A stretch of 64,000 bases of DNA from Leptotrichia trevisanii DSM 22070 (GTDB taxonomy: Bacteria; Fusobacteriota; Fusobacteriia; Fusobacteriales; Leptotrichiaceae), in the NCBI RefSeq assembly GCF_000482505.1, contig NZ_AXVL01000005.1, positions 62,001 through 126,000 of the forward strand, given 5' to 3'. The stretch's first letter is position 1, and each line of letters opens with the position of its first letter. A model generated the notes under the pieces. The model saw nothing but the letters and a program-made list of their open reading frames with translations, searched no databases and was not told the origin of the DNA. Below are positions 1 to 64,000 of this stretch, one piece after another. A program made the translations under genes and the position numbers.

Positions 1-441
1 CATTTGACAATGACAAATAGAAGTTTGCGACGATCAATTGAATTGCAGAAAGTGTATCCAGATGTTCAAACTGCAGAATTTAACGAGAAATATAATGTTA
101 TAAAAAATATGGATATTGTAATAAGTGCCACTTCCGCACCACATTTGATTCTTGAAACAGCGAAAATTCAAAATATTTTGAATGATGGAAAAAAACGATT
201 TTTCCTTGATTTAGCCGTTCCGAGAGACATTGAGACAAGTATTGGTGATTTTGAAAATGTTTCGCTTTATCATTTGGAAAATATTTGGGATGAATATAAT
301 AAAAATGTGGAAAAACGGGATGAAATTGTAGAAAAATATTCTTACATTATTGAGGAGCAGTTAAAAAAAATAGCGGAAAAACTTGAAAAAAGAAGAAAAT
401 ATACAAATCAGAAAAATATTCAGATGGGTGAAAATAGATGA
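1..441 (+). CDS. hemA: Glutamyl-tRNA reductase, C-terminal part (cut by window edge)
   Basis: GluTR reduces glutamyl-tRNA to glutamate-1-semialdehyde, the first step of C5 tetrapyrrole synthesis. The reading frame is open from base 1, so the gene starts upstream. Visible family features are MTNRS at the NADPH-domain entry, the segment ISATSAPH, and FLDLAVPRDIE, which matches the usual D-[IL]-A-V-P-R-D motif. A basic helical dimerisation tail follows; it runs only about 65 residues past SLYHLENI, shorter than in enterobacterial enzymes. The stop overlaps the hemC start as ATGA, so the two are translationally coupled. Identification is secure for the part present. Confidence 0.9.
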   Translation, partial: HLTMTNRSLRRSIELQKVYPDVQTAEFNEKYNVIKNMDIVISATSAPHLILETAKIQNILNDGKKRFFLDLAVPRDIETSIGDFENVSLYHLENIWDEYNKNVEKRDEIVEKYSYIIEEQLKKIAEKLEKRRKYTNQKNIQMGENR

Positions 442-1406
442 AATCAAATAAAATAATTATTGGAACGAGAGGAAGTATTTTGGCACTTGCACAAGCGGAA
501 AAAGTGAAGGAAATGCTTATTAAAAAATATGATGAATTAAGAGAAAATGAGAATTTTTGCGGAATTGAAGGATTTGAGAAAAAAAATCCACTGGAAATAG
601 AACTGAAAGTTATAGTTACAAAGGGAGATAAAGATTTAAGGGACTTTACAAAAATAAAAGGAACTACGCAAAAGGACTTGTTTGTGAAGGAAATTGAAAA
701 GGAAATGCTGGAAAATAAAATAGATTTGGCGGTACATTCGTTAAAGGATATGCCACAGAATACTCCAGAAGGGCTTTTGAATGCATGTTTTCCAATGAGG
801 GAAGACAACCGTGATGTGCTTGTTTCAAAAAATGGAAAAAAATTAAAAGAACTTGATGAAAATTCTGTAATTGGGACAGGGAGCATAAGACGGGAAAAGG
901 AGCTTCTAAATTTGCGAAATGATGTAAAGATAAAAGCAATTCGAGGTAATATTCACACAAGGCTCAAAAAACTTGATGATGGAGAATATGATGCGATTGT
1001 GCTGGCTGCGGCTGGATTAAAAAGAGTTGGGCTGGAAAACAGAATTACTGAGTATTTTGATGCAGATGTTTTTATGCCAGCACCAGGACAAGGAATTTTA
1101 TGTATTCAATGCAGGGAAAATGATAATAAAATACGACACCTTCTAAAAATTATAAATGATGATGAAGTTACAATAATGTGTAAAGCTGAAAGAGAATTTT
1201 CAAAAATTTTTGATGGAGGATGTCATACTCCGATAGGCTGTTCATCGGTTATTGAAGGGAATACATTAAAATTAAAGGGAATGTTTAATGATAACGGAAT
1301 CAGAATATTTAAAGAAGTTGAAGGAAATAGGGAAAATCCAAAGGAAACTGCACAAAAATTGGCTGAAGAAATAAAAAAAGAGGAGTTGAAAAATGAGAAA
1401 AGGTAA
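438..1406 (+). CDS. hemC: Porphobilinogen deaminase (hydroxymethylbilane synthase)
   Basis: Polymerises four porphobilinogens into hydroxymethylbilane in the cytoplasm. The 322-residue protein has the family's usual length and signatures: IGTRGSILALAQAEKV at the N-terminus, KGDKDLRD, AVHSLKDMPQ (active-site Lys and Asp), GTGSIRRE, RGNIHTRL and PAPGQG. The Cys of GGCHTPIGC is the expected attachment site of the dipyrromethane cofactor. Its start overlaps the hemA stop, and its end overlaps the next gene by 14 bases, so hemA-hemC-cobA/hemD forms a tight operon. Confidence 0.96.
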   Translation: MKSNKIIIGTRGSILALAQAEKVKEMLIKKYDELRENENFCGIEGFEKKNPLEIELKVIVTKGDKDLRDFTKIKGTTQKDLFVKEIEKEMLENKIDLAVHSLKDMPQNTPEGLLNACFPMREDNRDVLVSKNGKKLKELDENSVIGTGSIRREKELLNLRNDVKIKAIRGNIHTRLKKLDDGEYDAIVLAAAGLKRVGLENRITEYFDADVFMPAPGQGILCIQCRENDNKIRHLLKIINDDEVTIMCKAEREFSKIFDGGCHTPIGCSSVIEGNTLKLKGMFNDNGIRIFKEVEGNRENPKETAQKLAEEIKKEELKNEKR

Positions 1407-2883
1407 AGTTTATATCGCAGGAGCAGGCTGTGGAGATGAAGGACTTATAACTTTAAAATTGAAAAATGTGATAGAAAAAGCGGACTGCATTGTTTATGAC
1501 AGGCTTGTAAATGAAAATATCTTACAGTATGCAAAGTCTGATGTAGAAATGATTTATATGGGGAAAGAAAATACTGCTGGAGGAAAATTACAGGCAGATA
1601 TAAATAATAAATTAGTGGAAAAAAGTAAAGAAGGACTTGCAGTTCTAAGACTAAAAGGAGGAGATCCTTTTGTATTTGGACGAGGAGGAGAAGAAATAGA
1701 GGCTTTAATTGCTGAAAATATAGACTTTGAAGTGATTCCAGGGATAACTTCTTCAATCGCTGTGCCAGCTTATGCTGGAATTCCTGTTACTCACAGAGGA
1801 ATTAATACTTCTTTTCACGTATTTACTGGACATACGCAATTTAATGGAATAGAACTTGATTTTCCAATTATTGCAAAATTGGAAGGAACTTTGGTTTTTT
1901 TAATGGGATTAAGTAATCTTGAAAAAATAGCAGAAAACTTGATAAATAACGGAAAAAATCCGAAAACACCTGTCGCAATAATAAAAGATGGAACAACGAC
2001 AAGACAGAAAACTTACACAGGAACATTGGAAACAATAGTAAATACAGTAAAAGAACATAATGTAAAATCGCCTTCCATTATTTTGATTGGAGAAGTAGTA
2101 AATTTACGGGAAAAAATGAAATGGTTTGAAAATAAGCCGTTATTTGGAAAAAATATTCTTGTTACAAGAAATAGGGAAAAACAAGGAAATATATCAAATA
2201 AAATAAATGAACTTGGCGGACAGGCTTTGAGCATTCCATTTATTAATATAGAGTATGTCGATTTTGAAATGCCTGATTTGAAGGAATACAGCACCCTTCT
2301 ATTTAACAGTATAAATTCTGTTATTGGATTTATGAAAAAAATAAAGGATATTCGTGCTTTGGGAAATGTTAAAATAGGTGTCGTGGGAGAAAAAACTGCT
2401 GAAGAAATTGAAAAATATAAAATAATTCCAGATTTTTATCCAAAAGAATATACGGTAGAAAGACTGGCTAGCGAAAGTGTGAACTTTACTAAGGAAGGAG
2501 AAAAAATACTGTTTATAGTATCTGACATTTCTCCAGTAAATGAAAAAAAATATTCAGATTTATACAATCGAAATTATGAAAAACTTGTAGTGTATAAAAC
2601 TCAGAAAGTTGAAGTGGAAAAGGAAAAAGCTGAAAAATACATAAAAGAAAGCAACATCTTAATGTTCTTAAGCTCTTCAACCTTTAAAGCCTTTGCTGAC
2701 AGCATAAACTTGACTGAAAATGAGGAAATAAAAGAAATTCTGAAAAATAAAATTATAGCCTCAATCGGTCCTGTTACTACAAAAACTATTGAAAAATATG
2801 GATTAAAAGTAGGAATAGAGCCGAAGAAATACACTGAAGAAGATTTGTTTGATGAAATTTTGAAACAGACAGCAAGAGGATAA
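1393..2883 (+). CDS. cobA-hemD: Fused uroporphyrinogen-III C-methyltransferase and uroporphyrinogen-III synthase
   Basis: A 496-residue bifunctional protein. Residues 1-245 or so are a SUMT/CobA methyltransferase (GAGCGDEGLITLK near the start, VYDRLV, LRLKGGDPFVFGRGGEE, VIPGITSS) that makes precorrin-2. Residues about 250-490 are HemD-like (LVTRNREKQGNISNKI, a segment ending SSSTFKAF, IASIGPVTTKTIEKYG) and would cyclise hydroxymethylbilane. An AGGAG ribosome site lies inside the end of hemC. The fusion commits flux toward sirohaem or cobalamin. A link to the B12-dependent ethanolamine lyase encoded further along is possible but is inference. Confidence 0.94.
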   Translation: MRKGKVYIAGAGCGDEGLITLKLKNVIEKADCIVYDRLVNENILQYAKSDVEMIYMGKENTAGGKLQADINNKLVEKSKEGLAVLRLKGGDPFVFGRGGEEIEALIAENIDFEVIPGITSSIAVPAYAGIPVTHRGINTSFHVFTGHTQFNGIELDFPIIAKLEGTLVFLMGLSNLEKIAENLINNGKNPKTPVAIIKDGTTTRQKTYTGTLETIVNTVKEHNVKSPSIILIGEVVNLREKMKWFENKPLFGKNILVTRNREKQGNISNKINELGGQALSIPFINIEYVDFEMPDLKEYSTLLFNSINSVIGFMKKIKDIRALGNVKIGVVGEKTAEEIEKYKIIPDFYPKEYTVERLASESVNFTKEGEKILFIVSDISPVNEKKYSDLYNRNYEKLVVYKTQKVEVEKEKAEKYIKESNILMFLSSSTFKAFADSINLTENEEIKEILKNKIIASIGPVTTKTIEKYGLKVGIEPKKYTEEDLFDEILKQTARG

Positions 2884-3051
2884 GGAACACCTTTTTATAC
2901 TAGACAAAAGAAATATAAAGATGAAGTTTACCAGACAATGAAATAGCTGTGAAATGTTATAAGTATCCTAGTGAAAATGTCTATTGTGAGGATAAGTACG
3001 AAAATTGAGTTTATTAATTTGTAAATTTAGTGAAATGAATTGCTGTGTTTG

Positions 3052-3085
3052 GAAGTGGAATTTTCGAGATTCTGCTTCTTTTTTT
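3052..3085 (+). terminator. Rho-independent terminator of the hem operon
   Basis: A 10-bp stem (GAAGTGGAAT with ATTCTGCTTC, two G-U pairs) with a 7-base loop is followed by seven T. It is placed to end the hemA-hemC-cobA/hemD transcript. The stretch 2884-3051 before it holds no recognisable gene. Confidence 0.75.
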
Positions 3086-3130
3086 GAAAAAATTGAGAAA
3101 CATTAAAATCTATTGTATTTTTTTTTAAAG

Positions 3131-3168
3131 TAAATAATAAAACCCACTGGCTAGCAGATAAACCAGTG
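3131..3168 (-). terminator. Probable terminator of the small-peptide transcript
   Basis: Read on the minus strand, CACTGG and CCAGTG pair across a 12-base loop and are followed by GGTTTTATTATTT. It lies 35 bases beyond the stop of the 23-residue peptide gene. The 6-bp stem is short, so strength is uncertain. Confidence 0.5.
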
Positions 3169-3202
3169 AGCATAAGGTAGAAAGGAGATTATCAAGTGCC
3201 GA

Positions 3203-3274
3203 CTATCTTTGACGGCTAAAAATCAAAAATAGAACGATTATAACCAGCAAAATAGCCCAGTCTTGATTAATCAT
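3203..3274 (-). CDS. 23-residue hydrophobic peptide, candidate type I toxin
   Basis: The gene is too short for ordinary gene calling but is well equipped. The ribosome site TGGAGGTG sits 7 bases before ATG, and a consensus promoter lies 57-65 bases upstream. The peptide starts MINQDWA, continues with an uninterrupted 13-residue hydrophobic run (ILLVIIVLFLIF) and ends SRQR. This architecture, a short polar N-terminus, one membrane span and a basic C-terminus, is that of type I toxins (Ibs, Fst and TxpA classes) and of small holin-like peptides. Inverted repeats bound the unit on both sides. No antisense promoter could be assigned with confidence. It could instead be a small membrane-complex subunit. 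Toxin function is inference. Confidence 0.55.
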   Translation of the reverse strand: MINQDWAILLVIIVLFLIFSRQR

Positions 3275-3337
3275 CGTTACCACCTCCAATCTGTGTGAAA
3301 CTGTCTAAAAGGCTTGTGAAACCTTTTTGACTTGCTT

Positions 3338-3366
3338 ATTATATCATAAAAAAAATCCCTGCTCAA
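3338..3366 (-). promoter_or_regulatory. Promoter of the small hydrophobic peptide gene
   Basis: On the minus strand TTGAGC and TATAAT are separated by 17 bases, a near-consensus housekeeping promoter. Transcription would start near 3331, giving a leader of about 57 bases. The -35 region lies inside the loop of the inverted repeat at 3348-3387. Confidence 0.7.
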
Positions 3367-3387
3367 TTAAGAACAAGGATTTTTTTT
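3348..3387 (+). terminator. Strong hairpin with T-run on the plus strand
   Basis: AAAAAAAATCC pairs with GGATTTTTTTT over an 18-base loop. On the plus strand it would stop a transcript just after it had crossed the whole small-peptide unit, the position expected for the end of an antisense antitoxin RNA. The structure is directly visible; its role is inferred. Confidence 0.6.
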
Positions 3388-3513
3388 CACAAATTTATAA
3401 AAAATTCCACACAGATTGTTTTTTATATGAAAGTATTATAACATTTTTTTCAATTTTATTCAATGCCTATTTTTTGTTTTGGGAAATTTAAACTTTTTAA
3501 TATATTTAAAGTG

Positions 3514-3522
3514 TGATATAAT
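3514..3522 (+). promoter_or_regulatory. Extended -10 promoter of pheS
   Basis: TGATATAAT (TG-n-TATAAT) lies 57 bases before the pheS start; no good -35 box is present. No T-box leader was found between this site and the gene, although such leaders are common upstream of pheST in Firmicutes. Confidence 0.5.
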
Positions 3523-3578
3523 AAAAACATAAATTTTATAGTATAAAATATAGAAAAGTGAAGCAAACAGGAGGAAAA

Positions 3579-4598
3579 ATGTTAGACAAATTGGCACACT
3601 TGAAAGAAGAAGTGTTAGCAAAACTTAAAGAGGTGGAAAATCTTGAGGAGCTGAATGACCTAAGAGTTAAGATATTGGGGAAAAAAGGGGAATTTACAGC
3701 TATTATGAAGGGAATGGCTGATATTGCGGCTGAAAAGAGGGCTGAATTTGGGAAAGTTACGAATGAAATAAAAAATGTACTGCAAAATAGATTTGATGAA
3801 GTAAATACTGACTTGAAGGAAATTGCAAAACAGCAAAGACTGAAAAACGAAACTATAGATGTGACTTTGCCAGGGAGAAAGGCTAACGTGGGGTCACTTC
3901 ATCCGCTTACAAAGACAGTTATGGAAATAAAGGACATCGTTTCCACAATGGGATTTGACATTGTGGACGGACCAGAAGTGGAATATGTAAAATATAATTT
4001 TGATGCATTAAACATTCCAAAAACACATCCGTCACGTGAAATTTCAGATACATTTTACATCGAAGAAGAAAATGTTGTATTAAGAACACAGACTTCTGGT
4101 ATGCAAATTAGATATATGGAAGACAGAAAACCACCATTTAGAATGATTTCGATTGGGAAAGTTTACCGTCCAGACTACGATGTGTCGCATACACCAATGT
4201 TCCATCAGATGGAAGGGCTTATGGTAGGAGAAGATGTTTCTTTTGCTAATTTTAAGGCGATTTTGGAAAATATCGTGAAAAAAATATTTGGAGAAGACAG
4301 AAAAGTAAGATTCCGTCCGCACTTTTTCCCATTCACAGAGCCATCAGCTGAAATGGATGTAGAATGTGGAGTTTGTAAAGGAGCTGGATGTAGAGTTTGT
4401 AAAGGGACTGGATGGCTTGAAATTTTAGGAAGCGGAATGGTAAATCCGAAAGTTCTGGAAGGTGTTGGAATTGATCCGAAAAAATATCAAGGTTTTGCAT
4501 TTGGTTTGGGGCTTGAAAGAATTACAATGTTAAAATATGGAATTGATGATTTGAGGGCATTTTTTGAAAATGATGAGAGGTTTTTGAATCAATTTTAG
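3579..4598 (+). CDS. pheS: Phenylalanyl-tRNA synthetase alpha subunit
   Basis: Catalytic subunit of the PheRS heterotetramer. The chosen ATG follows AGGAGGA by 4-5 bases; an upstream in-frame GTG at 3558 lacks such a site. The 339-residue protein has the N-terminal coiled coil (about 1-85), then class II motifs: HPLTKTVMEIKD, LRTQTSGMQIRYM, GKVYRPDYDVSHTPMFHQMEG (motif 2) and FGLGLERITMLKYGIDDLR (motif 3). Its partner pheT starts 2.8 kb downstream instead of next door. The intervening genes are an acetyltransferase, a YwqG-like protein and a membrane protein, which is unusual because pheS and pheT are normally adjacent. Confidence 0.97.
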   Translation: MLDKLAHLKEEVLAKLKEVENLEELNDLRVKILGKKGEFTAIMKGMADIAAEKRAEFGKVTNEIKNVLQNRFDEVNTDLKEIAKQQRLKNETIDVTLPGRKANVGSLHPLTKTVMEIKDIVSTMGFDIVDGPEVEYVKYNFDALNIPKTHPSREISDTFYIEEENVVLRTQTSGMQIRYMEDRKPPFRMISIGKVYRPDYDVSHTPMFHQMEGLMVGEDVSFANFKAILENIVKKIFGEDRKVRFRPHFFPFTEPSAEMDVECGVCKGAGCRVCKGTGWLEILGSGMVNPKVLEGVGIDPKKYQGFAFGLGLERITMLKYGIDDLRAFFENDERFLNQF

Positions 4599-4628
4599 GA
4601 TCTAATTAGTGTAATTCAGGAGAAAAAT

Positions 4629-5096
4629 ATGAAAATACGCAGATTTGAAGAAAAAGACGCTAAAAAAGTATCTGAATTGATAGTGGAAACATTGCGAAAA
4701 ACAAATATAAAAGATTATTCTGTTGATTTAATAGAAAATTATGTAAATAATTTCCATCCTGAAAATGTTCTTAAAAGAGCTTCGTGGACACATTTTTATG
4801 TTGCAGAAGAAAAGGACAATATTATTGGATGTAGAGCAATTGCACCATATTGGGATAAAGTTGATGAAAGTTCTTTATTTACTATTTTTATCTCGCCTGA
4901 ACATCAGGGAAAGGGAATAGGACAAAAAATTATTGAAACAATGGAAAAAGATGAATATTTTTTAAGAGCCAAAAGAATCGAGGTACCTGCGTCCATTACA
5001 GCTGTCCCGTTTTATAAGAAAATGGGATATAGTTGCAAAAATGGAATAAACAAAGCAGATGATGAAGGAATTATAAGAATGGAAAAATTTAGATAA
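4629..5096 (+). CDS. GNAT-family N-acetyltransferase
   Basis: 155 residues with the GNAT fold. The N-terminal segment is MKIRRFEEKDAKKVSELI, the central strand is VAEEKDNIIGCRAI, and the acetyl-CoA loop is ISPEHQGKGIGQKIIETM, a clear Q-x-x-G-x-G motif. VPFYKKMGYSCKNG near the C-terminus is the usual FYxKxGF element. It would transfer an acetyl group from acetyl-CoA to an amine; the substrate cannot be told. It sits 30 bases after pheS in the same direction. Confidence 0.88.
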   Translation: MKIRRFEEKDAKKVSELIVETLRKTNIKDYSVDLIENYVNNFHPENVLKRASWTHFYVAEEKDNIIGCRAIAPYWDKVDESSLFTIFISPEHQGKGIGQKIIETMEKDEYFLRAKRIEVPASITAVPFYKKMGYSCKNGINKADDEGIIRMEKFR

Positions 5097-5126
5097 TAAG
5101 TTACTAATTTAATTGGAAGGTTAAAA

Positions 5127-5990
5127 ATGGAAAATGAATTAGAAATAAAAATTGATGATGAATTTGCAAAAAAAGTTTATGATGAAATTTGGGCTGAATA
5201 TAAAAAAACTGCACAGACAAAGACTTTTGCAAAAATTATATTGACGGAAAATGAACTAAAAATAACAGATAGCAAAGTTATGGGATTGCCTTATATCCCT
5301 AAAGGAGCAGAAATTCCCCAAACAGCTAATGGCGATAAAATGATGATGATTGCACAGATTAACTGTGACGATTTACAAGGGCTTGCAGATTTTCCAGAAA
5401 AAGGGATTTTACAATTTTTCGTTCTAAATGATGAGGATGGATTGTTAGGGCTTGACTTTGATAATCAGACTGTTCAAGATAGTTTTCGTGTGATTTATCA
5501 TAAAAAAATCGAAGAGTTTTATGATGAAAATGAATTAAAAAGTATTTATAATCCTTATAATTTTGAAGAAAGCTACATTACAAACAATAATGAAAGTTAT
5601 AAAATGAACTTTGAATTGATAAGCGAAAAGGAAAGATTTGAAGACATGTTTTATGATATATTCACAACAATCTGCAAGGAAAAAGAATTAAAACAAACAC
5701 AGGAAGATTGGCTTTATAGAAAATTATTGAACTTTATGCAATATTCAGAAAATTATTATTCACAATGTGATGGATTTGCCTTTTTTACACAAGAAGATCC
5801 GAGAGAATATAACGAAGAATATAAAAAATTTGATACAGTGTTATTTCAACTTAATAGCGAATTTGACGAAAATACTCGGAATTGGAAAATTTGTATCGGA
5901 GATGCTGGCGTAATAAACTTTTTTATAAATCGTGAAAAGTTGAAAAATAAAGATTTTTCAGAAATTCTTTATAACTGGGATTGCAGTTAA
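5127..5990 (+). CDS. YwqG-like protein (DUF1963)
   Basis: 287 residues resembling the YwqG/DUF1963 family. Family-like elements are GLPYIPKGAEIP (the usual 'G.P.lP...pWP' region), MMMIAQINCDDLQGLADFPEKGILQFFV, and the acidic C-terminal ICIGDAGVINFFINREKL. The biochemical role of this family is unknown. The ribosome site GGAAGG precedes the ATG. It lies between the GNAT gene and a membrane protein, in the block separating pheS from pheT. Confidence 0.8.
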   Translation: MENELEIKIDDEFAKKVYDEIWAEYKKTAQTKTFAKIILTENELKITDSKVMGLPYIPKGAEIPQTANGDKMMMIAQINCDDLQGLADFPEKGILQFFVLNDEDGLLGLDFDNQTVQDSFRVIYHKKIEEFYDENELKSIYNPYNFEESYITNNNESYKMNFELISEKERFEDMFYDIFTTICKEKELKQTQEDWLYRKLLNFMQYSENYYSQCDGFAFFTQEDPREYNEEYKKFDTVLFQLNSEFDENTRNWKICIGDAGVINFFINREKLKNKDFSEILYNWDCS

Positions 5991-6016
5991 AAATAAAAAT
6001 AGGATAATTTTGGAAA

Positions 6017-6889
6017 ATGAAAGAAAAAATATTAGGAAAAACAGTTGGAAAAGCTGGAATTTCACAAGTTCTAATTATAAAAACTACATTTATTATGGCA
6101 ATTTGCATTATTTTAGGATTTTTTCTTATAATTTCGTCGCTTGTAAACTGGGGAAAAAATTATTTTGAGTTTTTATTCTGGATTGGAATATTCATTATAT
6201 CACTTACACCAATTCAGTTTTTATGGCTAAAAATGGAAGAAAGTTCAGTTGGGAAATATATTTTTTATGAAAATGGCTTTGAAGATATCTTGAAAAAGAA
6301 AAAAATATTTTTTGAAGATGTGAAAAATTATTTCTATTTAAATTTAAAAAATGGTTCTGATAATGTTGAATTTCTCGTTATTGAAGTGGAAAATAAACAA
6401 AATATAATAAATAATAATTTAGAAAAAATTATAATAAATTTGAAATTAAACAGGATGGCTTCAAAATTGTTTGTAAAAAATTATGTTGAATTTGTTTTAA
6501 GGAATCAATTTAATGAAGATATAAAAAATAAGGATGAATTTGAATTTAAATTCGGAATTATTGAAGAAAATAATTTAATGAAAGACAGAATTTTTAGTTT
6601 AAATATGGATAAAAACTTAGAAAAAGTCAAGATACATAAATATATTTTTTTTAATAAAGATGGAATTAGAGTGGAAAATCAAAATGGCAAACTTTTAGAA
6701 AATTATTTTTGGAAGGAAATTAGAAAAATTACGGTTTTAGAAAATAAAAACAATAAAAATATACAAATTGAGAAGAAGACTGGAGAAGTAGTTTTTTCAA
6801 AAAATATGAAGTATATAGAAAAACCTGAATTATTTATAAAAATAATAAAAACATATTTTTTGAATTTTGATTTTAGATTTGTAGATTAA
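6017..6889 (+). CDS. Hypothetical membrane protein with two N-terminal spans
   Basis: I do not recognise this 290-residue protein. Residues about 18-45 and 52-75 are hydrophobic and likely form two membrane segments. The remaining 215 residues are charged, rich in Lys, Asn, Glu and Phe, and appear cytoplasmic. Two similar halves may exist, since both contain a 'yIFFxxGFEDIL' or 'YIFFNKDGIRVE' type strand followed by an aromatic segment, which recalls a repeated PH-like fold; this is weak. It is the last gene before the repeat pair that precedes pheT. Confidence 0.6.
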   Translation: MKEKILGKTVGKAGISQVLIIKTTFIMAICIILGFFLIISSLVNWGKNYFEFLFWIGIFIISLTPIQFLWLKMEESSVGKYIFYENGFEDILKKKKIFFEDVKNYFYLNLKNGSDNVEFLVIEVENKQNIINNNLEKIIINLKLNRMASKLFVKNYVEFVLRNQFNEDIKNKDEFEFKFGIIEENNLMKDRIFSLNMDKNLEKVKIHKYIFFNKDGIRVENQNGKLLENYFWKEIRKITVLENKNNKNIQIEKKTGEVVFSKNMKYIEKPELFIKIIKTYFLNFDFRFVD

Positions 6890-6917
6890 TAATTTTTTTT
6901 TCATATTTATTTTTAAC

Positions 6918-7076
6918 GCAAGGGCATCAAACGCCATGCCCTTGCATCCCCACTTTACGCAAAACTTTCTTATAAAAGAAAAAGAAAACTCGCTTTTGAA
7001 TATAAGTTTTTCTAATATTGATAAATAGATTTTATTTAAAATATTTTTCAAAAGCTCAGACAATTCTTTTTCCTTT
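6918..7076 (-). repeat. Structured intergenic repeat, copy A
   Basis: Reads on the minus strand. Stem 1 pairs 7064-7076 with 6974-6986 over 13 bp. Just inside it lie the conserved TTGTCTGAGC (7054-7063) and GCGAGTT (6987-6993). Stem 2 is a perfect 10-bp hairpin (GCAAGGGCAT with ATGCCCTTGC, 6918-6945) whose loop carries GGCGTTTG. The stem sequences differ from the other copies but the pairing is kept. It is head-to-head with copy B. Function unknown. Confidence 0.7.
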
Positions 7077-7113
7077 AACGAAATTTTGCTTAATATTTTA
7101 TTTAAGTTAAGAA

Positions 7114-7310
7114 TGTCGTGATTTTTTTGGAATGAAAACGATTGTTTGAGCGAAGTTTTACGTAGCGAGTTTCGTTTTCATAGTAATCAAGGTTTATTCA
7201 AACAATAAATGTTTAGACTACTTTCCCAAATAAAATTTGGGAATATTTCAAAAAAATTCTTAGACAAGCCGGGATTGCAAAGGGGATGGCGACTGTTCCC
7301 CTTTGCTTTT
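7114..7310 (+). repeat. Structured intergenic repeat, copy B
   Basis: Begins TGTCGTGATTTTTTTGG, shared with copy F at 48846. Stem 1 is ATGAAAACGA (7132-7141) with TCGTTTTCAT (7172-7181), enclosing TTGTTTGAGC and GCGAGTT. A linker containing CTTAGACAAGCCGGGATT leads to stem 2, a perfect 10-bp hairpin (7277-7306) with loop TGGCGACTGT. It lies about 110 bases upstream of pheT. The trailing TTTT could allow weak termination, but other copies lack it. Confidence 0.75.
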
Positions 7311-7418
7311 AAAAAGGATAAGTATAAAATTATAGGAAAAATATTTATTAATAATAAAAAAATAAAATAGATAATATATTTGAAATAAAGAAAAATAAAA
7401 AATAAGGAGAAAAAAAGA

Positions 7419-9815
7419 ATGCTGATTTCGTTGAACTGGTTAAAGCAGTATATAGATTTAGATGGAATAGAAATAAATGAAATGGAAAATGCCCTTACTA
7501 TGATTGGGCAGGAAGTGGAAAAAATCGAGGTGCTGGGGGAAAACTTGGAAAATGTTGCAACGGCACATATTATTGAAAAGGAGATGCATCCTGATTCGGA
7601 TCATTTGACGATTTGTAAAGTGGATAATGGGAAGGAAATTTTGCAGGTTGTATGTGGTGCATCTAATCATAAGGCTGGGGATAAGGTTGTTTTAGCACAG
7701 GTTGGAGCAAAACTGGCTGAAGACTTTGTTATTAAAAAAGGGAAGATAAGAGGAGTGGAATCAAATGGAATGCTTTGTTCAGAAGAAGAACTGAATATTG
7801 GTAAGGATTCTGACGGGATTATGATTTTACCTCAAGATACACCTGCCGGAATACCAATGAAGGAATATTTGGGAATTAATGATACTGTGTTTGAGCTGGA
7901 AATTACGCCAAATCGTCCTGATTGTTTATCGCATATTGGGATTGCAAGAGAACTGGGGGCTTATTACGGGAAGGAAGTTAAATATCCTAGTTTTGTGATA
8001 AATACTGAAAATAGCGAAAAAACTGCTGACAATATTTCAGTTGAAATTGCAGACAGCAATTTGGCAAAAAGATATGTGGCTAGAATTATTAAAAATGTGA
8101 CGGTTAAGGACAGTCCAAAATGGCTTAAGGAAAGAGTAGAATCTATTGGAATCAGAAGTATTAATAATATTGTAGATGCTTCAAATTTTGTGATGATGGA
8201 ACTTAATCAGCCTAATCATGCTTTTGACCTTGATAAAATTGAAGGTGGAAAGATTGTTGTGAGAGCAGGGCTTGAAAACGAAAAACTGGTTACGCTTGAT
8301 GAGCAGGAAAGAGAGTTAAATAGTGATGATATTGTAATTTCGGATGGAGTGAAAGCCGTAGCACTTGGTGGTGTAATGGGCGGAGAAAATTCACAAATTA
8401 CTGAAAATACCAAAAATATCCTTCTAGAAGTGGCAAACTTTAACTCGCAAAATGTCAGAAAAACTTCAAGAAGATTGACTTTATCAAGTGATTCTTCATA
8501 TAGATTTGAAAGAAGAGTGGACGAGGAAAATGCGGTTAATGTGATAAATAGACTTGCAAACTTGATTCAGGAAGTAGCAGGTGGAGAAATATTGGCTGGA
8601 GCTGTTGATAATTATCCTGTTCCTTATGAGAAAAAGTCTGCTGAACTTAATTTTGAAAGACTGAACCGTTTCGTTGGAAAAGTAATTCCTCGTGAAACTG
8701 TTGTTGGAATTTTAACTAGACTTGAAATTGAAGTTGTAGATAATGGAGAAACTTTGACATTGACTGCACCAAGTTACCGTGACGATTTGGAAAATGAGCA
8801 GGACTACTTTGAAGAAATTATCAGAATGTATGGTTTTGACAATATCGAAAACATTTTGCCAAAACTGGATATTAGCGAACAGCCAGTTATTGACACAACA
8901 AAACTTTCTACGCAGGTAAAACTTATTTCGGCAAATGCAGGACTGAAGGAAGTTATCAACTACAGCTTTGTGCCAAAAGATGCGATGGAAAAAATAAAAT
9001 ATACAGTTGCACAGGAAAAACTGATTGATGTGTTAAAACCAATTACAGAGGATTTTGTAACATTGCGTCCGACATTGCTTTACAGCCTTATCAAAAACGC
9101 AAAGGACAATATTAACAGAAATGTTTCAAATATTAGATTCTTTGAAGTGAGCAGAACTTTTGAAAAATCCGAAGAATTGGCAAAAGAAGAAGTGAAATTG
9201 GGAATAATTCTGGCTGGAGAAAACGACAAGACATTGTGGAATCCAAAACCTGTTCCTTACGATTTTTACGATTTGAAGGGAATTGTAGAAGAAATCTTTA
9301 CACAGCTTAAATTCAATAACTATATGATAAAACGTTCTGAGCAAAGTCAGTTCCACCCTGGACGTTCAGTTGATGTGTTTGTGGGACGTGAATTAATTGG
9401 AAGCTTTGGAGAAATTCATCCAGATGTGCTGGAAAACTTTGACTTAGGGAAAACATCTGTTCTAGTTGGAGAATTTAACATTGACTTGATTCAGAAATAT
9501 ATTGGTAAAAAGGTAAATTATCAAGGAATTGTAAAATATCCGGCAGTTCCAAGAGATTTTGCATTCGTTATGAAGGAAGAAATCCTAGTTGGAGATGTAT
9601 TAAAAACAATTCAGAAAGTTGACAAGAAAATAGAAAAAGTGGAACTGTTTGATATTTATCAAGGAGTTGGAGTGCTGCCTGGAATGAAGAGCGTGGCAAT
9701 CAGCGTGGTGTTAAGAGATAAGAATAAAACGCTGGAAGAAAAGGAAATTATTGATATTTCCAATAAAATTGTGGCTAAGGTTGAGAAGGACTATGGTGCA
9801 GTTTTAAGACAATAA
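7419..9815 (+). CDS. pheT: Phenylalanyl-tRNA synthetase beta subunit
   Basis: 798 residues, normal length for PheT. Domains in order: the N-terminal B1 region with an EMAP/Trbp111-type tRNA-binding fold (about 40-150, VCGASNHKAGDKVVLAQVGA), the B3/B4 editing module (about 210-385, with LDEQERELNSDDIVISDG and ALGGVMGGENS), a B5 domain (about 400-470), a catalytic-like core and the C-terminal FDX-ACB anticodon-binding domain (about 705-798, KYPAVPRDFAFVM). Start ATG follows AAGGAG. It forms the alpha2-beta2 enzyme with PheS encoded 2.8 kb upstream. Confidence 0.97.
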   Translation: MLISLNWLKQYIDLDGIEINEMENALTMIGQEVEKIEVLGENLENVATAHIIEKEMHPDSDHLTICKVDNGKEILQVVCGASNHKAGDKVVLAQVGAKLAEDFVIKKGKIRGVESNGMLCSEEELNIGKDSDGIMILPQDTPAGIPMKEYLGINDTVFELEITPNRPDCLSHIGIARELGAYYGKEVKYPSFVINTENSEKTADNISVEIADSNLAKRYVARIIKNVTVKDSPKWLKERVESIGIRSINNIVDASNFVMMELNQPNHAFDLDKIEGGKIVVRAGLENEKLVTLDEQERELNSDDIVISDGVKAVALGGVMGGENSQITENTKNILLEVANFNSQNVRKTSRRLTLSSDSSYRFERRVDEENAVNVINRLANLIQEVAGGEILAGAVDNYPVPYEKKSAELNFERLNRFVGKVIPRETVVGILTRLEIEVVDNGETLTLTAPSYRDDLENEQDYFEEIIRMYGFDNIENILPKLDISEQPVIDTTKLSTQVKLISANAGLKEVINYSFVPKDAMEKIKYTVAQEKLIDVLKPITEDFVTLRPTLLYSLIKNAKDNINRNVSNIRFFEVSRTFEKSEELAKEEVKLGIILAGENDKTLWNPKPVPYDFYDLKGIVEEIFTQLKFNNYMIKRSEQSQFHPGRSVDVFVGRELIGSFGEIHPDVLENFDLGKTSVLVGEFNIDLIQKYIGKKVNYQGIVKYPAVPRDFAFVMKEEILVGDVLKTIQKVDKKIEKVELFDIYQGVGVLPGMKSVAISVVLRDKNKTLEEKEIIDISNKIVAKVEKDYGAVLRQ

Positions 9816-9845
9816 AAATTATTATGAATTTATGAGGTGATTGCT

Positions 9846-10313
9846 ATGAAAAATAAAAAATTAAAAATAATAATTTCATTAATTGTCTGTGTTATTTTTA
9901 CAGCATGTGGTAAATCACAAAATTCTAATAAAAATATTTATGAATACAAAACAAAATATGTAGGCGACAATTCTAAAGTAATAAATATTTTATCAAATTT
10001 AAAATATCCCAAGGAAACAAGCTATAATTCTGTACAAATTTTGTCGGAAAAAGAGCCTTATGGAATACTTGTGAAATTAAATACAAATTCTGGAAAAATT
10101 TCTGAAAAAAATGATTTTCTTAAGAATACAGTTGTAATGTTTGCTTTGATTGAAAATTTATCATTTGTAAAATATACAGATGTTTCAGATGATAAAATTA
10201 TAGCCGAATTTACGAGAGATGAAATTGATAATTACTTGAAGGCTGAAGTGAATAAAAATACTAAAGAAATTGGGATGAATAAAAAGGAATTTATAAAATA
10301 TTTGAATGAATAA
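9846..10313 (+). CDS. Small predicted lipoprotein, unknown function
   Basis: 155 residues beginning with a Lys-rich n-region, a hydrophobic stretch (IIISLIVCVIF) and the lipobox FTAC, so it should be acylated at Cys and anchored in the membrane. The mature part is hydrophilic, with no motif I recognise. I chose the ATG six bases after GAGGTG over the upstream in-frame GTG at 9837, which overlaps that ribosome site. It follows pheT by 30 bases and may be cotranscribed. Confidence 0.7.
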   Translation: MKNKKLKIIISLIVCVIFTACGKSQNSNKNIYEYKTKYVGDNSKVINILSNLKYPKETSYNSVQILSEKEPYGILVKLNTNSGKISEKNDFLKNTVVMFALIENLSFVKYTDVSDDKIIAEFTRDEIDNYLKAEVNKNTKEIGMNKKEFIKYLNE

Positions 10314-10347
10314 AAGTTACAAATTTTAAAAAAGAGGGGGAATTGAG

Positions 10348-10842
10348 GTGTTAAAAATAGTAACATTGCCATTTGACGAGAAAATGGAAGAATTTGAGCA
10401 AAAAAAATTGGAAAGGGTGCTAGGAGATGTTCAAATGGTGAAGTATCAGGCTGAACTGGTAAAAATTGAGGGGAAATATTACTGGACGGTTTTTGTTGAA
10501 TGTGAAAAAATTGAAAAGGTTAATAAAAATTCTGGAAAAGATAATTTTACACAAGATGTGAAAGAATTTAAAGAAACTAATAAAAATTATATGGAATATT
10601 TGACAGAAGATGAAATGGAACTATACAAGATATTAAAAGAATGGCGGGCAGGAGAAGCACAACTTTTGGGCTATCCGCCATATATCATTGCTTCAAATCA
10701 GCTTTTGGTGAATATTGCAAAAACTAATCCTAAAAACATTGAAGAACTTTCCCAGTTAAAGGGAATGGGAAAACGGAAAGTCAGGGATTATGGGGAAGAA
10801 ATTTTACTGATTCTGGAAAATTTTTATGATATGAAAATTTAA
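10348..10842 (+). CDS. HRDC-domain protein
   Basis: 164 residues with a GTG start 7 bases after AGAGGGGG. Residues about 90-160 form an HRDC domain (LYKILKEWRAGEAQLLGYPP, then ELSQLKGMGKRKVRDYGEEI), the helical nucleic-acid-binding module of RecQ and RNase D. The first 85 residues are unassigned and include strands such as YYWTVFVECEKIE. No helicase or nuclease domain accompanies it. A role in nucleic-acid binding is inferred from the domain only. Confidence 0.8.
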   Translation: MLKIVTLPFDEKMEEFEQKKLERVLGDVQMVKYQAELVKIEGKYYWTVFVECEKIEKVNKNSGKDNFTQDVKEFKETNKNYMEYLTEDEMELYKILKEWRAGEAQLLGYPPYIIASNQLLVNIAKTNPKNIEELSQLKGMGKRKVRDYGEEILLILENFYDMKI

Positions 10843-10914
10843 TTTAGAAAAAACTTAAAAACATTAAGGAAAAATCTACAATTTTATTTATGTCCAAGAT
10901 TTTGAGTACAATTC

Positions 10915-10956
10915 AAAAAATACACCTCTTTCATTTTTGATTGAGGTATTTTTTTA
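10915..10956. terminator. Bidirectional terminator between convergent HRDC gene and pncB
   Basis: AAAAAATACACCTC pairs with GAGGTATTTTTT (two-base bulge) over a short loop, with A- and T-runs on both sides. The pncB stop codon lies in its right arm. Confidence 0.65.
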
Positions 10957-12342
10957 TTTACATATTTTTTTTGTTTTCAAAAGTTCCCTTTTCAAATTCT
11001 CCAATTTTTCTGACAATTTCACTCTCTTCACTTTCAACTTCTCACCATATACTTTTTTCACAAAGGACAAATTGCTGTCATAATACTCCTTTGCCTTTTT
11101 CAAGTCTAGCAATTCATAATTTTCTACAATTTTTTCACCATCTGAAATATAATCAATTGTTAATTTTTTAATATTTCCTGTATCTTCCAGCTTTTCGTCT
11201 TCTAGTGCTATAACATCATAAAAATCATTGTTTTTATAAACTCTATATAAATCCTTATTTCCCGGTAATGATGTTTTCCCGCTTTCATCGGAAATTTTCA
11301 TTACGTTATTTTCATTGATTTTAGCCATTTTGTAAACTGTGCTTATTGCTCTTTCAGGTAATGCTATGGCATCTCCCACTCCAAATATATCTACTTTTGC
11401 ATTATTTTTTATCAATGTTCTTATTTTTTTTTCATCAAGTCCACTTGTTAATACAATTTTTGCCTTATAAAGTCCATTTTTATCAAGGATTCTTCTACAT
11501 TCCTTCGATAGTTTCTCCAAATTCCCTGAATCTATCCTTATCCCATACATTCCTTCATATTCATCATTTATGCCATTGTCCTTAAATGCCCTCACAGCAC
11601 TGATTATTCCGCTCTCAAGAGTATTATAAGTGTCAATTAGCATTATAAGTGCCTGATTTTTGTTTCTGTACATCTTTATAAAAGCATCAAAGGCCTTGTA
11701 TTCAGCATTTTCTCCCATTCCAAAAGTCTGGATAAAGCCGTGTGTCATTGTTCCTGTGCTTTTCAAATCATAAAAATATTCTGCCGCAAGATTTGAGTGG
11801 GATATACAGCCTGCCACATAGCTGGCCTTTGTCATTGTCATCGCCGCTTCAAATCCTGCCGTCCTTCTTGTCCCAAACGAAAGCACTCCCCTACCCTCAG
11901 CCGCCAGCACAATTTTGGAAGTGACTGTTGCCGCAAGCGTCTGATAATGAAGAATATTCAAAATAGGAGTTTCAATAATTTTACCCTGTATAAGCGGAGC
12001 AGTAACTGTCAATATCGGCTCATTTGAAAATACAATCTCTCCATCTCTCACTCCTTTTATTGTACCTGTAAACTTCATATTGGCAATATATTCGATAAAA
12101 TCAGCATTATCAAATATTTTTGACAAATATTTCTTCTTATCTTCGCAAGAAGTTTCGTTAAGTATCTCAATAAGCCCAAGAACATCAGATATTCCATACA
12201 CCACAGCATAGTCATTTTCCTTTTTTGTACGCAAAAACACATCAAAAGCTGCAATTTTATTTTGCATATTATTTTTTAGATAAATCTCACTTTCTGTGTA
12301 CTGGTATCTGTCTGAATTTAAAAATTTAAAAAATTTTTCCAT
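10954..12342 (-). CDS. pncB: Nicotinate phosphoribosyltransferase
   Basis: Makes nicotinate mononucleotide from nicotinate and PRPP in NAD salvage. The 462-residue protein shows the type II phosphoribosyltransferase signatures SFGTRRTAGFEAAM, SHSNLAAEYF, GTMTHGFIQTF, LIDTYNTLESGI, GIRIDSGNLEKLS and DIFGVGDAIA. The C-terminal 60 residues are basic and probably variable. Ribosome site GAGG precedes the ATG. It is a separate unit, convergent with the HRDC gene and downstream of the eut operon terminator. Confidence 0.94.
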   Translation of the reverse strand: MEKFFKFLNSDRYQYTESEIYLKNNMQNKIAAFDVFLRTKKENDYAVVYGISDVLGLIEILNETSCEDKKKYLSKIFDNADFIEYIANMKFTGTIKGVRDGEIVFSNEPILTVTAPLIQGKIIETPILNILHYQTLAATVTSKIVLAAEGRGVLSFGTRRTAGFEAAMTMTKASYVAGCISHSNLAAEYFYDLKSTGTMTHGFIQTFGMGENAEYKAFDAFIKMYRNKNQALIMLIDTYNTLESGIISAVRAFKDNGINDEYEGMYGIRIDSGNLEKLSKECRRILDKNGLYKAKIVLTSGLDEKKIRTLIKNNAKVDIFGVGDAIALPERAISTVYKMAKINENNVMKISDESGKTSLPGNKDLYRVYKNNDFYDVIALEDEKLEDTGNIKKLTIDYISDGEKIVENYELLDLKKAKEYYDSNLSFVKKVYGEKLKVKRVKLSEKLENLKRELLKTKKICK

Positions 12343-12375
12343 AATTAACCTCGTTTTATATTTTTTCTAAAATAA

Positions 12376-12413
12376 GTAAAGAGGCTGTTATTATCATATC
12401 ATTTTACAGCCTC
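12376..12413 (-). terminator. Terminator of the eut operon
   Basis: On the minus strand GAGGCTGT and ACAGCCTC pair (extended by AAA/TTT) across a 17-base loop, followed by TTTACTTATTTT. It lies just after eutQ and before pncB. Confidence 0.7.
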
Positions 12414-12436
12414 TATCTTTAGGGGTATTTATTTTC

Positions 12437-12898
12437 TTATTTACAAGTATCTTCCCAATTTGCAGGATAAACTACATATATAAATCTTGCAAAGTTTGGT
12501 GCACTAAATGTTATTTTGGAATCTTTAGGAATTAAAATAACATCCCCTCTATTTCCTGTAACTTTGTTACCATCTATTATAATTTCCAATGTTCCATCTA
12601 TTATGTAGTCAATTTCATCATATCTCAAAGTCCAGTCAAAAGCGGATTCTTCCATTTCCATTACTCCGCATCCCAATCTTCCACTTTCCTCTATTGTAAA
12701 CACATCTGTCAAAAATACCTTAGCATTTGGATTTCCTGTATCAAATCTTTTAGGCTTTACAGTAGGAATCTTAACAACTCCAACTCCACTTTTATCAATA
12801 TGTTTTTCAAATCCTCCAACTTTCCTGTTTAATTCTTCCTGCACCACTTTTCTAAGTATTTTTTCCAATGTTTCCCTGTCTAAATTTTTTAAATCCAT
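12437..12898 (-). CDS. eutQ: EutQ-type cupin, ethanolamine utilisation
   Basis: 153 residues starting at the ATG after GGGAGGAAAAA; an upstream in-frame start lacks a ribosome site. The C-terminal 100 residues are the EutQ cupin (VFLTDVFTIEESGRLGCGVM, DEIDYIIDGTLEIIIDG, GDVILIPKDSKI). EutQ is linked to acetate-kinase activity and microcompartment assembly in enteric bacteria. The N-terminal helix LDRETLEKILRKVVQEELNR is amphipathic and resembles an encapsulation peptide. Last gene of the operon. Confidence 0.92.
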   Translation of the reverse strand: MDLKNLDRETLEKILRKVVQEELNRKVGGFEKHIDKSGVGVVKIPTVKPKRFDTGNPNAKVFLTDVFTIEESGRLGCGVMEMEESAFDWTLRYDEIDYIIDGTLEIIIDGNKVTGNRGDVILIPKDSKITFSAPNFARFIYVVYPANWEDTCK

Positions 12899-13016
12899 TT
12901 TTTCCTCCCAAGTCCTTTTATTAATTTTTAGGAACAAATAATCTTGTTTGTTTATTTCTTGTCTGAATCAATGTCCTCATGTCTTTTACCAAGTCTTCAG
13001 GCTTTCTTTTAATAAA

Positions 13017-14120
13017 CTATTTTGTTGTTTCCTTTTTACAGAACAATATTTTTGCTACCAATATCGCTGTTACTCCTGCCACTAATTTTCCAACTATCAT
13101 CGGAAAAATCATTTGAGTAAATCTTTCTCCATTTAATTCAAATCCAGCTGTAAATCCTAAATGATCTCCAAACACAAATGCCGCACTTACTGCAAAAGCA
13201 ATATTCATTACTTTCCCATTTGCATCCATATCTTTTAAAATTCCAAACATCGGAATATTGTTAGCCAAAGTTGCAACTAATCCAGCCGCTCCAGCTTCAT
13301 TCATTCCAAGTCCTTTTCCTAATACTTCCAGCGGTTTTCCAAATACTTTTGTAATAAAATGAACCAATGGATATGCTCCAGCCAGCACTATCGCAATTGC
13401 TCCAACTGTTCCTAAACCATCTTTTATCGAAGCCATTCCAGGAATTACTACAAACCCTGTTAATTCTTGAATTATAGCTGCCACCAACCCTATTGTAATT
13501 ATAGTTACTACTGCCTGTCCAAAAACGGCAAATCCTTTTGTCATTTTTTCAGGTATGAAAATTAATCCTAAAATAATTAATGCTGCAACAATTATTATTG
13601 GTATCAAATTGACTAAAATCAATCCTATCGGAAATCCAGCCACTATTCCACCTGCAAGCACTCCTAATGGTATTGTAGTAATTCCAGCCAAAATACCTTT
13701 TGCCAAATAAGGTTTATCTTCCTTTTGAATTATCCCCAACGCTACCGGTATTGTAAACACGATAGTTGGCCCCATCATAGAACCTAGTATAAACGCTGCC
13801 AATCTCCCCGCTTCAGGATTTTTAGCCATTCCTAATGCAAGTGGTGCTCCTCCCATATCATTTGCAAGAAGTGTTGTCGCAAACATTGCAGGATCTGCCC
13901 CTAATACTGAATAAATCGGCCCTACTACTGGTGTCAAAAGATTTCCTAAAACTGGTGCTAAAGAAATAATCCCAACCATGGCAACTGCAAGTGAACCCAT
14001 AGCCATTATCCCTTCTTCAAATTTTTCACCATACCCCAGTTTGTTTCCAAATATCTTATCTATTCCACCTATTGCCATAAAAATAGTCATAATAATAATT
14101 ATTATTTTATCTATTCCCAT
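13017..14120 (-). CDS. eutH: Ethanolamine permease EutH
   Basis: 367 residues of a polytopic inner-membrane protein with about ten hydrophobic segments, a known ethanolamine uptake facilitator family. Family features include AMGSLAVAMVGIISLAPVL, GADPAMFATTLLANDMGGAP and NEAGAAGLVATLANNIPMF. The start follows GGGAGGA by 7 bases; the longer frame from 14144 includes that ribosome site. It is preceded by a 355-base untranslated gap with a possible attenuator. After its TAG stop the same frame stays open for 28 more codons (see findings). Confidence 0.94.
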   Translation of the reverse strand: MGIDKIIIIIMTIFMAIGGIDKIFGNKLGYGEKFEEGIMAMGSLAVAMVGIISLAPVLGNLLTPVVGPIYSVLGADPAMFATTLLANDMGGAPLALGMAKNPEAGRLAAFILGSMMGPTIVFTIPVALGIIQKEDKPYLAKGILAGITTIPLGVLAGGIVAGFPIGLILVNLIPIIIVAALIILGLIFIPEKMTKGFAVFGQAVVTIITIGLVAAIIQELTGFVVIPGMASIKDGLGTVGAIAIVLAGAYPLVHFITKVFGKPLEVLGKGLGMNEAGAAGLVATLANNIPMFGILKDMDANGKVMNIAFAVSAAFVFGDHLGFTAGFELNGERFTQMIFPMIVGKLVAGVTAILVAKILFCKKETTK

Positions 14121-14304
14121 TTTACATTCCTCCCAAATTTTCATTTAATTTTTTTATTTTAAACGAAAATACTCAAAATTATGTTTATACAAGATTACTT
14201 CCCATAAAATATCTTTTAGTTGCATTATCTCCCAATCATGCAGAAGTTCTAATAATAAAAATACAAGTAAAGTTATATTTATAGGAACCTTTTCCAAAAT
14301 ATTT

Positions 14305-14393
14305 TAGAAAAATATAGAATTGCCTAACCAAAATAATTTTTTACCTAATGGAAAAATAGTATTATAAATTTACAAGGCAATTCTATTTATTGC
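14305..14393 (-). promoter_or_regulatory. Possible attenuator between eutL and eutH
   Basis: Within the 355-base gap 14121-14475, minus strand, ATAGAATTGCCT (14386-14375) pairs with AGGCAATTCTAT (14325-14314) over 12 bp and is followed by ATTTTTCT, a good terminator despite a 49-base loop. An alternative hairpin, GCAAT (14393-14389) with ATTGC (14381-14377), uses part of the same left arm, so the two are mutually exclusive. This could set eutH and eutQ expression apart from the upstream genes. The structures are visible; regulation is inferred. Confidence 0.5.
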
Positions 14394-14410
14394 TCAATCC
14401 TTTTCAAAAT

Positions 14411-14447
14411 CAAACAGTCATAACTTTTTCAAGTCTGGTTTTAAAGT
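14411..14447 (-). repeat. Conserved non-coding segment, copy 1 (before eutH)
   Basis: On the minus strand this 37-base segment, ending AAAAGTTATGACTGTTTG, is about 80 percent identical to 22232-22197 before eutG. Both contain an ACTTT ... AAAGT pairing. Shared only between two intergenic gaps of the same operon, it may be a regulatory RNA element. Confidence 0.5.
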
Positions 14448-14475
14448 GATTTCACCATAATTAATGATTTGTTCA

Positions 14476-15129
14476 TTAATAAGTCAATGGATTGTCTGCC
14501 ACAGATTTTACGGCTTCTGCAAACGCATCACACGCAGCCTTGCATGCAGACTGACTTCCTGTCAAAAGTCCTCCACCAAAGTTTGTTTCTGAAGGTGGCC
14601 CATAAAATGCAACTAATCTCACGTCAGCAGCTTTTAATGCAACATCCAGAGCATACATTGCTTCAAGTGGCGGTGCAATTAAGTACGCCAGCGATTCCCC
14701 TTCTTCAATTCCTGCTATTTTTGATAAATAAGTTCCTGTTCTTGATACACAGTGTGCATAGTAAGCAATGCTGTCATCATCATTTGCACTTATAAATGCA
14801 CCTTCGTTTTCAATAAAGTCAACTGCCGCAGCAAGTCCGCTTTTTACTTCCGCAGGAGTAGGTCCCGACAAGATTCCTATTACTTCTCCAGCCAGTTTTG
14901 TATTTGCATTTGCAGCCCCACCATAGAATGATTTTCCATAAGCCACGTCAACAACGGCTTTTTTCGTAGCTTCATCCAATGCTGTGTAAGTAACGTCATC
15001 GCAGTCTGCAGTTATAATACCTATACTTCTATGCTCATCAGGTAATTCCAGCTCTTTAGCCATATCTCTGTCCACATTCGGAATTAATCTCACAGCTAAT
15101 ACATTAGCCTTTAGTCTATCGCCTTTCAT
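14476..15129 (-). CDS. eutL: Microcompartment shell protein EutL
   Basis: 217 residues; EutL is a tandem-BMC trimer that tiles the ethanolamine microcompartment shell and can open a central pore. Family segments include LPDEHRSIGIITADCDDVTYTALDEATK, SFYGGAANANTKLAGEVIGIL and FYGPPSETNFGGGLLTGSQSACK. I chose the ATG after AGGAGG; the frame upstream from 15168 has no ribosome site. It lies between eutC and the eutH leader. Confidence 0.95.
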   Translation of the reverse strand: MKGDRLKANVLAVRLIPNVDRDMAKELELPDEHRSIGIITADCDDVTYTALDEATKKAVVDVAYGKSFYGGAANANTKLAGEVIGILSGPTPAEVKSGLAAAVDFIENEGAFISANDDDSIAYYAHCVSRTGTYLSKIAGIEEGESLAYLIAPPLEAMYALDVALKAADVRLVAFYGPPSETNFGGGLLTGSQSACKAACDAFAEAVKSVADNPLTY

Positions 15130-15191
15130 TGTTCCTCCTAAAAATGTTAATTTTATTTTTATTCTCAAAGTTCGGTTTATTTAAGTTATTT

Positions 15192-16118
15192 TTACAATTT
15201 CAAGTCCTGTCCACTTGCTTTTGCGTCAATTATTTTCTTAATCAGTGTTGCAACGTGCGCCCCCGCTTCTGATGATGGAGTTCCGTCCTTGTGAATATTT
15301 GACACAACTGTTCTTTTTGCTTCAGAAATTCCTGGACGAGCCTTGTAAGTAATGTAGGCGCTCATACTTTCCGCAGTTGTAAGTCCTGGACGCTCTCCAA
15401 TTAATATGCACACAACATCAGCGTTCAGGATTTCTCCAACGTGATCTCCCGCTCCAACTCTTCCATATTTGATAAAGAACGGTGTTCCTGTGTCAATTCC
15501 ATATCCTTTAAGCCCGTTTAACAATGCAGGAATTATATTTTTAGCATTCGCTTCAATCGCAGTTGAACTTAGCCCGTCTGACAACAATATTTGAACTGTC
15601 GGATTCTTTTTACATTTTTCCTCTATGGTTTTTATTCCTTCCTGTGAAATTTTTCTACCCAAGTCAGGACGAGTTATATATTGATCTCTACTTTCACATT
15701 CTGTAGTAATTTCAAATAACCCAAGTTCATCGAGAAACTCTGTTGGAACATCATTAAATACAGCATCCTGTGCAGCTGCGTGATCTGCCCGTAGTCTTAG
15801 CAGAACCTCCGTCTTCATTCTTGTTCCAGCTCTTCCAATTCCCAGTCTTGCAGATGTCTTTTGTTTTAATTTCATATATTCTTCCCTGTCTTCAGGATTA
15901 TCCACAAGCATTTGATCCTTAATATTTATTTGTCCAACATCTCTTACTTCCCCATTTACAATATGTGGATTATCAACTGATTCACTTCCACTTTCCATAT
16001 AAGTTGAACTTGTACTCACAATTGGTGCTTTTTCTTCCATAGTTGTCGATGGTTCGTCTATTTTTATTTCACCTATTATTTTTTCAATTACATCCCTTAG
16101 TTCTCTTTCTGATAACAT
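15192..16118 (-). CDS. eutC: Ethanolamine ammonia-lyase small subunit
   Basis: 308 residues; binds EutB to form the adenosylcobalamin-dependent lyase that splits ethanolamine into acetaldehyde and ammonia inside the microcompartment. Typical segments are [63 protein letters not shown] and [26 protein letters not shown]. The first 20 residues ([19 protein letters not shown]) form an amphipathic helix like a shell-targeting peptide, followed by a 60-residue polar linker. Confidence 0.96.
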
Positions 16119-16131
16119 TGATTTTTCCTCC

Positions 16132-17496
16132 CTATTTTAAGAAAATTGAAGCATCTCCAGCTCTATCTGTAAGTTTTCCATCTTTCATTATTCCCATTTT
16201 TTCCAGCCATTTTTCAAAAGGTTTTATTGGACGTCTGTTGCACAAATCTCTTAATGTGGCGTCATCGTGGTAGGAAGATGTCTGATAGTTAAGCATGATG
16301 TCATCTCCTGCTGGAATAGCCATAAAATAGTTACATCCTGCAACTGTCAATAATATTTTCAAGTTTTCAATATCATTCTGATCCGCTTTCATATGGTTAG
16401 TGTAACAGGCATCAACTCCCATTGAAATTCCTGTAAGTTTACCCATAAAATGATCTTCAAGTCCAGCTCTTATTACTTGTTTACTGTTGTAAAGATATTC
16501 TGGCCCGATAAATCCAACAACTGTATTTACGATAAATGGATCAAATTTTTTGGCAAATCCGTAACATCTTGCTTCCATTGTAACCTGATCGCATCCGTGA
16601 TGTGCGTCTGACGACAACTCTGAACCTTGTCCTGTTTCAAAGTACATTACGTTAGGCCCTGTAGCTGTTCCGTGTTTTAAAGCCAATTCTCTTGCTTCCT
16701 GAATCATATCCCCAGTTATACCAAATGCTTCATTTCCTTTTTGAGAACCTGCAATACTTTGGAAAATCAAGTCTGTTGGAGCCCCTCTTCTAACTGCCTC
16801 CATTTGCGTAGTTACGTGAGCCAGTACACAAATTTGTGTAGGAATTTGCCATTTAGTCTTTATTTCGTGAAATCTTTGCAAGACTCTCATAACGCTGTCA
16901 ACACTGTCATCAACTGGATTTAATCCCAAAAGAGCATCTCCTTGCCCAAAACTGAGCCCTTCGTAAGTTGATAACATAATTCCATCTGGATCATCTGTTG
17001 TATGGTTAGGCTGCAATCTTGTAGCAAGTATTCCTTCCCCACCTATTTCAGTATTACAGAATTTTTTAATTCTTATTTTGCTTGCTCCCTGAATAAGATC
17101 CATATTGCTCATAAATTTAGCAACTGCCGCCACCATTTCACTTGTAAGCCCTTTGCTTATTCTTTTTATATCGTCCCCTGTCGTATGTGAATCCAAAATC
17201 CATTCTCTTAATTCACTTACAGTCCAGTTTTTTATTTCTCCAAAAATTTTTTCATTTACAGCGTCCTGTATAATTCTTGTAACTTCATCTTCTTCATAAG
17301 GTACCGCTGGATTATTTCTCAAATCCGCCAATGTCAATTCAGCTAATACGGCTTTGGCAGCTACTCTTTCTTCCGCTGTGCTTGCACTTACTCCAGCAAG
17401 TTCATCTCCTGATCTAAATTCACTTGCTTTATTCTGCACATCTTTTACAGATTTAAATTCATACGTATGTCCAAATAATTTAGTTTTTAATACCAT
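16132..17496 (-). CDS. eutB: Ethanolamine ammonia-lyase large subunit
   Basis: 454 residues, the usual length of the catalytic TIM-barrel subunit. Conserved segments are [92 protein letters not shown] and [17 protein letters not shown]. With EutC it forms the B12-dependent lyase; EutA reactivates it. It is preceded by eutA and followed 13 bases later by eutC. Confidence 0.97.
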
Positions 17497-17527
17497 TGTT
17501 ACATGCCACCTCTCTAAATTTTTTTAT

Positions 17528-18958
17528 TTAATAACTGAATACCAACGTTTTTATTACAACTGGCAAAACATTTCCATTTCCCAGTGGCGCTCCTATATCA
17601 ATATAATCTCCATCCCTCACTTTTACACTGTCTATGCAAATTATATCATAACCGTCAAGTTCCAGCTTCATACATTGTCCCAATACTTTTGCCATATCAT
17701 TTTCGACTATGACGATTACAGGATGACTTTTGTTATGTTTTCTTTTTACAACGTCTGAAATTACCGAAGACAGTTCCATTATGTCAGTATATGCCATATT
17801 ATGCTGCCCTTTAAAGGCAAGTGCTACATTTTCAATTTCATTTTCAGAGCTAAACCAGTTCAGTTTATCTTCAATAACTTTTCCAAGCTCATTAACTGGC
17901 AACTGCTCGTCTCCCTCAGACATTTTCAGCACAGGAATATTCTTTATTGGGAAAATTCCTTCAGTATAAGTTATTGTGCTTCCGCTTATTTCTGTCGTAT
18001 GGCTTCCTGCACCAACTACTGTCGCTCCAATTGTTTCGCTTAATTTCAGAGGCTCTATATTTAACTCTTTCAGGACTTTTACCATTTCCTCTCCAAAAAT
18101 TACTCCTATATCGTTATACTTGTACAAGTCCTTTTCAGTTCTTCCATAAACAAAATCTGCAATTCCTCCAGTAAACGAATAATGCTCAATATTGCCATTA
18201 TGCTTCCTAAAATCCTTATAAGTTACTATTTTACGATATAAATCAGTCTTTGGCAAAAGTTCAACGCTTTCAAAAATAAGCTGTGCCATTCTTCTTGTTA
18301 TTTTTCTTACATCCTGCTCGCTTATTCTTCTGCCTAACTCCATTTTTACATTCACATCATCGGCAATATCATACATTTTTTTGAAAATATAACGTATATT
18401 CCCATTTCCATCAAATTTTATAAGTCTTCCCCCAATGTCAAGACAGGTAGTATCTTCGACTTCCCCTCTGTTGAAAACTACAATGTTTGTAGTTCCTCCC
18501 CCAATATCAAAGTTTACAATACTTGTATTTTTCTCATCAGAATATCCGTAAGCTCCTGAACCTTTTCCAGCGATAATGCTTTCCAGATCGGGCCCTGCCG
18601 TTGCGACTACGAAATCTCCCGCCATTCCACTAAGAATTTGCAGCACTTCCTTCGCATTTTCCTTTCTTGCAGTATCTCCTGTTATTATTACAGCCCCTGT
18701 CGAAACATCTTTGTATTGAATATTGGCTTTTTTGTATTCAGATTCTATTATTTCCTTAACCTTTTTTGCATCTATTTTTGTTTCATTTTCTAATGGGGTA
18801 ATATAAATTTCACTTCTGTAAACAACTTCTTTTCCTATTATTTTAAGTTGAGGTGCTGTAAATGCAGTCCCTCTGTTCTCTATGTAAATTTTTGAGAAAA
18901 TAAGCTGTGTCGTAGAAGTCCCAATATCTATTCCTACACTTAATATTTCTTCTATCAT
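17528..18958 (-). CDS. eutA: Ethanolamine ammonia-lyase reactivating factor EutA
   Basis: 476 residues of an ASKHA/Hsp70-type ATPase that exchanges damaged cobalamin on EutBC. Motifs are [18 protein letters not shown] (phosphate 1), [19 protein letters not shown] (phosphate 2), [13 protein letters not shown] and [18 protein letters not shown]. The order eutV-W-A-B-C follows the Firmicutes pattern. Confidence 0.95.
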
Positions 18959-19005
18959 TACACAAGACTCCTTTGTCTTAATTAATATTTATCCCAAAAG
19001 ATAAA

Positions 19006-20409
19006 TCAATTTTCAAAACCAAAGCTGATTTCTGTTCCTTTCTCTCCAGTCTTTATATCCAGATTTCCATAAAGTTTTTCCTTCACAAGACTTTTTACTA
19101 TCCTTAGCCCGATGCTTCCCTTTTCAAAATCCTTTTCATTCATTCCGATTCCATTATCACTTATGGAAACACAGGACTTCATTTCCCCTTTTTTCACTTT
19201 AATCGTTATATGTCCCCTGTCCCGCTCCTTAAAAGCGTGCTTTATACAATTTTCCACAAGTTCATTCACTATAAGTGCAATGGTTGTAGCCTTATCTGAA
19301 TTAATTTCAAAGTTATCTCCAATTACATCTATTTTTAATTTCAAATGTCCCTCCAGATTTTCTCTCACCGAATTTTTTAGGATTTTATTTATAACCTCCT
19401 TTATTTCCAGCTCATCCAATCCATTTTGAGCAAGCAGCTCGTGAGTTACCGATATGCTTAAAATTCTGTTTATACTATCGCTAAATGCAGCTTTTACAGC
19501 TTTATCATCAGTTTTTCTTGCCTGTATCCTAAGAAGACTTGCGATTGTCTGTAAGTTATTTTTCACTCTATGATGTATTTCCTTAATTGCAACAGATTTT
19601 AAAATCAGTTCCTTTTCCTTGATTTTTATTTCTGTAATATCCTTTATAAATAAAACCACATTTTTAACATCTTTTGTTTCCTTTACCAGAATATATTCCA
19701 GACTTAAAACCATATTTGATATGTTTACATCCGATTTCTCCTTTACTTTCCCGCTTAGCACCTCTTCAAACTCAACATTGTCAATTACAATATTATCAAA
19801 TTTCTCTCCAAGGAAAAAATCCTTATAGCCTATCTTCCTGTACACATATTTTGCTCTGGAATTAGCATATATGCACACGCCTTCTTCATTAAAGATTATA
19901 ATTCCATCGTTAATATAGTCGATTATTTTCCGCTCCCGCCGCATTCCAACGGAACTCATAAGAATTTCATCAGTCGCATTGTTTAAAAAACTTAGCTCCT
20001 TATTGATGCTTTCCTCATTCACACCTTCCTCGACTATAAGAACGGCTATCACTGCACCATCTGTTTTATCGCTTCTTATAGGCACCACATTTTGCGTAAC
20101 ACTTTTATTTTCCTGCGTCAATGCCTTGTAGTCTCGTGACGGATGTCCAGTTTCCAGTGTTCTTAATACTGCTGGCTCATTTTTTCTATAGGCAAATTTT
20201 CCTACAACGCTTCGAGTATAGCTTGAACCCCGTCTTGGATTTGCCTCAGCAACTACAATCGCCGTATCCCTGTTTTCTGTCATACAATCAATAAATACGT
20301 CCGCCTTTAATAGTTTGCTCATAACAGGCAGCCCTTCACATATTTTTTCCAGCTTTTCAATATCCTTATTTGAAAGCCCCGTATATTGTTTACATATCGT
20401 TCTAAGCAT
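19006..20409 (-). CDS. eutW: Ethanolamine-sensing histidine kinase EutW
   Basis: 467 residues. An N-terminal sensory region (about 1-155) is followed by a PAS-like domain (about 160-265), a HisKA_2 dimerisation helix with KEIHHRVKNNLQTIASLLR (phospho-His near residue 280) and an HATPase domain (NELVENCIKHAF, SDNGIGM, GSIGLRIVKSLV). Members phosphorylate EutV in response to ethanolamine. I chose the second ATG, six bases after GGAG; it overlaps the eutV end by eight bases, indicating translational coupling. Confidence 0.93.
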   Translation of the reverse strand: MLRTICKQYTGLSNKDIEKLEKICEGLPVMSKLLKADVFIDCMTENRDTAIVVAEANPRRGSSYTRSVVGKFAYRKNEPAVLRTLETGHPSRDYKALTQENKSVTQNVVPIRSDKTDGAVIAVLIVEEGVNEESINKELSFLNNATDEILMSSVGMRRERKIIDYINDGIIIFNEEGVCIYANSRAKYVYRKIGYKDFFLGEKFDNIVIDNVEFEEVLSGKVKEKSDVNISNMVLSLEYILVKETKDVKNVVLFIKDITEIKIKEKELILKSVAIKEIHHRVKNNLQTIASLLRIQARKTDDKAVKAAFSDSINRILSISVTHELLAQNGLDELEIKEVINKILKNSVRENLEGHLKLKIDVIGDNFEINSDKATTIALIVNELVENCIKHAFKERDRGHITIKVKKGEMKSCVSISDNGIGMNEKDFEKGSIGLRIVKSLVKEKLYGNLDIKTGEKGTEISFGFEN

Positions 20410-20980
20410 TTTCATCTCCAGATAAAATTATAATATCGGCTATTTTCCCCATGTCGCACCGTTTGTTCATGCTAAGTGTCCTTATGTACTCGTATGCCTC
20501 ATTTTCAGTGAAATTCCTTGTTTTCATCAAAATGCTTTTGGCTATGTCTATTTTTTTTCTATCCTCCAGCTTCTGACTCGTTTTTAAATATTTCTTTTCC
20601 AGTTCCTCAAATTCTTCCTGTTTGTTAAATATGATTTCCAAATTAGGAATAAAGGACTTTTCGTCAATGGGCTTCACTATATATCCTATTATTCCTATAC
20701 TTTTAGCTTCCTCTATAAATTCCTTGTTGGAATAGGCTGTAAGTAAAACAATACCTCTAGACAATTTCTCCTTCGTTATTACTTTCGCCGCTTTCAGTCC
20801 ATCCAGTATAGGCATCTTAATATCCATTATTACAAAATCAGGTTTATACTTCCTGCTTTGCTCTATTGCATCAAATCCATCTCCCGCCTCAGCAACTACA
20901 TCGTAATTTGCTTCCCTAAGTATCTCGCAAATGTCCATTCTTGTTATCGGCTCATCGTCTACAACTATTATTTTTCTCAT
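20402..20980 (-). CDS. eutV: Response regulator EutV with ANTAR RNA-binding domain
   Basis: 192 residues. The receiver domain has D8/D9, phosphoacceptor D53 in IMDIKMP, T81 and K103. A coiled linker leads to an ANTAR domain (about 135-185, KKIDIAKSILMKTRNFTENEAYEYIRTLSM). Phosphorylated EutV dimers bind paired hexaloop hairpins in nascent mRNA and prevent terminator formation. A fitting leader exists at the head of this operon (28777-28867), so the operon probably regulates itself. Confidence 0.95.
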   Translation of the reverse strand: MRKIIVVDDEPITRMDICEILREANYDVVAEAGDGFDAIEQSRKYKPDFVIMDIKMPILDGLKAAKVITKEKLSRGIVLLTAYSNKEFIEEAKSIGIIGYIVKPIDEKSFIPNLEIIFNKQEEFEELEKKYLKTSQKLEDRKKIDIAKSILMKTRNFTENEAYEYIRTLSMNKRCDMGKIADIIILSGDENA

Positions 20981-21001
20981 CTTTTTCTCTTTTCCTAAAA
21001 T

Positions 21002-22120
21002 TTAATATAAATCTGTCAATAACTGCTTCATTTCAATTCTGCTAAATCTTCGTGGATTTTCTCCTGTACACATATCATTTTCTATTTGATCAATTATGCC
21101 TTCCATTTCATCAAAATATTGTTCTTTCGGGATTCCAAGTTCACTTAAACTGTTTGGTATTCCCATTTTAGCTGCTCTCATTTTAATAGCCTTTGCCAGT
21201 ATCTCCACACCTTCTACATCTTCTTTAGGAGAAAATCCTAACGCTTCCACAATTTCCCTGTAATATTTTGCCGCATTTTTATTTCGTGCATTAAATTGTA
21301 CAACTTTTGACATGATTACAGCATTTAATCTTCCATGCGGTTTATGAAATCTTGCTCCCAGAGAATGTGCTATGCTGTGATTTATTCCCAGTCCTGCATT
21401 GCTAAATGCAACTCCCGCCATACAAGAGGCAATCTGTAAATTAATTCTTTCTCTTTCCAGCTGCGGATTTTCAAAATTACTTACCAAGTCAGCAAATACT
21501 GTCTTTATCGCTCCAATGGCAAATGTATTTGTAAACAGGTTTCTAGATTTTGAAACATATGCTTCTATAGCATGTGTCAAAACATCCATTCCTGTGTCCG
21601 CAATTATTGATGGCGGAAGAGTTTTTATAAATTCTGGATTTAAGATTGCTATGTCAGGAAGCATTTCGCTATCGCTTAGCGGTATTTTTTTATCTTTTGT
21701 TGTAACAACTGCATAAGATGTCACTTCCGAACCTGTTCCGCTCGTTGTTGGAATAGCAATGAATTTTGGCTTTTTATTTTGTCCCATTGCCCTTTTTATC
21801 TGATTTGTAAAATAAATCATTGATTTACAGGCATCTATTGGTGAACCTCCTCCAAGTGCTATTATGCAGTCGGGATCATATGCACTTAATTCCAGCATTC
21901 CCTCTATAATTTCCTCATCTGTAGGATCCGGTTTAACATCCGAATATATTTTGGCATCTATTCCTCTTGATTTTAAGATATTTGTTATTCTGTCTACAAC
22001 TTTTAGCTTTACCATATTTTCATCTGTAACTAAAAATACTTTTTCCATTTCCAATGTTCTTAATATATCCAAAGAGTTAGCACCATAATGGATATCCGGC
22101 TTTATTTGAAATAACCCCAT
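21002..22120 (-). CDS. eutG: Iron-containing alcohol dehydrogenase (EutG-like)
   Basis: 372 residues of the group III, Fe-dependent alcohol dehydrogenase family. Motifs: ALGGGSPIDACKSM (NAD binding), IPTTSGTGSEVTSYAVVT, DTGMDVLTHAIEAYVSK (metal Asp and His) and GINHSIAHSLGARFHKPHG (metal His residues). It would reduce microcompartment acetaldehyde to ethanol and regenerate NAD+ for EutE. I chose the ATG nine bases after AAGGAA over a GTG abutting the ribosome site. It is the gene before eutVW. Confidence 0.92.
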   Translation of the reverse strand: MGLFQIKPDIHYGANSLDILRTLEMEKVFLVTDENMVKLKVVDRITNILKSRGIDAKIYSDVKPDPTDEEIIEGMLELSAYDPDCIIALGGGSPIDACKSMIYFTNQIKRAMGQNKKPKFIAIPTTSGTGSEVTSYAVVTTKDKKIPLSDSEMLPDIAILNPEFIKTLPPSIIADTGMDVLTHAIEAYVSKSRNLFTNTFAIGAIKTVFADLVSNFENPQLERERINLQIASCMAGVAFSNAGLGINHSIAHSLGARFHKPHGRLNAVIMSKVVQFNARNKNAAKYYREIVEALGFSPKEDVEGVEILAKAIKMRAAKMGIPNSLSELGIPKEQYFDEMEGIIDQIENDMCTGENPRRFSRIEMKQLLTDLY

Positions 22121-22196
22121 CAAATCCACTTCCTTTCTATTGCATGCTCAAGCCCCTTTAATGTCCAGCTTAAAAGTAAGTAATTCCAGGGGTGAG

Positions 22197-22232
22197 CAAA
22201 ATAGTCATAACTTTTAAATTTAGTTCTAAAGT
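22197..22232 (-). repeat. Conserved non-coding segment, copy 2 (before eutG)
   Basis: Counterpart of 14411-14447, containing AAAAGTTATGACTATTTTG on the minus strand. It is followed by GCTCACCCCT pairing imperfectly with AGGGGCTTGAGC (between about 22200 and 22150), without a T-run, so it is not a standard terminator. Confidence 0.45.
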
Positions 22233-22236
22233 AGGT

Positions 22237-22545
22237 TTACTGTAGTTCCTTTAATTTGGATAATATTTTCTGGACTGTTTCAGGATCTGTTATTTTGTAA
22301 TCTTTTACGAGTATTTCAATCGCTTTCTTTTCCAAATCTCCACAATCCTTTCCCACATCTTTTCTGATGTTATTTCCCGATTCACAGTTTGACTTGCAGC
22401 AAGATTTTTCATATCTTACTTCAACTCCCTGTTCCCTAATCATGTCCTTTGCCCCGGGAGTAATAATCATATCAGCCTGAACCACCAGTTCCTTATCTTG
22501 AACATATTCAAAAAGATTTTTTACCGTTATCAATCTTTTTCTCAT
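22237..22545 (-). CDS. Small eut-operon protein with EutQ-like N-terminus
   Basis: 102 residues, function not known to me. The N-terminal 45 residues (RKRLITVKNLFEYVQDK, then IITPGAKDMIREQGVEVRYE) resemble the N-terminal segments of EutQ and EutT, which carry the same 'ITPxAxxxxxxxxIxxxY' pattern. A cysteine-rich linker, CCKSNC, and a charged C-terminal helix (KKAIEILVKDYKITDPETVQKIL) follow. The Cys cluster could bind metal. Ribosome site AAAGGAG precedes the start. It is the gene immediately downstream of eutN. Confidence 0.75.
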   Translation of the reverse strand: MRKRLITVKNLFEYVQDKELVVQADMIITPGAKDMIREQGVEVRYEKSCCKSNCESGNNIRKDVGKDCGDLEKKAIEILVKDYKITDPETVQKILSKLKELQ

Positions 22546-22550
22546 TTTTT

Positions 22551-22820
22551 TTACTCCTTTTCTGATTCCAAACTGTCTATTATTCCCACAATAGTTGCAT
22601 CCACTGGAGTTTCAGCATCAAATATATGTCTTGCAGAGCTTCCTGTAACAATTATCACTTTGTCGCCTTGTCCAGCGCCAATGTAATCAGCTGCCACAAT
22701 TTTTCTGCTTCCACGTCTTTCATCTGTCCCTTCCACTTCAACTACCATTAGTTTTAGTCCTTTCAGTTTTTCATCCTTCCTTGTTGCCCAGACATTATCT
22801 ACAACTTTTCCAATTAACAT
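22551..22820 (-). CDS. eutN: Microcompartment vertex protein EutN
   Basis: 89 residues of the EutN/CcmL pentamer family that caps shell vertices. It begins MLIGKVVDNVWATRKDEKLKG, with KIVAADYIGAGQGDKVIIVTGSSAR in the middle and PVDATIVGIID near the end, all typical. The ATG overlaps the upstream stop region as TAATATG and has GAGGG before it; an earlier in-frame ATG inside the upstream gene is not preferred. Confidence 0.95.
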   Translation of the reverse strand: MLIGKVVDNVWATRKDEKLKGLKLMVVEVEGTDERRGSRKIVAADYIGAGQGDKVIIVTGSSARHIFDAETPVDATIVGIIDSLESEKE

Positions 22821-22821
22821 A

Positions 22822-23466
22822 TTATTTCCCTCTTTCATAGCACAATTCAATGCTATTTTCTTTTATATAATCCATCGCAAGGGAAGTTATTTTACCTTTT
22901 CCATCAACTACGAGTGTTTGATTTTTTAGTCCCAGCTTTTTTAGCCCACTTTCTGTTACCAAGCCCTTCAAATAAACCTTTTCTTTGGCATTAAAAATAT
23001 TTTTAACTTCCGTTCTTTTTACAACCTTTATTCCAAATTCCCTGACTTTGTCAAGATACCCGTCATAAAGATTGATTAATGCAGCAGGTTTAGTATATTT
23101 TTTATATTCCAGCCCTTCCTCCACAAGCACGACTTTACCATCGTTAAAAAGAAATTCCGTTATAATGCTTTTTCTCCCTTGTGAAAGTTCAATCAGTTCA
23201 TTTATTCCAAGTGTTGATACGACAAGTATTTTTTTATTTTCACATTGTCCAATGGCTTCCCATTTGCTGTCTAACTTTACATTTTCTACGAATGATGTTT
23301 CTTTTTTTAATTCGTCCTTTAAAATTTCATCATTTCCCAAAAAAGCCACTATTATTGATTTTTTAAAAATAATCTCATTATTTTCAGACAAATTTTCATT
23401 TTCCTTTTTGGCAATTTCCTTTAACACTTCCCTTGCAAGCACTTCTATCAAATTCTGAGTATCCAT
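22822..23466 (-). CDS. Eut-operon protein of unknown function (possibly TIGR02536 type)
   Basis: 214 residues. Non-proteobacterial eut operons carry an uncharacterised protein of about this size (TIGR02536 family); the position and length fit, but I cannot confirm membership. The first 20 residues (DTQNLIEVLAREVLKEIAKK) form an amphipathic helix like a shell-targeting peptide. The middle has alternating strands and helices of Rossmann-like character. The C-terminus, KITSLAMDYIKENSIELCYE, repeats the pattern seen in the 102-residue protein and EutT. It lies between pduL and eutN. Confidence 0.7.
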   Translation of the reverse strand: MDTQNLIEVLAREVLKEIAKKENENLSENNEIIFKKSIIVAFLGNDEILKDELKKETSFVENVKLDSKWEAIGQCENKKILVVSTLGINELIELSQGRKSIITEFLFNDGKVVLVEEGLEYKKYTKPAALINLYDGYLDKVREFGIKVVKRTEVKNIFNAKEKVYLKGLVTESGLKKLGLKNQTLVVDGKGKITSLAMDYIKENSIELCYERGK

Positions 23467-23493
23467 TTTATCTCCTCACAATGCCTTTTACAG

Positions 23494-24129
23494 CTATTTT
23501 TCAATACTTCCAGTTACTCCTGAAGTATACCCGCAAGAATTAGCTTCATCATAATCTATGTGCATGCTCAGTCTAAAACTATCCTTTACTCTTATTAAGA
23601 CATCATCAAATATTAACGGCCTGTCGCTGTGAATTTTCACTTTCACAGTTTCACCGTCCTTTACAGAAAGTCTTTTTGCATCTTCATTTGTCATATGAAT
23701 ATGTCTTTTGGCAACGATGACGCCTTTATCCAGCTGCACGTACTTATCGCCTACACCTAGCAGTATTCCAGGCGTCCCTTCGATTTTTCCGCTTTCCCTT
23801 ATCACTCCTTTGACTCCTATTTCACGGCAGTCAGTAAGCGATAATTCCACTTGTGAAAAATTTCTGCACGGCCCCAATATTGCAACGTTTGAAAACTCTC
23901 CTTTCGGCCCGATTACTCTGACTCTTTCCTTTGCCGCAAACTGTCCCGGCTGTGATAAGTCCTTTGCTGGTGTCAGTTCATAACCTTTTCCAAAAAGTGC
24001 TTCCACGTGTTCCCTTGTAAGATGTACATGCCGTCCCGAAGCCTCCACCATAAAGATGTTATCCTTTTCTGCACTCAAAATTTTCTGTAATTTTTCCCTT
24101 ATTATTCTCTCCAATTCATTTCTGTCCAT
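23494..24129 (-). CDS. eutD: PduL-type phosphate acetyltransferase
   Basis: 211 residues of the PduL family, which converts acetyl-CoA and phosphate to acetyl-phosphate and recycles CoA within microcompartments. The two metal sites are SGRHVHLTREHVEALFG and VAKRHIHMTNEDAKRL; GPCRNFSQVELSLTDCREIG joins them. The N-terminal helix MDRNELERIIREKLQKIL is a probable encapsulation peptide. It replaces the unrelated Pta-type EutD of enterics. Symbol eutD is used for role, not homology. Confidence 0.93.
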   Translation of the reverse strand: MDRNELERIIREKLQKILSAEKDNIFMVEASGRHVHLTREHVEALFGKGYELTPAKDLSQPGQFAAKERVRVIGPKGEFSNVAILGPCRNFSQVELSLTDCREIGVKGVIRESGKIEGTPGILLGVGDKYVQLDKGVIVAKRHIHMTNEDAKRLSVKDGETVKVKIHSDRPLIFDDVLIRVKDSFRLSMHIDYDEANSCGYTSGVTGSIEK

Positions 24130-24150
24130 AGTATCTCCCGAAATTTGAGA

Positions 24151-24933
24151 TTACTTATAATCTCCATTATTTGCCTTTAGCATCATTAAGTACAATATAC
24201 TGCTCAGACGGTTCAATGCCTTTAGCATATCCACCCTTTCCACTTTTCCTTCCTTGTAAAAAGCGTCAACTGCGGCAACTTCACATTCCCTCGACAAAGC
24301 TCTCAGATAATTTATATCAATAACTGATTCATCAAAATCTATGTTTATTTCAAACAGATGCCCTGTTTTAAAATATTTTACCGTATTATGAGTTATGTCC
24401 TTTAATGTGTCAATATCGTATCCCAGCACATCCTTTTCCTGAAATTCCATATCAGTCATTTCGCTTATAAATAAATCCCGTACAAATCTATATACTTGTG
24501 CAAAGTCGCCTTCCAGCTTTTTATTCTTCTCATATTTTTTCCAATATCTTATTATTTCAGCCTGTAAAATATCAAATTTCCCTCTTAAAACAATTCTTTT
24601 ATGATTTTTTACAACCAGATTATCTCCAAAAAGCTGAGTCATAAATTCAGGCTTCTTATCGTAAACTGCTCCCGTTATATAATCCCTGTACTGCCGTTTT
24701 TTAATAACTTTTTCTTCGGAAGCATTAGCCGGAGAATCTTTAACTTTGTTTTCAGCAGTCTTCTCATTATTGACAAATTTTTCCTGCGACTTCTTTATCC
24801 TGAAATCAATTTTTTTTACATTTAAAAATTCTCTTGCTGACGGTGTAAGGATGTCCTTTTCAGTTATATGTATTTTTTCAAGCTGCCCTTCCTTATCTAA
24901 TTTTCTAAGCATTCCTTCTGTTATAACAGGCAT
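24151..24933 (-). CDS. eutT: Corrinoid adenosyltransferase EutT
   Basis: 260 residues; makes adenosylcobalamin for EutBC. The start is MPVITEGMLRKL with ILTPSAREFLNVKKI, the typical N-terminal EutT segment. The helical adenosyltransferase core includes LRGKFDILQAEIIRYW and AVDAFYKEGKVERVDMLKALN. The enteric H-x11-CC-x2-C metal motif is absent: only one Cys (RECEVAAVDA) occurs in the whole protein. Firmicutes members lacking this motif have been described as metal-independent, so this is likely the same class. Confidence 0.92.
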   Translation of the reverse strand: MPVITEGMLRKLDKEGQLEKIHITEKDILTPSAREFLNVKKIDFRIKKSQEKFVNNEKTAENKVKDSPANASEEKVIKKRQYRDYITGAVYDKKPEFMTQLFGDNLVVKNHKRIVLRGKFDILQAEIIRYWKKYEKNKKLEGDFAQVYRFVRDLFISEMTDMEFQEKDVLGYDIDTLKDITHNTVKYFKTGHLFEINIDFDESVIDINYLRALSRECEVAAVDAFYKEGKVERVDMLKALNRLSSILYLMMLKANNGDYK

Positions 24934-24950
24934 TTTTTATCACACCCTAT

Positions 24951-26426
24951 CTATTTTTTATAAATTCCGTCCAATACTTTTCTTATGATACTTTCTATAT
25001 CACTCTCACTAATTTGTGAACCGCTTCCAGTATTCAGTCCACACTCGTCTGTACAGTTGCCTTCATTTTTCAATGCTTCCAGTTCCTTTGTTCCGTAAGC
25101 CACCCTTCTAATATTTATAAGATTTAAAGGCCCTATATTGTCAGAAGTTGCACTTCCTCCAACTGTTCCACATCCTAATGTGAATGCAGGTATAAGGTTA
25201 GTTGTAGCTCCAACTCCTCCAAGTGCCGCAGGTGTGTTTACAAGCAGTCTTGAAACTGGTTTTTTGAGTGAAAATTCCCTTATGATATTTTCGTTGTTTG
25301 TGTGCATTGACATTGTGTGTCCAATTCCTTCATTTTCAAGTATTTCTATACATTTTTCACACGCTTTTTCCCAATTTTCCTCTATGTAAAATCCTAATAC
25401 AGGACATAATTTTTCTCTCGAATAAGGATTCAAGTGCGAAACTTCCGTTTCTTCTGAAATTAATACCTTTGTAGCTACAGGAACTGTTATTCCCGCCATT
25501 GCAGCTATATACAAAGCTGTTTTTCCAACTATTTTCGGATTCATAGTATTGTTGGCTCTCATCAGAATTTTTCCAACTTTCTCCCTTTCATCCTTGTTCA
25601 AGAAATATGCACCTTGCCGCTTCAATTCGTCCACAACCTGATGTTTTATTACTTCTTCCGTAACAATTGACTGCTCTGATGCGCAAATTATCCCGTTGTC
25701 GAAAGTTTTGCTGTCTATTATTCTCTTAATCGCCTTTCTGATGTCTGCACTTCTTTCAATGAATGAAGGCCCGTTTCCCGGCCCCACTCCTATCGCAGGT
25801 GTTCCAGAGCTGTAAGCGGCTCTTACCATCGCTTCCCCACCTGTCGCAAGAATCAATGAAGTTTTTTTATGTTTCATAAGTTCCTGCGTACCTTGCAGTG
25901 CAGGTGTCCTTATAACTCCAATTAAGCCTTTCGGAGCACCTTTTCTTTCAGCAGCCTTTATTAAATATTCAGCAGTTTTTATTATACAGTCCTTTGCATT
26001 CGGGTGAGGACTTACAATTACTGCATTTCCTGCCTTTAATGAAATCATTATTTTGTATATTGTTGTGGAAGTAGGGTTTGTGGAAGGGATTAATGCTGCA
26101 ATTATTCCCATTGGAACTCCTATTTCTATTATTCCCTTTTCCTTATCTTCACAAATTATCCCTTTTGTTTTCAAATCCTTTATTGCCTCATACACACCAG
26201 CTGAAGCCAGTCTATTTTTCAGCACTTTATCTTCCCAGCGTCCAAACCCTGTTTCTTCATTAGCCAGTTTTGCCAGTTCCACATCGTGTTTTTGGGCTTC
26301 TTCACATATTTCCCCTACTATTTCATCAATTTGAGCCTGTGAGAACTGACTGTATTCTTCAAATGCCCTGCTTGCATCATTTAATAAATCCCTTACTTCC
26401 TGTATTGATTGCAAATCTTTATCCAT
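24951..26426 (-). CDS. eutE: CoA-acylating acetaldehyde dehydrogenase EutE
   Basis: 491 residues; oxidises acetaldehyde to acetyl-CoA with NAD+. Features are IALIP-type segment GIIAALIPSTNPTSTTIYK, NAVIVSPHPNAK, catalytic Cys near residue 248 in DNGIICASEQ, and GPLNLINIRRVAYGTKE. The C-terminal helix ESDIESIIRKVLDGIYKK, after a Gly/Ser linker, looks like a shell-targeting peptide, here at the C-terminus. I chose the ATG six bases after AAAGGA. A stem-loop separates it from eutM. Confidence 0.95.
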   Translation of the reverse strand: MDKDLQSIQEVRDLLNDASRAFEEYSQFSQAQIDEIVGEICEEAQKHDVELAKLANEETGFGRWEDKVLKNRLASAGVYEAIKDLKTKGIICEDKEKGIIEIGVPMGIIAALIPSTNPTSTTIYKIMISLKAGNAVIVSPHPNAKDCIIKTAEYLIKAAERKGAPKGLIGVIRTPALQGTQELMKHKKTSLILATGGEAMVRAAYSSGTPAIGVGPGNGPSFIERSADIRKAIKRIIDSKTFDNGIICASEQSIVTEEVIKHQVVDELKRQGAYFLNKDEREKVGKILMRANNTMNPKIVGKTALYIAAMAGITVPVATKVLISEETEVSHLNPYSREKLCPVLGFYIEENWEKACEKCIEILENEGIGHTMSMHTNNENIIREFSLKKPVSRLLVNTPAALGGVGATTNLIPAFTLGCGTVGGSATSDNIGPLNLINIRRVAYGTKELEALKNEGNCTDECGLNTGSGSQISESDIESIIRKVLDGIYKK

Positions 26427-26442
26427 AGTCTGTCCTTTCCAC

Positions 26443-26468
26443 AAATAACCACCGTTTACCGGTTATTT
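26443..26468 (-). other. Intergenic stem-loop between eutM and eutE
   Basis: AAATAACC and GGTTATTT form a perfect 8-bp stem with a 10-base loop that can itself rearrange (ACCG with CGGT). There is no T-run after it. It could be a processing or stability hairpin that lets the shell gene be expressed above the enzyme gene; this is inferred. Confidence 0.4.
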
Positions 26469-26476
26469 AAGTTCTC

Positions 26477-26773
26477 TTATTCAGCCTCAACTGTTCTTGG
26501 CTTAGGCAATATACCTTCAATTTCATTATGAGGACGTGGAATTACATGAATTGAAATCAATTCTCCAACTCTTTCAGCGGCCGCAGCCCCTGCATCTGTC
26601 GCAGCCTTTACAGCTCCCACATCACCTCTTACAAGCACCGTTACCAGTCCTCCACCAACGTGTTCCTTTCCAACCAATGTTACATTTGCAGCCTTTACCA
26701 TCGCATCTGCCGCTTCTATTGCAGCCACCAATCCTTTTGTTTCTATCATTCCTAACGCATTTAATGTCGCCAT
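26477..26773 (-). CDS. eutM: Hexameric microcompartment shell protein EutM (second copy)
   Basis: 98 residues of the single-domain BMC family forming the flat hexagonal sheet of the shell. The start is [20 protein letters not shown]; pore and edge segments are [20 protein letters not shown] and [14 protein letters not shown]. It matches the copy at 28356 almost completely up to residue 82 and then has a longer, acidic tail. It begins three bases after the EutK-like gene. Confidence 0.96.
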
Positions 26774-26775
26774 TG

Positions 26776-27525
26776 TTATTCCTCCTTATTATTTTTCATC
26801 AAAATTTCTACCAGCTTTTTCTTAGTCATAGTTTTTATCTGATTCCATGTGTAACCAAGTTTAAGACTATTTACCTTTGTCTTTAAATCCGCCACTTTCA
26901 TTTCCTGATATTGTTTTTTTATTTTCTTTGTTTCTTCATCTTCTTTTTTTAAAGTTTCCGTCATGGAAATTTCTTTATTTTCCCAAATAATGTTATTTTG
27001 CTTCTTTGTTTCTGTATTTTCCGTTATTTCCTGAACTTCAGCCTCTGTTTTTCCTTCTGTTTCAATTTTTTCAGCAATATTTTCAAACTGGTTTTCAGCA
27101 AACTGGTTTTCCTTTTCAATATTTACATTTTCAGCCACCGTCTGATTAGTTGCTTCTTCTACCCCTATTTCCTCCCCGATTTTTTCATTGCCAATTTTTT
27201 CAATAATTTTTTTATCATTTTGTACAGCAGCAGCCTTTTTATCTGATTTTTTTCCAATATCACTTATCAAAATTTTTTTTGTTTCAGAAGCCACTCTTGC
27301 AATAACATTACAACTCAAGAAATTCCCAAGCCTCCTGGCACTTTCACTTGCGGCATCCACAGCGGCATTTACAGCAGCCACATCCCCTGTCACTTCAATA
27401 GTTACAATTCCACCTTTTACATAGTAGCAGTTCATAAGTGTTACATCAGCTGCCTTCAAGGCGGCATCTGCCGCTTCTATTGCAGTCACAAGCCCCCGTG
27501 TTTCCACATATCCGTACGAATCCAT
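26776..27525 (-). CDS. BMC shell protein with long C-terminal extension (EutK-like)
   Basis: 249 residues. Residues 1-92 are a BMC domain ([40 protein letters not shown]). About 115 low-complexity residues rich in Glu, Lys, Asn and Ile follow. The last 45 residues ([20 protein letters not shown], then [13 protein letters not shown]) resemble a SAP/HeH-like helix-extended-helix module, a nucleic-acid-binding fold. Enteric EutK also has one BMC domain plus a nucleic-acid-binding-like C-terminal domain, so this is likely a functional analogue, but the extension differs. The tail assignment is weak by eye. Confidence 0.8.
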
Positions 27526-27544
27526 CTATTTATCACCTTCTAAT

Positions 27545-27976
27545 CTACTCGGAATCATCTTCCAAATATTTCACAAGTTCCTCAACCCCCTTATTTTCAT
27601 AGGCACTTACAATAAAAACTTTTTCAGCTCCTGCCATCTCCAATATTTCTTTCGCTTTTTCAGGATTTCCACCCAAATCAGCCTTCGTTACAATTCCAAT
27701 TACAGGTTTTGAAAAGGCTGTTGAAAAGTTTGGGGGAAATATATTACGCTCTTCATCACAGGCTTGCACCATTCCTACGACATCACAGTCATAGGAACTT
27801 ACAATTAACGCCTTATAAAGCATTCTGTTTTCCATATATTCACCAGGAGTGTCAAGAATATCATCTGAATATGTAAGCATTTGAGTTTTTTCATATTCTA
27901 TGTCCAATCCATGTATTCTTTGAGTCAATGTTGTTTTACCGCACATGGATTTTCCGATTAAAAGTATTTTTTTCAA
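27545..27976 (-). CDS. eutP: EutP, small GTPase-like protein
   Basis: 143 residues with a P-loop GKSMCGKT at residues 8-15, DILDTPGEYMENR (G3-like) and VTKADLGG (G4-like). EutP is a Ras-fold protein of eut and pdu loci, reported elsewhere to have acetate-kinase activity. The start is TTG, two bases after the eutS stop, so it depends on coupling with eutS; its ribosome site (GAGG) lies inside the eutS end. Confidence 0.93.
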   Translation of the reverse strand: MKKILLIGKSMCGKTTLTQRIHGLDIEYEKTQMLTYSDDILDTPGEYMENRMLYKALIVSSYDCDVVGMVQACDEERNIFPPNFSTAFSKPVIGIVTKADLGGNPEKAKEILEMAGAEKVFIVSAYENKGVEELVKYLEDDSE

Positions 27977-27978
27977 TT

Positions 27979-28329
27979 TTACGACCTCGTTATTTGAGTT
28001 ATGCTAAATCTTAACACATTTTCAAAGTACGAAACCACTTCACTTACAGCAGCTTCTATACTTCCAACATCTCCACTAATAACAACGGAACCCGTAAATC
28101 TATCGACAAATCCTATCTCCACTTCAGCACTTTTCGTAGCCAGATCCGCCGCAATTATTGCCGCTTCTCCTGGAGTAATTGTCAAAATTCCGATAGCATT
28201 TACCTTGTTTTCATGAAGTCCTATTTTTTTTGATAAATCTCTTTGAGGATTTGCAATTATATGAGCCAGCGTCAATTGCCTACCAGGCACGTATTCCTGT
28301 ATCATTCTCTGTTTTTTTTCTTCTTCCAT
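27979..28329 (-). CDS. eutS: Circularly permuted shell protein EutS
   Basis: 116 residues of the permuted BMC family that forms bent hexamers at shell edges. It shows [38 protein letters not shown] and [20 protein letters not shown], all characteristic. GAAAGGAT precedes the ATG. It follows the first eutM copy. Confidence 0.95.
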
Positions 28330-28355
28330 CTGACAAATCCTTTCTAAAATTTTTT

Positions 28356-28631
28356 CTATCTAGGTAATATTGTTTCAACTTCTGAATGTGGACGTGGAAT
28401 TACATGAACCGAAATCAATTCTCCCACTCTTTCAGCAGCCGCTACCCCTGCATCTGTTGCAGCCTTGACAGCCCCTACATCTCCTCTTACAAGCACTGTC
28501 ACAAGCCCTCCACCAACGTGTTCCTTGCCAACTAGTGTTACATTAGCAGCCTTTACCATCGCATCCGCCGCTTCTATCGCAGCCACCAATCCTTTTGTTT
28601 CTATCATTCCTAACGCATTCAATGTTGCCAT
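28356..28631 (-). CDS. eutM: Hexameric microcompartment shell protein EutM (first copy)
   Basis: 91 residues, first gene of the operon. The protein matches the copy at 26477 through residue 82 except for two conservative changes (A/V, I/V), then ends ...SEVETILPR without the acidic tail. At DNA level many third-position differences separate the copies, so the duplication is not very recent and protein sequence is under selection. Ribosome site AGGAGG is strong, as expected for an abundant shell protein. Confidence 0.96.
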
Positions 28632-28647
28632 GTCTTTCCTCCTGAAA

Positions 28648-28680
28648 TTATTTTTTTGTCAATAAATAATTTAATCTCAA
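28648..28680 (-). CDS. Possible 10-residue leader peptide upstream of eutM
   Basis: TTG start five bases after AAGGAGG, then [10 protein letters not shown] and TAA, ending 17 bases before the eutM start. The strong ribosome site without any other gene to serve is the only support. It may be a leader peptide, or a ribosome-docking site that keeps this mRNA region open. Confidence 0.3.
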
Positions 28681-28740
28681 ATTCACCTCCTTATCTTTTC
28701 AAGCAGTAAATTTACACATACAAATTATTAATTATCGAAA

Positions 28741-28786
28741 AATAAAAAAGGAACTAAAAAATTTAAATAATTTCTCAAGCTCCTTT
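28741..28786 (-). terminator. Leader terminator of the eut operon (regulated)
   Basis: On the minus strand AAAGGAGCT (28786-28778) pairs with AGTTCCTTT (9 bp, one G-U) and is followed by TTTATTTTT. Its left arm is the hexaloop of the second ANTAR-type hairpin, so only one of the two structures can form. This is the arrangement described for EutV-controlled antitermination in Enterococcus. Confidence 0.75.
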
Positions 28787-28867
28787 GCTCCAAAATATTA
28801 TTGTTCTTTGTATTTTTATTTATAATTTTATATTATTATTTCTTATATTCACATTACTCCATTGTAA
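28777..28867 (-). promoter_or_regulatory. ANTAR (EutV) RNA target: two hexaloop hairpins
   Basis: Hairpin 1 (28867-28854) is TTAC, loop AATGGA, GTAA. Hairpin 2 (28790-28777) is GAGC, loop AAAGGA, GCTT. Both loops are six bases with A at position 1 and G at position 4, the known ANTAR signature. The linker is about 63 bases, longer than in described sites, which weakens the case for hairpin 1. Hairpin 2 overlaps the terminator. Confidence 0.65.
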
Positions 28868-28883
28868 CACTTCTTCTAATTTG

Positions 28884-28911
28884 AGTATATTATGATTTTC
28901 CATTTTGTCAA
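28884..28911 (-). promoter_or_regulatory. Promoter of the eut operon
   Basis: TTGACA and TATACT separated by 16 bases on the minus strand. Transcription would begin near 28878, about 11 bases before the first hexaloop hairpin, giving a leader of roughly 245 bases. Confidence 0.7.
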
Positions 28912-29010
28912 TAGTTTTAAAAAAAATTTTAAAATTATATTTAAGTTTGTATAATTACATTTAAAAAAATTTTGAATACAAAGTAAAGTTGCTTTAATAT
29001 TATTTCCCAA

Positions 29011-29124
29011 TTTAAATAACGAATTTATTGCGTAGCAATCTTGCCACAATTTTAATTACCAGGATAAACCTTTACTGCAAGATAAGGATTTGCGACAATG
29101 AGCGATCCTACGAAAATAAAAAAA
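29011..29124 (+). repeat. Structured intergenic repeat, copy C (shortened)
   Basis: Starts TTTAAATAACGAATTTATT, like copies D and E, and ends GGATTTGCGACAATGAGC followed by GATCCTACGAAAATAAA, like their 3' end. The middle is shorter and largely unrelated, though ATCTTGC and GCAAGAT could form a replacement stem. Probably a deletion derivative. It lies between yfcE and the eut promoter. Confidence 0.6.
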
Positions 29125-29189
29125 GACACAACCTTGATTTCACTCAATAATCATGTCTTTTCATTATCCAAAGCCAGTAATAGCTCAAA

Positions 29190-29642
29190 TTATTTTAATA
29201 TTTTTTGTTCAAATTTTTTACCACCATAGTAAATCATATATTTTTTATCTTGTAGTGCTCCTGGATTTACAAATATTACTCCACTTTTTTCTGCCATAAA
29301 TTCCTTATGTGTATGCCCAAAAACACAAATTTCAGCCTTTTCTAAATGTGCTTTTTTTTCTAATTCTTCAAGTGTAGTTTTTACACTGTATAGATGTCCG
29401 TGTGTTAATAGCACCTTTTTTCCCATCAAATCAAATATTTTAGTTTCCCTAGACTCATAATCATCTATATCAGTATTCCCCTTTACAATAGCAAAGAGTA
29501 CATCTCTGTAGACCAACGACATATCAATTGCATCTGTGCTGTGATCTCCTGCAAAGATTACAATTTCCGGCTGCTCCAAATCCATTACTTGCTGAAAATA
29601 ATCAAGCCTTCCGTGACTATCGGAACAAATTAATACCTTCAT
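29190..29642 (-). CDS. yfcE: YfcE-type metallophosphoesterase
   Basis: 150 residues of the MJ0936/YfcE phosphodiesterase family. The di-metal ligands are visible in order: CSDSHGRLD, FAGDHSTD, VKGNTDIDD, LTHGHLYSV and FGHTHKE. Such enzymes hydrolyse phosphodiesters in vitro; the natural substrate is unclear. I chose the ATG after GAGGAG over an upstream ATG. Single-gene unit. Confidence 0.9.
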   Translation of the reverse strand: MKVLICSDSHGRLDYFQQVMDLEQPEIVIFAGDHSTDAIDMSLVYRDVLFAIVKGNTDIDDYESRETKIFDLMGKKVLLTHGHLYSVKTTLEELEKKAHLEKAEICVFGHTHKEFMAEKSGVIFVNPGALQDKKYMIYYGGKKFEQKILK

Positions 29643-30579
29643 TAAATCTCCTCTCTCCATATTCCTTTTTGTTTATTTCTCCATTGAAAAAACTTTTTTA
29701 CATACTTAAATTCAAACTCAAACTTTAATAAATTTATCTCAAAACTAAAATTCAGATATGTTAAATTCAGGCTTCAAAATTTATTTTTAGTTCAATTTGT
29801 AGGAGTTTTTAGTAAACATTATCTTTTTTGACAAAATATCTTAAACTCCAAATATATTTTAGTAAGTAATTTATTATTTATATTATAGCATACTTTTTAA
29901 TTTATTCCTAACCTTCTATATTATATATAAGAAAACTACATTTACGGTAATGTATTATATATTATAATCTAAAAGATTTTATAAAGTATATTATTTTTAT
30001 TATAATTTTCTTTATTTTTAAGAATTTCTAAAAATCAAAAATTCCCATTCTTACTGAAAAATATTATCTAGATAGCTTTTTAAGCATATTTTGCTTGTGA
30101 AATATAGCACAATTACTCGTATTAATTTTATAATAATTTTAAATTACCAATTATTTTGTTCTAAAAATGAAATTATTATAGGAAAATTTTTGTCCAAAAA
30201 AAATTAACGTTTCTAAATAAGATTTTTTTTAATATCTATTTTCCAAAAATCTTTTAAATAATTTAGGTTTATATGTATAATAAATACATTTAAATAATGA
30301 AAATATAAGTTACAGTGTTTTTTATATGTTTTCTTGTGGAGAAAATTTACTAAACAAATATTTTTAAAACATAACTTTTAATCTAATTTAATTCTTCAGA
30401 TTATGTCTTAAAAATATACTCAAATATCATTATTAAAAAAAATAATTTTTGTTTAAAAATCAGATTTACCCAAACAGAAATTATATTTTCTATAAAAACT
30501 GTTTGAGTAAAATCTATTTATGGACAAATAATTCAGAATCAGATTTCAACTTAAAATTCTGCATTAATAATGATTTAGA
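29643..30579. other. 937-base gap without a recognisable gene
   Basis: Extremely AT-rich, with no reading frame of note on either strand, no tRNA-like fold and no copy of the dispersed repeat. The one clear structure is an imperfect inverted repeat of about 17 bp near 30463-30517, listed separately. The region may be decayed DNA or hold an unrecognised small RNA. Confidence 0.6.
30463..30517. terminator. Long inverted repeat after the stress-protein gene
   Basis: AGATTTACCCAAACAG pairs with CTGTTTGAGTAAAATCT (one mismatch, one bulge) over about 21 bases. It sits 60 bases beyond the end of the universal-stress-like gene and may terminate it, although the following T content is scattered. Confidence 0.45.
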
Positions 30580-31341
30580 TTATACAATAAATATTGGTTT
30601 TTGAAGATTTTCCAATATTCTGACTCCCAATTTACCGGTAATTCTTTCCACCATCACCGTATATCTCAAATCTCCCATCAGAACCAAGTCATAATTTTGG
30701 GCTTCATTCATAATTGTCTTGAAAGTATCCCCTTTTTTGTGAATAAGGTTGTAATTATCTCCAAATCTTTCTGTTAAACTGCTTTCGTCCTCTTCTTCAA
30801 CGTTTACACGCAATACATCCATTTTTTGCTCACCAAATATATGGAAGAAGGTAAACAATGTTTTATTTGCATTATAAGCACCGTCATCAAGCAGCACCAG
30901 ATTGTCTAACTTGAAATTTTCTACATTCGGCAATATAATTAAAGGTTTAAATATACTTCTTAATATTTCCTTTAATACAGGAGTTACTTTGTCATTTTTT
31001 ACAAGTACAAGTAAATCGTATTTTTTTAACTCTTCCAAAACAATTTCAGATGTTTCTCCGTCTTTTGTATAAAAGTTTGAAACATCAGCAGTCATTTTTT
31101 CCTTTAATTTTTTTACAGTTTTTTCTTCCAGTTCCCTGTATTCCTTAAAGGCGTAGTTTGCTCCGATATTTAATCCCATTCCTTCAATACTTACAGGAAA
31201 TACCTCATATTTCAGGACATCCTTGATGTAAATAACGTCAACGTCAGCGTTATATTTTTGCTTAAACACTTTTGCAAAACTAACCAATGGCTGTATTTCA
31301 TTTTCTGCCGTAACTAAAAATAATGCTTTTTTTTGTAACAT
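30580..31341 (-). CDS. Universal-stress-protein-like protein
   Basis: 253 residues with two Rossmann-like halves. The first begins MLQKKALFLVTAENEIQPLVSFAK and the second LDNLVLLDDGAYNANKTLF, each followed by helices and ending in a strand such as YDLLVLVKN or YDLVLMGDL. This tandem layout resembles UspE-type proteins, but the ATP-binding G-x2-G-x9-G signature is not clear. I chose the ATG eight bases after AGGAAG. It follows gyrA by 44 bases and may share its transcript. Confidence 0.65.
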   Translation of the reverse strand: MLQKKALFLVTAENEIQPLVSFAKVFKQKYNADVDVIYIKDVLKYEVFPVSIEGMGLNIGANYAFKEYRELEEKTVKKLKEKMTADVSNFYTKDGETSEIVLEELKKYDLLVLVKNDKVTPVLKEILRSIFKPLIILPNVENFKLDNLVLLDDGAYNANKTLFTFFHIFGEQKMDVLRVNVEEEDESSLTERFGDNYNLIHKKGDTFKTIMNEAQNYDLVLMGDLRYTVMVERITGKLGVRILENLQKPIFIV

Positions 31342-31385
31342 TTTAACCACTTCCTTCTATATGATAATTTTTTTGTTTATCCTTT

Positions 31386-33950
31386 TTATTGTTCATCTCC
31401 GCTCAATTCAGGCTCTTCTGTAATTTTTACCACTGAAGCAATTTTTTCATTATTTCTAACTTTCATTATTCGCACACCAGACGCTGAACGTCCTATTACA
31501 GATACGTTATTAACACTCGTTCTGATTAATGTACCTTCTGATGTGATAAGCATAATCTCATCATTTTCCTTGACAATTTTTACATCCACGATTTTTCCAG
31601 TTTTATCATTAAGTTTTGCATTGATAATCCCTTTTCCACCTCGAGATGTCAGTCTGTATTCTGATAACTTAGTTCGTTTTCCATACCCTTCTTCAGTAAT
31701 TGTAAGGATTCTCATTTCATCATTATTCATTTCAGAATTGACAACTGCCGCTCCTACAATTCTATCCTTATCCCGAAGAGTTATTCCTCTTACTCCGGTA
31801 GCTCCAGTTCCCATGCTTCTTACGTCTTTTTCAGAAAATCTTATGGCAATACCGTTTCTTGTAGCGGCAAATACTTCATCTTCGCCAGTTCCGCTCGTAA
31901 GTCCGATATACATCACTTCATCATCATCATTTAACTTGATTGCACGTTTTCCAGCTTTTTTGATATTGTCAAACAAAGTCAGTTCAGATTTTTTAACAAC
32001 TCCATTTCGTGTTACAAAGAATAAATTTTTATCCTTTTCAAATTCACGAACTTTTATTATTGTGCTGACTTTTTCATCATCATCCAGATTTATAATATTT
32101 CCAATCAGTTTTCCACGTGCCTGTTTTCCAGTTTCAGGGATTTCGTACACTTTTATGCTGAATACTTTTCCTTTTGTTGTGAAAATAAGCAATGTATCAA
32201 GAGTTTTTGCTATGTACATGTCTTTTACGACATCGTCTTCTATTGTATTTGTAGCATTTACTCCGATTCCACCACGTTTTTGAGAACGGTAAGTGTCAAT
32301 TGCCACACGTTTTACATAACCTTTTTCTGTAAGCGTTACAACAACTTCCTCGTCCTTAATCAAGTCTTCTATGCTAATTTCGGCTCTTGCATTTCTGATT
32401 TCAGTTCTACGTTCGTCTCCAAAATCATCTTTTAATTTAAGTGCCTCCTCTTTAATTATACCATATATTTTTGAATCATCAGATAAAATTCCAGTTAATT
32501 CTTCAATTAATAACATAAGTTCGTTGTATTCCTGATTAATCTTATCTCTTTCAAGTCCAGTAAGCCTCTGTAATCTCATATCCAGAATAGCTTTTGCCTG
32601 AATTTCCGAGAATCCAAATTTTGCAATTAATTCAGCACGTGCAACATTTGCATCCTTTGAAGCTCTTATAATTCTAATTACTTCCTCAATATTATCAAGT
32701 GCAATTTTGAATCCTTCCAAGATGTGAGCTCTATTTTTAGCCTTTTTCAGCTCAAATTCAGTTCTTCTTGTAATTACTTCAAATCTATGTTCCAGATATT
32801 TCTGAAGAACCTGCTTTAAGTTTAACACTCTTGGTGAATTATCCACAAGCGCAAGCATAATTACACCAAATGTATTCTGCAAATCAGTAAATTTATAAAG
32901 GCTGTTCAGAATTAATTCACTTTCTTCACCTTTTTTCAGTTCAATTACAATTCTGATACCGTCCCTGTCAGTTTCATCCCTCAAGTCAGATATTCCCGTA
33001 ATTTTCTTCTGTCTTACCAAATCTGCAATTTTTTCAATAAGTCTAGCTTTATTTACCTGATATGGTAATTCTGTAACAATAATCGACTCTTTTCCAGTTT
33101 TTGAAGTTTCAACTTCCACACGTCCTGCAACCCGCAGTTTTCCACGTCCAGTTCTATAAGCATCATAAATTCCCTGTTTCCCGTTAATTATACCGCCAGT
33201 TGGAAAATCCGGCCCTTTTATATATGTAATCAGTTCATCAATCGAAATTTCAGGATTATCAATCAATGCGATAATTCCGTCAACTACTTCCCCTAAATTA
33301 TGTGGAGGAATATTTGTAGCCATTCCAACTGCAATTCCATTTGCCCCATTTAGTAGCAAATTAGGAAGTTTTGCAGGCAATACAACTGGCTCATCCAAAC
33401 TTTCATCAAAGTTCTTTCTGTAATCAATCGTATCTTTTCCAATATCCGCAAGCAATTCTTCAGTAATTTTAGCCATTCTAGCTTCCGTATACCGCATTGC
33501 CGCCGCTTCATCCCCATCAATCGAACCAAAGTTTCCATGTCCGTCGATAAGTTCATATCTCATATTAAAGTCCTGTGCCATTCTAACCATTGCACCATAA
33601 ACTGATGAATCTCCATGCGGATGGTATTTCCCCAATACATCCCCGACAATCCTTGCCGATTTTTTAAACGGAGTCTTGTGGCTCATCCCCATTTCACTCA
33701 TGGAAAATAAAATTCTTCTATGTACAGGCTTTAATCCATCTCGCACATCTGGTAAAGCACGGCTCACAATTACACTCATCGAATAATCCAAATAAGCCGC
33801 CTTTATCTCATCCTCAATATAAACATTAGATTCATTTGATAAATCCGTAGTCTTAGGCAATCCTTCCACAATGATTTCCCTATCATCGTTCTCATCCATT
33901 TCCGTTATCTCTTCTTCTCTTTCATCGTCATCTCTAAAATCGTCTGACAT
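31386..33950 (-). CDS. gyrA: DNA gyrase subunit A
   Basis: 854 residues. The breakage-reunion domain contains [38 protein letters not shown] and the catalytic Tyr in [14 protein letters not shown]. The C-terminal beta-pinwheel carries the GyrA box QKRGGIG. About 40 acidic residues ([20 protein letters not shown]) precede the usual start of homology, an unusual N-terminal extension. Compared with E. coli, Ser83 is kept but position 87 is Gly instead of Asp. The start chosen follows AGAGGTG; upstream starts exist. Separated from gyrB by repeat D. Confidence 0.96.
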
Positions 33951-34021
33951 CCTGCACCTCTTTTCTTCTCTTTCTTTACAATCCATCTTCTTAAAATTAC
34001 ACAATTTAATACTAAACTGCT

Positions 34022-34262
34022 TTTAAATAACGAAATCATTACAAACCTTCCTAATAAAGAGAATAAACCTAATATTTTTAAAAATAATTTAAGATATAAA
34101 TTTCATTTTTTAAACAGAGTTTAGTATAAATAACCCGTCGGAGCATTTTTCTGCACTGGCAAAACTGTTTGAGTATAGCGAGTTTTTTGTCAGTGCAGAA
34201 AAATGTCGTAGACTAGCCATAGGTTGTAGGATTTGCGGCAATGAGCAATCCTACGGAAATAA
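34022..34262 (+). repeat. Structured intergenic repeat, copy D
   Basis: A full-length 241-base copy, closely matching copy E. Stem 1 spans 19 bp (34146-34164 with 34185-34203) around CTGTTTGAGTATAGCGAGTT. A linker with TAGACTAGCC leads to stem 2, GTAGGATT (34226-34233) with AATCCTAC (34247-34254), loop TGCGGCAATGAGC. It occupies the gap between gyrB and gyrA, on the strand opposite to those genes. Confidence 0.8.
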
Positions 34263-34311
34263 AAAAGAAAAAACATAGTAATATGAAAAAATATTTATTA
34301 ATTAAAATAGA

Positions 34312-36294
34312 TTAAATATCTAAATTCCTTACGTAATTTGCATTATCCTCGATAAACTTCCTTCTTGGCTCAACCTTGTCCCCCATCAGAATATTAAACA
34401 TTTTATCGGCATAAGAAGCGTCTTCCATCGATACTTTTAATAATGTTCTTACTTCTGGATCAAGAGTTGTTTCCCAAAGCTGTTCCGGGTTCATTTCTCC
34501 TAGCCCTTTGTAACGCTGGATTGTGTATTTTCTTCCTTCTCCTTCCAGCACTCTTGTTACTTGTTTCATCTGATCGTCTGAATAGGCGTATCTGATTGCT
34601 TTTCCGGCCTGAATTTTGTATAAAGGCGGCTGTGCGATATAGATGTAACCTTCATTTATTAATTCTCTTAGATGTCTGTAGAAGAATGTTAGCATTAATG
34701 TTCTAATGTGAGCTCCGTCAACATCGGCATCTGTCATTATTACGATTTTATGGTATCTTAGTTTTTTTAAGTCCATTTCTTCGCCAAATCCAGCTCCAAA
34801 GGCTGTAATCATTGCTCTAATTTCAGCATTTTCTAAAGCTTTATGCACTCCTGATTTTTCTACGTTTAAGATTTTTCCACGAAGTGGCAATATTGCCTGA
34901 AATCTTCTATCTCTTCCTTGTTTTGCAGAACCTCCTGCCGAGTTTCCTTCGACTATGAAAATTTCTGATTCAGCGGGATCCTTTGAAGAGCAGTCAGCCA
35001 GTTTTCCAGGTAATGATCCAACTTCCAATGTATTTTTTCTAAGTACAAGTTCTCTTGCTTTTTTCGCAGCTTCTCTTGCCCTTTTTGACATTGCCATTTT
35101 TTCAATGATTTTTTCGGCTGCCTTCGGATGATCTTCCAAATAAAATTTCAAGTTGCTTCCAACAATATTTGATACAATTCCTGTAACTTCACTGTTTCCA
35201 AGTTTTGTTTTTGTCTGCCCTTCAAATTGAGGCTCAGGTATTTTTACACTTATTACACAGACAAGTCCTTCTCTTACATCTGTTCCTTGAAATGTCCCAT
35301 TTTTATCCTTGATTAAGTTCATCTGTTTTGCAATATCGTTAATTGTTCTCGTAAGTGCAGTTCTAAATCCGCTGACATGGGTTCCACCTTCGTGAGTATT
35401 TATATTATTTACAAATGAATAAACTGTTTCTCTTTGTGAAGTTGTGTAATTCATCGCAATTTCCACTTCCACAAATTTTGCACCTCGCTGTTTTATCACC
35501 GTGTTTCCATCTTCATCCTCAGTTTCAACTTCCTTCGCTTCCTCAATTTGCATCGTATCAGCCATATAAATCACATCATCAACAATTTTTTCGTCGTCAA
35601 TAATTTCATTTAAAAAGTCCTTTATTCCACCTTCAAACAAAAATTCTTCAGCCTTTATCTCATCTTTCTTTCTTTCATCAGCTAATTCAATTTTTAAGCC
35701 CTTGTTTAAATAAGCCAACTCCTTCAGACGTGATTCCAACACAGAATAATCGTAAACCGTTGTTTCAAATATTTCATCATCTGCCTTAAATCTAACCACT
35801 GTTCCATGTTCCTTGGCATCTGCTACTCCAATTTCCTCCACAGGCGAAGTTGGTACACCACGCTGATATGTCTGCCTAAAAACTTTCCCATCACGTGTTA
35901 CAGTTGCCTCAAGCCATTCTGACAAGGCGTTTACAACAGATACCCCAACTCCGTGAAGTCCACCCGACACTTTATAATTGTCATTATCAAATTTCCCTCC
36001 GGCATGAAGTACAGTAAGTACAACTTCCAAAGTTGATTTTCCAGTCTTGTGCATTCCCACAGGGATTCCACGTCCATTATCAGATACTTCAATAATATTT
36101 CCTTCCAGTATCTTTACTGTAATTTTATCACAAATTCCAGCAAGTGCCTCATCCACGCTGTTATCCACAATTTCCCACACCAGATGGTGAAGTCCACGTG
36201 CCGAAGTTGATCCAATGTACATTCCTGGACGCTTCCTAACTGCTTCCAGCCCTTCCAGGACGGTAATCGCTTCTGCTCCATAATTGTTAGCCAT
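34312..36294 (-). CDS. gyrB: DNA gyrase subunit B
   Basis: 660 residues. GHKL ATPase domain: [41 protein letters not shown] and [26 protein letters not shown] domain: [20 protein letters not shown] and [10 protein letters not shown]. The C-terminus [20 protein letters not shown] is standard. The usual EGDSAGG is here EGNSAGG, an Asp-to-Asn change at the position equal to E. coli 426. Ribosome site GGAGG precedes the ATG. Confidence 0.97.
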
Positions 36295-36360
36295 TATTTA
36301 TTTCCTCCATTTTTTTCAAAACTTTTCTAAATATTTTATACAAAATATAAAATTCTATAT

Positions 36361-37728
36361 CTATTTCCCAACACAAAAATTCCCAAACACATGATCCAAA
36401 ATATCCTCAGATGAAATTTCTCCTGTAATTTCCGAAAGCGAATCAAGTGCTTCCTTCAAATCCACAGAAATTAAGTCCATAGGAAGTCCCATGTCTATTG
36501 TTTCAAAAATATTTCTTATTGCGTCTTTTGTTTTTTCAAGTGCAGTTTTATGCCGAATATTTGTAATTATTAGTTTTTCTGACGAGTTTTCCACATCTTC
36601 TTCCACAATGTATGAATAGATTTTTTCCTGCATATCTTCAATTCCGATATTGTCCCTTGCCGAAATTTCGACAATATTTTCCAAGTTATAGCCTTCAAGA
36701 TTGATAGTTTTATTCAAATCAATCTTATTCAATAATACTATAACTTTCTTTTTATTTTCTTTTATCTGATTTATAACTTCTATATCTTCACTTTCAAGCT
36801 CTTTTGAAGCATCCAGTACAAGCAGCACCAAATCAGCCTTTTCAATAAACTGCTTCGATTTTTCCACGCCGATATTTTCTACAATGTCATCAGTCTTTCT
36901 AATTCCTGCCGTATCCACAAGAACTAACGGAATCCCTTTTATATTGATTATTTCTTCAATAATATCTCTCGTAGTGCCGGCAATATGCGTTACAATAGCA
37001 CGCTCCTCATGAAGCAGGGCATTTAACAATGTAGATTTTCCAACATTTGGTTTTCCCACAATAACCGTCTTTATTCCCTCTTTAATTTTTTTCCCTGTAT
37101 CATACGAGTCAATTAACCGATTTGCCTCTTCATAGACTTTTTCAAGATTATCCCGAAGTTCTACTGGCAACGGATCGTCAATTCCTTCCTCAGGATAATC
37201 CAGCACCACATTTACATGTGCCGTAATATCAAGCAGCGCCTTTTTAAATCCATTTACTTTATCACGCAAGTCTCCTCTTAACTGATCCAGCGACAATGAC
37301 ACACTCTTTTCAGTTTTCCCCTGAATAATATCCATAACTGCCTCAGCCTGCGACAAGTCTATACGTCCGTTCATAAACGCTCTTTTTGTAAATTCTCCAC
37401 TTTCAGCATGTCTTGCCCCATTTCTTAGCACAAGTTCAAGCACCTTTTCTGAAACAAGCGTACCGCCGTGACAGTTTATTTCTACAATGTCCTCGCAGGT
37501 GTAGCTTTTTGGGGCTTTTAGCCTTACAGTCATTACCTCGTCTACTATTTTCTCCCCATCCTTGATAAATCCATAATTTAATTTATAAAAACCCAAATCA
37601 GCATTTGGGTTCTTTTTAATAAATATTTTGTCCAATATTTCAAATGATTTATCGCCGGATATTCTTATTATGGCAATCCCACCCTCACCTTTTGGAGTGG
37701 AAATCGCCGCAATTGTATCAAACAACAT
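36361..37728 (-). CDS. mnmE: tRNA modification GTPase MnmE
   Basis: 455 residues. With MnmG it installs the carboxymethylaminomethyl group on U34 of certain tRNAs. The N-terminal folate-binding domain ([22 protein letters not shown]) is followed by helices and an inserted G domain with [34 protein letters not shown] and NKID. The C-terminal catalytic CVGK box is intact. I chose the ATG that gives the standard N-terminus. It lies between jag and gyrB; mnmG is on the other side of the origin. Confidence 0.97.
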
Positions 37729-37829
37729 CTTATTTATCCCTCTGTTTTCCAAAATCATTTTTTCTTAACTTTTTATCTTTCTTAAATTCATTAAAGTTTA
37801 TTATTAATTAAGCATGATAACTTAATTTT

Positions 37830-38639
37830 TTAAAATTTTTCATCTAACTTTTTAATAACTAAATATCTTTTTGGCTCTTCTCCCATGCTCTCAGTTTTTA
37901 GCCCTTTCATAAAGGAAACTTCCTCATGAATGATTTTACGCTCACGTGCCGACATCGGGTTTAATTTTATGGCATTTCCTGTAGCAAGAACTGCCCTACC
38001 TTTTTTTCTTGCCAGATCCCTTAACGATTTTTCACGTTTTTCCTTATAGTTGTTGGAATCTACAACTATTTTCAGATTTTTAAACTGTTTTGTCGTACTA
38101 AGTAAATATTCAAAGCTGTTTAATGTATTTCCCTTTTCCCCAATTAAAAATCTCATATCTTTTCCATCAAGAATAACCAGATATTTGTTGTTATTTTCTT
38201 TTTTTATATTAACAATCCGTATATCCAATTTTATACTTACAATGAACTCTTTAAAAAATGCCCTGATTTTATCTATATTTGTATCAGGTTGATTAATTAC
38301 AGTTTTTTCTGCATTTTCATTTCTGTAATTTTTGTTGCTGTCCTTTTGAAAGTTATTTCCACTTTCCCTTCTTGTTTCTTTTTTATCCTTTTTTGCAATT
38401 TTGTATTCATTTTGTACTTTCGGTTTTTCTGTTCCTGTCTTAATTTCATCAGTTTTTAGTTCTGATTTTTTAATAATTTCAATTTCATATTCACCTTTTA
38501 TGCTGATAAACAATATCTTTTTCGGATATTTCAAAACTTTTACACGATAAGTTTCATCTTCTTTCAGTGTCAATGAACGGCTTACCATATTCTTAAGTTC
38601 TTCTTCATTTTGTGCCTTTAATACTATCTTTTCCATCAT
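37830..38639 (-). CDS. jag: RNA-binding protein Jag/KhpB
   Basis: 269 residues: an N-terminal Jag-N segment (1-55), a Lys/Glu/Asn-rich linker, a KH domain with the GxxG loop in FLIGEKGNTLNSFEYLL, and an R3H domain (LNPMSARERKIIHEEVSF). The family binds many mRNAs and small RNAs and affects envelope growth in Firmicutes. It overlaps the yidC end by about 35 bases. Two adjacent ATG codons follow the AAGGAAG site; either may be used. Confidence 0.93.
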   Translation of the reverse strand: MMEKIVLKAQNEEELKNMVSRSLTLKEDETYRVKVLKYPKKILFISIKGEYEIEIIKKSELKTDEIKTGTEKPKVQNEYKIAKKDKKETRRESGNNFQKDSNKNYRNENAEKTVINQPDTNIDKIRAFFKEFIVSIKLDIRIVNIKKENNNKYLVILDGKDMRFLIGEKGNTLNSFEYLLSTTKQFKNLKIVVDSNNYKEKREKSLRDLARKKGRAVLATGNAIKLNPMSARERKIIHEEVSFMKGLKTESMGEEPKRYLVIKKLDEKF

Positions 38640-39291
38640 CACTTCTTCCTTTCAAAATGAAATACTGCTGAACCAATGACAAGGCCCCTGAAACTAAGTA
38701 ATACAACGTTACTCCTGATGGCATGTTGTAAAATATGAACAGCATCATAAGAGGCAACATGTACATCATTGTCTGCATTTGCTGATTATTTTCCTGTCCA
38801 CCAGTTGCACTCGTCATTATTTTTTGCTGAATGTATGTCACACCTACATTTAAAACTGGTAATAAATTAAATGCAAATTTCCCCATCATAAACAGTCTGT
38901 CTGGCTGTTTCAGTGTAAACCATAAAAATTTGGCATCTGCTGGAATTGCATTTCCACTGAAAGCCCAGTATAGTGCCACAAATATTGGCATTTGAATTAA
39001 TAGTGGCAGACATCCTCCTAATGGGTTTACTCCACTTTCCCTGTAAAGCTCTGCTGTTTTTCGTTGATATTCCTGTGGATCATCCTTGTATTTTTCTTTT
39101 ATTTTTTCAAGTTCAGGTTGTAATTCCCTCATTTTTTTCATTGACTTTTCCTGTTTTAATGTCAATGGAAATACAATTATTCTCATTAAAATTGTAACAA
39201 TTATTATTGCTATACCATAATTTCCTACAACACTATATATCGCATTTAAAACATGTACGACAAAATCGACAAGTGCCTGTATTTTAAACAT
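38605..39291 (-). CDS. yidC: Membrane protein insertase YidC/Oxa1
   Basis: 228 residues of the short Oxa1-like form without the large periplasmic domain of Proteobacteria. Five hydrophobic segments are visible. The Arg in IVTILMRIIVFPLTLKQ lies in the hydrophilic groove of the first helix, the charged C1 loop KMRELQPELEKIKEKY follows, and NPLGGCLPLLIQMPIFVALY is the conserved centre. Part of the rpmH-rnpA-yidD-yidC-jag-mnmE cluster. Confidence 0.96.
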   Translation of the reverse strand: MFKIQALVDFVVHVLNAIYSVVGNYGIAIIIVTILMRIIVFPLTLKQEKSMKKMRELQPELEKIKEKYKDDPQEYQRKTAELYRESGVNPLGGCLPLLIQMPIFVALYWAFSGNAIPADAKFLWFTLKQPDRLFMMGKFAFNLLPVLNVGVTYIQQKIMTSATGGQENNQQMQTMMYMLPLMMLFIFYNMPSGVTLYYLVSGALSLVQQYFILKGRSDDGKDSIKGTK

Positions 39292-39311
39292 ATATTATTT
39301 CCTCCACTTTT

Positions 39312-39524
39312 TTATTTTAACGGATCATAGCCACCCTTGTGAAAGGGATGACATTTTAATAATCTTTTTATTGTCAGATAACTCCCTTTTACTGCTCCAT
39401 ATTTTGTAATTGCCTGTCTTGAGTATTCCGAACATGTTGGATAAAATCTGCATCTTCTTCCAAAATATGGTGAAATGCCCTTCTGGTAAATTTTTATTAA
39501 AAATAATAATATTTTCTTCATCAT
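39312..39524 (-). CDS. yidD: Membrane protein insertion efficiency factor YidD
   Basis: 70 residues with family features [19 protein letters not shown] and [11 protein letters not shown] small amphipathic protein that helps insertion near YidC. Its start overlaps the rnpA stop by four bases. Confidence 0.95.
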
Positions 39525-39847
39525 TTTATTACCTTGCTTATATCTTTTTCAATATCCTTGTATTTCAAAGTTTTTATATTTTCTTTTAAAATAGATTTGC
39601 CGACAAATATATAATCAGTATTTTTCTTAAATTTATCCTTATGTGTCTTTACAAATTCCTTAAAAATTCTTTTTATTCTGTTCCGTTGAACTGCATTTCC
39701 TGTTTTTTTACTTGCCACAAAGCCAAAACGTTGTTCGTTATTTATATTTTCCTTTATAAAAATAATAGCATACTTTGTATGCATCTTTTTTGATTTGTTA
39801 TATATTAATGAAAAATCCTTTGTTTTTTTTATCTTGTTAATAGACAT
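39521..39847 (-). CDS. rnpA: Ribonuclease P protein component
   Basis: 108 residues; binds the RNase P RNA for tRNA 5' maturation. The signature [16 protein letters not shown] contains the RNR motif, and [11 protein letters not shown] precedes it. Highly basic, as expected. It has its own promoter after the rpmH terminator and overlaps yidD. Confidence 0.95.
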
Positions 39848-39882
39848 CTTTCTCTTCTTTTATTTAAAATGAGTGAGAGCTT

Positions 39883-39912
39883 ATTATATTGAACTTTTTT
39901 AAAATTAGACAA
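39883..39912 (-). promoter_or_regulatory. Promoter of the rnpA-yidD-yidC-jag cluster
   Basis: TTGTCT and TATAAT separated by 18 bases on the minus strand, about 36 bases before the rnpA start. Confidence 0.6.
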
Positions 39913-40020
39913 AAAAATTAACTAAACACGAATTTGTGTAGGATAGGTTTAACTTTTGTGTCCAGTTTTAAAAAGGTTCTGCTATAAGAAAGCTCCCTTT
40001 TAATTTAGATATTAATGCTT

Positions 40021-40053
40021 TTAAAAACCCAGTGTTGAATTTAACACCGGGTT
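40021..40053 (-). terminator. Terminator after rpmH
   Basis: AACCCGGTGTT and AACACTGGGTT pair over 11 bp (one G-U) with a six-base loop and are followed by TTTTT on the minus strand. The left arm overlaps the rpmH stop codon. It separates rpmH from rnpA. Confidence 0.8.
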
Positions 40054-40189
40054 ATGCTGATAATTTAGCTCTTCCTTTAGCTCTTCTTCTTTTCAAAACA
40101 TTTCTTCCGCTTTTATTTTGCATTCTTTTTCTAAATCCATGATCTTTTTTTCTTTTTCTTTTATTTGGTTGATATGTTCTTTTAGTCAT
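40052..40189 (-). CDS. rpmH: Ribosomal protein L34
   Basis: 45 residues, beginning [20 protein letters not shown] and ending GRAKLSA, with the invariant TYQP and the 'RxxxxNGRxVLxRRRxKGR'-type region (here [15 protein letters not shown]). GAAAGG lies seven to eight bases before the ATG. Its place beside rnpA and dnaA is the classic origin order. Confidence 0.96.
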
Positions 40190-40240
40190 CTTTTTTCCTT
40201 TCTATTTTATTTTAAAAAAATTTCTTCGTCTTTTATCAAC

Positions 40241-40269
40241 ATTATATACAATATTCAAAAAAAAGTCAA
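40241..40269 (-). promoter_or_regulatory. Promoter of rpmH
   Basis: TTGACT and TATAAT with exactly 17 bases between them on the minus strand, about 50 bases before the start codon; close to consensus. Confidence 0.75.
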
Positions 40270-40339
40270 GTTTAATGCTCTATTCAAAAAGTAAATTTTA
40301 TTTAATTTTTTTTTACAGGTAAATTTTACACAGAGTATT

Positions 40340-40788
40340 TTATCCACATCTCTATAATATATAATAGTATATATATAATTAAATATATTATTATTATGCA
40401 CTGTGGAAATGTGGGAATACTGATAAATAAAGGGATTGCCAGAGAAAAGCCTGTGGAAAACTTTTGGCAAATTTGTGGAAAAATATTATCAACAAAATTG
40501 TAAACATAATTATCAACATGCTTTGTGGAAAAGTGGAAAGCGTGTGGATAATATGTGGTAAGGTACTGAAAATGAGCATAGTTAATTTCTGTGGATAAAA
40601 ATTTAAAAATTAGAAATATTTTGATAAACAGCAGAAAAATATTGTATTTTTTATGTGGAAAAGTCTGTGGAAAACTTTTCTTTAAAATCTTGATTATTTA
40701 TTTTATTTATGTTATAGTAAAATCAAATAAAAGTACAAATTTAAGGGGGAAATTACCAAAATAAAATTGCTGGACAAGATGTGGAAAA
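40340..40788. other. oriC part 1: DnaA-box cluster upstream of dnaA
   Basis: Three perfect boxes (TTATCCACA or its complement) lie at 40340-40348, 40543-40551 and 40590-40598. Near matches TGTGGAAAA lie at 40452, 40474, 40524, 40654, 40666 and 40780, and TTATCAACA at 40486 and 40510. Most point the same way. The cluster fills the gap between divergent rpmH and dnaA, and also surrounds the dnaA promoter, so DnaA probably represses its own gene. Confidence 0.8.
40690..40718 (+). promoter_or_regulatory. Promoter of dnaA
   Basis: TTGATT and TATAGT separated by 17 bases, about 120 bases before the dnaA start, with DnaA-box-like sites on both sides. Confidence 0.6.
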
Positions 40789-40840
40789 ATATAAAATTTT
40801 TATTCATAACAAAAATTAACGAAAAAGGAGAGAAAAATAG

Positions 40841-42196
40841 ATGGATGTTGTGAAATTGTGGGAAAAAATAAAGAAAATTATGAGAAAAAGAGTAAACGAG
40901 GCAGAATTTGAGGCATTTTTTAATAATGTGGAAGCAACGAAACTGGAAGGTGGAAAACTTACGCTTGTATGTAATTCAAAGCTGATACAGCAGAATATGG
41001 AAAAGCATAAGAGTCAGATGGAAGATATTGTGGAAATCGTAACAGATGAGGAAGTTACAATAAACTTTGAAGTAAAACAGCAGGATGTAATGACGTACAA
41101 GACTGAAACACACAGTTTTGCAAAAGACACAAAGGAAAAAACACAAGTTTTCCACACAGGCTTAAATCCTAAACATAGGCTTGATAACTTTGTTGTAGGG
41201 GAAAACAGCAAACTTGCATACAACGCCTGTCTTGCTGTTGTCAATAATCCGACTCCAGTCTACAACCCTCTTTTCATCTATGGAAGTTCAGGACTTGGAA
41301 AAACCCATTTAATGCAAGCTGTGGGAAATGCAATTCTGGAAAATAATCCAAGCAAGCGTGTCTATTATTCCACTTCGGAAGAATTTGCAAATGAATTTTT
41401 CAAGGTTTTGAACAGTGGACGGATTCAGCATTTCCGTGATACTTTCCGTGCATTAGATGTACTTCTTTTAGACGACATACAGTTTTTTGAAAAGGTATTT
41501 GGACGTGGGGAAGGAACTGTGGAGGAGGAGTTTTTCCACACATTTAACAAATTGCAGGAGCTTGGAAAACAGATAATAATGATAAGCGACAAGTCGCCAA
41601 AGGAAATAAAAAATCTGTCAAAACGTCTGGAATCAAGATTTTTGTCAGGCTTAACGGTGGAAATCCAAAGGCCAGGTTATGAAACCCGTATGATGATTCT
41701 AAAAAATATGGCAAAGGCACAGGGAATCGAAATAGACGACAGCATTCTCGAATACATTTCGGACTTTCTTGACACGAACGTAAGAGAACTGGAGGGAACA
41801 CTCACAAACTTGAATGCCCGTGCAAAACTTCTAAATGAACAGATAACAATGCAGCTGGTGCAGGAAATGCTTATGCACAACGTAAAACGTGAACAGTCTA
41901 AAGTAACAGCCAAAAAAGTAATCGAAATGATTTCCACGCAGTACGGTGTCAGTGTAACCGACATGAAATCCAAAAAGCGTCAGAAAAAGATAGTCGAAAC
42001 AAGACAAATCGCAATGTATCTGCTAAAAAACAACGACGAACTGGATTTAAGCCTAACAGCAATAGGTGGACTTTTTGGTGGAAAAGATCACAGCACGGTT
42101 ATAAGCAGTATCAGAAAAATTGATAAAAAAACGAAGGAAGATACAGTATTTAAAAAGGAAATTGACGCATTAAACAGAAAAATATTTGGAGCATAG
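40841..42196 (+). CDS. dnaA: Chromosomal replication initiator DnaA
   Basis: 451 residues. Domain I (1-75) is followed by a short linker and the AAA+ domain starting NPKHRLDNFVVGENSKLAYN. Walker A is GSSGLGKTHL, Walker B is VLLLDDIQFF, and RLESRF contains the arginine finger region. The C-terminal HTH has GGKDHSTVISSIRKI, the box-binding signature. After Walker B it reads EKVFGRGEGTVEEEFFHTFN, about five residues longer than the E. coli form. GGAG lies ten bases before the ATG. Confidence 0.98.
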   Translation: MDVVKLWEKIKKIMRKRVNEAEFEAFFNNVEATKLEGGKLTLVCNSKLIQQNMEKHKSQMEDIVEIVTDEEVTINFEVKQQDVMTYKTETHSFAKDTKEKTQVFHTGLNPKHRLDNFVVGENSKLAYNACLAVVNNPTPVYNPLFIYGSSGLGKTHLMQAVGNAILENNPSKRVYYSTSEEFANEFFKVLNSGRIQHFRDTFRALDVLLLDDIQFFEKVFGRGEGTVEEEFFHTFNKLQELGKQIIMISDKSPKEIKNLSKRLESRFLSGLTVEIQRPGYETRMMILKNMAKAQGIEIDDSILEYISDFLDTNVRELEGTLTNLNARAKLLNEQITMQLVQEMLMHNVKREQSKVTAKKVIEMISTQYGVSVTDMKSKKRQKKIVETRQIAMYLLKNNDELDLSLTAIGGLFGGKDHSTVISSIRKIDKKTKEDTVFKKEIDALNRKIFGA

Positions 42197-42201
42197 AAGA
42201 C

Positions 42202-42770
42202 TGTGGAAAATGTGGAAAGAATGTTGAAAATTTTGTGGAAAAAGAATAAAGATATTTAAAAAATTATCCACAGTTGAAAAAGTTTTCTACATAAATAATT
42301 TTTATAAAAAAATTTTAATAAAACAATTAAATTTTATTTAACAAAATAAATTAGAAAATTTTGATGTGGAAAAATAAAAATTAATTTCCACTATATGTTG
42401 AAAATTTATCCACAAAAATTGTGGAAAAAAACAATTAAAAATATTGCATTAAAATCAGTTTTGTGGAAAAATAAAATTTTATTGTGTAAAACTAAAATTA
42501 GAATATCCACAATTATAAACAAAGTTTCCCACATTTGTGGATAACATAAAAAATATTAATTTATAATTAAATAAAAATTGTAATAAAATAATAGAAATAA
42601 AAATAGATAAAATTTATCCACATAAGAAAAAATGAAATCCACAATGTGATGTGGAAAAAAGTAACTAAAAGAAATTACTAAAAAAGCGAAGAAATTATAA
42701 TTGTGGAAAAAATGTGGAAATAGTTGTGGGAAAAGTTTTCCACGTAAAAATTGGATTTTCCACAATGAAA
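42202..42770. other. oriC part 2: DnaA-box cluster downstream of dnaA
   Basis: Perfect boxes lie at 42264-42272, 42406-42414, 42536-42544 and 42614-42622. More than ten TGTGGAAAA- or TTTCCACA-like sites are spread through the region, on both strands. An almost pure A/T stretch at about 42286-42360 follows the first perfect box and is a candidate unwinding element. No gene fits this 570-base region. Confidence 0.8.
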
Positions 42771-42795
42771 TTAACCATTAGTTTGGTTAATGGTT
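42771..42795. other. Palindrome before yaaA
   Basis: AACCATTA and TAATGGTT pair over a seven-base loop; TTAACC and GGTTAA offer an alternative pairing. Without a T-run it may be an operator for the yaaA-recF unit; function unknown. Confidence 0.35.
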
Positions 42796-42854
42796 GAGTG
42801 GAGTAACAGTGGGAATTTACAAAAAATATGAAAATAAATTACGGAGGGAAATTA

Positions 42855-43091
42855 ATGAAAAATATAGATAATGAAATTGAAGAAGTTATAATAAATACTG
42901 AATTTATTAAATTGGATCAGCTTTTGAAGTGGGCAAATTTTACAGGTTCTGGAGTGGAAGCGAAAATGTTTATTCAGAATGGTGAAGTGAAGGTAAATGA
43001 CGCTGTGGAAACTAGACGTGGGAAAAAAATTTATGATGGGGATGTTGTGGAGTTTGCTGGAGAAAAAGTTGTTGTAAGAGCAAAGCATTAA
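42855..43091 (+). CDS. yaaA: S4-domain RNA-binding protein YaaA
   Basis: 78 residues of the S4 family always found between dnaN or dnaA and recF. The motif FIKLDQLLKWANFTGSGVEAKMFI with VKVNDAVETRRGKKIYDGD is typical. I chose the ATG after GGAGGG; an upstream in-frame ATG lacks a site. No dnaN lies between dnaA and this gene, which differs from the B. subtilis order. Confidence 0.9.
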   Translation: MKNIDNEIEEVIINTEFIKLDQLLKWANFTGSGVEAKMFIQNGEVKVNDAVETRRGKKIYDGDVVEFAGEKVVVRAKH

Positions 43092-43095
43092 ATAG

Positions 43096-43293
43096 TTTGA
43101 TGATTTATCTAGTTTATTGGGACAGGAGGAAATTTGGGAACTTCTTTTATTTAGCGGATATTTAACTATTAATGAAAAAATTGGGGAAGACTATGAGGAT
43201 GTGTATTCCTTGAGATTGCCTAATAGGGAGGTAAGGGAGTTTTTTAGGAAGAAATTTATTGATGTAAATTTTGGGGAAAGTAGTTACAGATAG
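43096..43293 (+). pseudogene. Remnant of an AAA-ATPase-like/PDDEXK_9 (DUF1703) protein
   Basis: An open stretch of 65 codons without a start codon or ribosome site. It encodes LGQEEIWELLLFSGYLTI, then VYSLRLPNREVREFFRKKFI, which matches the mid-to-late part of the large AAA-ATPase-like proteins with a C-terminal PD-(D/E)XK nuclease domain that are abundant in Fusobacteria and Bacteroidetes. The N-terminal ATPase and the nuclease end are missing. It is wedged between yaaA and recF. Confidence 0.65.
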
Positions 43294-43320
43294 TTATAGT
43301 GTGAAAGGGAAGAAATAGCG

Positions 43321-44409
43321 ATGTATTTGGATCAGATTAGTTTTAATAACTTTCGGTGCCTTGTGGATGGGAAGTTGAAGTTTGATAGGTATTTTAATTT
43401 AATATACGGAAAGAATGGACAGGGGAAGACATCGCTTATTGAGGCTGTCCATTTTTTGGCTACGGGGAAAAGTTTTAGGACTAAGAAAGTGAAGGAGATA
43501 CGCAAGTATAACTTGAACAGGCTGATTGTGTTTGGGAAGTACAGACATAAGGATTTGTCGGAAAATACTATTGCTATTGATGTGAATGAGGATAAGAAGG
43601 ATTTTTATATTAACAGGGAAAAAAATAAATATATAAATTATGTGGGGCTACTTAACATTATTTCGTTTATTCCTGAGGATATTGAGCTGATTATTGGAAA
43701 TCCTGGCATTAGAAGGAATTTTTTTAATTATGAGATTTCACAGGCGAAAAAGGAGTATTTACAGGCGATTGTGAATTTTGAGAAAATATTGAAGGTGCGA
43801 AATAAACTTATAAAGGAAAAAAAGACTGGAGAGGAAATTTATAAGATTTATAATGAAAAATTTATTGAGGAGGGGCTGAATATTGTTTTAAACCGGCGAG
43901 AATTTATAAAAAAAATATCAATTTTATTAAACTTGAATTATCGTAAATTATTTGATGAAAATTCAGAATTAAAATTGAAATATGACTGTTTTCTTGGGGA
44001 TGTGGAAAAGAAGACTAGGGAGGAACTGAAGGAAAAATTTGAGATTTTGTGCAAAAGGAAAAGTGAGAGGGAAAAGTTTCTTGGATACAGCCTGCTTGGC
44101 CCTCAAAAAGATGACTTTGTCTTTGAGTTGAATGGAAAAAATGCAAAGGCGTATTCTTCACAAGGGGAGAAAAAATCTATAATATTCTCGCTAAAAATTT
44201 CAGAAATTGATATTTTAATAAAGGAAAAAAACGAGTATCCGATATTTATAATGGACGACATCGCCTCGTATTTTGATGAAGCGAGAAAAAAAAGTATTTT
44301 AAGTTATTTTGTAAATAAAAAAATCCAATGTTTTATAACTTCGACAGAGGATTTGGGAATAGAGGGGAAAAAATTTATTGTGGAAAAGGGGGAGATTATT
44401 AATGAGTAA
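43321..44409 (+). CDS. recF: DNA replication and repair protein RecF
   Basis: 362 residues of an SMC-like ATPase that loads RecA at gaps. It opens MYLDQISFNNFRCL, has Walker A GKNGQGKTSLIEAVHFL near residues 31-47, GNPGIRRNFFNYEISQ, a signature region SSQGEKKSIIFSLK and Walker B IFIMDDIASYFD. The usual L of the 'LSxGQ'-type signature region is replaced (AYSSQGEKK), a minor change. Confidence 0.94.
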   Translation: MYLDQISFNNFRCLVDGKLKFDRYFNLIYGKNGQGKTSLIEAVHFLATGKSFRTKKVKEIRKYNLNRLIVFGKYRHKDLSENTIAIDVNEDKKDFYINREKNKYINYVGLLNIISFIPEDIELIIGNPGIRRNFFNYEISQAKKEYLQAIVNFEKILKVRNKLIKEKKTGEEIYKIYNEKFIEEGLNIVLNRREFIKKISILLNLNYRKLFDENSELKLKYDCFLGDVEKKTREELKEKFEILCKRKSEREKFLGYSLLGPQKDDFVFELNGKNAKAYSSQGEKKSIIFSLKISEIDILIKEKNEYPIFIMDDIASYFDEARKKSILSYFVNKKIQCFITSTEDLGIEGKKFIVEKGEIINE

Positions 44410-44423
44410 AAAGGGGTTGAAAA

Positions 44424-45467
44424 ATGGAAGGAATTAAGGATTTAAAGAATTTGGCACTGGAAGCGGTTGAGAAAAGAAGTTCGCTTTTGAAAAACGAAAA
44501 GTATATTTTGTGGAAAATCAAGAAAAATTGGAAGCAGATTGTGAGTGGGCCAATTGGTGAGAAAACTTATCCAAAAAGTCTATTTAATGGAAATCTTGTT
44601 GTGGTTATCAATGATGGCGTTATTTACCATACGACGATAATGTATGCGGAAAATATAAAGGAAAAAGTAAACACATTTTTGAATGGGAAATTTTTGGAAA
44701 GTATTGAATTTGCGAAGGTAAATTACAAAATAAAGCGTGATTTGCTGGACGAACTTATTGAAAATGAGGAAAATAGAGGGACAATTCGGGCTGGGGAAAT
44801 TCCAAGAGGAAATGTTAGGGAAAAAAATAGAAATATTGATTCTGAAAGTAAAATTACGGAAAAAGTAAGGGATATTGTGCTTTTGCCTGAAGAAGTTGAG
44901 GAAATTCACGAGAATATTGATAAAATTGATAAAAAGTATGAAGATATTGCCAAAAAGCTGGAAAAAATTGCAATAAAACTGAAAAAGAGGGAAAAATATC
45001 TGAAAAATAATGGATATATTCAATGTGAAAACTGTAAAATTTTATTTTTGCAGGAAAACAAGGAGAAAATGTGTTTTGAGTGCAGAATGAATGAAAAAAA
45101 TAGAAAATTTCAGAAAATGGCAGATTTAATAAGAAATAAACCGTATATTTCAGAAAAACAGGCAGTCCGAATGACAAATACCGACAAATCCACATATTAT
45201 AAGGCAAGAGACATCTTGGCACAGCAGACTTACAACGATATGCTTTATTACTGCCTTGAAAAAAACAGGGAAATTTCTTTAAATGAAGATTATGAATTTG
45301 AAATTCGGAGTGAGTCAAGGGAAGATGTGGAAAGATTTATAAAAAATTATGTAGACTATAAGATTGGGAGCGACAATGAGGAGGTTTTTAAGATTGAGAG
45401 AAAGTGGGCTTTGAGAAGATTAAGAAAGGATATGAAATTTAGGCTTGAGAATAACAGGAGATATTGA
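44424..45467 (+). CDS. DciA-like (DUF721) protein with added zinc-ribbon and C-terminal domain
   Basis: 347 residues. Residues 1-105 look like the DUF721/DciA fold (LWKIKKNWKQIVSGPIGEKT, LVVVINDGVIYHTTIMY), a helicase-loader family often placed next to recF. A coiled coil follows (about 150-195). Then come CENC and CFEC pairs spaced like a zinc ribbon (about 200-220), and a helical region SEKQAVRMTNTDKSTYYKARD that resembles a winged helix or HTH. Typical DciA proteins are 90-170 residues, so about 240 residues are extra. Assignment by position and fold. Confidence 0.6.
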   Translation: MEGIKDLKNLALEAVEKRSSLLKNEKYILWKIKKNWKQIVSGPIGEKTYPKSLFNGNLVVVINDGVIYHTTIMYAENIKEKVNTFLNGKFLESIEFAKVNYKIKRDLLDELIENEENRGTIRAGEIPRGNVREKNRNIDSESKITEKVRDIVLLPEEVEEIHENIDKIDKKYEDIAKKLEKIAIKLKKREKYLKNNGYIQCENCKILFLQENKEKMCFECRMNEKNRKFQKMADLIRNKPYISEKQAVRMTNTDKSTYYKARDILAQQTYNDMLYYCLEKNREISLNEDYEFEIRSESREDVERFIKNYVDYKIGSDNEEVFKIERKWALRRLRKDMKFRLENNRRY

Positions 45468-45606
45468 TTTTATACTATTTTTTATTTTGTTAAAAAATTA
45501 CAATTATTTATCAAAATATGTTAAAATAATATAACTCGGATAAAAATAGTATTATTTAAAAAAACGGAACTTTAAAATTTTAATTTTGAAAGAAGGTAAA
45601 AAGGAT

Positions 45607-46398
45607 ATGAAGAAAATATTTTTAATGATTGGAATGTTATTGGGAATTAATGGGTTTGCAGAAAAAAATATTAATAAAAATAATGTGAAAATAAAGCAGT
45701 CTGTGATAGCTACGACGTATACTTATCCAGATGGGAAAAATCCATTTTGGAGCGATGTTTTGACGCTCGGGAAAGCTAAGGTTCCTTATGTGCTGATAAA
45801 TCCAAATAATGGAGCAGGGAAAAAGGTGGAAGTGAATTATGCGGCTCAGATTAAGAAAAATAAGGAGGCTGGAATTAAGAATATTGCTTATATTCCGACA
45901 AATTATCAGAAGAGAAATATTAAGGAAGTAAAGGCTGAAGTTGACAAATATTTTGAATTTTATGGGGTGGATAGCATAAATGGGTTCTTTTTTGATGAAA
46001 TTGCTACTGGTACTCCTCAGCAGGTAAGCTACATGAAGGAAGTTTTTGAATATGTAAAAAGCAAGTCAAAAAATAATCTTGTAATTGCCAATCCTGGAGC
46101 ACCGATTACAGATGCAATTTCGCCGTATGCGGATATTTTTGTGACAAGTGAGGTAAGTGCAAATACATATATTAACAAATTTGAAAAGCCAAAATCCAAT
46201 TTTGAAAATAATCAGTCAAATGCAAAACATATTTGGCATATTGTGCATAGTGCGACTCCTAAGGAATATGCTGAGATTGTAAGACTTTCTCGACAAAGAA
46301 ATGCAGGATGGTTGATGATAACGGATGATATTATGCCAAATCCGTATGATAAGAAGCCGTCTAAATTTATAGAAATGGTAAATATGATTAATAATTAG
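45607..46398 (+). CDS. Secreted spherulin-4-like glycosidase-fold protein
   Basis: 263 residues. A signal peptide (MKKIFLMIGMLLGINGFA) is followed by a domain resembling the spherulation-specific family 4: VPYVLINPNNGAGK, YIPTNYQKRNIKEVKAEVDK, GFFFDEIATGTPQQ, NLVIANPGAP and HIVHSATPKEYAEIVRLS. Related domains are predicted TIM barrels, and some act as polysaccharide hydrolases. An external or periplasmic carbohydrate role is inferred. I chose the ATG giving a normal signal peptide. Confidence 0.8.
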   Translation: MKKIFLMIGMLLGINGFAEKNINKNNVKIKQSVIATTYTYPDGKNPFWSDVLTLGKAKVPYVLINPNNGAGKKVEVNYAAQIKKNKEAGIKNIAYIPTNYQKRNIKEVKAEVDKYFEFYGVDSINGFFFDEIATGTPQQVSYMKEVFEYVKSKSKNNLVIANPGAPITDAISPYADIFVTSEVSANTYINKFEKPKSNFENNQSNAKHIWHIVHSATPKEYAEIVRLSRQRNAGWLMITDDIMPNPYDKKPSKFIEMVNMINN

Positions 46399-46476
46399 TT
46401 TTGATATTATTTGATTTTACGATTGTTTAGTTTTTATCGGTTGATTTAAAAAAGTTAAAATATAGATGGAGAAAAG

Positions 46477-47514
46477 ATGTATATAGAAGAATTATTGAAG
46501 GAAGCGGATAAATCAATGGAAAATTACAAGTACGATGATGCACTTGTATATTTAAAGTCAGTGCTTGAAATTGATGAGAATAATTATTCGGCACTGATGA
46601 CACTTTCCAAACTTTATTCAGACTTTGGAATGTTTGAACAGGCGAAGGAATATGCGGAAAAATTGCAGAAAAAGTATCCTGATAGCAGGGATACGCTTTT
46701 TACGTTGGGATTTGTCTACCAGTCGCTTGGGAGATTGAAAAAGGCGATTTCGCTTTATAAAAAATTTCTGGAAATAGAAAAAAATTATTTTGTGTATCTT
46801 AATATGGGAATGTCCTATGCTTTGCTAAAGTATTATAGAAAGGCGATTGAAAACATTGACAAGGCGATTGAAATGGAGCCTGAAAGCTCAGAAGCATATG
46901 TGGAAAAAGGTGATTGCCTTACAATGATGGGCAAATATGATGAGGCAATTTGTGAATATACAAGACTTTTAAATGCAAAATTTAACGAGGTGGAGGAATT
47001 TTCACTTTATGCACGGATGGGCGACACAATGGCTTATTCAAACAATATAAAGGGAGTTGTGAAATATTATAATATCGCCATAAATTGTGATAATGTGGAA
47101 GATTATATATTTGAGGATTATTTTGAAATATTGTTCAGGGCAGAGGAGTTTGAGGAAATAAAACTTCTACTTTTAAATTATGAGAATGCGACGAACGAAA
47201 ATAAAGGGCTTTCTAGAATAAAAATGCTGAATTTGCAGGGAAGGTTTTTTGTGAAAACGGAAGATTATGAAAATGCACAGAAGGTTTGTAATAAGATGAT
47301 TATTTTAGAACCTGAAAATTCTCGTCATTACGTAAATTTGGCATACGTACTGGAATTGCAGAATAAATATGATGAAGCACTTGAATATGTTGACAAGATG
47401 GATAAATTTGTGGAAGACAAGGCATTTTTGAAGGAACTGAAAAAGAGATTGAGAAAAAATAAGAGAAAATTTGAAAAGGAAAATGAAAAAAGTTTAGAAA
47501 ATAAAGAAAAGTAA
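46477..47514 (+). CDS. TPR-repeat protein
   Basis: 345 residues composed almost entirely of tetratricopeptide repeats, about eight to nine. Clear examples are YDDALVYLKSVLEIDENNYS, FEQAKEYAEKLQKKYPDS, YRKAIENIDKAIEMEPESSE and YENAQKVCNKMIILEPENSR. No signal peptide, so cytoplasmic. The last 25 residues are Lys/Glu-rich. It is likely a protein-interaction scaffold; partner unknown. It ends 27 bases before the kinase-like gene. Confidence 0.85.
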   Translation: MYIEELLKEADKSMENYKYDDALVYLKSVLEIDENNYSALMTLSKLYSDFGMFEQAKEYAEKLQKKYPDSRDTLFTLGFVYQSLGRLKKAISLYKKFLEIEKNYFVYLNMGMSYALLKYYRKAIENIDKAIEMEPESSEAYVEKGDCLTMMGKYDEAICEYTRLLNAKFNEVEEFSLYARMGDTMAYSNNIKGVVKYYNIAINCDNVEDYIFEDYFEILFRAEEFEEIKLLLLNYENATNENKGLSRIKMLNLQGRFFVKTEDYENAQKVCNKMIILEPENSRHYVNLAYVLELQNKYDEALEYVDKMDKFVEDKAFLKELKKRLRKNKRKFEKENEKSLENKEK

Positions 47515-47541
47515 AAAAATTAGAAATTATGAGGATTTTAA

Positions 47542-48456
47542 ATGGAAGAAAAAAATTATGAAGTTAATAAGAAATATGATGAAAAAATATTGATAAATGT
47601 ACTGAAAAATTTTGATAAAACTGGGGAATATGTTGTAGAGCCAGGAAGAAATGAAATAAAAAAGTTTGAGATAGATATAGAAAATAATTTGAAAAAAGGG
47701 AATGAAAAAGAGAAAAAAAATAATAACATTGAAAATACTGAAACAAAAAAAATGGTAAATGTAAAAAAATTTAAACAAAAAGATTTCATTACAAACTTTT
47801 TCTACAAGTTTAAAGGCTCAAAAGCAAAACGTTCTTATGAATATGCAAAAAAATTATTGGAATATAAAATAAAGACGCCAGAGCCAATCGCATATTTTGA
47901 TGACTTTGTAAATGAAAATAATAAAAAAAACAGTTATTATATAAGCGAGGAATTAAAATATGATTTTACCTGCCGGGAAGTTTTCTGGCCTGAGGATATT
48001 GAGCGGGACAAGGCTGAGCAGGGAGAAAACTACAAGATAAGCGAAGAAACCGAAAGAATGCTTGCAAAAGTAGAAAAAAATCGTGAAAAAATCATAAGAC
48101 AGTTTGCAAAATTTTCGTTTTACTTGCATGAAAGCGGTGTGGAATTTGAAGATTACTCACCAGGAAATGTACTGATTAAGGACAAAAGTGGGAATTATGA
48201 ATTTTATCTGGTTGACTTAAATAGAATGAAATTCGGAGTGAAACTGAATTTGGATAAAAGGATGAAAAATGTTTCACGGATGATGGAAGATGAAAAAATA
48301 GCCAGAATTTTTGCAAACGAATATGCGAAGTACTGCAAACAGAGGGAAGATTTAGTTTTTAGATATTTGAGATATTATATTAGAAAGCATAAGAGATATG
48401 TGTATTTTAAGGATATTACTCGTCCAGTAAGGAATATTTTTAAAGAGAAAAAGTAA
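47542..48456 (+). CDS. LPS-kinase-like (WaaP/RfaY) protein
   Basis: 304 residues. After a 70-residue Lys/Asn-rich N-terminus comes a kinase-like region: KRSYEYAKKLLEYKIKTPEP (helix C region), YYISEELKYDFTCREVF (hinge), LHESGVEFEDYSPGNVLI and FYLVDLNRMKF. The last two match the catalytic loop and metal-binding loop of the Kdo/WaaP kinases, with ED in place of the usual HxD, so activity is uncertain. A role in envelope glycolipid phosphorylation is inferred. A second relative is at 54834. Confidence 0.7.
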   Translation: MEEKNYEVNKKYDEKILINVLKNFDKTGEYVVEPGRNEIKKFEIDIENNLKKGNEKEKKNNNIENTETKKMVNVKKFKQKDFITNFFYKFKGSKAKRSYEYAKKLLEYKIKTPEPIAYFDDFVNENNKKNSYYISEELKYDFTCREVFWPEDIERDKAEQGENYKISEETERMLAKVEKNREKIIRQFAKFSFYLHESGVEFEDYSPGNVLIKDKSGNYEFYLVDLNRMKFGVKLNLDKRMKNVSRMMEDEKIARIFANEYAKYCKQREDLVFRYLRYYIRKHKRYVYFKDITRPVRNIFKEKK

Positions 48457-48561
48457 ATTTGTTTAATAATTTTAAAATTTATTTAATACTAAACCCCGTT
48501 TGAAAATAAGAAGAAATTTTTATAATAGGGTTGTTCGATAGTTAATAATCATTCAGTTTAT

Positions 48562-48800
48562 TTTCGTAGGATTGCTCATTGCCGCAAATCCTACAACCTA
48601 TGGCTAGTCTACGACATTTTTCTGCACTGACAAAAAACTCGCTATGCTCAGACAGTTTTGCCAGCACAGAAAAATGCTCCGACGGATTAGTTTATACTAG
48701 GCTTTGTTTAAAAAATGAAAATTATATCTTAAAATTACTCGAAAACATTAGGTTTATAATCCTTTATTAGAAAAGTTTGTAATAAATTCGTTATTTAAAT
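48562..48800 (-). repeat. Structured intergenic repeat, copy E
   Basis: Full-length copy on the minus strand, near-identical to D. Stem 1 pairs 48656-48674 with 48617-48635, 19 bp, and tolerates two changes relative to D by forming G-U pairs. The loop reads CTGTCTGAGCATAGCGAGTT. Stem 2 is GTAGGATT with AATCCTAC (48566-48594). It is head-to-head with copy F. Confidence 0.8.
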
Positions 48801-48845
48801 GGGGTTTATTATTAGTCAAACAATCTATTATAATTAAACTAAAAT

Positions 48846-49024
48846 TGTCGTGATTTTTTTGGAATGAAATTGATTGTTTGAGCTTTTTCAGACTTTTTAA
48901 ATTTTGATTAGTTTAAAGAGTTGACAATAACTTTTGTTAAAAAGCGAGTTTCAATTTTATTTCAAAAAAATGCTTAGACGAGCCGGGATTGTAAAGGGGA
49001 TGGCGACTGATCCCCTTTACGTTT
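48846..49024 (+). repeat. Structured intergenic repeat, copy F
   Basis: Same layout as copy B. Stem 1 is ATGAAATTGA (48864-48873) with TCAATTTTAT (48951-48960), flanking TTGTTTGAGC and GCGAGTT. Stem 2 is GTAAAGGGGA with TCCCCTTTAC (48991-49020), loop TGGCGACTGA. Both stems differ from B at paired positions while keeping pairing. It ends 175 bases before mnmG. Confidence 0.8.
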
Positions 49025-49198
49025 AAAAAAATAAAAGTATTGAGATAAACAAAAAAATAAATATTAATAAAAATAATCTTTGTCAATTTTAAATACAATT
49101 ATTAAGATAAATATTTAGAGTTTAAATTAAATTTTTTGATAAGGTTATTAAATAAGAATATAAAAAAATAGATTAAATTGAAAGGGAAAATTTAAAAA

Positions 49199-51091
49199 AT
49201 GAAAAATTATGACATAATTGTTGTTGGAGCGGGACATGCTGGGGTGGAAGCTGCACTTGCTGCAGCGAGACATGGACTGAAAACAGCATTGTTTATGATA
49301 TATCTTGACAATATTGCGATGATGTCGTGCAATCCGTCGGTTGGAGGTCCGGGAAAAAGCCATCTGGTGTCAGAACTTGGAATGCTTGGCGGAGAAATGG
49401 CAAGACACATTGACAAATACAACTTGCAGTTAAAGAACTTGAATCATACAAAGGGGCTGGCTTCCCGAATTACAAGGGCTCAAGCCGATAAATACTGGTA
49501 CAGGGTTAAAATGAGGGAAATTATTGAAAAGCAGGAAAATCTGGATTTGGTGCAGGGAATTGTTGTAGATTTGATTGTAGAAAATAAGAAAGTTATGGGA
49601 GTTGAAGACAATCTTGGGATAAAATATGGGGCAAAGGCTGTTGTTTTATGTACTGGAACTTTCTTAGGCGGAGAATATGTTATGGGGGATGTAAAATATT
49701 CGGCAGGACGGCAAGGAGAGCCTGCGAGCGTTGATTTACCTGATAGGCTTGTGGAATATGGCTTTGAGCTGGATAGATACCAGACAGCCACTCCTCCGAG
49801 AATTGCCAAATCTTCAATTGATTTTTCAAAAACAGAGGAATTAAAGGGAGAAGATAAGCCACGATATTTTTCTTACGAAACAAAAAAAGAATATAATTCG
49901 ACTTTACCAACTTGGCTTACATTCACAACACCTGAAACAATAAAAGTGGGACAGGAAATGTTAAAATATTCGCCAATTGTTACAGGAATTGTAAGTACAA
50001 AGGGGCCACGACATTGTCCTTCACTTGATAGAAAGATTATGAACTTTCCAGAAAAAACAAATCATCAGATATTTCTGGAGCAGGAATCTGTGGAATCGGA
50101 CGAAATCTATATAAATGGATTTACAACAGCAATGCCACCATTTGCACAGGAAGCGATGTTAAAAACAATCAGCGGGCTTGAAAATGCCAAAATTGTACGT
50201 TACGGGTATGCGGTGGAATATAACTTTGTACCTGCGTATCAGTTAAAATTAACTCTTGAAACAAAAGTTCTGGATGGACTTTATACAGCGGGGACGATTA
50301 ATGGAACGAGTGGATATGAAGAGGCTGCCTGTCAAGGATTTATGGCTGGAGTGAATGCTGCGAGAAAAATTTTAGGAAAAAAGGAAATTGTGATTGACAG
50401 AAGTGAGGGATATATCGGTGTTTTGATAGACGATATAATAAACAAAAAAACGCCAGAGCCTTATCGTGTATTGCCTTCAAGAGCTGAATACAGACTGACT
50501 TTGCGTCAAGACAACATTTTTATAAGACTTTTGGAAAAAGCGAAGGAAATTGGGTTATTAGATGCTGAAAAATTGACAGAACTTGAAGATACGTGTCAGG
50601 AAATTGAAAATGAAATCGAAAGACTAAAGAGCATTACAGTTTATCCAACTAAGGAAAATAATGAAAAATTACTTGAAATTGTAGAAAAACAAAATCAATC
50701 TGAAAGTGAGGAAATTGAAAAAAATAGTAAAAATAGTATGAACAGCCCTGTTTCAGCCTTTGAATTTCTTGCGAGAAAAGAAATTAATTATGATAATTTA
50801 AGTGAATTTGTGGAAACTGTGGAATTATCGGATTTAGCGAAGGAACAAGTAGAAATAAATGCGAAATATAACGTATTTATTGAAAGGGAAAAGGCACAGA
50901 TTGAGAAATTTAAAAAACTGGAAAAAATGATAATTCCAAAGGACTTTGACTATGAAAGTGTAAAAGGGCTTAGTAATATTGCCATTTCGGGGCTTATATG
51001 TGGACAGCCTGAAACAATTGGGCAGGCTAGCAGAATTAGTGGAGTTACTTATAATGATATTTCACTTTTAATTGCGATTTTGAAGAATTGA
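49199..51091 (+). CDS. mnmG: tRNA uridine-5-carboxymethylaminomethyl modification enzyme MnmG
   Basis: 630 residues; FAD enzyme acting with MnmE on U34. FAD site VVGAGHAGVEAALAAARHG, CNPSVGGPGKSHLVSELGMLGGEM, YCTGTFL-type segment VLCTGTFLGGEYVMG, RHCPSLDRKI-type segment GPRHCPSLDRKIMNFP, GTINGTSGYEEAACQGFMAG and the C-terminal LSNIAISGLICGQPETIGQASRISG are all conserved. It is an isolated gene after the repeat pair E/F. Confidence 0.96.
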   Translation: MKNYDIIVVGAGHAGVEAALAAARHGLKTALFMIYLDNIAMMSCNPSVGGPGKSHLVSELGMLGGEMARHIDKYNLQLKNLNHTKGLASRITRAQADKYWYRVKMREIIEKQENLDLVQGIVVDLIVENKKVMGVEDNLGIKYGAKAVVLCTGTFLGGEYVMGDVKYSAGRQGEPASVDLPDRLVEYGFELDRYQTATPPRIAKSSIDFSKTEELKGEDKPRYFSYETKKEYNSTLPTWLTFTTPETIKVGQEMLKYSPIVTGIVSTKGPRHCPSLDRKIMNFPEKTNHQIFLEQESVESDEIYINGFTTAMPPFAQEAMLKTISGLENAKIVRYGYAVEYNFVPAYQLKLTLETKVLDGLYTAGTINGTSGYEEAACQGFMAGVNAARKILGKKEIVIDRSEGYIGVLIDDIINKKTPEPYRVLPSRAEYRLTLRQDNIFIRLLEKAKEIGLLDAEKLTELEDTCQEIENEIERLKSITVYPTKENNEKLLEIVEKQNQSESEEIEKNSKNSMNSPVSAFEFLARKEINYDNLSEFVETVELSDLAKEQVEINAKYNVFIEREKAQIEKFKKLEKMIIPKDFDYESVKGLSNIAISGLICGQPETIGQASRISGVTYNDISLLIAILKN

Positions 51092-51196
51092 TGTATAAAG
51101 TTAAATAATACTGGAGTTTGAATAGCATAGTTATGGTTTTCAAGTTCAGTTTTAATTAATTTTATTATGATATTTGAAAATTTAGGAAGGAAAAGA

Positions 51197-52600
51197 ATGG
51201 AAGAAAGTATAAAAGAAAAAAACAGTTTAGCAGATAACAAAAAAACAAGGTTTGGAACGGAATCAATCCCAAAACTTCTGATTTCACTTGCAATACCGGC
51301 AATTATTGCCAATCTTGTGAATGCGCTTTATAATATTGTGGATCAAGTTTTTATCGGGCAGAAAATCGGATTTTTGGGAAATGCGGCTACGAATGTGGCT
51401 TTTCCACTTACGACAATTTGTCTTGCGATTGGACTTATGACGGGAGTGGGGGCTGCGACGAACTTTAATCTGGAATTAGGTAGAAAGCGTCCAAAAAGAG
51501 CAAAAAGTGTGGCTGGAACGGCAGTAACGATGCTTCTTTTAGGTGGAATTATATTATGCATATTGATTAATATATTTTTAAAGCCTATGTTAACAGCATT
51601 CGGTGCGACAAATCAGATTTTTGACTATGCTATTGAATATACTCGGATTACATCTTTAGGGATACCATTTTTATTATTTTCAATAGGGGCAAACCCTTTG
51701 GTAAGAGCTGATGGAAATGCCTTTTATTCGATGCTTGCGATAGTTGTTGGATCGCTTGTAAATACTATATTAGATCCGTTATTTATGTTTGGATTTGATA
51801 TGGGGATGGATGGTGCGGCTTGGGCAACTGTAATTGGGCAGTTTGTATCAGCAGTTATGCTAGCTTTGTATTTTTTCAGATTTAAAAGCGTGAAATTTGA
51901 GTTAAGGGATTTTAAGATAAGAATACGAGAAATAGGGATTTTATTTGCATTAGGGACATCGCCTTTTATTTTTCAATGTTCTGCTTTAGTTATTCAAATT
52001 GTAACAAATAATCTGCTAAAGATATACGGGGCAAAATCCATTTATGGAAGTGAAATTCCAATTGCTGTTGCTGGAATTGTTATGAAAATAAATGTTATAT
52101 TTATAGCGATTGTATTGGGACTGACACAGGGAGCACAGCCTATTGCAGGATACAACTATGGAGCAAGGAAATATACGAGAGTCCGTGAAATATTAAATTT
52201 GACATTAAAAGCCGCTTTTGTTATTTCAATAGTAGCATTTGCGATATTCCAAATTTTCCCTGTACAGATAATTTCTGTATTTGGAAGTGGAAGCGAACTT
52301 TACTTTAAATACGGAACAAAATATATGAGAATATTTTTATTTTTCATATTTTTAAATGGTATTCAAGGTGCGATTACAATGTTTTTAACATCAATTGGAA
52401 GGGCATTTCAAGGGGCTTTTTTGTCACTTGTAAGACAAATTATATCACTTTTGCCGCTACTTATAATTTTACCGTATTTTATGGGAGTTGATGGAATTAT
52501 GTTCGCTTTTCCAATAGCGGATCTGGTAGCATTTATTGTATCGGTAATCATTTTGAAAAAGGAAATGAAAAGAATTCCTAAATTGGATGAAGACAATTAA
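51197..52600 (+). CDS. MATE-family efflux transporter
   Basis: 467 residues with 12 predicted membrane segments in two homologous halves. Family segments include LISLAIPAIIANLVNALYNIVDQVFIG, DPLFMFGFDMGMDGAAWATVIGQ and GLTQGAQPIAGYNYGARKYTRV. It would export cationic or other small molecules with Na+ or H+; the substrate is unknown. I chose the ATG after GGAAGG. Confidence 0.93.
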   Translation: MEESIKEKNSLADNKKTRFGTESIPKLLISLAIPAIIANLVNALYNIVDQVFIGQKIGFLGNAATNVAFPLTTICLAIGLMTGVGAATNFNLELGRKRPKRAKSVAGTAVTMLLLGGIILCILINIFLKPMLTAFGATNQIFDYAIEYTRITSLGIPFLLFSIGANPLVRADGNAFYSMLAIVVGSLVNTILDPLFMFGFDMGMDGAAWATVIGQFVSAVMLALYFFRFKSVKFELRDFKIRIREIGILFALGTSPFIFQCSALVIQIVTNNLLKIYGAKSIYGSEIPIAVAGIVMKINVIFIAIVLGLTQGAQPIAGYNYGARKYTRVREILNLTLKAAFVISIVAFAIFQIFPVQIISVFGSGSELYFKYGTKYMRIFLFFIFLNGIQGAITMFLTSIGRAFQGAFLSLVRQIISLLPLLIILPYFMGVDGIMFAFPIADLVAFIVSVIILKKEMKRIPKLDEDN

Positions 52601-52626
52601 AAAGATTGAAAAAGGAGAAAAATTTA

Positions 52627-53193
52627 ATGAAATTAATAGTGGGACTGGGAAATCCTGGAGAACAGTATAAATTGACAAGGCATAATATCGGTTTTATATT
52701 TATTGACGAATATTTGAAGGAAAATAATATAAATGATGTAAGGGAAAAGTTTAAGTCGCTGTTTGTACAGACTAATTATAAAGGGGATAAAGTTTTTTAC
52801 CAAAAGCCAACTACATTTATGAATTTGAGTGGAGAAGCAGTTGGAGAAGCTGTCAGATTTTTTAAAATTGATCCGAAAACGGAACTTTTTGTAATTTATG
52901 ACGATATGGATATGCAGTTTGGAAAACTGAAAATTAAGCAAAATGGAAGTGCAGGGGGACACAATGGCATAAAATCCATTATTTCCCATGTTGGAAATGA
53001 ATTTGTGCGAATAAAATTTGGAATTGGAAAACCAAAGACGAAGGAAGAAACACTGGGATTTGTACTAGGAAAATTTTCGCCTGAGGAAAAGGAAGTTGTG
53101 AAAGATTCAAGAGAGAAAATATTTAATTTGATTGACGATATAAAAGATGATATGATAATTTCAAAGTTAATGAATAAATATAACACTAAATAA
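52627..53193 (+). CDS. pth: Peptidyl-tRNA hydrolase
   Basis: 188 residues. Signatures are MKLIVGLGNPGEQYKLTRHN (catalytic His), KPTTFMNLSGEAVG, YDDMDMQFGKLKIK and GSAGGHNGIKSI. It releases tRNA from dropped peptidyl-tRNA. I chose the ATG after AAAGGAG. It follows the MATE gene by 26 bases. Confidence 0.97.
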   Translation: MKLIVGLGNPGEQYKLTRHNIGFIFIDEYLKENNINDVREKFKSLFVQTNYKGDKVFYQKPTTFMNLSGEAVGEAVRFFKIDPKTELFVIYDDMDMQFGKLKIKQNGSAGGHNGIKSIISHVGNEFVRIKFGIGKPKTKEETLGFVLGKFSPEEKEVVKDSREKIFNLIDDIKDDMIISKLMNKYNTK

Positions 53194-53212
53194 AAAAGAA
53201 AGGAATGGTTTA

Positions 53213-53914
53213 ATGGGTAACGTTATTTTAAAATGCACTAATTTATCCAAAACTTATGATTTTGATAATGCATTAAATAATGTAAATTTATCAATAGAAA
53301 CTGGTAAAATTATTGGATTATTAGGACCAAATGGAAGTGGAAAAACAACTTTTATAAAGCTGTTAAATGGACTTCTGAAACCTACTGAAGGAGAAATTTT
53401 TATAGACGGAAAAAATCCAGGAGTAGAAACTAAAAAGATTGTTGCATATTTGCCTGATAAAAATTATTTGGATAATTCTAAGACAGTAAAGGCGATTTTA
53501 CAGCTATTTGCAGACTTTTATGATGATTTTGACTTGGAAAAGGCACAAAATATGTTAAAGGATCTAGGAATTGACATTACAAGAAGGTTTAAGCTGCTTT
53601 CAAAAGGGATGAAGGAAAAGGTTCAGTTAATACTGGTTATGTGCAGACGTGCCAAGTTGTATCTATTGGATGAACCAATAGCGGGAGTCGATCCTGCGGC
53701 AAGGGATTATATTTTAAATACTGTTATAAAAAATTATAACAGGGAAGCAGCAGTTATTATTTCCACACATTTAATAGCGGATGTGGAAAAGGTGCTGGAT
53801 GAAGCAATTTTCATAAGTAAAGGTGAAATTTTGCTTTATCAGGATGTAAAAAGTATAATAAGTGAGCATAATAAAACAGTTGACGAATACTTTAGGGAGG
53901 TGTTTAAATATTGA
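53213..53914 (+). CDS. ABC transporter ATP-binding protein
   Basis: 233 residues. Walker A GPNGSGKT at residues 38-45, signature LSKGM at 129-133, Walker B LYLLDEP at 149-155, and a switch His in IISTHLI. The short size and the YtrB/BcrA-like sequence with a permease directly after suggest an exporter. Its TGA overlaps the permease TTG start as TTGA. Confidence 0.92.
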   Translation: MGNVILKCTNLSKTYDFDNALNNVNLSIETGKIIGLLGPNGSGKTTFIKLLNGLLKPTEGEIFIDGKNPGVETKKIVAYLPDKNYLDNSKTVKAILQLFADFYDDFDLEKAQNMLKDLGIDITRRFKLLSKGMKEKVQLILVMCRRAKLYLLDEPIAGVDPAARDYILNTVIKNYNREAAVIISTHLIADVEKVLDEAIFISKGEILLYQDVKSIISEHNKTVDEYFREVFKY

Positions 53915-54747
53915 AGAATCTAGGCAAATTAATCAAATATGATTTTATGGATGTGAGCAAACTGATAATACCGTTTTATATCGGAATGGGAGTAATGGGA
54001 ATTGTTATAAGAGTATTTTGGTTCATTTTATTAAATGAGAAAATTGATGACAGGGTAAGAATTTCTACAGGTGTTTTTCAGTTTATGTCGTATTTTGGCT
54101 ATGTAATTGCAATTATTGGGATAATCTTGATGACTTATTATGCGGTAATAATCCGTTATTACCGTTCTATTTATGGAAATGAGGGATATTTGACAAATAC
54201 TCTTCCAATTGAAACATACGAAATAATTTTGGCAAAATTATTAACATTTTTTAGCTGGTTTGTTGTAAATGGGATTATAATATTTTTTACTTTCTGGTTT
54301 ATTATTCCCGTGGAGGGAATATTTAAGGCAAATATATTCAGGCCTGAAGTTTTGCGTGAAATAGAAATGTTTTTACGTCATTCTGTAGGGACAGCTCTGA
54401 TTATCGGTATTATTTCAATGCTAGTTATGACAATTGAAAAAATATTATTTTTATTTCTTTGTGTAAGTATTGCAAATATGGTAAAGTCTTACAGAATTTT
54501 GACTGGAATTGGAGCATATATAATTCTTGGAGGGATTATAGGTTTAATAAAACAAGTTATATTAACTTTTACATATATTTTTGATAAAAATTATGGTAAT
54601 TATGATAATTCAGAATGGGAAGTTTTAAGAACATTTGAAAATGTATTTAATACTAATCTGGGAATGCTTTTCACAAGTATAGTATTTTCAGTTATCTTAT
54701 TTTTTGTGGTAAATTATTTGTTAAAAAATAAGCTAAATTTGGAATAA
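53911..54747 (+). CDS. ABC transporter membrane subunit
   Basis: 278 residues with about six membrane spans (for example LIIPFYIGMGVMGIVIRVFW, YVIAIIGIILMTYYAVIIRY, AYIILGGIIGLIKQVILTF). The TTG start overlaps the ATPase stop, so the pair is translationally coupled. It resembles permeases of small two-gene exporters; substrate unknown. Confidence 0.8.
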   Translation: MKNLGKLIKYDFMDVSKLIIPFYIGMGVMGIVIRVFWFILLNEKIDDRVRISTGVFQFMSYFGYVIAIIGIILMTYYAVIIRYYRSIYGNEGYLTNTLPIETYEIILAKLLTFFSWFVVNGIIIFFTFWFIIPVEGIFKANIFRPEVLREIEMFLRHSVGTALIIGIISMLVMTIEKILFLFLCVSIANMVKSYRILTGIGAYIILGGIIGLIKQVILTFTYIFDKNYGNYDNSEWEVLRTFENVFNTNLGMLFTSIVFSVILFFVVNYLLKNKLNLE

Positions 54748-54760
54748 ATTTAAATAAATA

Positions 54761-54811
54761 AAAAACTCTAAAGAAAACTGGTGTATAGTTAGTTCAATTT
54801 AGAGTTTTTTT
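54761..54811. terminator. Bidirectional terminator between ABC permease and kinase-like gene
   Basis: AAAAACTCTAAA pairs with TTTAGAGTTTTT over a 25-base loop, with T-runs for both directions. It separates two convergent genes. Confidence 0.75.
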
Positions 54812-54833
54812 GTTTATTAAATGGACTTAAAAT

Positions 54834-55514
54834 TTATCTGTTCAAAATTTTTTCAGTCTGCTTCAAATCTTTTTCTCTCGAAGCAACACCATATTTTTTC
54901 TTAATTTCCTCCAGCTTATCAATAATCTTCTGATTCTCTTCTCTTGAAAAGTTTTTTACCGATAAAAAAAATTTCATTGAACCTTCAAAACTTCTGATAG
55001 ACTTTGTTAAAAAAAGACGTTTTCTAAAAAAAGGCGGCTTTCTCACAATATCGTCAAAATCAATAAAGGCAATTTTACCGCTATTCCTATCTATAAAAAA
55101 ATTACCTAAACTAAAGTCCATATGATAATATCCCTTTTCAAAAAACTTTGTTTCAAAATCTAACCACAAATCAACTGTTTTATATGCAAGCTCAAAATCA
55201 TCCTTTTCAACTAAATAATTATAATAAGATATAAAATCCCCTTTAAACGTTTTATTTATATTTTCCGAAACAGTTTCTATCTTTATATGTAAAGGTGTAT
55301 ATTTTATAACCTTATATTCTGTAATTTTCATAAAATTCAATTCTGGAAAATCCTTTTCCAGATACTTTGCAATCTCAAAGGAATTTTTTCCCTTTTCCCG
55401 TGTAAATCCAAAAAAAATCTTCAAAGCCTTCTTGCTTTTATATTCATAAGTTTTGTAAAAAAATTTTTTTTCATTATCTATATTTAAATTTTTATTTTCC
55501 TGCATTTTTATCAT
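54834..55514 (-). CDS. LPS-kinase-like (WaaP/RfaY) protein, second
   Basis: About 226 residues. The kinase-like core has KKALKIFFGFTREKGKNSFE (N-lobe and helix C), YKVIKYTPLHIKIET, a catalytic loop GYYHMDFSLGNFFI and a metal loop IAFIDFDDIVRKP. The HxD is intact here (HMD), unlike in the gene at 47542. It probably phosphorylates an envelope glycolipid sugar; substrate unknown. The start is uncertain: ATG codons at 55514 and 55505 both lie near AAAGGA. Confidence 0.7.
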   Translation of the reverse strand: MIKMQENKNLNIDNEKKFFYKTYEYKSKKALKIFFGFTREKGKNSFEIAKYLEKDFPELNFMKITEYKVIKYTPLHIKIETVSENINKTFKGDFISYYNYLVEKDDFELAYKTVDLWLDFETKFFEKGYYHMDFSLGNFFIDRNSGKIAFIDFDDIVRKPPFFRKRLFLTKSIRSFEGSMKFFLSVKNFSREENQKIIDKLEEIKKKYGVASREKDLKQTEKILNR

Positions 55515-55749
55515 TTTTCCTTTATTTTTTATTCTTTTCATAGTAAAATTATTTAAAGCGAAGTTCATAGTTTATAGCTATGTTACACAAACTTTAAATT
55601 ATCAATCTGATTTTTATTCTAACATATTCTATTTTTTATTTCAATAATTAAAAATTAAATGGACAGAGTAAAAAACTTTTATCCAAAATATATTGATTTT
55701 TATAATTAACTGACGTAAAATAAGATAATAATAATGAAAGGAAGGCAAA

Positions 55750-56499
55750 ATGAAAAAAAATATAAGACTGTATAAGTTTAACGAAATTGATTCAACAAAT
55801 GAATATTTACGAAAAAATCATAAAAGTTATGAGGAATTTGATGTTATTTCTGCCAGAACACAGACACATGGGAAGGCACGTAGACAGAACGACTGGGTTT
55901 CTATGGATGGAATGGCTATTTTCAGCTTTTTTTTGAAGGAAAGAGACAACTGGGAAATTGAGGATTATTTGAAATTGCCGTTGATTGCTGGACTTGCAAC
56001 AGTAAACGGTTTGAAGGAAATTGAAAATTTGGAATATAAATTCAAATGGACTAATGATGTTTATGTGGAAAATATGAAATTATGTGGTATTCTAATAGAA
56101 AAAACTGAAGATGTTTATATTACGGGAATTGGGATAAATGTAAATAATATGTTGCCAGAAAACTTAAAAAGTAAAGCCATTTCATTGACTCAAATAAGAA
56201 ATAAAAAATATGAAATTGATGAAGTTATAAAAAATATTGTTTTAGAATTTCAAACATTGTGTGAAAATTTAGAAAATGGATTCTGGAAGGATATTTTAAA
56301 GGAAATTAATCAGATAAATTATTTGAAAGGTAAAAAAATTGAATTAAAATTTGGCAATGAAGTTATTTCAGGAGTTGCTCAGAATATTGATGAAAATGGG
56401 GAGCTTCAGATTTTGATGGAAAAAACAGATAATCGAAAGCCTGAAGTTAGGAGTTTTTCAGTTGGGGAAGTTTTTGAAAAGATAGTTTATTCTTCATAA
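55750..56499 (+). CDS. birA: Biotin-protein ligase (monofunctional BirA type)
   Basis: 249 residues without the N-terminal HTH, so not a repressor. Family features are FNEIDSTNEYLRKN, the biotin loop, KFKWTNDVYVENMKLCGILIE and TGIGINVNN. The normally invariant GRGRRGRxW loop reads GKARRQNDW here: Arg and Trp remain but several Gly and Arg are replaced. The protein might be catalytically altered or a divergent enzyme. A terminator follows. Confidence 0.85.
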   Translation: MKKNIRLYKFNEIDSTNEYLRKNHKSYEEFDVISARTQTHGKARRQNDWVSMDGMAIFSFFLKERDNWEIEDYLKLPLIAGLATVNGLKEIENLEYKFKWTNDVYVENMKLCGILIEKTEDVYITGIGINVNNMLPENLKSKAISLTQIRNKKYEIDEVIKNIVLEFQTLCENLENGFWKDILKEINQINYLKGKKIELKFGNEVISGVAQNIDENGELQILMEKTDNRKPEVRSFSVGEVFEKIVYSS

Positions 56500-56580
56500 T
56501 TTTTTTTAGATTTTTGTTAAAAAATTGTAAAATCAATATAGTTTAAAAGTAGTCTAAATTTTGGGATATTAGTAAATTAA

Positions 56581-56602
56581 AAAAGAGGCATAGGCCTCTT
56601 TT
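56581..56602. terminator. Bidirectional terminator between birA and the VWA gene
   Basis: AAAAGAGGC and GCCTCTTTT form a perfect 9-bp stem with loop ATAG, with A- and T-runs on either side. Confidence 0.85.
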
Positions 56603-56603
56603 A

Positions 56604-58142
56604 TTATTGTTTTTTTCTTAACTCTTCATTATCTTTTTTAGCATCTTTAATCGTACCACCTTTTCCACCATGTCCGTTCCAATATTTGCTCATAGGATTT
56701 TTTCTGCTTGTTGTTGGAATATATGCCACTGTTGCTCCTTTTCTAGCTTTAATCTGTGCTATATAGTCTTGCGACTGTTTTTCAATTTTTTCAAATTCAG
56801 TTTTATACAGTGCCTTTATTTTCTCTCTTCTCTCTTCGCTGAGCGCTTTAAGTTTTTTAGATATTTTTCCGTTAAATTCATATAATCCTGCAAATTTAGA
56901 ATCATTTGAATAACTTTTTGACCCATACATTATAAGAGAGCTCATATTATTTTTTTCTCCCAGAGATCTTTCTATAAGAAATTTGTTCATTGACAGTGTC
57001 AAATTATGAGATGCTATTATTCTGTTTATCATATAGTCATTTAAAGGTTCCCATTTATAGTCAGAAAAAGCTATTTCATGTATTCTTTGCAGTTCTTCTG
57101 TCAATTTAGCGGCATCATTTGCTGAAGAATAATAACCGTTTGCGGCATTTGCAATTTCTTTCAGCACTTTATTCTGATTGGCATCCACATTGAACCCTAT
57201 TATTCCTAAAACTATATCTGTATTTTCATTTTTAAATTTTTTCGCTGTTTCAACAGGATTACCGTCGCATGTTTCGATTCCGTCAGTAATGATATACAGG
57301 ATATTCAATGTCTTTTCGCCTTTTAATGCTTTCAAGTCATTTGTTCCGTTTTCAATCGATTTTGCTATGGAAGTCCATCCTGTAGGCTGAATTGGAGCTA
57401 AAGAGCTTTTCAGCTTATCCTTATTTAAAGTTTCAATCGGTGAAATCAGTTCGTTGGCGGAACATGATTCCTGTTTTTTACTTGCCGTATTATCTCCCTT
57501 ATGGCCGAAAACCCTCAGTCCTACTTTTGTGTTTGCAGGCATTTCGGAAATAACTTTCTCTATAGATTCCTTTGCAATTTCCATCATTGTTTTATCGCCT
57601 ATTTTCTGTTTCATTGAACCGCTGGCATCTAAAATGATTTCAAGATTGACATTCATATTTTCTTCAATTTTTTGTTTTGTAAAAGGATTTACCATGTCAT
57701 CCTTGAAGATGACATATGAAAATCTGTCAAGAGTTTCAATCGGCTCATAATCATAGCCGGCTATGTATAAAAATTTCTTGAAGAGACGTTCAACTTCTTC
57801 ATCAGAAGCATCTTCACCTAAGGCAGGTTTAATTTTTTTCAGTTCATTCTGAACATTTTCTCTCCAGATATCTGATTTTTTTACTATATTTTCTTCATAA
57901 GTATCAGGAAACTGGTAGATTCCAGGTGCCGCATCTACTATTCCCTCATATGTGTACACAATATCAGGCAAATCCCCGTTAACGCCTTTCCCTTTTTGGA
58001 GTTCCTCTTCTGAAAGCTGTTTTTCTGATTCTTTTTTCTTGTCTTCCTTTTTGTCTATATCTTCTTTTTTATTGAAGCAGGCTGTCAAGACTAAAAGTGC
58101 AATACTTAAAATTAATAATTTTTTCCATTTATTTTTTTTCAT
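56604..58142 (-). CDS. VWA-domain lipoprotein
   Basis: 512 residues. The signal ends in a lipobox (LVLTAC), followed by a Lys/Glu-rich tether. Residues about 165-355 form a von Willebrand factor A domain with an intact MIDAS: LDASGSM, TGWTSIAKSI and ITDGIETCDG. The C-terminal region (about 370-512) is helical. Related proteins are anchored outside the inner or on the outer membrane. Adhesion or complex assembly is possible but not shown. Transcribed divergently from the PhnD-like gene. Confidence 0.82.
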   Translation of the reverse strand: MKKNKWKKLLILSIALLVLTACFNKKEDIDKKEDKKKESEKQLSEEELQKGKGVNGDLPDIVYTYEGIVDAAPGIYQFPDTYEENIVKKSDIWRENVQNELKKIKPALGEDASDEEVERLFKKFLYIAGYDYEPIETLDRFSYVIFKDDMVNPFTKQKIEENMNVNLEIILDASGSMKQKIGDKTMMEIAKESIEKVISEMPANTKVGLRVFGHKGDNTASKKQESCSANELISPIETLNKDKLKSSLAPIQPTGWTSIAKSIENGTNDLKALKGEKTLNILYIITDGIETCDGNPVETAKKFKNENTDIVLGIIGFNVDANQNKVLKEIANAANGYYSSANDAAKLTEELQRIHEIAFSDYKWEPLNDYMINRIIASHNLTLSMNKFLIERSLGEKNNMSSLIMYGSKSYSNDSKFAGLYEFNGKISKKLKALSEERREKIKALYKTEFEKIEKQSQDYIAQIKARKGATVAYIPTTSRKNPMSKYWNGHGGKGGTIKDAKKDNEELRKKQ

Positions 58143-58221
58143 GAAAACCTCCTAAAAATTGTAGTTCTTTATTTAGTTTTTTTAATTTATCTATTATAAG
58201 TATACCACAAAAAATATAGAA

Positions 58222-58250
58222 TTGACTATGCAAATAACAAATGCTATAAT
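58222..58250 (+). promoter_or_regulatory. Promoter of the PhnD-like gene
   Basis: TTGACT and TATAAT with exactly 17 bases between them, 35 bases before the start codon. It shows that the in-frame TTG at 58222 is promoter, not the translation start. Confidence 0.8.
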
Positions 58251-58284
58251 AAGGCAGATTTATTTATACTATTTAGGAGGTATT

Positions 58285-59277
58285 ATGAGAAAAAATATTT
58301 TAAGAAGTTTGTTATTGCTGGCAATTTTGTTATTTGCAATTAGTTGTGGTAAAAAGAATGATACAATTAAAATTGTATTTTTACCTAATGAAACCAATGA
58401 TTCGTTGAAAAAATCAAGGGAAGAGTTTGCACGGGTTGTACAAGAAGCAACTGGGAAAAAGGTTGAAATTGTTACAACTACAGATTATAATATTACAGTT
58501 GAGAATATTATTTCTGGACAGTCACAGATTGCGTATATCGGAGCTGAGGCGTATTTGAATGCCAGACAGAGAACGAAAGATATTGAAGCAGTGCTTACAA
58601 ATGCTGGAGAAAGCGGAACGTTAGAAGATGCACGTTATTACAGTTTTATTGCAGTTAGAGCAGAAGATGCCAATCAGTACCGTTCTGGAGATGGGTTTGA
58701 CTTGAAAAAGTTAAAAGGTAAGTCTATAGGATTTGTTACAAACAGCTCTACATCAGGATTTAAAATACCTGCTAATTACATTGTAAAAGAGTTTGGATTG
58801 AAAAGTACAGATGAAGTGCTTGGAAATAAAGTATTTTCAAAAGTTATGTTTGGAAATTCACATCCTGGAGCACAAGTTTTATTATTTAAAGGGGATGTTG
58901 ACGTTGCAACATTTGCTATCCCAAAATCATTTACAATTTATGAGCTGACTGCTGGAAAGGACTTTAATTCAGGAGCTACATATAAAGTGAGAAAAGGGGC
59001 AGTCGCACCATTTGGGGATTATGCAGGAAAAAGTTTTACAGTTATAAAATCAATACCTGTTTACAATGGGCCAATAGTATTTAATACAAAAACTTTAGCA
59101 AAAGAGGATCAGGAAAAAATCAAAAAGGCGCTTTTAGCTAAATCAACAACTGACAATCCACATATTTTCAGTGACAAGAAAAGTAAAATAAGAGGACTTT
59201 TCTTAAAAGAAAACCCAAATGTTGGATTTGTGGAAACAAATACAGCCTGGTATGAAGGAATGAAAGATATAAAATAA
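58285..59277 (+). CDS. PhnD-like substrate-binding lipoprotein
   Basis: 330 residues. Signal and lipobox LLFAISC, then a periplasmic-binding fold of the phosphonate/phosphite/phosphate family: IVFLPNETNDSLKKSREEF, VEIVTTTDYNITVENIISGQ, IAYIGAEAYLNA, IGFVTNSSTSGF and MFGNSHPGAQVLLFKGDVDVA. AGGAGG precedes the ATG. No permease or ATPase gene follows; the next gene is rqcP, so partners must be elsewhere. Confidence 0.9.
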   Translation: MRKNILRSLLLLAILLFAISCGKKNDTIKIVFLPNETNDSLKKSREEFARVVQEATGKKVEIVTTTDYNITVENIISGQSQIAYIGAEAYLNARQRTKDIEAVLTNAGESGTLEDARYYSFIAVRAEDANQYRSGDGFDLKKLKGKSIGFVTNSSTSGFKIPANYIVKEFGLKSTDEVLGNKVFSKVMFGNSHPGAQVLLFKGDVDVATFAIPKSFTIYELTAGKDFNSGATYKVRKGAVAPFGDYAGKSFTVIKSIPVYNGPIVFNTKTLAKEDQEKIKKALLAKSTTDNPHIFSDKKSKIRGLFLKENPNVGFVETNTAWYEGMKDIK

Positions 59278-59295
59278 TAAAAATCGAGGAAAAAA

Positions 59296-59541
59296 ATGCG
59301 TTTAGATAAATTTTTAAAAGTAACAAGAATTATAAAAAGAAGAACAGTGGCAAAGGAGCTGGCTGACAATGGAAATATCGTCGTAAACGGAGATGTAAAG
59401 AAATCTTCCTATGATGTAAAAAAAGGCGATATTTTTGAAATAAAATATTTTAATAAAAATATAAAGGTAAAAGTACTGGATTTACCGCCTGAAAGTCTGA
59501 AAAAGGAATTTATTGATGAATATATCCAAATAATTGAATAA
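59296..59541 (+). CDS. rqcP: S4-domain ribosome quality-control protein RqcP
   Basis: 81 residues of the HslR/YabO/RqcP family: [41 protein letters not shown]. In B. subtilis RqcP acts with RqcH on stalled large subunits. It lies 18 bases after the PhnD-like gene and just upstream of spoVG, close to its usual surroundings in Firmicutes. Confidence 0.88.
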
Positions 59542-59620
59542 TTTTAATTTATATAAAAAAAATCTACTTAAAATCACGATAAATAACAGTAAATATTGTA
59601 TTTTTATTGATGTTTTCTCT

Positions 59621-59648
59621 TGTTTTTTTTAACAAATAGGGTATAATT
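59621..59648 (+). promoter_or_regulatory. Promoter of spoVG
   Basis: TTGTTT and TATAAT separated by 16 bases, 40 bases before the gene. Confidence 0.6.
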
Positions 59649-59687
59649 ATATCGGAAGATATAAATTACAAAATAAGGAGAAGACTT

Positions 59688-59972
59688 ATGAAAGTTACTG
59701 ATATTCGTATTAGAATTGGAAAACAGACGGAAAACAACGAAAGGTTACGGGCGTATGCCGACATAACATTTGACGAAAGTTTTGTTATTCACGGGTTAAA
59801 GATAATTGATGGACAAAACGGACTTTTTGTGGCAATGCCTTCAAGAAGAATGCCAAATGGAGAATTTAAGGATATTGTTCATCCAATAAAACCTGAATTA
59901 AGAGCTGAAATAACACAAGTTATTTTAGAAAAATTTGAACAGGAAAGTGCAGCTCAGGCTGAAGCAGAGTAA
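59688..59972 (+). CDS. spoVG: SpoVG, nucleic-acid-binding regulator
   Basis: 94 residues: MKVTDIRIRIGKQTENNERL, ADITFDESFVIHGLKIIDG and GLFVAMPSRRMPNGEFKDIVHPI are all conserved. SpoVG binds DNA and RNA and occurs widely in non-sporulating bacteria. AAGGAG precedes the ATG. Single-gene unit with its own promoter and terminator. Confidence 0.97.
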   Translation: MKVTDIRIRIGKQTENNERLRAYADITFDESFVIHGLKIIDGQNGLFVAMPSRRMPNGEFKDIVHPIKPELRAEITQVILEKFEQESAAQAEAE

Positions 59973-59986
59973 AAAATTCGTAAATT

Positions 59987-60053
59987 AAAAGTACACCTAA
60001 AAATACTAAAATATATATACATTAATACTAATATCAGTGGTGTACTTTTTTTT
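59987..60053. terminator. Bidirectional terminator after spoVG
   Basis: AAAAGTACACC pairs with GGTGTACTTTT over 11 bp around a 41-base loop, with a long T-run on the plus strand. Confidence 0.75.
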
Positions 60054-60064
60054 ATATTTTAAAA

Positions 60065-60772
60065 TCAATTCGTATTACTTAACTTTTCCAAAACAGCTTT
60101 ATCCTTTTTGTTTCTTTTCATAACTGGTAAATACAGTACAAATTGCAAAAATATCATTGTCAGTATCAAGACAATATCATATAGCCAAATTGGATTTATA
60201 AATTTCACTTGTGAAATAATATGACTTTTTAAAAACATTGCATTTATCTCTTTGAATACCGAGTTATAAATGAATGCGTAAAGAAATATCAGAAGCAACG
60301 TAATTACTGACTGAAAAAATCCTTTTTGTGTTGGCTTGTCATCCAAATACTCATATCCAAAAAAGGTTGTAAAAACAATAAGTGCATGCATTATCATAAA
60401 AAGATAGACATAATAATTATCATGATAATATATTATTCCCGGCAAAATTAACGCTAATATCGGGCCAAAAGTCAAATAATATACGGCATTATACAAAAAT
60501 TTCGTTTTAAAAATCAGATACAGTCCTGCGAAAATTGCTGCGAAATTGCAAAGATGGACAGGTGTAACGTTGGTTATAGGTTCATTTTGATACATTAACC
60601 TGTAAATTGAATCAACTAATTTAAATATGAGCAAAAAATACCCCAAAAAAGTTGAATATTTATTTATATCCATATTTTTAAAAAATTTAGGAATATAAAA
60701 TAAAAATACGCAAAATAAAATAGATACAATAAAAGTTTCTATATGAATAGGGCTAAAATAACTAAAAGTCAA
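60065..60772 (-). CDS. Integral membrane protein, YwaF/TIGR02206 type
   Basis: 235 residues with about seven membrane spans. Family-like elements are VTPVHLCNFAAIFAGLYLIFK, YYLTFGPILALILPGI and FMIMHALIVFTTFF. The function of this family is unknown. The start is TTG, five bases after AGGAG. It lies downstream of another membrane-protein gene on the same strand. Confidence 0.8.
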   Translation of the reverse strand: MTFSYFSPIHIETFIVSILFCVFLFYIPKFFKNMDINKYSTFLGYFLLIFKLVDSIYRLMYQNEPITNVTPVHLCNFAAIFAGLYLIFKTKFLYNAVYYLTFGPILALILPGIIYYHDNYYVYLFMIMHALIVFTTFFGYEYLDDKPTQKGFFQSVITLLLIFLYAFIYNSVFKEINAMFLKSHIISQVKFINPIWLYDIVLILTMIFLQFVLYLPVMKRNKKDKAVLEKLSNTN

Positions 60773-60808
60773 AATATCTCCTTTCTAAATTTCCATTTAA
60801 AAATTTAA

Positions 60809-61558
60809 TTATTTATTATTTTCTACATTCAAGAAAATCACACTTGCCAGAGTTTTTTTATAAATTTCAAATATTCCAATTAAAATTCTGGAAATAATAA
60901 GAATAATTATTACTATCATAGCTGAATTTGGCGATTTTAATACAATTATTGAAGCAGCAGTTGTTAAAACGGCTGATACAATGGCTGAGATTACATTTAT
61001 TAAAAATAAAGGTAAAATTATTTTTACTCTATTGCCTTCTAATAGTGCTGTATTTTTTTCAAATGCAGTTGTTAGGCTTACATTTCTTGATAGATATATT
61101 TGTCTGAAAAATGCTGCAAAATATGCAAGTGCAAACAAAACTCCGATACCTACTATTCCTAAAGGTTTTATAAAATTACTTATAAATGTCATAATTATAG
61201 CTAAAATTATGGATCTTGACAATATGTCTTTTCTTGTCAGTTCATTTTTTTCATCAATTCTGGTGATAACATCATTTTGGAATAAATTCAAGGCATACTC
61301 TATCACAATTACGATTAAAAGATTGATTAACATAGCAGATAACGGTAATTTAGGGAAAGGCTGTTTAGCGACAGAAGCTCTTATCATAGCCTCGAATGAA
61401 TTAAACATTGTATAGCCGCTAAGTGCAAATAATGCTATGATTGAAGGCAAATATTTTCTGTCTTTACTAAACATTTCCTTTAAAACTGCAAAGGATTTTA
61501 TAAAATATTCTTTTTGTGTCAAATTTTCATTTTTTAATGATTCATTTATTTCTTTCAT
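60809..61558 (-). CDS. Hypothetical polytopic membrane protein
   Basis: 249 residues with five or six hydrophobic segments after a 35-residue charged N-terminus. It reads like the six-span membrane proteins of the DUF975/glycerophosphodiester-permease type (NTALLEGNRVKIILPLFLINVISAIVSA), but I cannot assign a family. Possibly cotranscribed with the YwaF-like gene 36 bases downstream. Confidence 0.6.
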   Translation of the reverse strand: MKEINESLKNENLTQKEYFIKSFAVLKEMFSKDRKYLPSIIALFALSGYTMFNSFEAMIRASVAKQPFPKLPLSAMLINLLIVIVIEYALNLFQNDVITRIDEKNELTRKDILSRSIILAIIMTFISNFIKPLGIVGIGVLFALAYFAAFFRQIYLSRNVSLTTAFEKNTALLEGNRVKIILPLFLINVISAIVSAVLTTAASIIVLKSPNSAMIVIIILIISRILIGIFEIYKKTLASVIFLNVENNK

Positions 61559-61630
61559 TTTTACCTCTTTTCTATTTTTTATTATAATTTTTTTATATTT
61601 TATTTTTTACGTAAAATTTTTCAACGCTGT

Positions 61631-62929
61631 TTATTGTTTTGTTTGTGAAAACATCCAGTCTTTTATTCCTGAAATGCTGTAAGCAACCTTCCAAGTTCCT
61701 GCGTGTTCTGAGCCGGGATTAGCGTCTTTTGTTAAATATGGATTTGTTCCTTTTTCAAGTGTTGTATATTTAATATTTGATTTTTGGGCAATAACTTTTC
61801 TTGCACCTTCCAGAAATTGCTCATTCGTGTAATCTGCTCTCCAGCTATCCCTTGCTACAACCGCCCCTCTTTTAATAAGTTCACTTGTAATAGTGTTCAT
61901 TCCTGGATAAGCCTTTGCATCTCCAGTTGAAACCATAATCCAGAGATTATTCTTTGCCATAGGGGCAACTTCCTTTTCATTCCACTGGCAGGCTACCAGA
62001 TATGAAGCAGCAAATAAATCTGGGTATTTAAAGTTCATGACAATTGCCATCATTCCGCCCATAGACTGTCCTGTTGCATATAATCTTTTTTCGTCAATGC
62101 TGTATCTTGAAAGCAGATGATCTTTTATAAGATTGACTGTTGCATCCAGATCGCTTGTAATATCTCCGTTATCATTTACTACTTGTCTTGAGTATTGTGG
62201 AGCCAGTACAAATGCTTCGTGTTTTGCCTGTTCTTCAGGAGTCGCAAATGAAACCGCACCATTTCCCTGTAGCAAAGTGGCTTTTGTATCTTCACTCAAG
62301 ACACCCATATCATGCATAAACAGCACAAGTGGATATTTTTTATTTCTGTCATAATTTTTTGGAGTATACAAATTGTATTTTACAACTGTCCCTGTTTTTG
62401 GATCTTTATATTCAAATTGTTTAAAATTTTCTACAACTAAATTTTTTGTTTTGTTATTTTCAAGTATAGCAATGCTTTTTTCCAATTTTTTACCATTTGC
62501 AAATAAAATATCTTCCTTTTGTGTAATGCTTGATGTGGCTTTTTTCATTTGGAATCCAGCCCCCTGCCCTCCTTCGATACGAAGAGAAGCCCCGGTATCT
62601 TTAGGATTTAATTCAATAATTACATATTTTCCATCTTTTACAATATTAGTTTTTTCTGGACGTGTGTTTGAATAAATGTTTTCTACATTTCTTCCAGCCA
62701 CTGTAAAAGTATTTTTAGTCAGCTGGGAATTTATAACTTTTTCATTAAATTCCACAATGATATGTGTAACCTGCTGTCCTGTTCCGAACACTTCTGTTAC
62801 GGATGTTACATTTCTAATACCTTTAGGATATTTTATTTTTTCCATTTTCAACGTGGTAGTTTCCGCTGAAAATCCAACTGTTGATAACAACATTCCAAAT
62901 ATTGTCAAAAATAATAATACTCTTTTCAT
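61631..62929 (-). CDS. Secreted alpha/beta-hydrolase esterase with N-terminal Ig-like domain
   Basis: 432 residues. A signal peptide (MKRVLLFLTIFGMLLSTVGFSA) precedes an Ig-like N-terminal domain (about 25-165). The hydrolase domain contains YPLVLFMHDMG (oxyanion region), the nucleophile elbow GQSMGG and a C-terminal catalytic His in GSEHAGTW. It resembles PHB-depolymerase-like or feruloyl-type esterases. Periplasmic or surface hydrolysis of an ester substrate is inferred. Confidence 0.87.
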   Translation of the reverse strand: MKRVLLFLTIFGMLLSTVGFSAETTTLKMEKIKYPKGIRNVTSVTEVFGTGQQVTHIIVEFNEKVINSQLTKNTFTVAGRNVENIYSNTRPEKTNIVKDGKYVIIELNPKDTGASLRIEGGQGAGFQMKKATSSITQKEDILFANGKKLEKSIAILENNKTKNLVVENFKQFEYKDPKTGTVVKYNLYTPKNYDRNKKYPLVLFMHDMGVLSEDTKATLLQGNGAVSFATPEEQAKHEAFVLAPQYSRQVVNDNGDITSDLDATVNLIKDHLLSRYSIDEKRLYATGQSMGGMMAIVMNFKYPDLFAASYLVACQWNEKEVAPMAKNNLWIMVSTGDAKAYPGMNTITSELIKRGAVVARDSWRADYTNEQFLEGARKVIAQKSNIKYTTLEKGTNPYLTKDANPGSEHAGTWKVAYSISGIKDWMFSQTKQ

Positions 62930-63050
62930 AGGCGATTCTCCTTTTCTATTTTTTATTATTTCTTAATCCTCAATAATTAAAAATCTTTATTAAATTTTAC
63001 CACACTTTTTCCTATTTTTCCACTGTTCCAAATGTTACTTTTTAAACGAG

Positions 63051-64000
63051 TTAATTTTGATTAATAATAATTTTTAAAAAATCTCCTTTTTTTACCTTCA
63101 TTACAACTAAATTTTCAATTACATCCTCTTTTTTATTTTTCCCCTTCGGACTTACTGCCTCAACAATCTTTACAATTTTTCTCATTTCAATTTTTTTATT
63201 TAATTCTGCCTGCTCTTTCTGTGCATTTTCCAAAAAGTACAGTTCAAAATGATTTCTTGTTTCAAAAATTCTCTGAATTTTGTATTTTTCAGCAAATAAT
63301 TTTAATTTAATGCTTAAAATAAATTTTTTCATCTGTTCTGGAATTTTCCCAAATCTATCTCTAATTTCATCAAGCAAACCAGTTAATTCGCTATCTGTTT
63401 CCAGCATTGCAAAACGTTTATAGATATTTAGCCTCTCATCCTTTTCAATATATGTTTCTGGAATAAATCCTCTTTCATCCAGAATAATTTCCACATTTTC
63501 AATTTTTTCGATAAACTCGCCCTTCTGCTTACGAATTTCCTCATTTAGCATTTTTATATATAAATCATATCCAAAAGTTTCAATCGTTCCGTGCTGCTTA
63601 TCTCCCAAAATTTCGCCAGCACCACGTATTTTCAAGTCTTCCATCGAAATTTGAAAACCGCCTGATTTTATACCTTCCACCTTTAGCATGCTTTCTTCCT
63701 TCTGTCGCCCCTGCTTTGTAATATTTCTTGTTTTTAATAAATAACAGTAGCCTTGTCTGTTGCTACGTCCTACACGCCCTTTTAGCTGGTAAACTTGAGA
63801 TAATCCCAAGCCAGTAAAGTTTTCAATCAGGATGGTATTGGCATTTCCCACGTCAATTCCATTTTCAATGATTGTTGAAGCAATTAGAATATCAAACTGC
63901 CCATTTTCAAAACGTAGTAATTTATCTTTAATTTCCTTTGGCGGAAGCTGTCCGTTTATAAATTCAATTTTTACAAAGTCTGGAAGCATTTCCTTCAGTT
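63051..64000 (-). CDS. mfd: Transcription-repair coupling factor Mfd, C-terminal part (cut by window edge)
   Basis: About 316 residues of the C-terminus; the frame remains open to the window end. Helicase motifs V and VI are visible as ILIASTIIENGIDVGNANT and GLSQVYQLKGRVGRSNRQGY, followed by GGFQISMEDLKIRGAGEILG, the TRG motif region, and the D7 autoinhibitory domain (ERLNIYKRFAMLETDSELTG). Mfd removes stalled RNA polymerase and recruits UvrA. Confidence 0.95.
   Translation of the reverse strand, partial: LKEMLPDFVKIEFINGQLPPKEIKDKLLRFENGQFDILIASTIIENGIDVGNANTILIENFTGLGLSQVYQLKGRVGRSNRQGYCYLLKTRNITKQGRQKEESMLKVEGIKSGGFQISMEDLKIRGAGEILGDKQHGTIETFGYDLYIKMLNEEIRKQKGEFIEKIENVEIILDERGFIPETYIEKDERLNIYKRFAMLETDSELTGLLDEIRDRFGKIPEQMKKFILSIKLKLFAEKYKIQRIFETRNHFELYFLENAQKEQAELNKKIEMRKIVKIVEAVSPKGKNKKEDVIENLVVMKVKKGDFLKIIINQN

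Follow-up and report, generated by a model that had tools for sequence, protein, structure and literature searches.

A candidate type I-like toxin-antitoxin unit in Leptotrichia, with the small RNA and toxin genes in tandem on one strand

Small hydrophobic toxins of the Fst/Ldr (par of pAD1) and TxpA/BsrG groups occur on plasmids and chromosomes and are controlled by an RNA antitoxin with its own terminator; this antitoxin overlaps convergently from the opposite strand. In AapA/IsoA and hok/Sok the antisense RNA also overlaps, it contacts a loop of the toxin mRNA, and the mRNA undergoes 5'-3' closing. In the enterobacterial pairs TisB/IstR-1, ZorO/OrzO, ShoB/OhsC, DinQ/AgrB and TimP/TimR, the toxin is a tiny single-span membrane peptide, and an adjacent, non-overlapping gene with its own promoter and terminator encodes an sRNA with a short stretch complementary to the 5' UTR of the toxin mRNA; the sRNA gene is transcribed divergently from the other strand (PMC4147584, PMC7667032), and its product binds within a long 5' UTR, not at the ribosome site. 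In general, type I antitoxins have been described as encoded on the opposite strand, either overlapping or divergent (PMC12390103, PMC4147584, PMC7667032, PMC10767807), and the type I search of TADB 3.0 requires the toxin gene and the antitoxin RNA to be on opposite strands (PMC10767807). According to a 2025 paper on Microcystis, type I systems had previously been found only in Proteobacteria, Firmicutes and Tenericutes, to which Cyanobacteria were added (PMC12390103). Candidates for type III (ToxIN) systems have been reported in Leptotrichia (PMC8040213).

The locus between hem and pheS

The unit considered here is situated on the minus strand of the window, that is, the whole analysed stretch of 64,000 nucleotides from Leptotrichia trevisanii DSM 22070 (genome assembly of 2.85 Mb in 78 contigs). 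It is flanked by pheS on one side and on the other by a hem gene whose product is predicted to be a fused uroporphyrinogen-III methyltransferase/synthase. An earlier note, made from the sequence of the same stretch, placed in this gap a gene for a 23-residue membrane peptide with a promoter, a strong ribosome site and hairpins on both sides, and the present analysis recovered all of these as well as the position between hem and pheS. The peptide, MINQDWAILLVIIVLFLIFSRQR, is encoded from the ATG at 3274–3272 to the stop codon at 3205–3203, although the list of open reading frames calls its start at an upstream TTG. The features, in the order of transcription, are as follows.

3435–3463, minus strand: P1, promoter of the sRNA, TTGAAT-17-TATAAT with a TG extension; the extended -10 was placed at 39 of 39 loci
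3348–3428, minus strand: predicted antitoxin sRNA of about 80 nt, the start deduced from P1 and the end from the T8 run; z = -5.6 for its 3' terminator hairpin
3405–3418, minus strand: site A of the sRNA, CAATCTGTGTGGAA, complementary to the part of the leader beside the Shine-Dalgarno (3300–3287); 16 pairs with A' if extended by two bases
3385–3393, minus strand: site B of the sRNA, TTTGTGAAA, complementary to the loop in the 5' hairpin of the toxin mRNA; B and B' covary from type to type
3348–3387, minus strand: intrinsic terminator of the sRNA, holding the -35 of P2; compensatory stem changes across 18 types
3338–3366, minus strand: P2, promoter of the toxin, TTGAGC-17-TATAAT with a TG extension; the -10 is near-invariant and comes straight after the T-run in the alignment
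3142–3331, minus strand: predicted toxin mRNA of about 190 nt, deduced from P2 and the 3' terminator
3303–3331, minus strand: 5' hairpin of the toxin mRNA, fold z = -3.7; compensatory pairs across types
3321–3314, minus strand: site B', TTTCACAA, in the apical part of the 5' hairpin
3287–3300, minus strand: site A' of the leader, TTTCACACAGATTG, abutting the Shine-Dalgarno and single-stranded in the predicted leader
3280–3287, minus strand: Shine-Dalgarno, GGAGGTGG; the purine-rich site is conserved across loci
3203–3274, minus strand: peptide ORF, the toxin candidate, 23 aa with a single hydrophobic span and a basic tail
3172–3202, minus strand: 3' UTR with a stretch able to pair with the Shine-Dalgarno, a possible 5'-3' lock
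3142–3171, minus strand: intrinsic terminator of the toxin mRNA, seen in the sequence

The same order on one strand, namely P1, an sRNA of about 80 nt, its terminator, P2, and the toxin mRNA with its 5' hairpin, Shine-Dalgarno, ORF and terminator, is common to all 39 measurable loci. The distance between P1 and P2, measured by a script, is 89–113 bp at these loci, and nearly all -10 elements are extended. P1 and the terminator, both belonging to the sRNA itself, are conserved across loci, the -35 of P2 lies in the loop of this terminator, and P2 directly follows its T-run at the loci located by the script (n = 39). P1 had been overlooked in the earlier note, as had two complementarities between 3428–3348 and the peptide leader. 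Rfam models gave no match in the window.

The peptide belongs to an unannotated family, near and distant copies of which are present in 12 of 13 Leptotrichia genomes, with up to about eight per genome and some in tandem, and the family is also found in another genus of the Leptotrichiaceae (G022); weak matches in other Fusobacteriota (E > 0.01) were left out of the counts. Plasmid copies, unannotated there, are carried by pJCM16775-3 of L. hofstadii (5.4 kb) and pJMUB3934p3 of L. wadei (7.9 kb). The family members are 21–24 aa long, with the best 15-residue hydropathy mostly at 2.5–3.5. Since pN/pS is 0.35–0.39 in three subgroups, the peptide is under purifying selection, and by sequence comparison it is confirmed as a real gene, beyond chance. 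The earlier impression that the peptide is unlike any toxin that can be named held up in Pfam, NCBIfam and PADLOC, where searches up to E 10 gave no relevant match (Fst/Ldr, TxpA-like, Hok, TisB, Ibs or other named type I toxins); solved structures yielded nothing relevant, and a phage collection contained no match. The hem–pheS gap is occupied in four of the 13 genomes, the other nine having no unit there; the unit is not a fixed resident of this site, and the peptide has no fixed neighbour.

Pairing of the small RNA with the toxin leader

The sRNA is complementary to its own toxin mRNA at two places, beside the Shine-Dalgarno (A:A') and at the 5' hairpin loop (B:B'). Folded alone, the leader forms the hairpin followed by single-stranded A' (z = -3.7), and in this model A', situated downstream of the hairpin, would be ready for binding. 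The pairing comprises 8–16 pairs at site A and about 5–9 at site B, with sequences differing by type; in some relatives the site A pairing covers the start codon.

The loci were sorted by leader sequence into 18 types. The mean duplex energy is -29.6 kcal/mol for the sRNA with its cognate leader and -14.5 kcal/mol for non-cognate combinations, none of 20,000 permutations reached the observed cognate sum, and the cognate duplexes are far below those of shuffled sequences. The own leader is preferred by 17 of the 18 sRNAs, the exception (L040) being a broken copy closest to another type. With the Shine-Dalgarno excluded (15 types), the cognate and non-cognate values are -28.0 and -11.3. Complementarity of the antitoxin RNA to the toxin mRNA, which defines type I systems, is thus seen across the 18 types as cognate duplexes and two-sided covariation, and judging by these sequences the two-site pairing has been rewritten on both sides between types.

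As a control, we considered streptococcal Fst-like loci and further Firmicutes genes for short hydrophobic peptides, found by the same promoter–Shine-Dalgarno pattern, and these have no strong same-strand complementarity. A scan of the GTDB genome collection with the DNA pattern produced 94 stretches; outside Leptotrichia, none of those with a short hydrophobic ORF showed strong same-strand complementarity.

The hem–pheS site itself offers a comparison of orthologs. The type CAATCTGTGTGG is present in the window and in L. hongkongensis (G008), and CAATCACGAGG in the genomes of two other species (G009 and G010). Between the two, A, B, the terminator, B' and A' have all changed together and in a matching manner, whereas only a few bases distinguish the ORFs, and P1 and the 3' UTR have hardly changed. 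The site thus presents a natural specificity swap.

Proposed mechanism and alternatives

Taken together, the sequences make it very probable that this is a type I-like toxin-antitoxin unit, with the sRNA and toxin genes in tandem on one strand and the sRNA acting in trans. A type I system had already been suggested for the locus in the earlier note; the type I-like reading is the best supported one, but the antitoxin gene shares the strand of the toxin gene and precedes P2. We infer the following course of events. P1 would give the short sRNA, ending at its terminator, and P2, with the -35 within this terminator and the -10 after its T-run, would give the toxin mRNA. Acting in trans, the sRNA would use site B to contact the hairpin loop at the 5' end of the mRNA, and site A to pair with the unpaired leader segment next to the Shine-Dalgarno (the start codon being covered in some relatives); ribosome loading would thereby be blocked. 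Once the sRNA is gone, for instance when a plasmid copy has been lost, the presumably toxic peptide would be made and inserted into the membrane. Each type would have its own, insulated specificity.

The full-length mRNA may in addition be partially locked by its 3' UTR. In folds of the whole mRNA the mean probability of pairing between the Shine-Dalgarno and the 3' UTR is 0.69, compared to 0.45 with the stretch shuffled (the highest of 60 shuffle sets giving 0.58), and this pairing is missing in four to five of 17 types. The anti-Shine-Dalgarno strength in the 3' UTR alone is mostly no better than in shuffles, and only the whole-mRNA fold gives an effect at the level of the set; the lock is hence a possible, set-level trend.

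The earlier note had instead proposed an antisense RNA from the plus strand, convergent on the peptide gene and ending at 3348–3387. Type I systems of Gram-positive bacteria usually show such convergent overlap, and the hairpin does look bidirectional, with a T8 run on the plus strand as well as at 3355–3348 on the minus strand. However, no conserved promoter was found on the plus strand: downstream of the ATG, the best match is at the shuffle level for nearly all 18 types and its position varies. Moreover, the hairpin is accounted for by its role in terminating the same-strand sRNA, which covaries strongly with the mRNA, and the minus-strand T8 is its meaningful T-run; judging from sequence, we regard the convergent RNA as highly improbable. 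Because the antitoxin is a same-strand sRNA, absence of an antisense transcript would be a false negative for a toxin-antitoxin system. The same-strand layout also makes it possible for A:A' and B:B' to pair inside one long read-through transcript from P1, yielding a self-silenced mRNA or an attenuator, and since the order A-B-terminator-B'-A' is perfectly nested, such a transcript would fold on itself. Yet P2 stands between the pairing arms at all measured loci, its transcript contains neither A nor B, a strong terminator precedes it, and there is no conserved core of the ligand-binding kind, all of which makes a purely cis-acting leader quite unlikely. The two modes can coexist, with read-through in cis serving as a safety for the sRNA in trans.

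The sRNA could also control a non-toxic small protein, a regulator or a member of a membrane complex. The peptide is a putative toxin, single-span peptides of 23 aa can serve as subunits or regulators, and one copy (G000 C12) persists without its own sRNA. Against this stand traits of the addiction type, namely the variable copy number, tandem duplicates, plasmid carriage, the mostly empty hem–pheS site, decay of the toxin with the sRNA kept, insulated type-specific pairing, and the lack of a fixed neighbour; we consider a non-toxic role unlikely.

If the type I-like unit is compared with the described systems, it shares with the TisB/IstR-1 group the single-span peptide, the adjacent sRNA gene with its own promoter and terminator, and the short antisense to the 5' UTR. 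It differs in that the sRNA gene is upstream on the same strand and the pairing is beside the Shine-Dalgarno, and family models of these toxins do not match the Leptotrichia peptides. The likeness to Fst/Ldr and TxpA/BsrG extends to the toxin, its occurrence on both plasmids and chromosomes, and the terminator of the antitoxin; in contrast to Leptotrichia, the Fst-like control loci lack same-strand complementarity, and the Leptotrichia peptides have no Pfam match. The loop contact and a possible 5'-3' closing, the lock being weakly supported here, recall AapA/IsoA and hok/Sok, but the sRNA is non-overlapping and on the same strand. Type III systems also have an RNA antitoxin gene, a terminator and a toxin gene on one strand; there, however, a repeat RNA binds a nuclease protein, whereas here RNA pairs with RNA and the product is a 23-aa peptide. 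A ToxIN-like identity was ruled out, as there is a single sRNA with no tandem repeats and no nuclease.

Among RNA-controlled toxin-antitoxin systems, the tandem on one strand appears to be a new arrangement. As the sRNA and the toxin are on the same strand at 39 of 39 loci and the TADB 3.0 pipeline demands opposite strands, the Leptotrichia family may have been missed so far, and same-strand systems may be overlooked elsewhere for the same reason. No account of a type I system from Leptotrichia or Fusobacteriota turned up in the open-access literature; as far as could be checked, this is the first type I-like system in the phylum, the priority being not certain since the search covered open-access papers only. 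If the assignment is true, Fusobacteriota joins the phyla with type I systems, with up to about eight copies per genome, and the 18 specificity types with a coherent swap at one site provide a ready-made system for studying divergence and insulation of RNA toxin-antitoxin pairs.

Decayed copies, a second peptide and atypical loci

In four copies (L040, L070, L078, L216) the toxin ORF or its start is broken and the sRNA is intact. The reverse is seen in G000 C12, where the toxin is intact and its own sRNA has been replaced, together with the -35 of P2, by an IS91-like insertion; the IS91-like transposase gene adjoins the toxin copy (L082 804–1190, G000 contig 12). A strong toxin should not tolerate loss of the sRNA, and this is the sole observation awkward for strong toxicity. 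The window sRNA with a leader of the same type as that of G000 C12 gives -17.2 kcal/mol, and it may cross-protect against this toxin copy.

An apparently unrelated 23-aa peptide, MVRLVIKILFFILIFLLLARLTF, has the same tandem sRNA–terminator–promoter–toxin layout in another genus of the Leptotrichiaceae (G028), with about four copies (G028:C1:3231–3299, seen in L229 and L232, and further ones). Its sRNA segment TAAACGAACCATA is perfectly complementary, over 13 nt, to the region of the start codon. The common layout points to an architecture of general use, not confined to a single family. Hence we think it likely that the Leptotrichiaceae possess a distinct architectural class, defined by the tandem on one strand, the toxin promoter inside the antitoxin terminator, swappable type-specific two-site pairing, and at least two apparently unrelated peptides.

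Several loci deserve separate mention. Two units of different specificity are arranged in tandem 375 bp apart in L026 (G009 C1 1650920 and 1651295). A new type, MVRDWLVILLAIVIFYFVFQQNK, is found in L228 784–940 with a recombinase-like gene nearby, on a small contig that is possibly a plasmid (G003 contig 4, 8,150 bp). L079 and L081, apparently at the same place in two genera, encode the peptide MINRDFLVFIILVVILTFWFNRTK behind a P2-like promoter, with no recognisable 5' part of the sRNA. Finally, the intergenic segment 2939–3110 of the window (plus strand), which follows hem, has further copies in the genome with 84–88% identity (e.g. L100), and in other species this repeat is also found close to some of the toxin copies.
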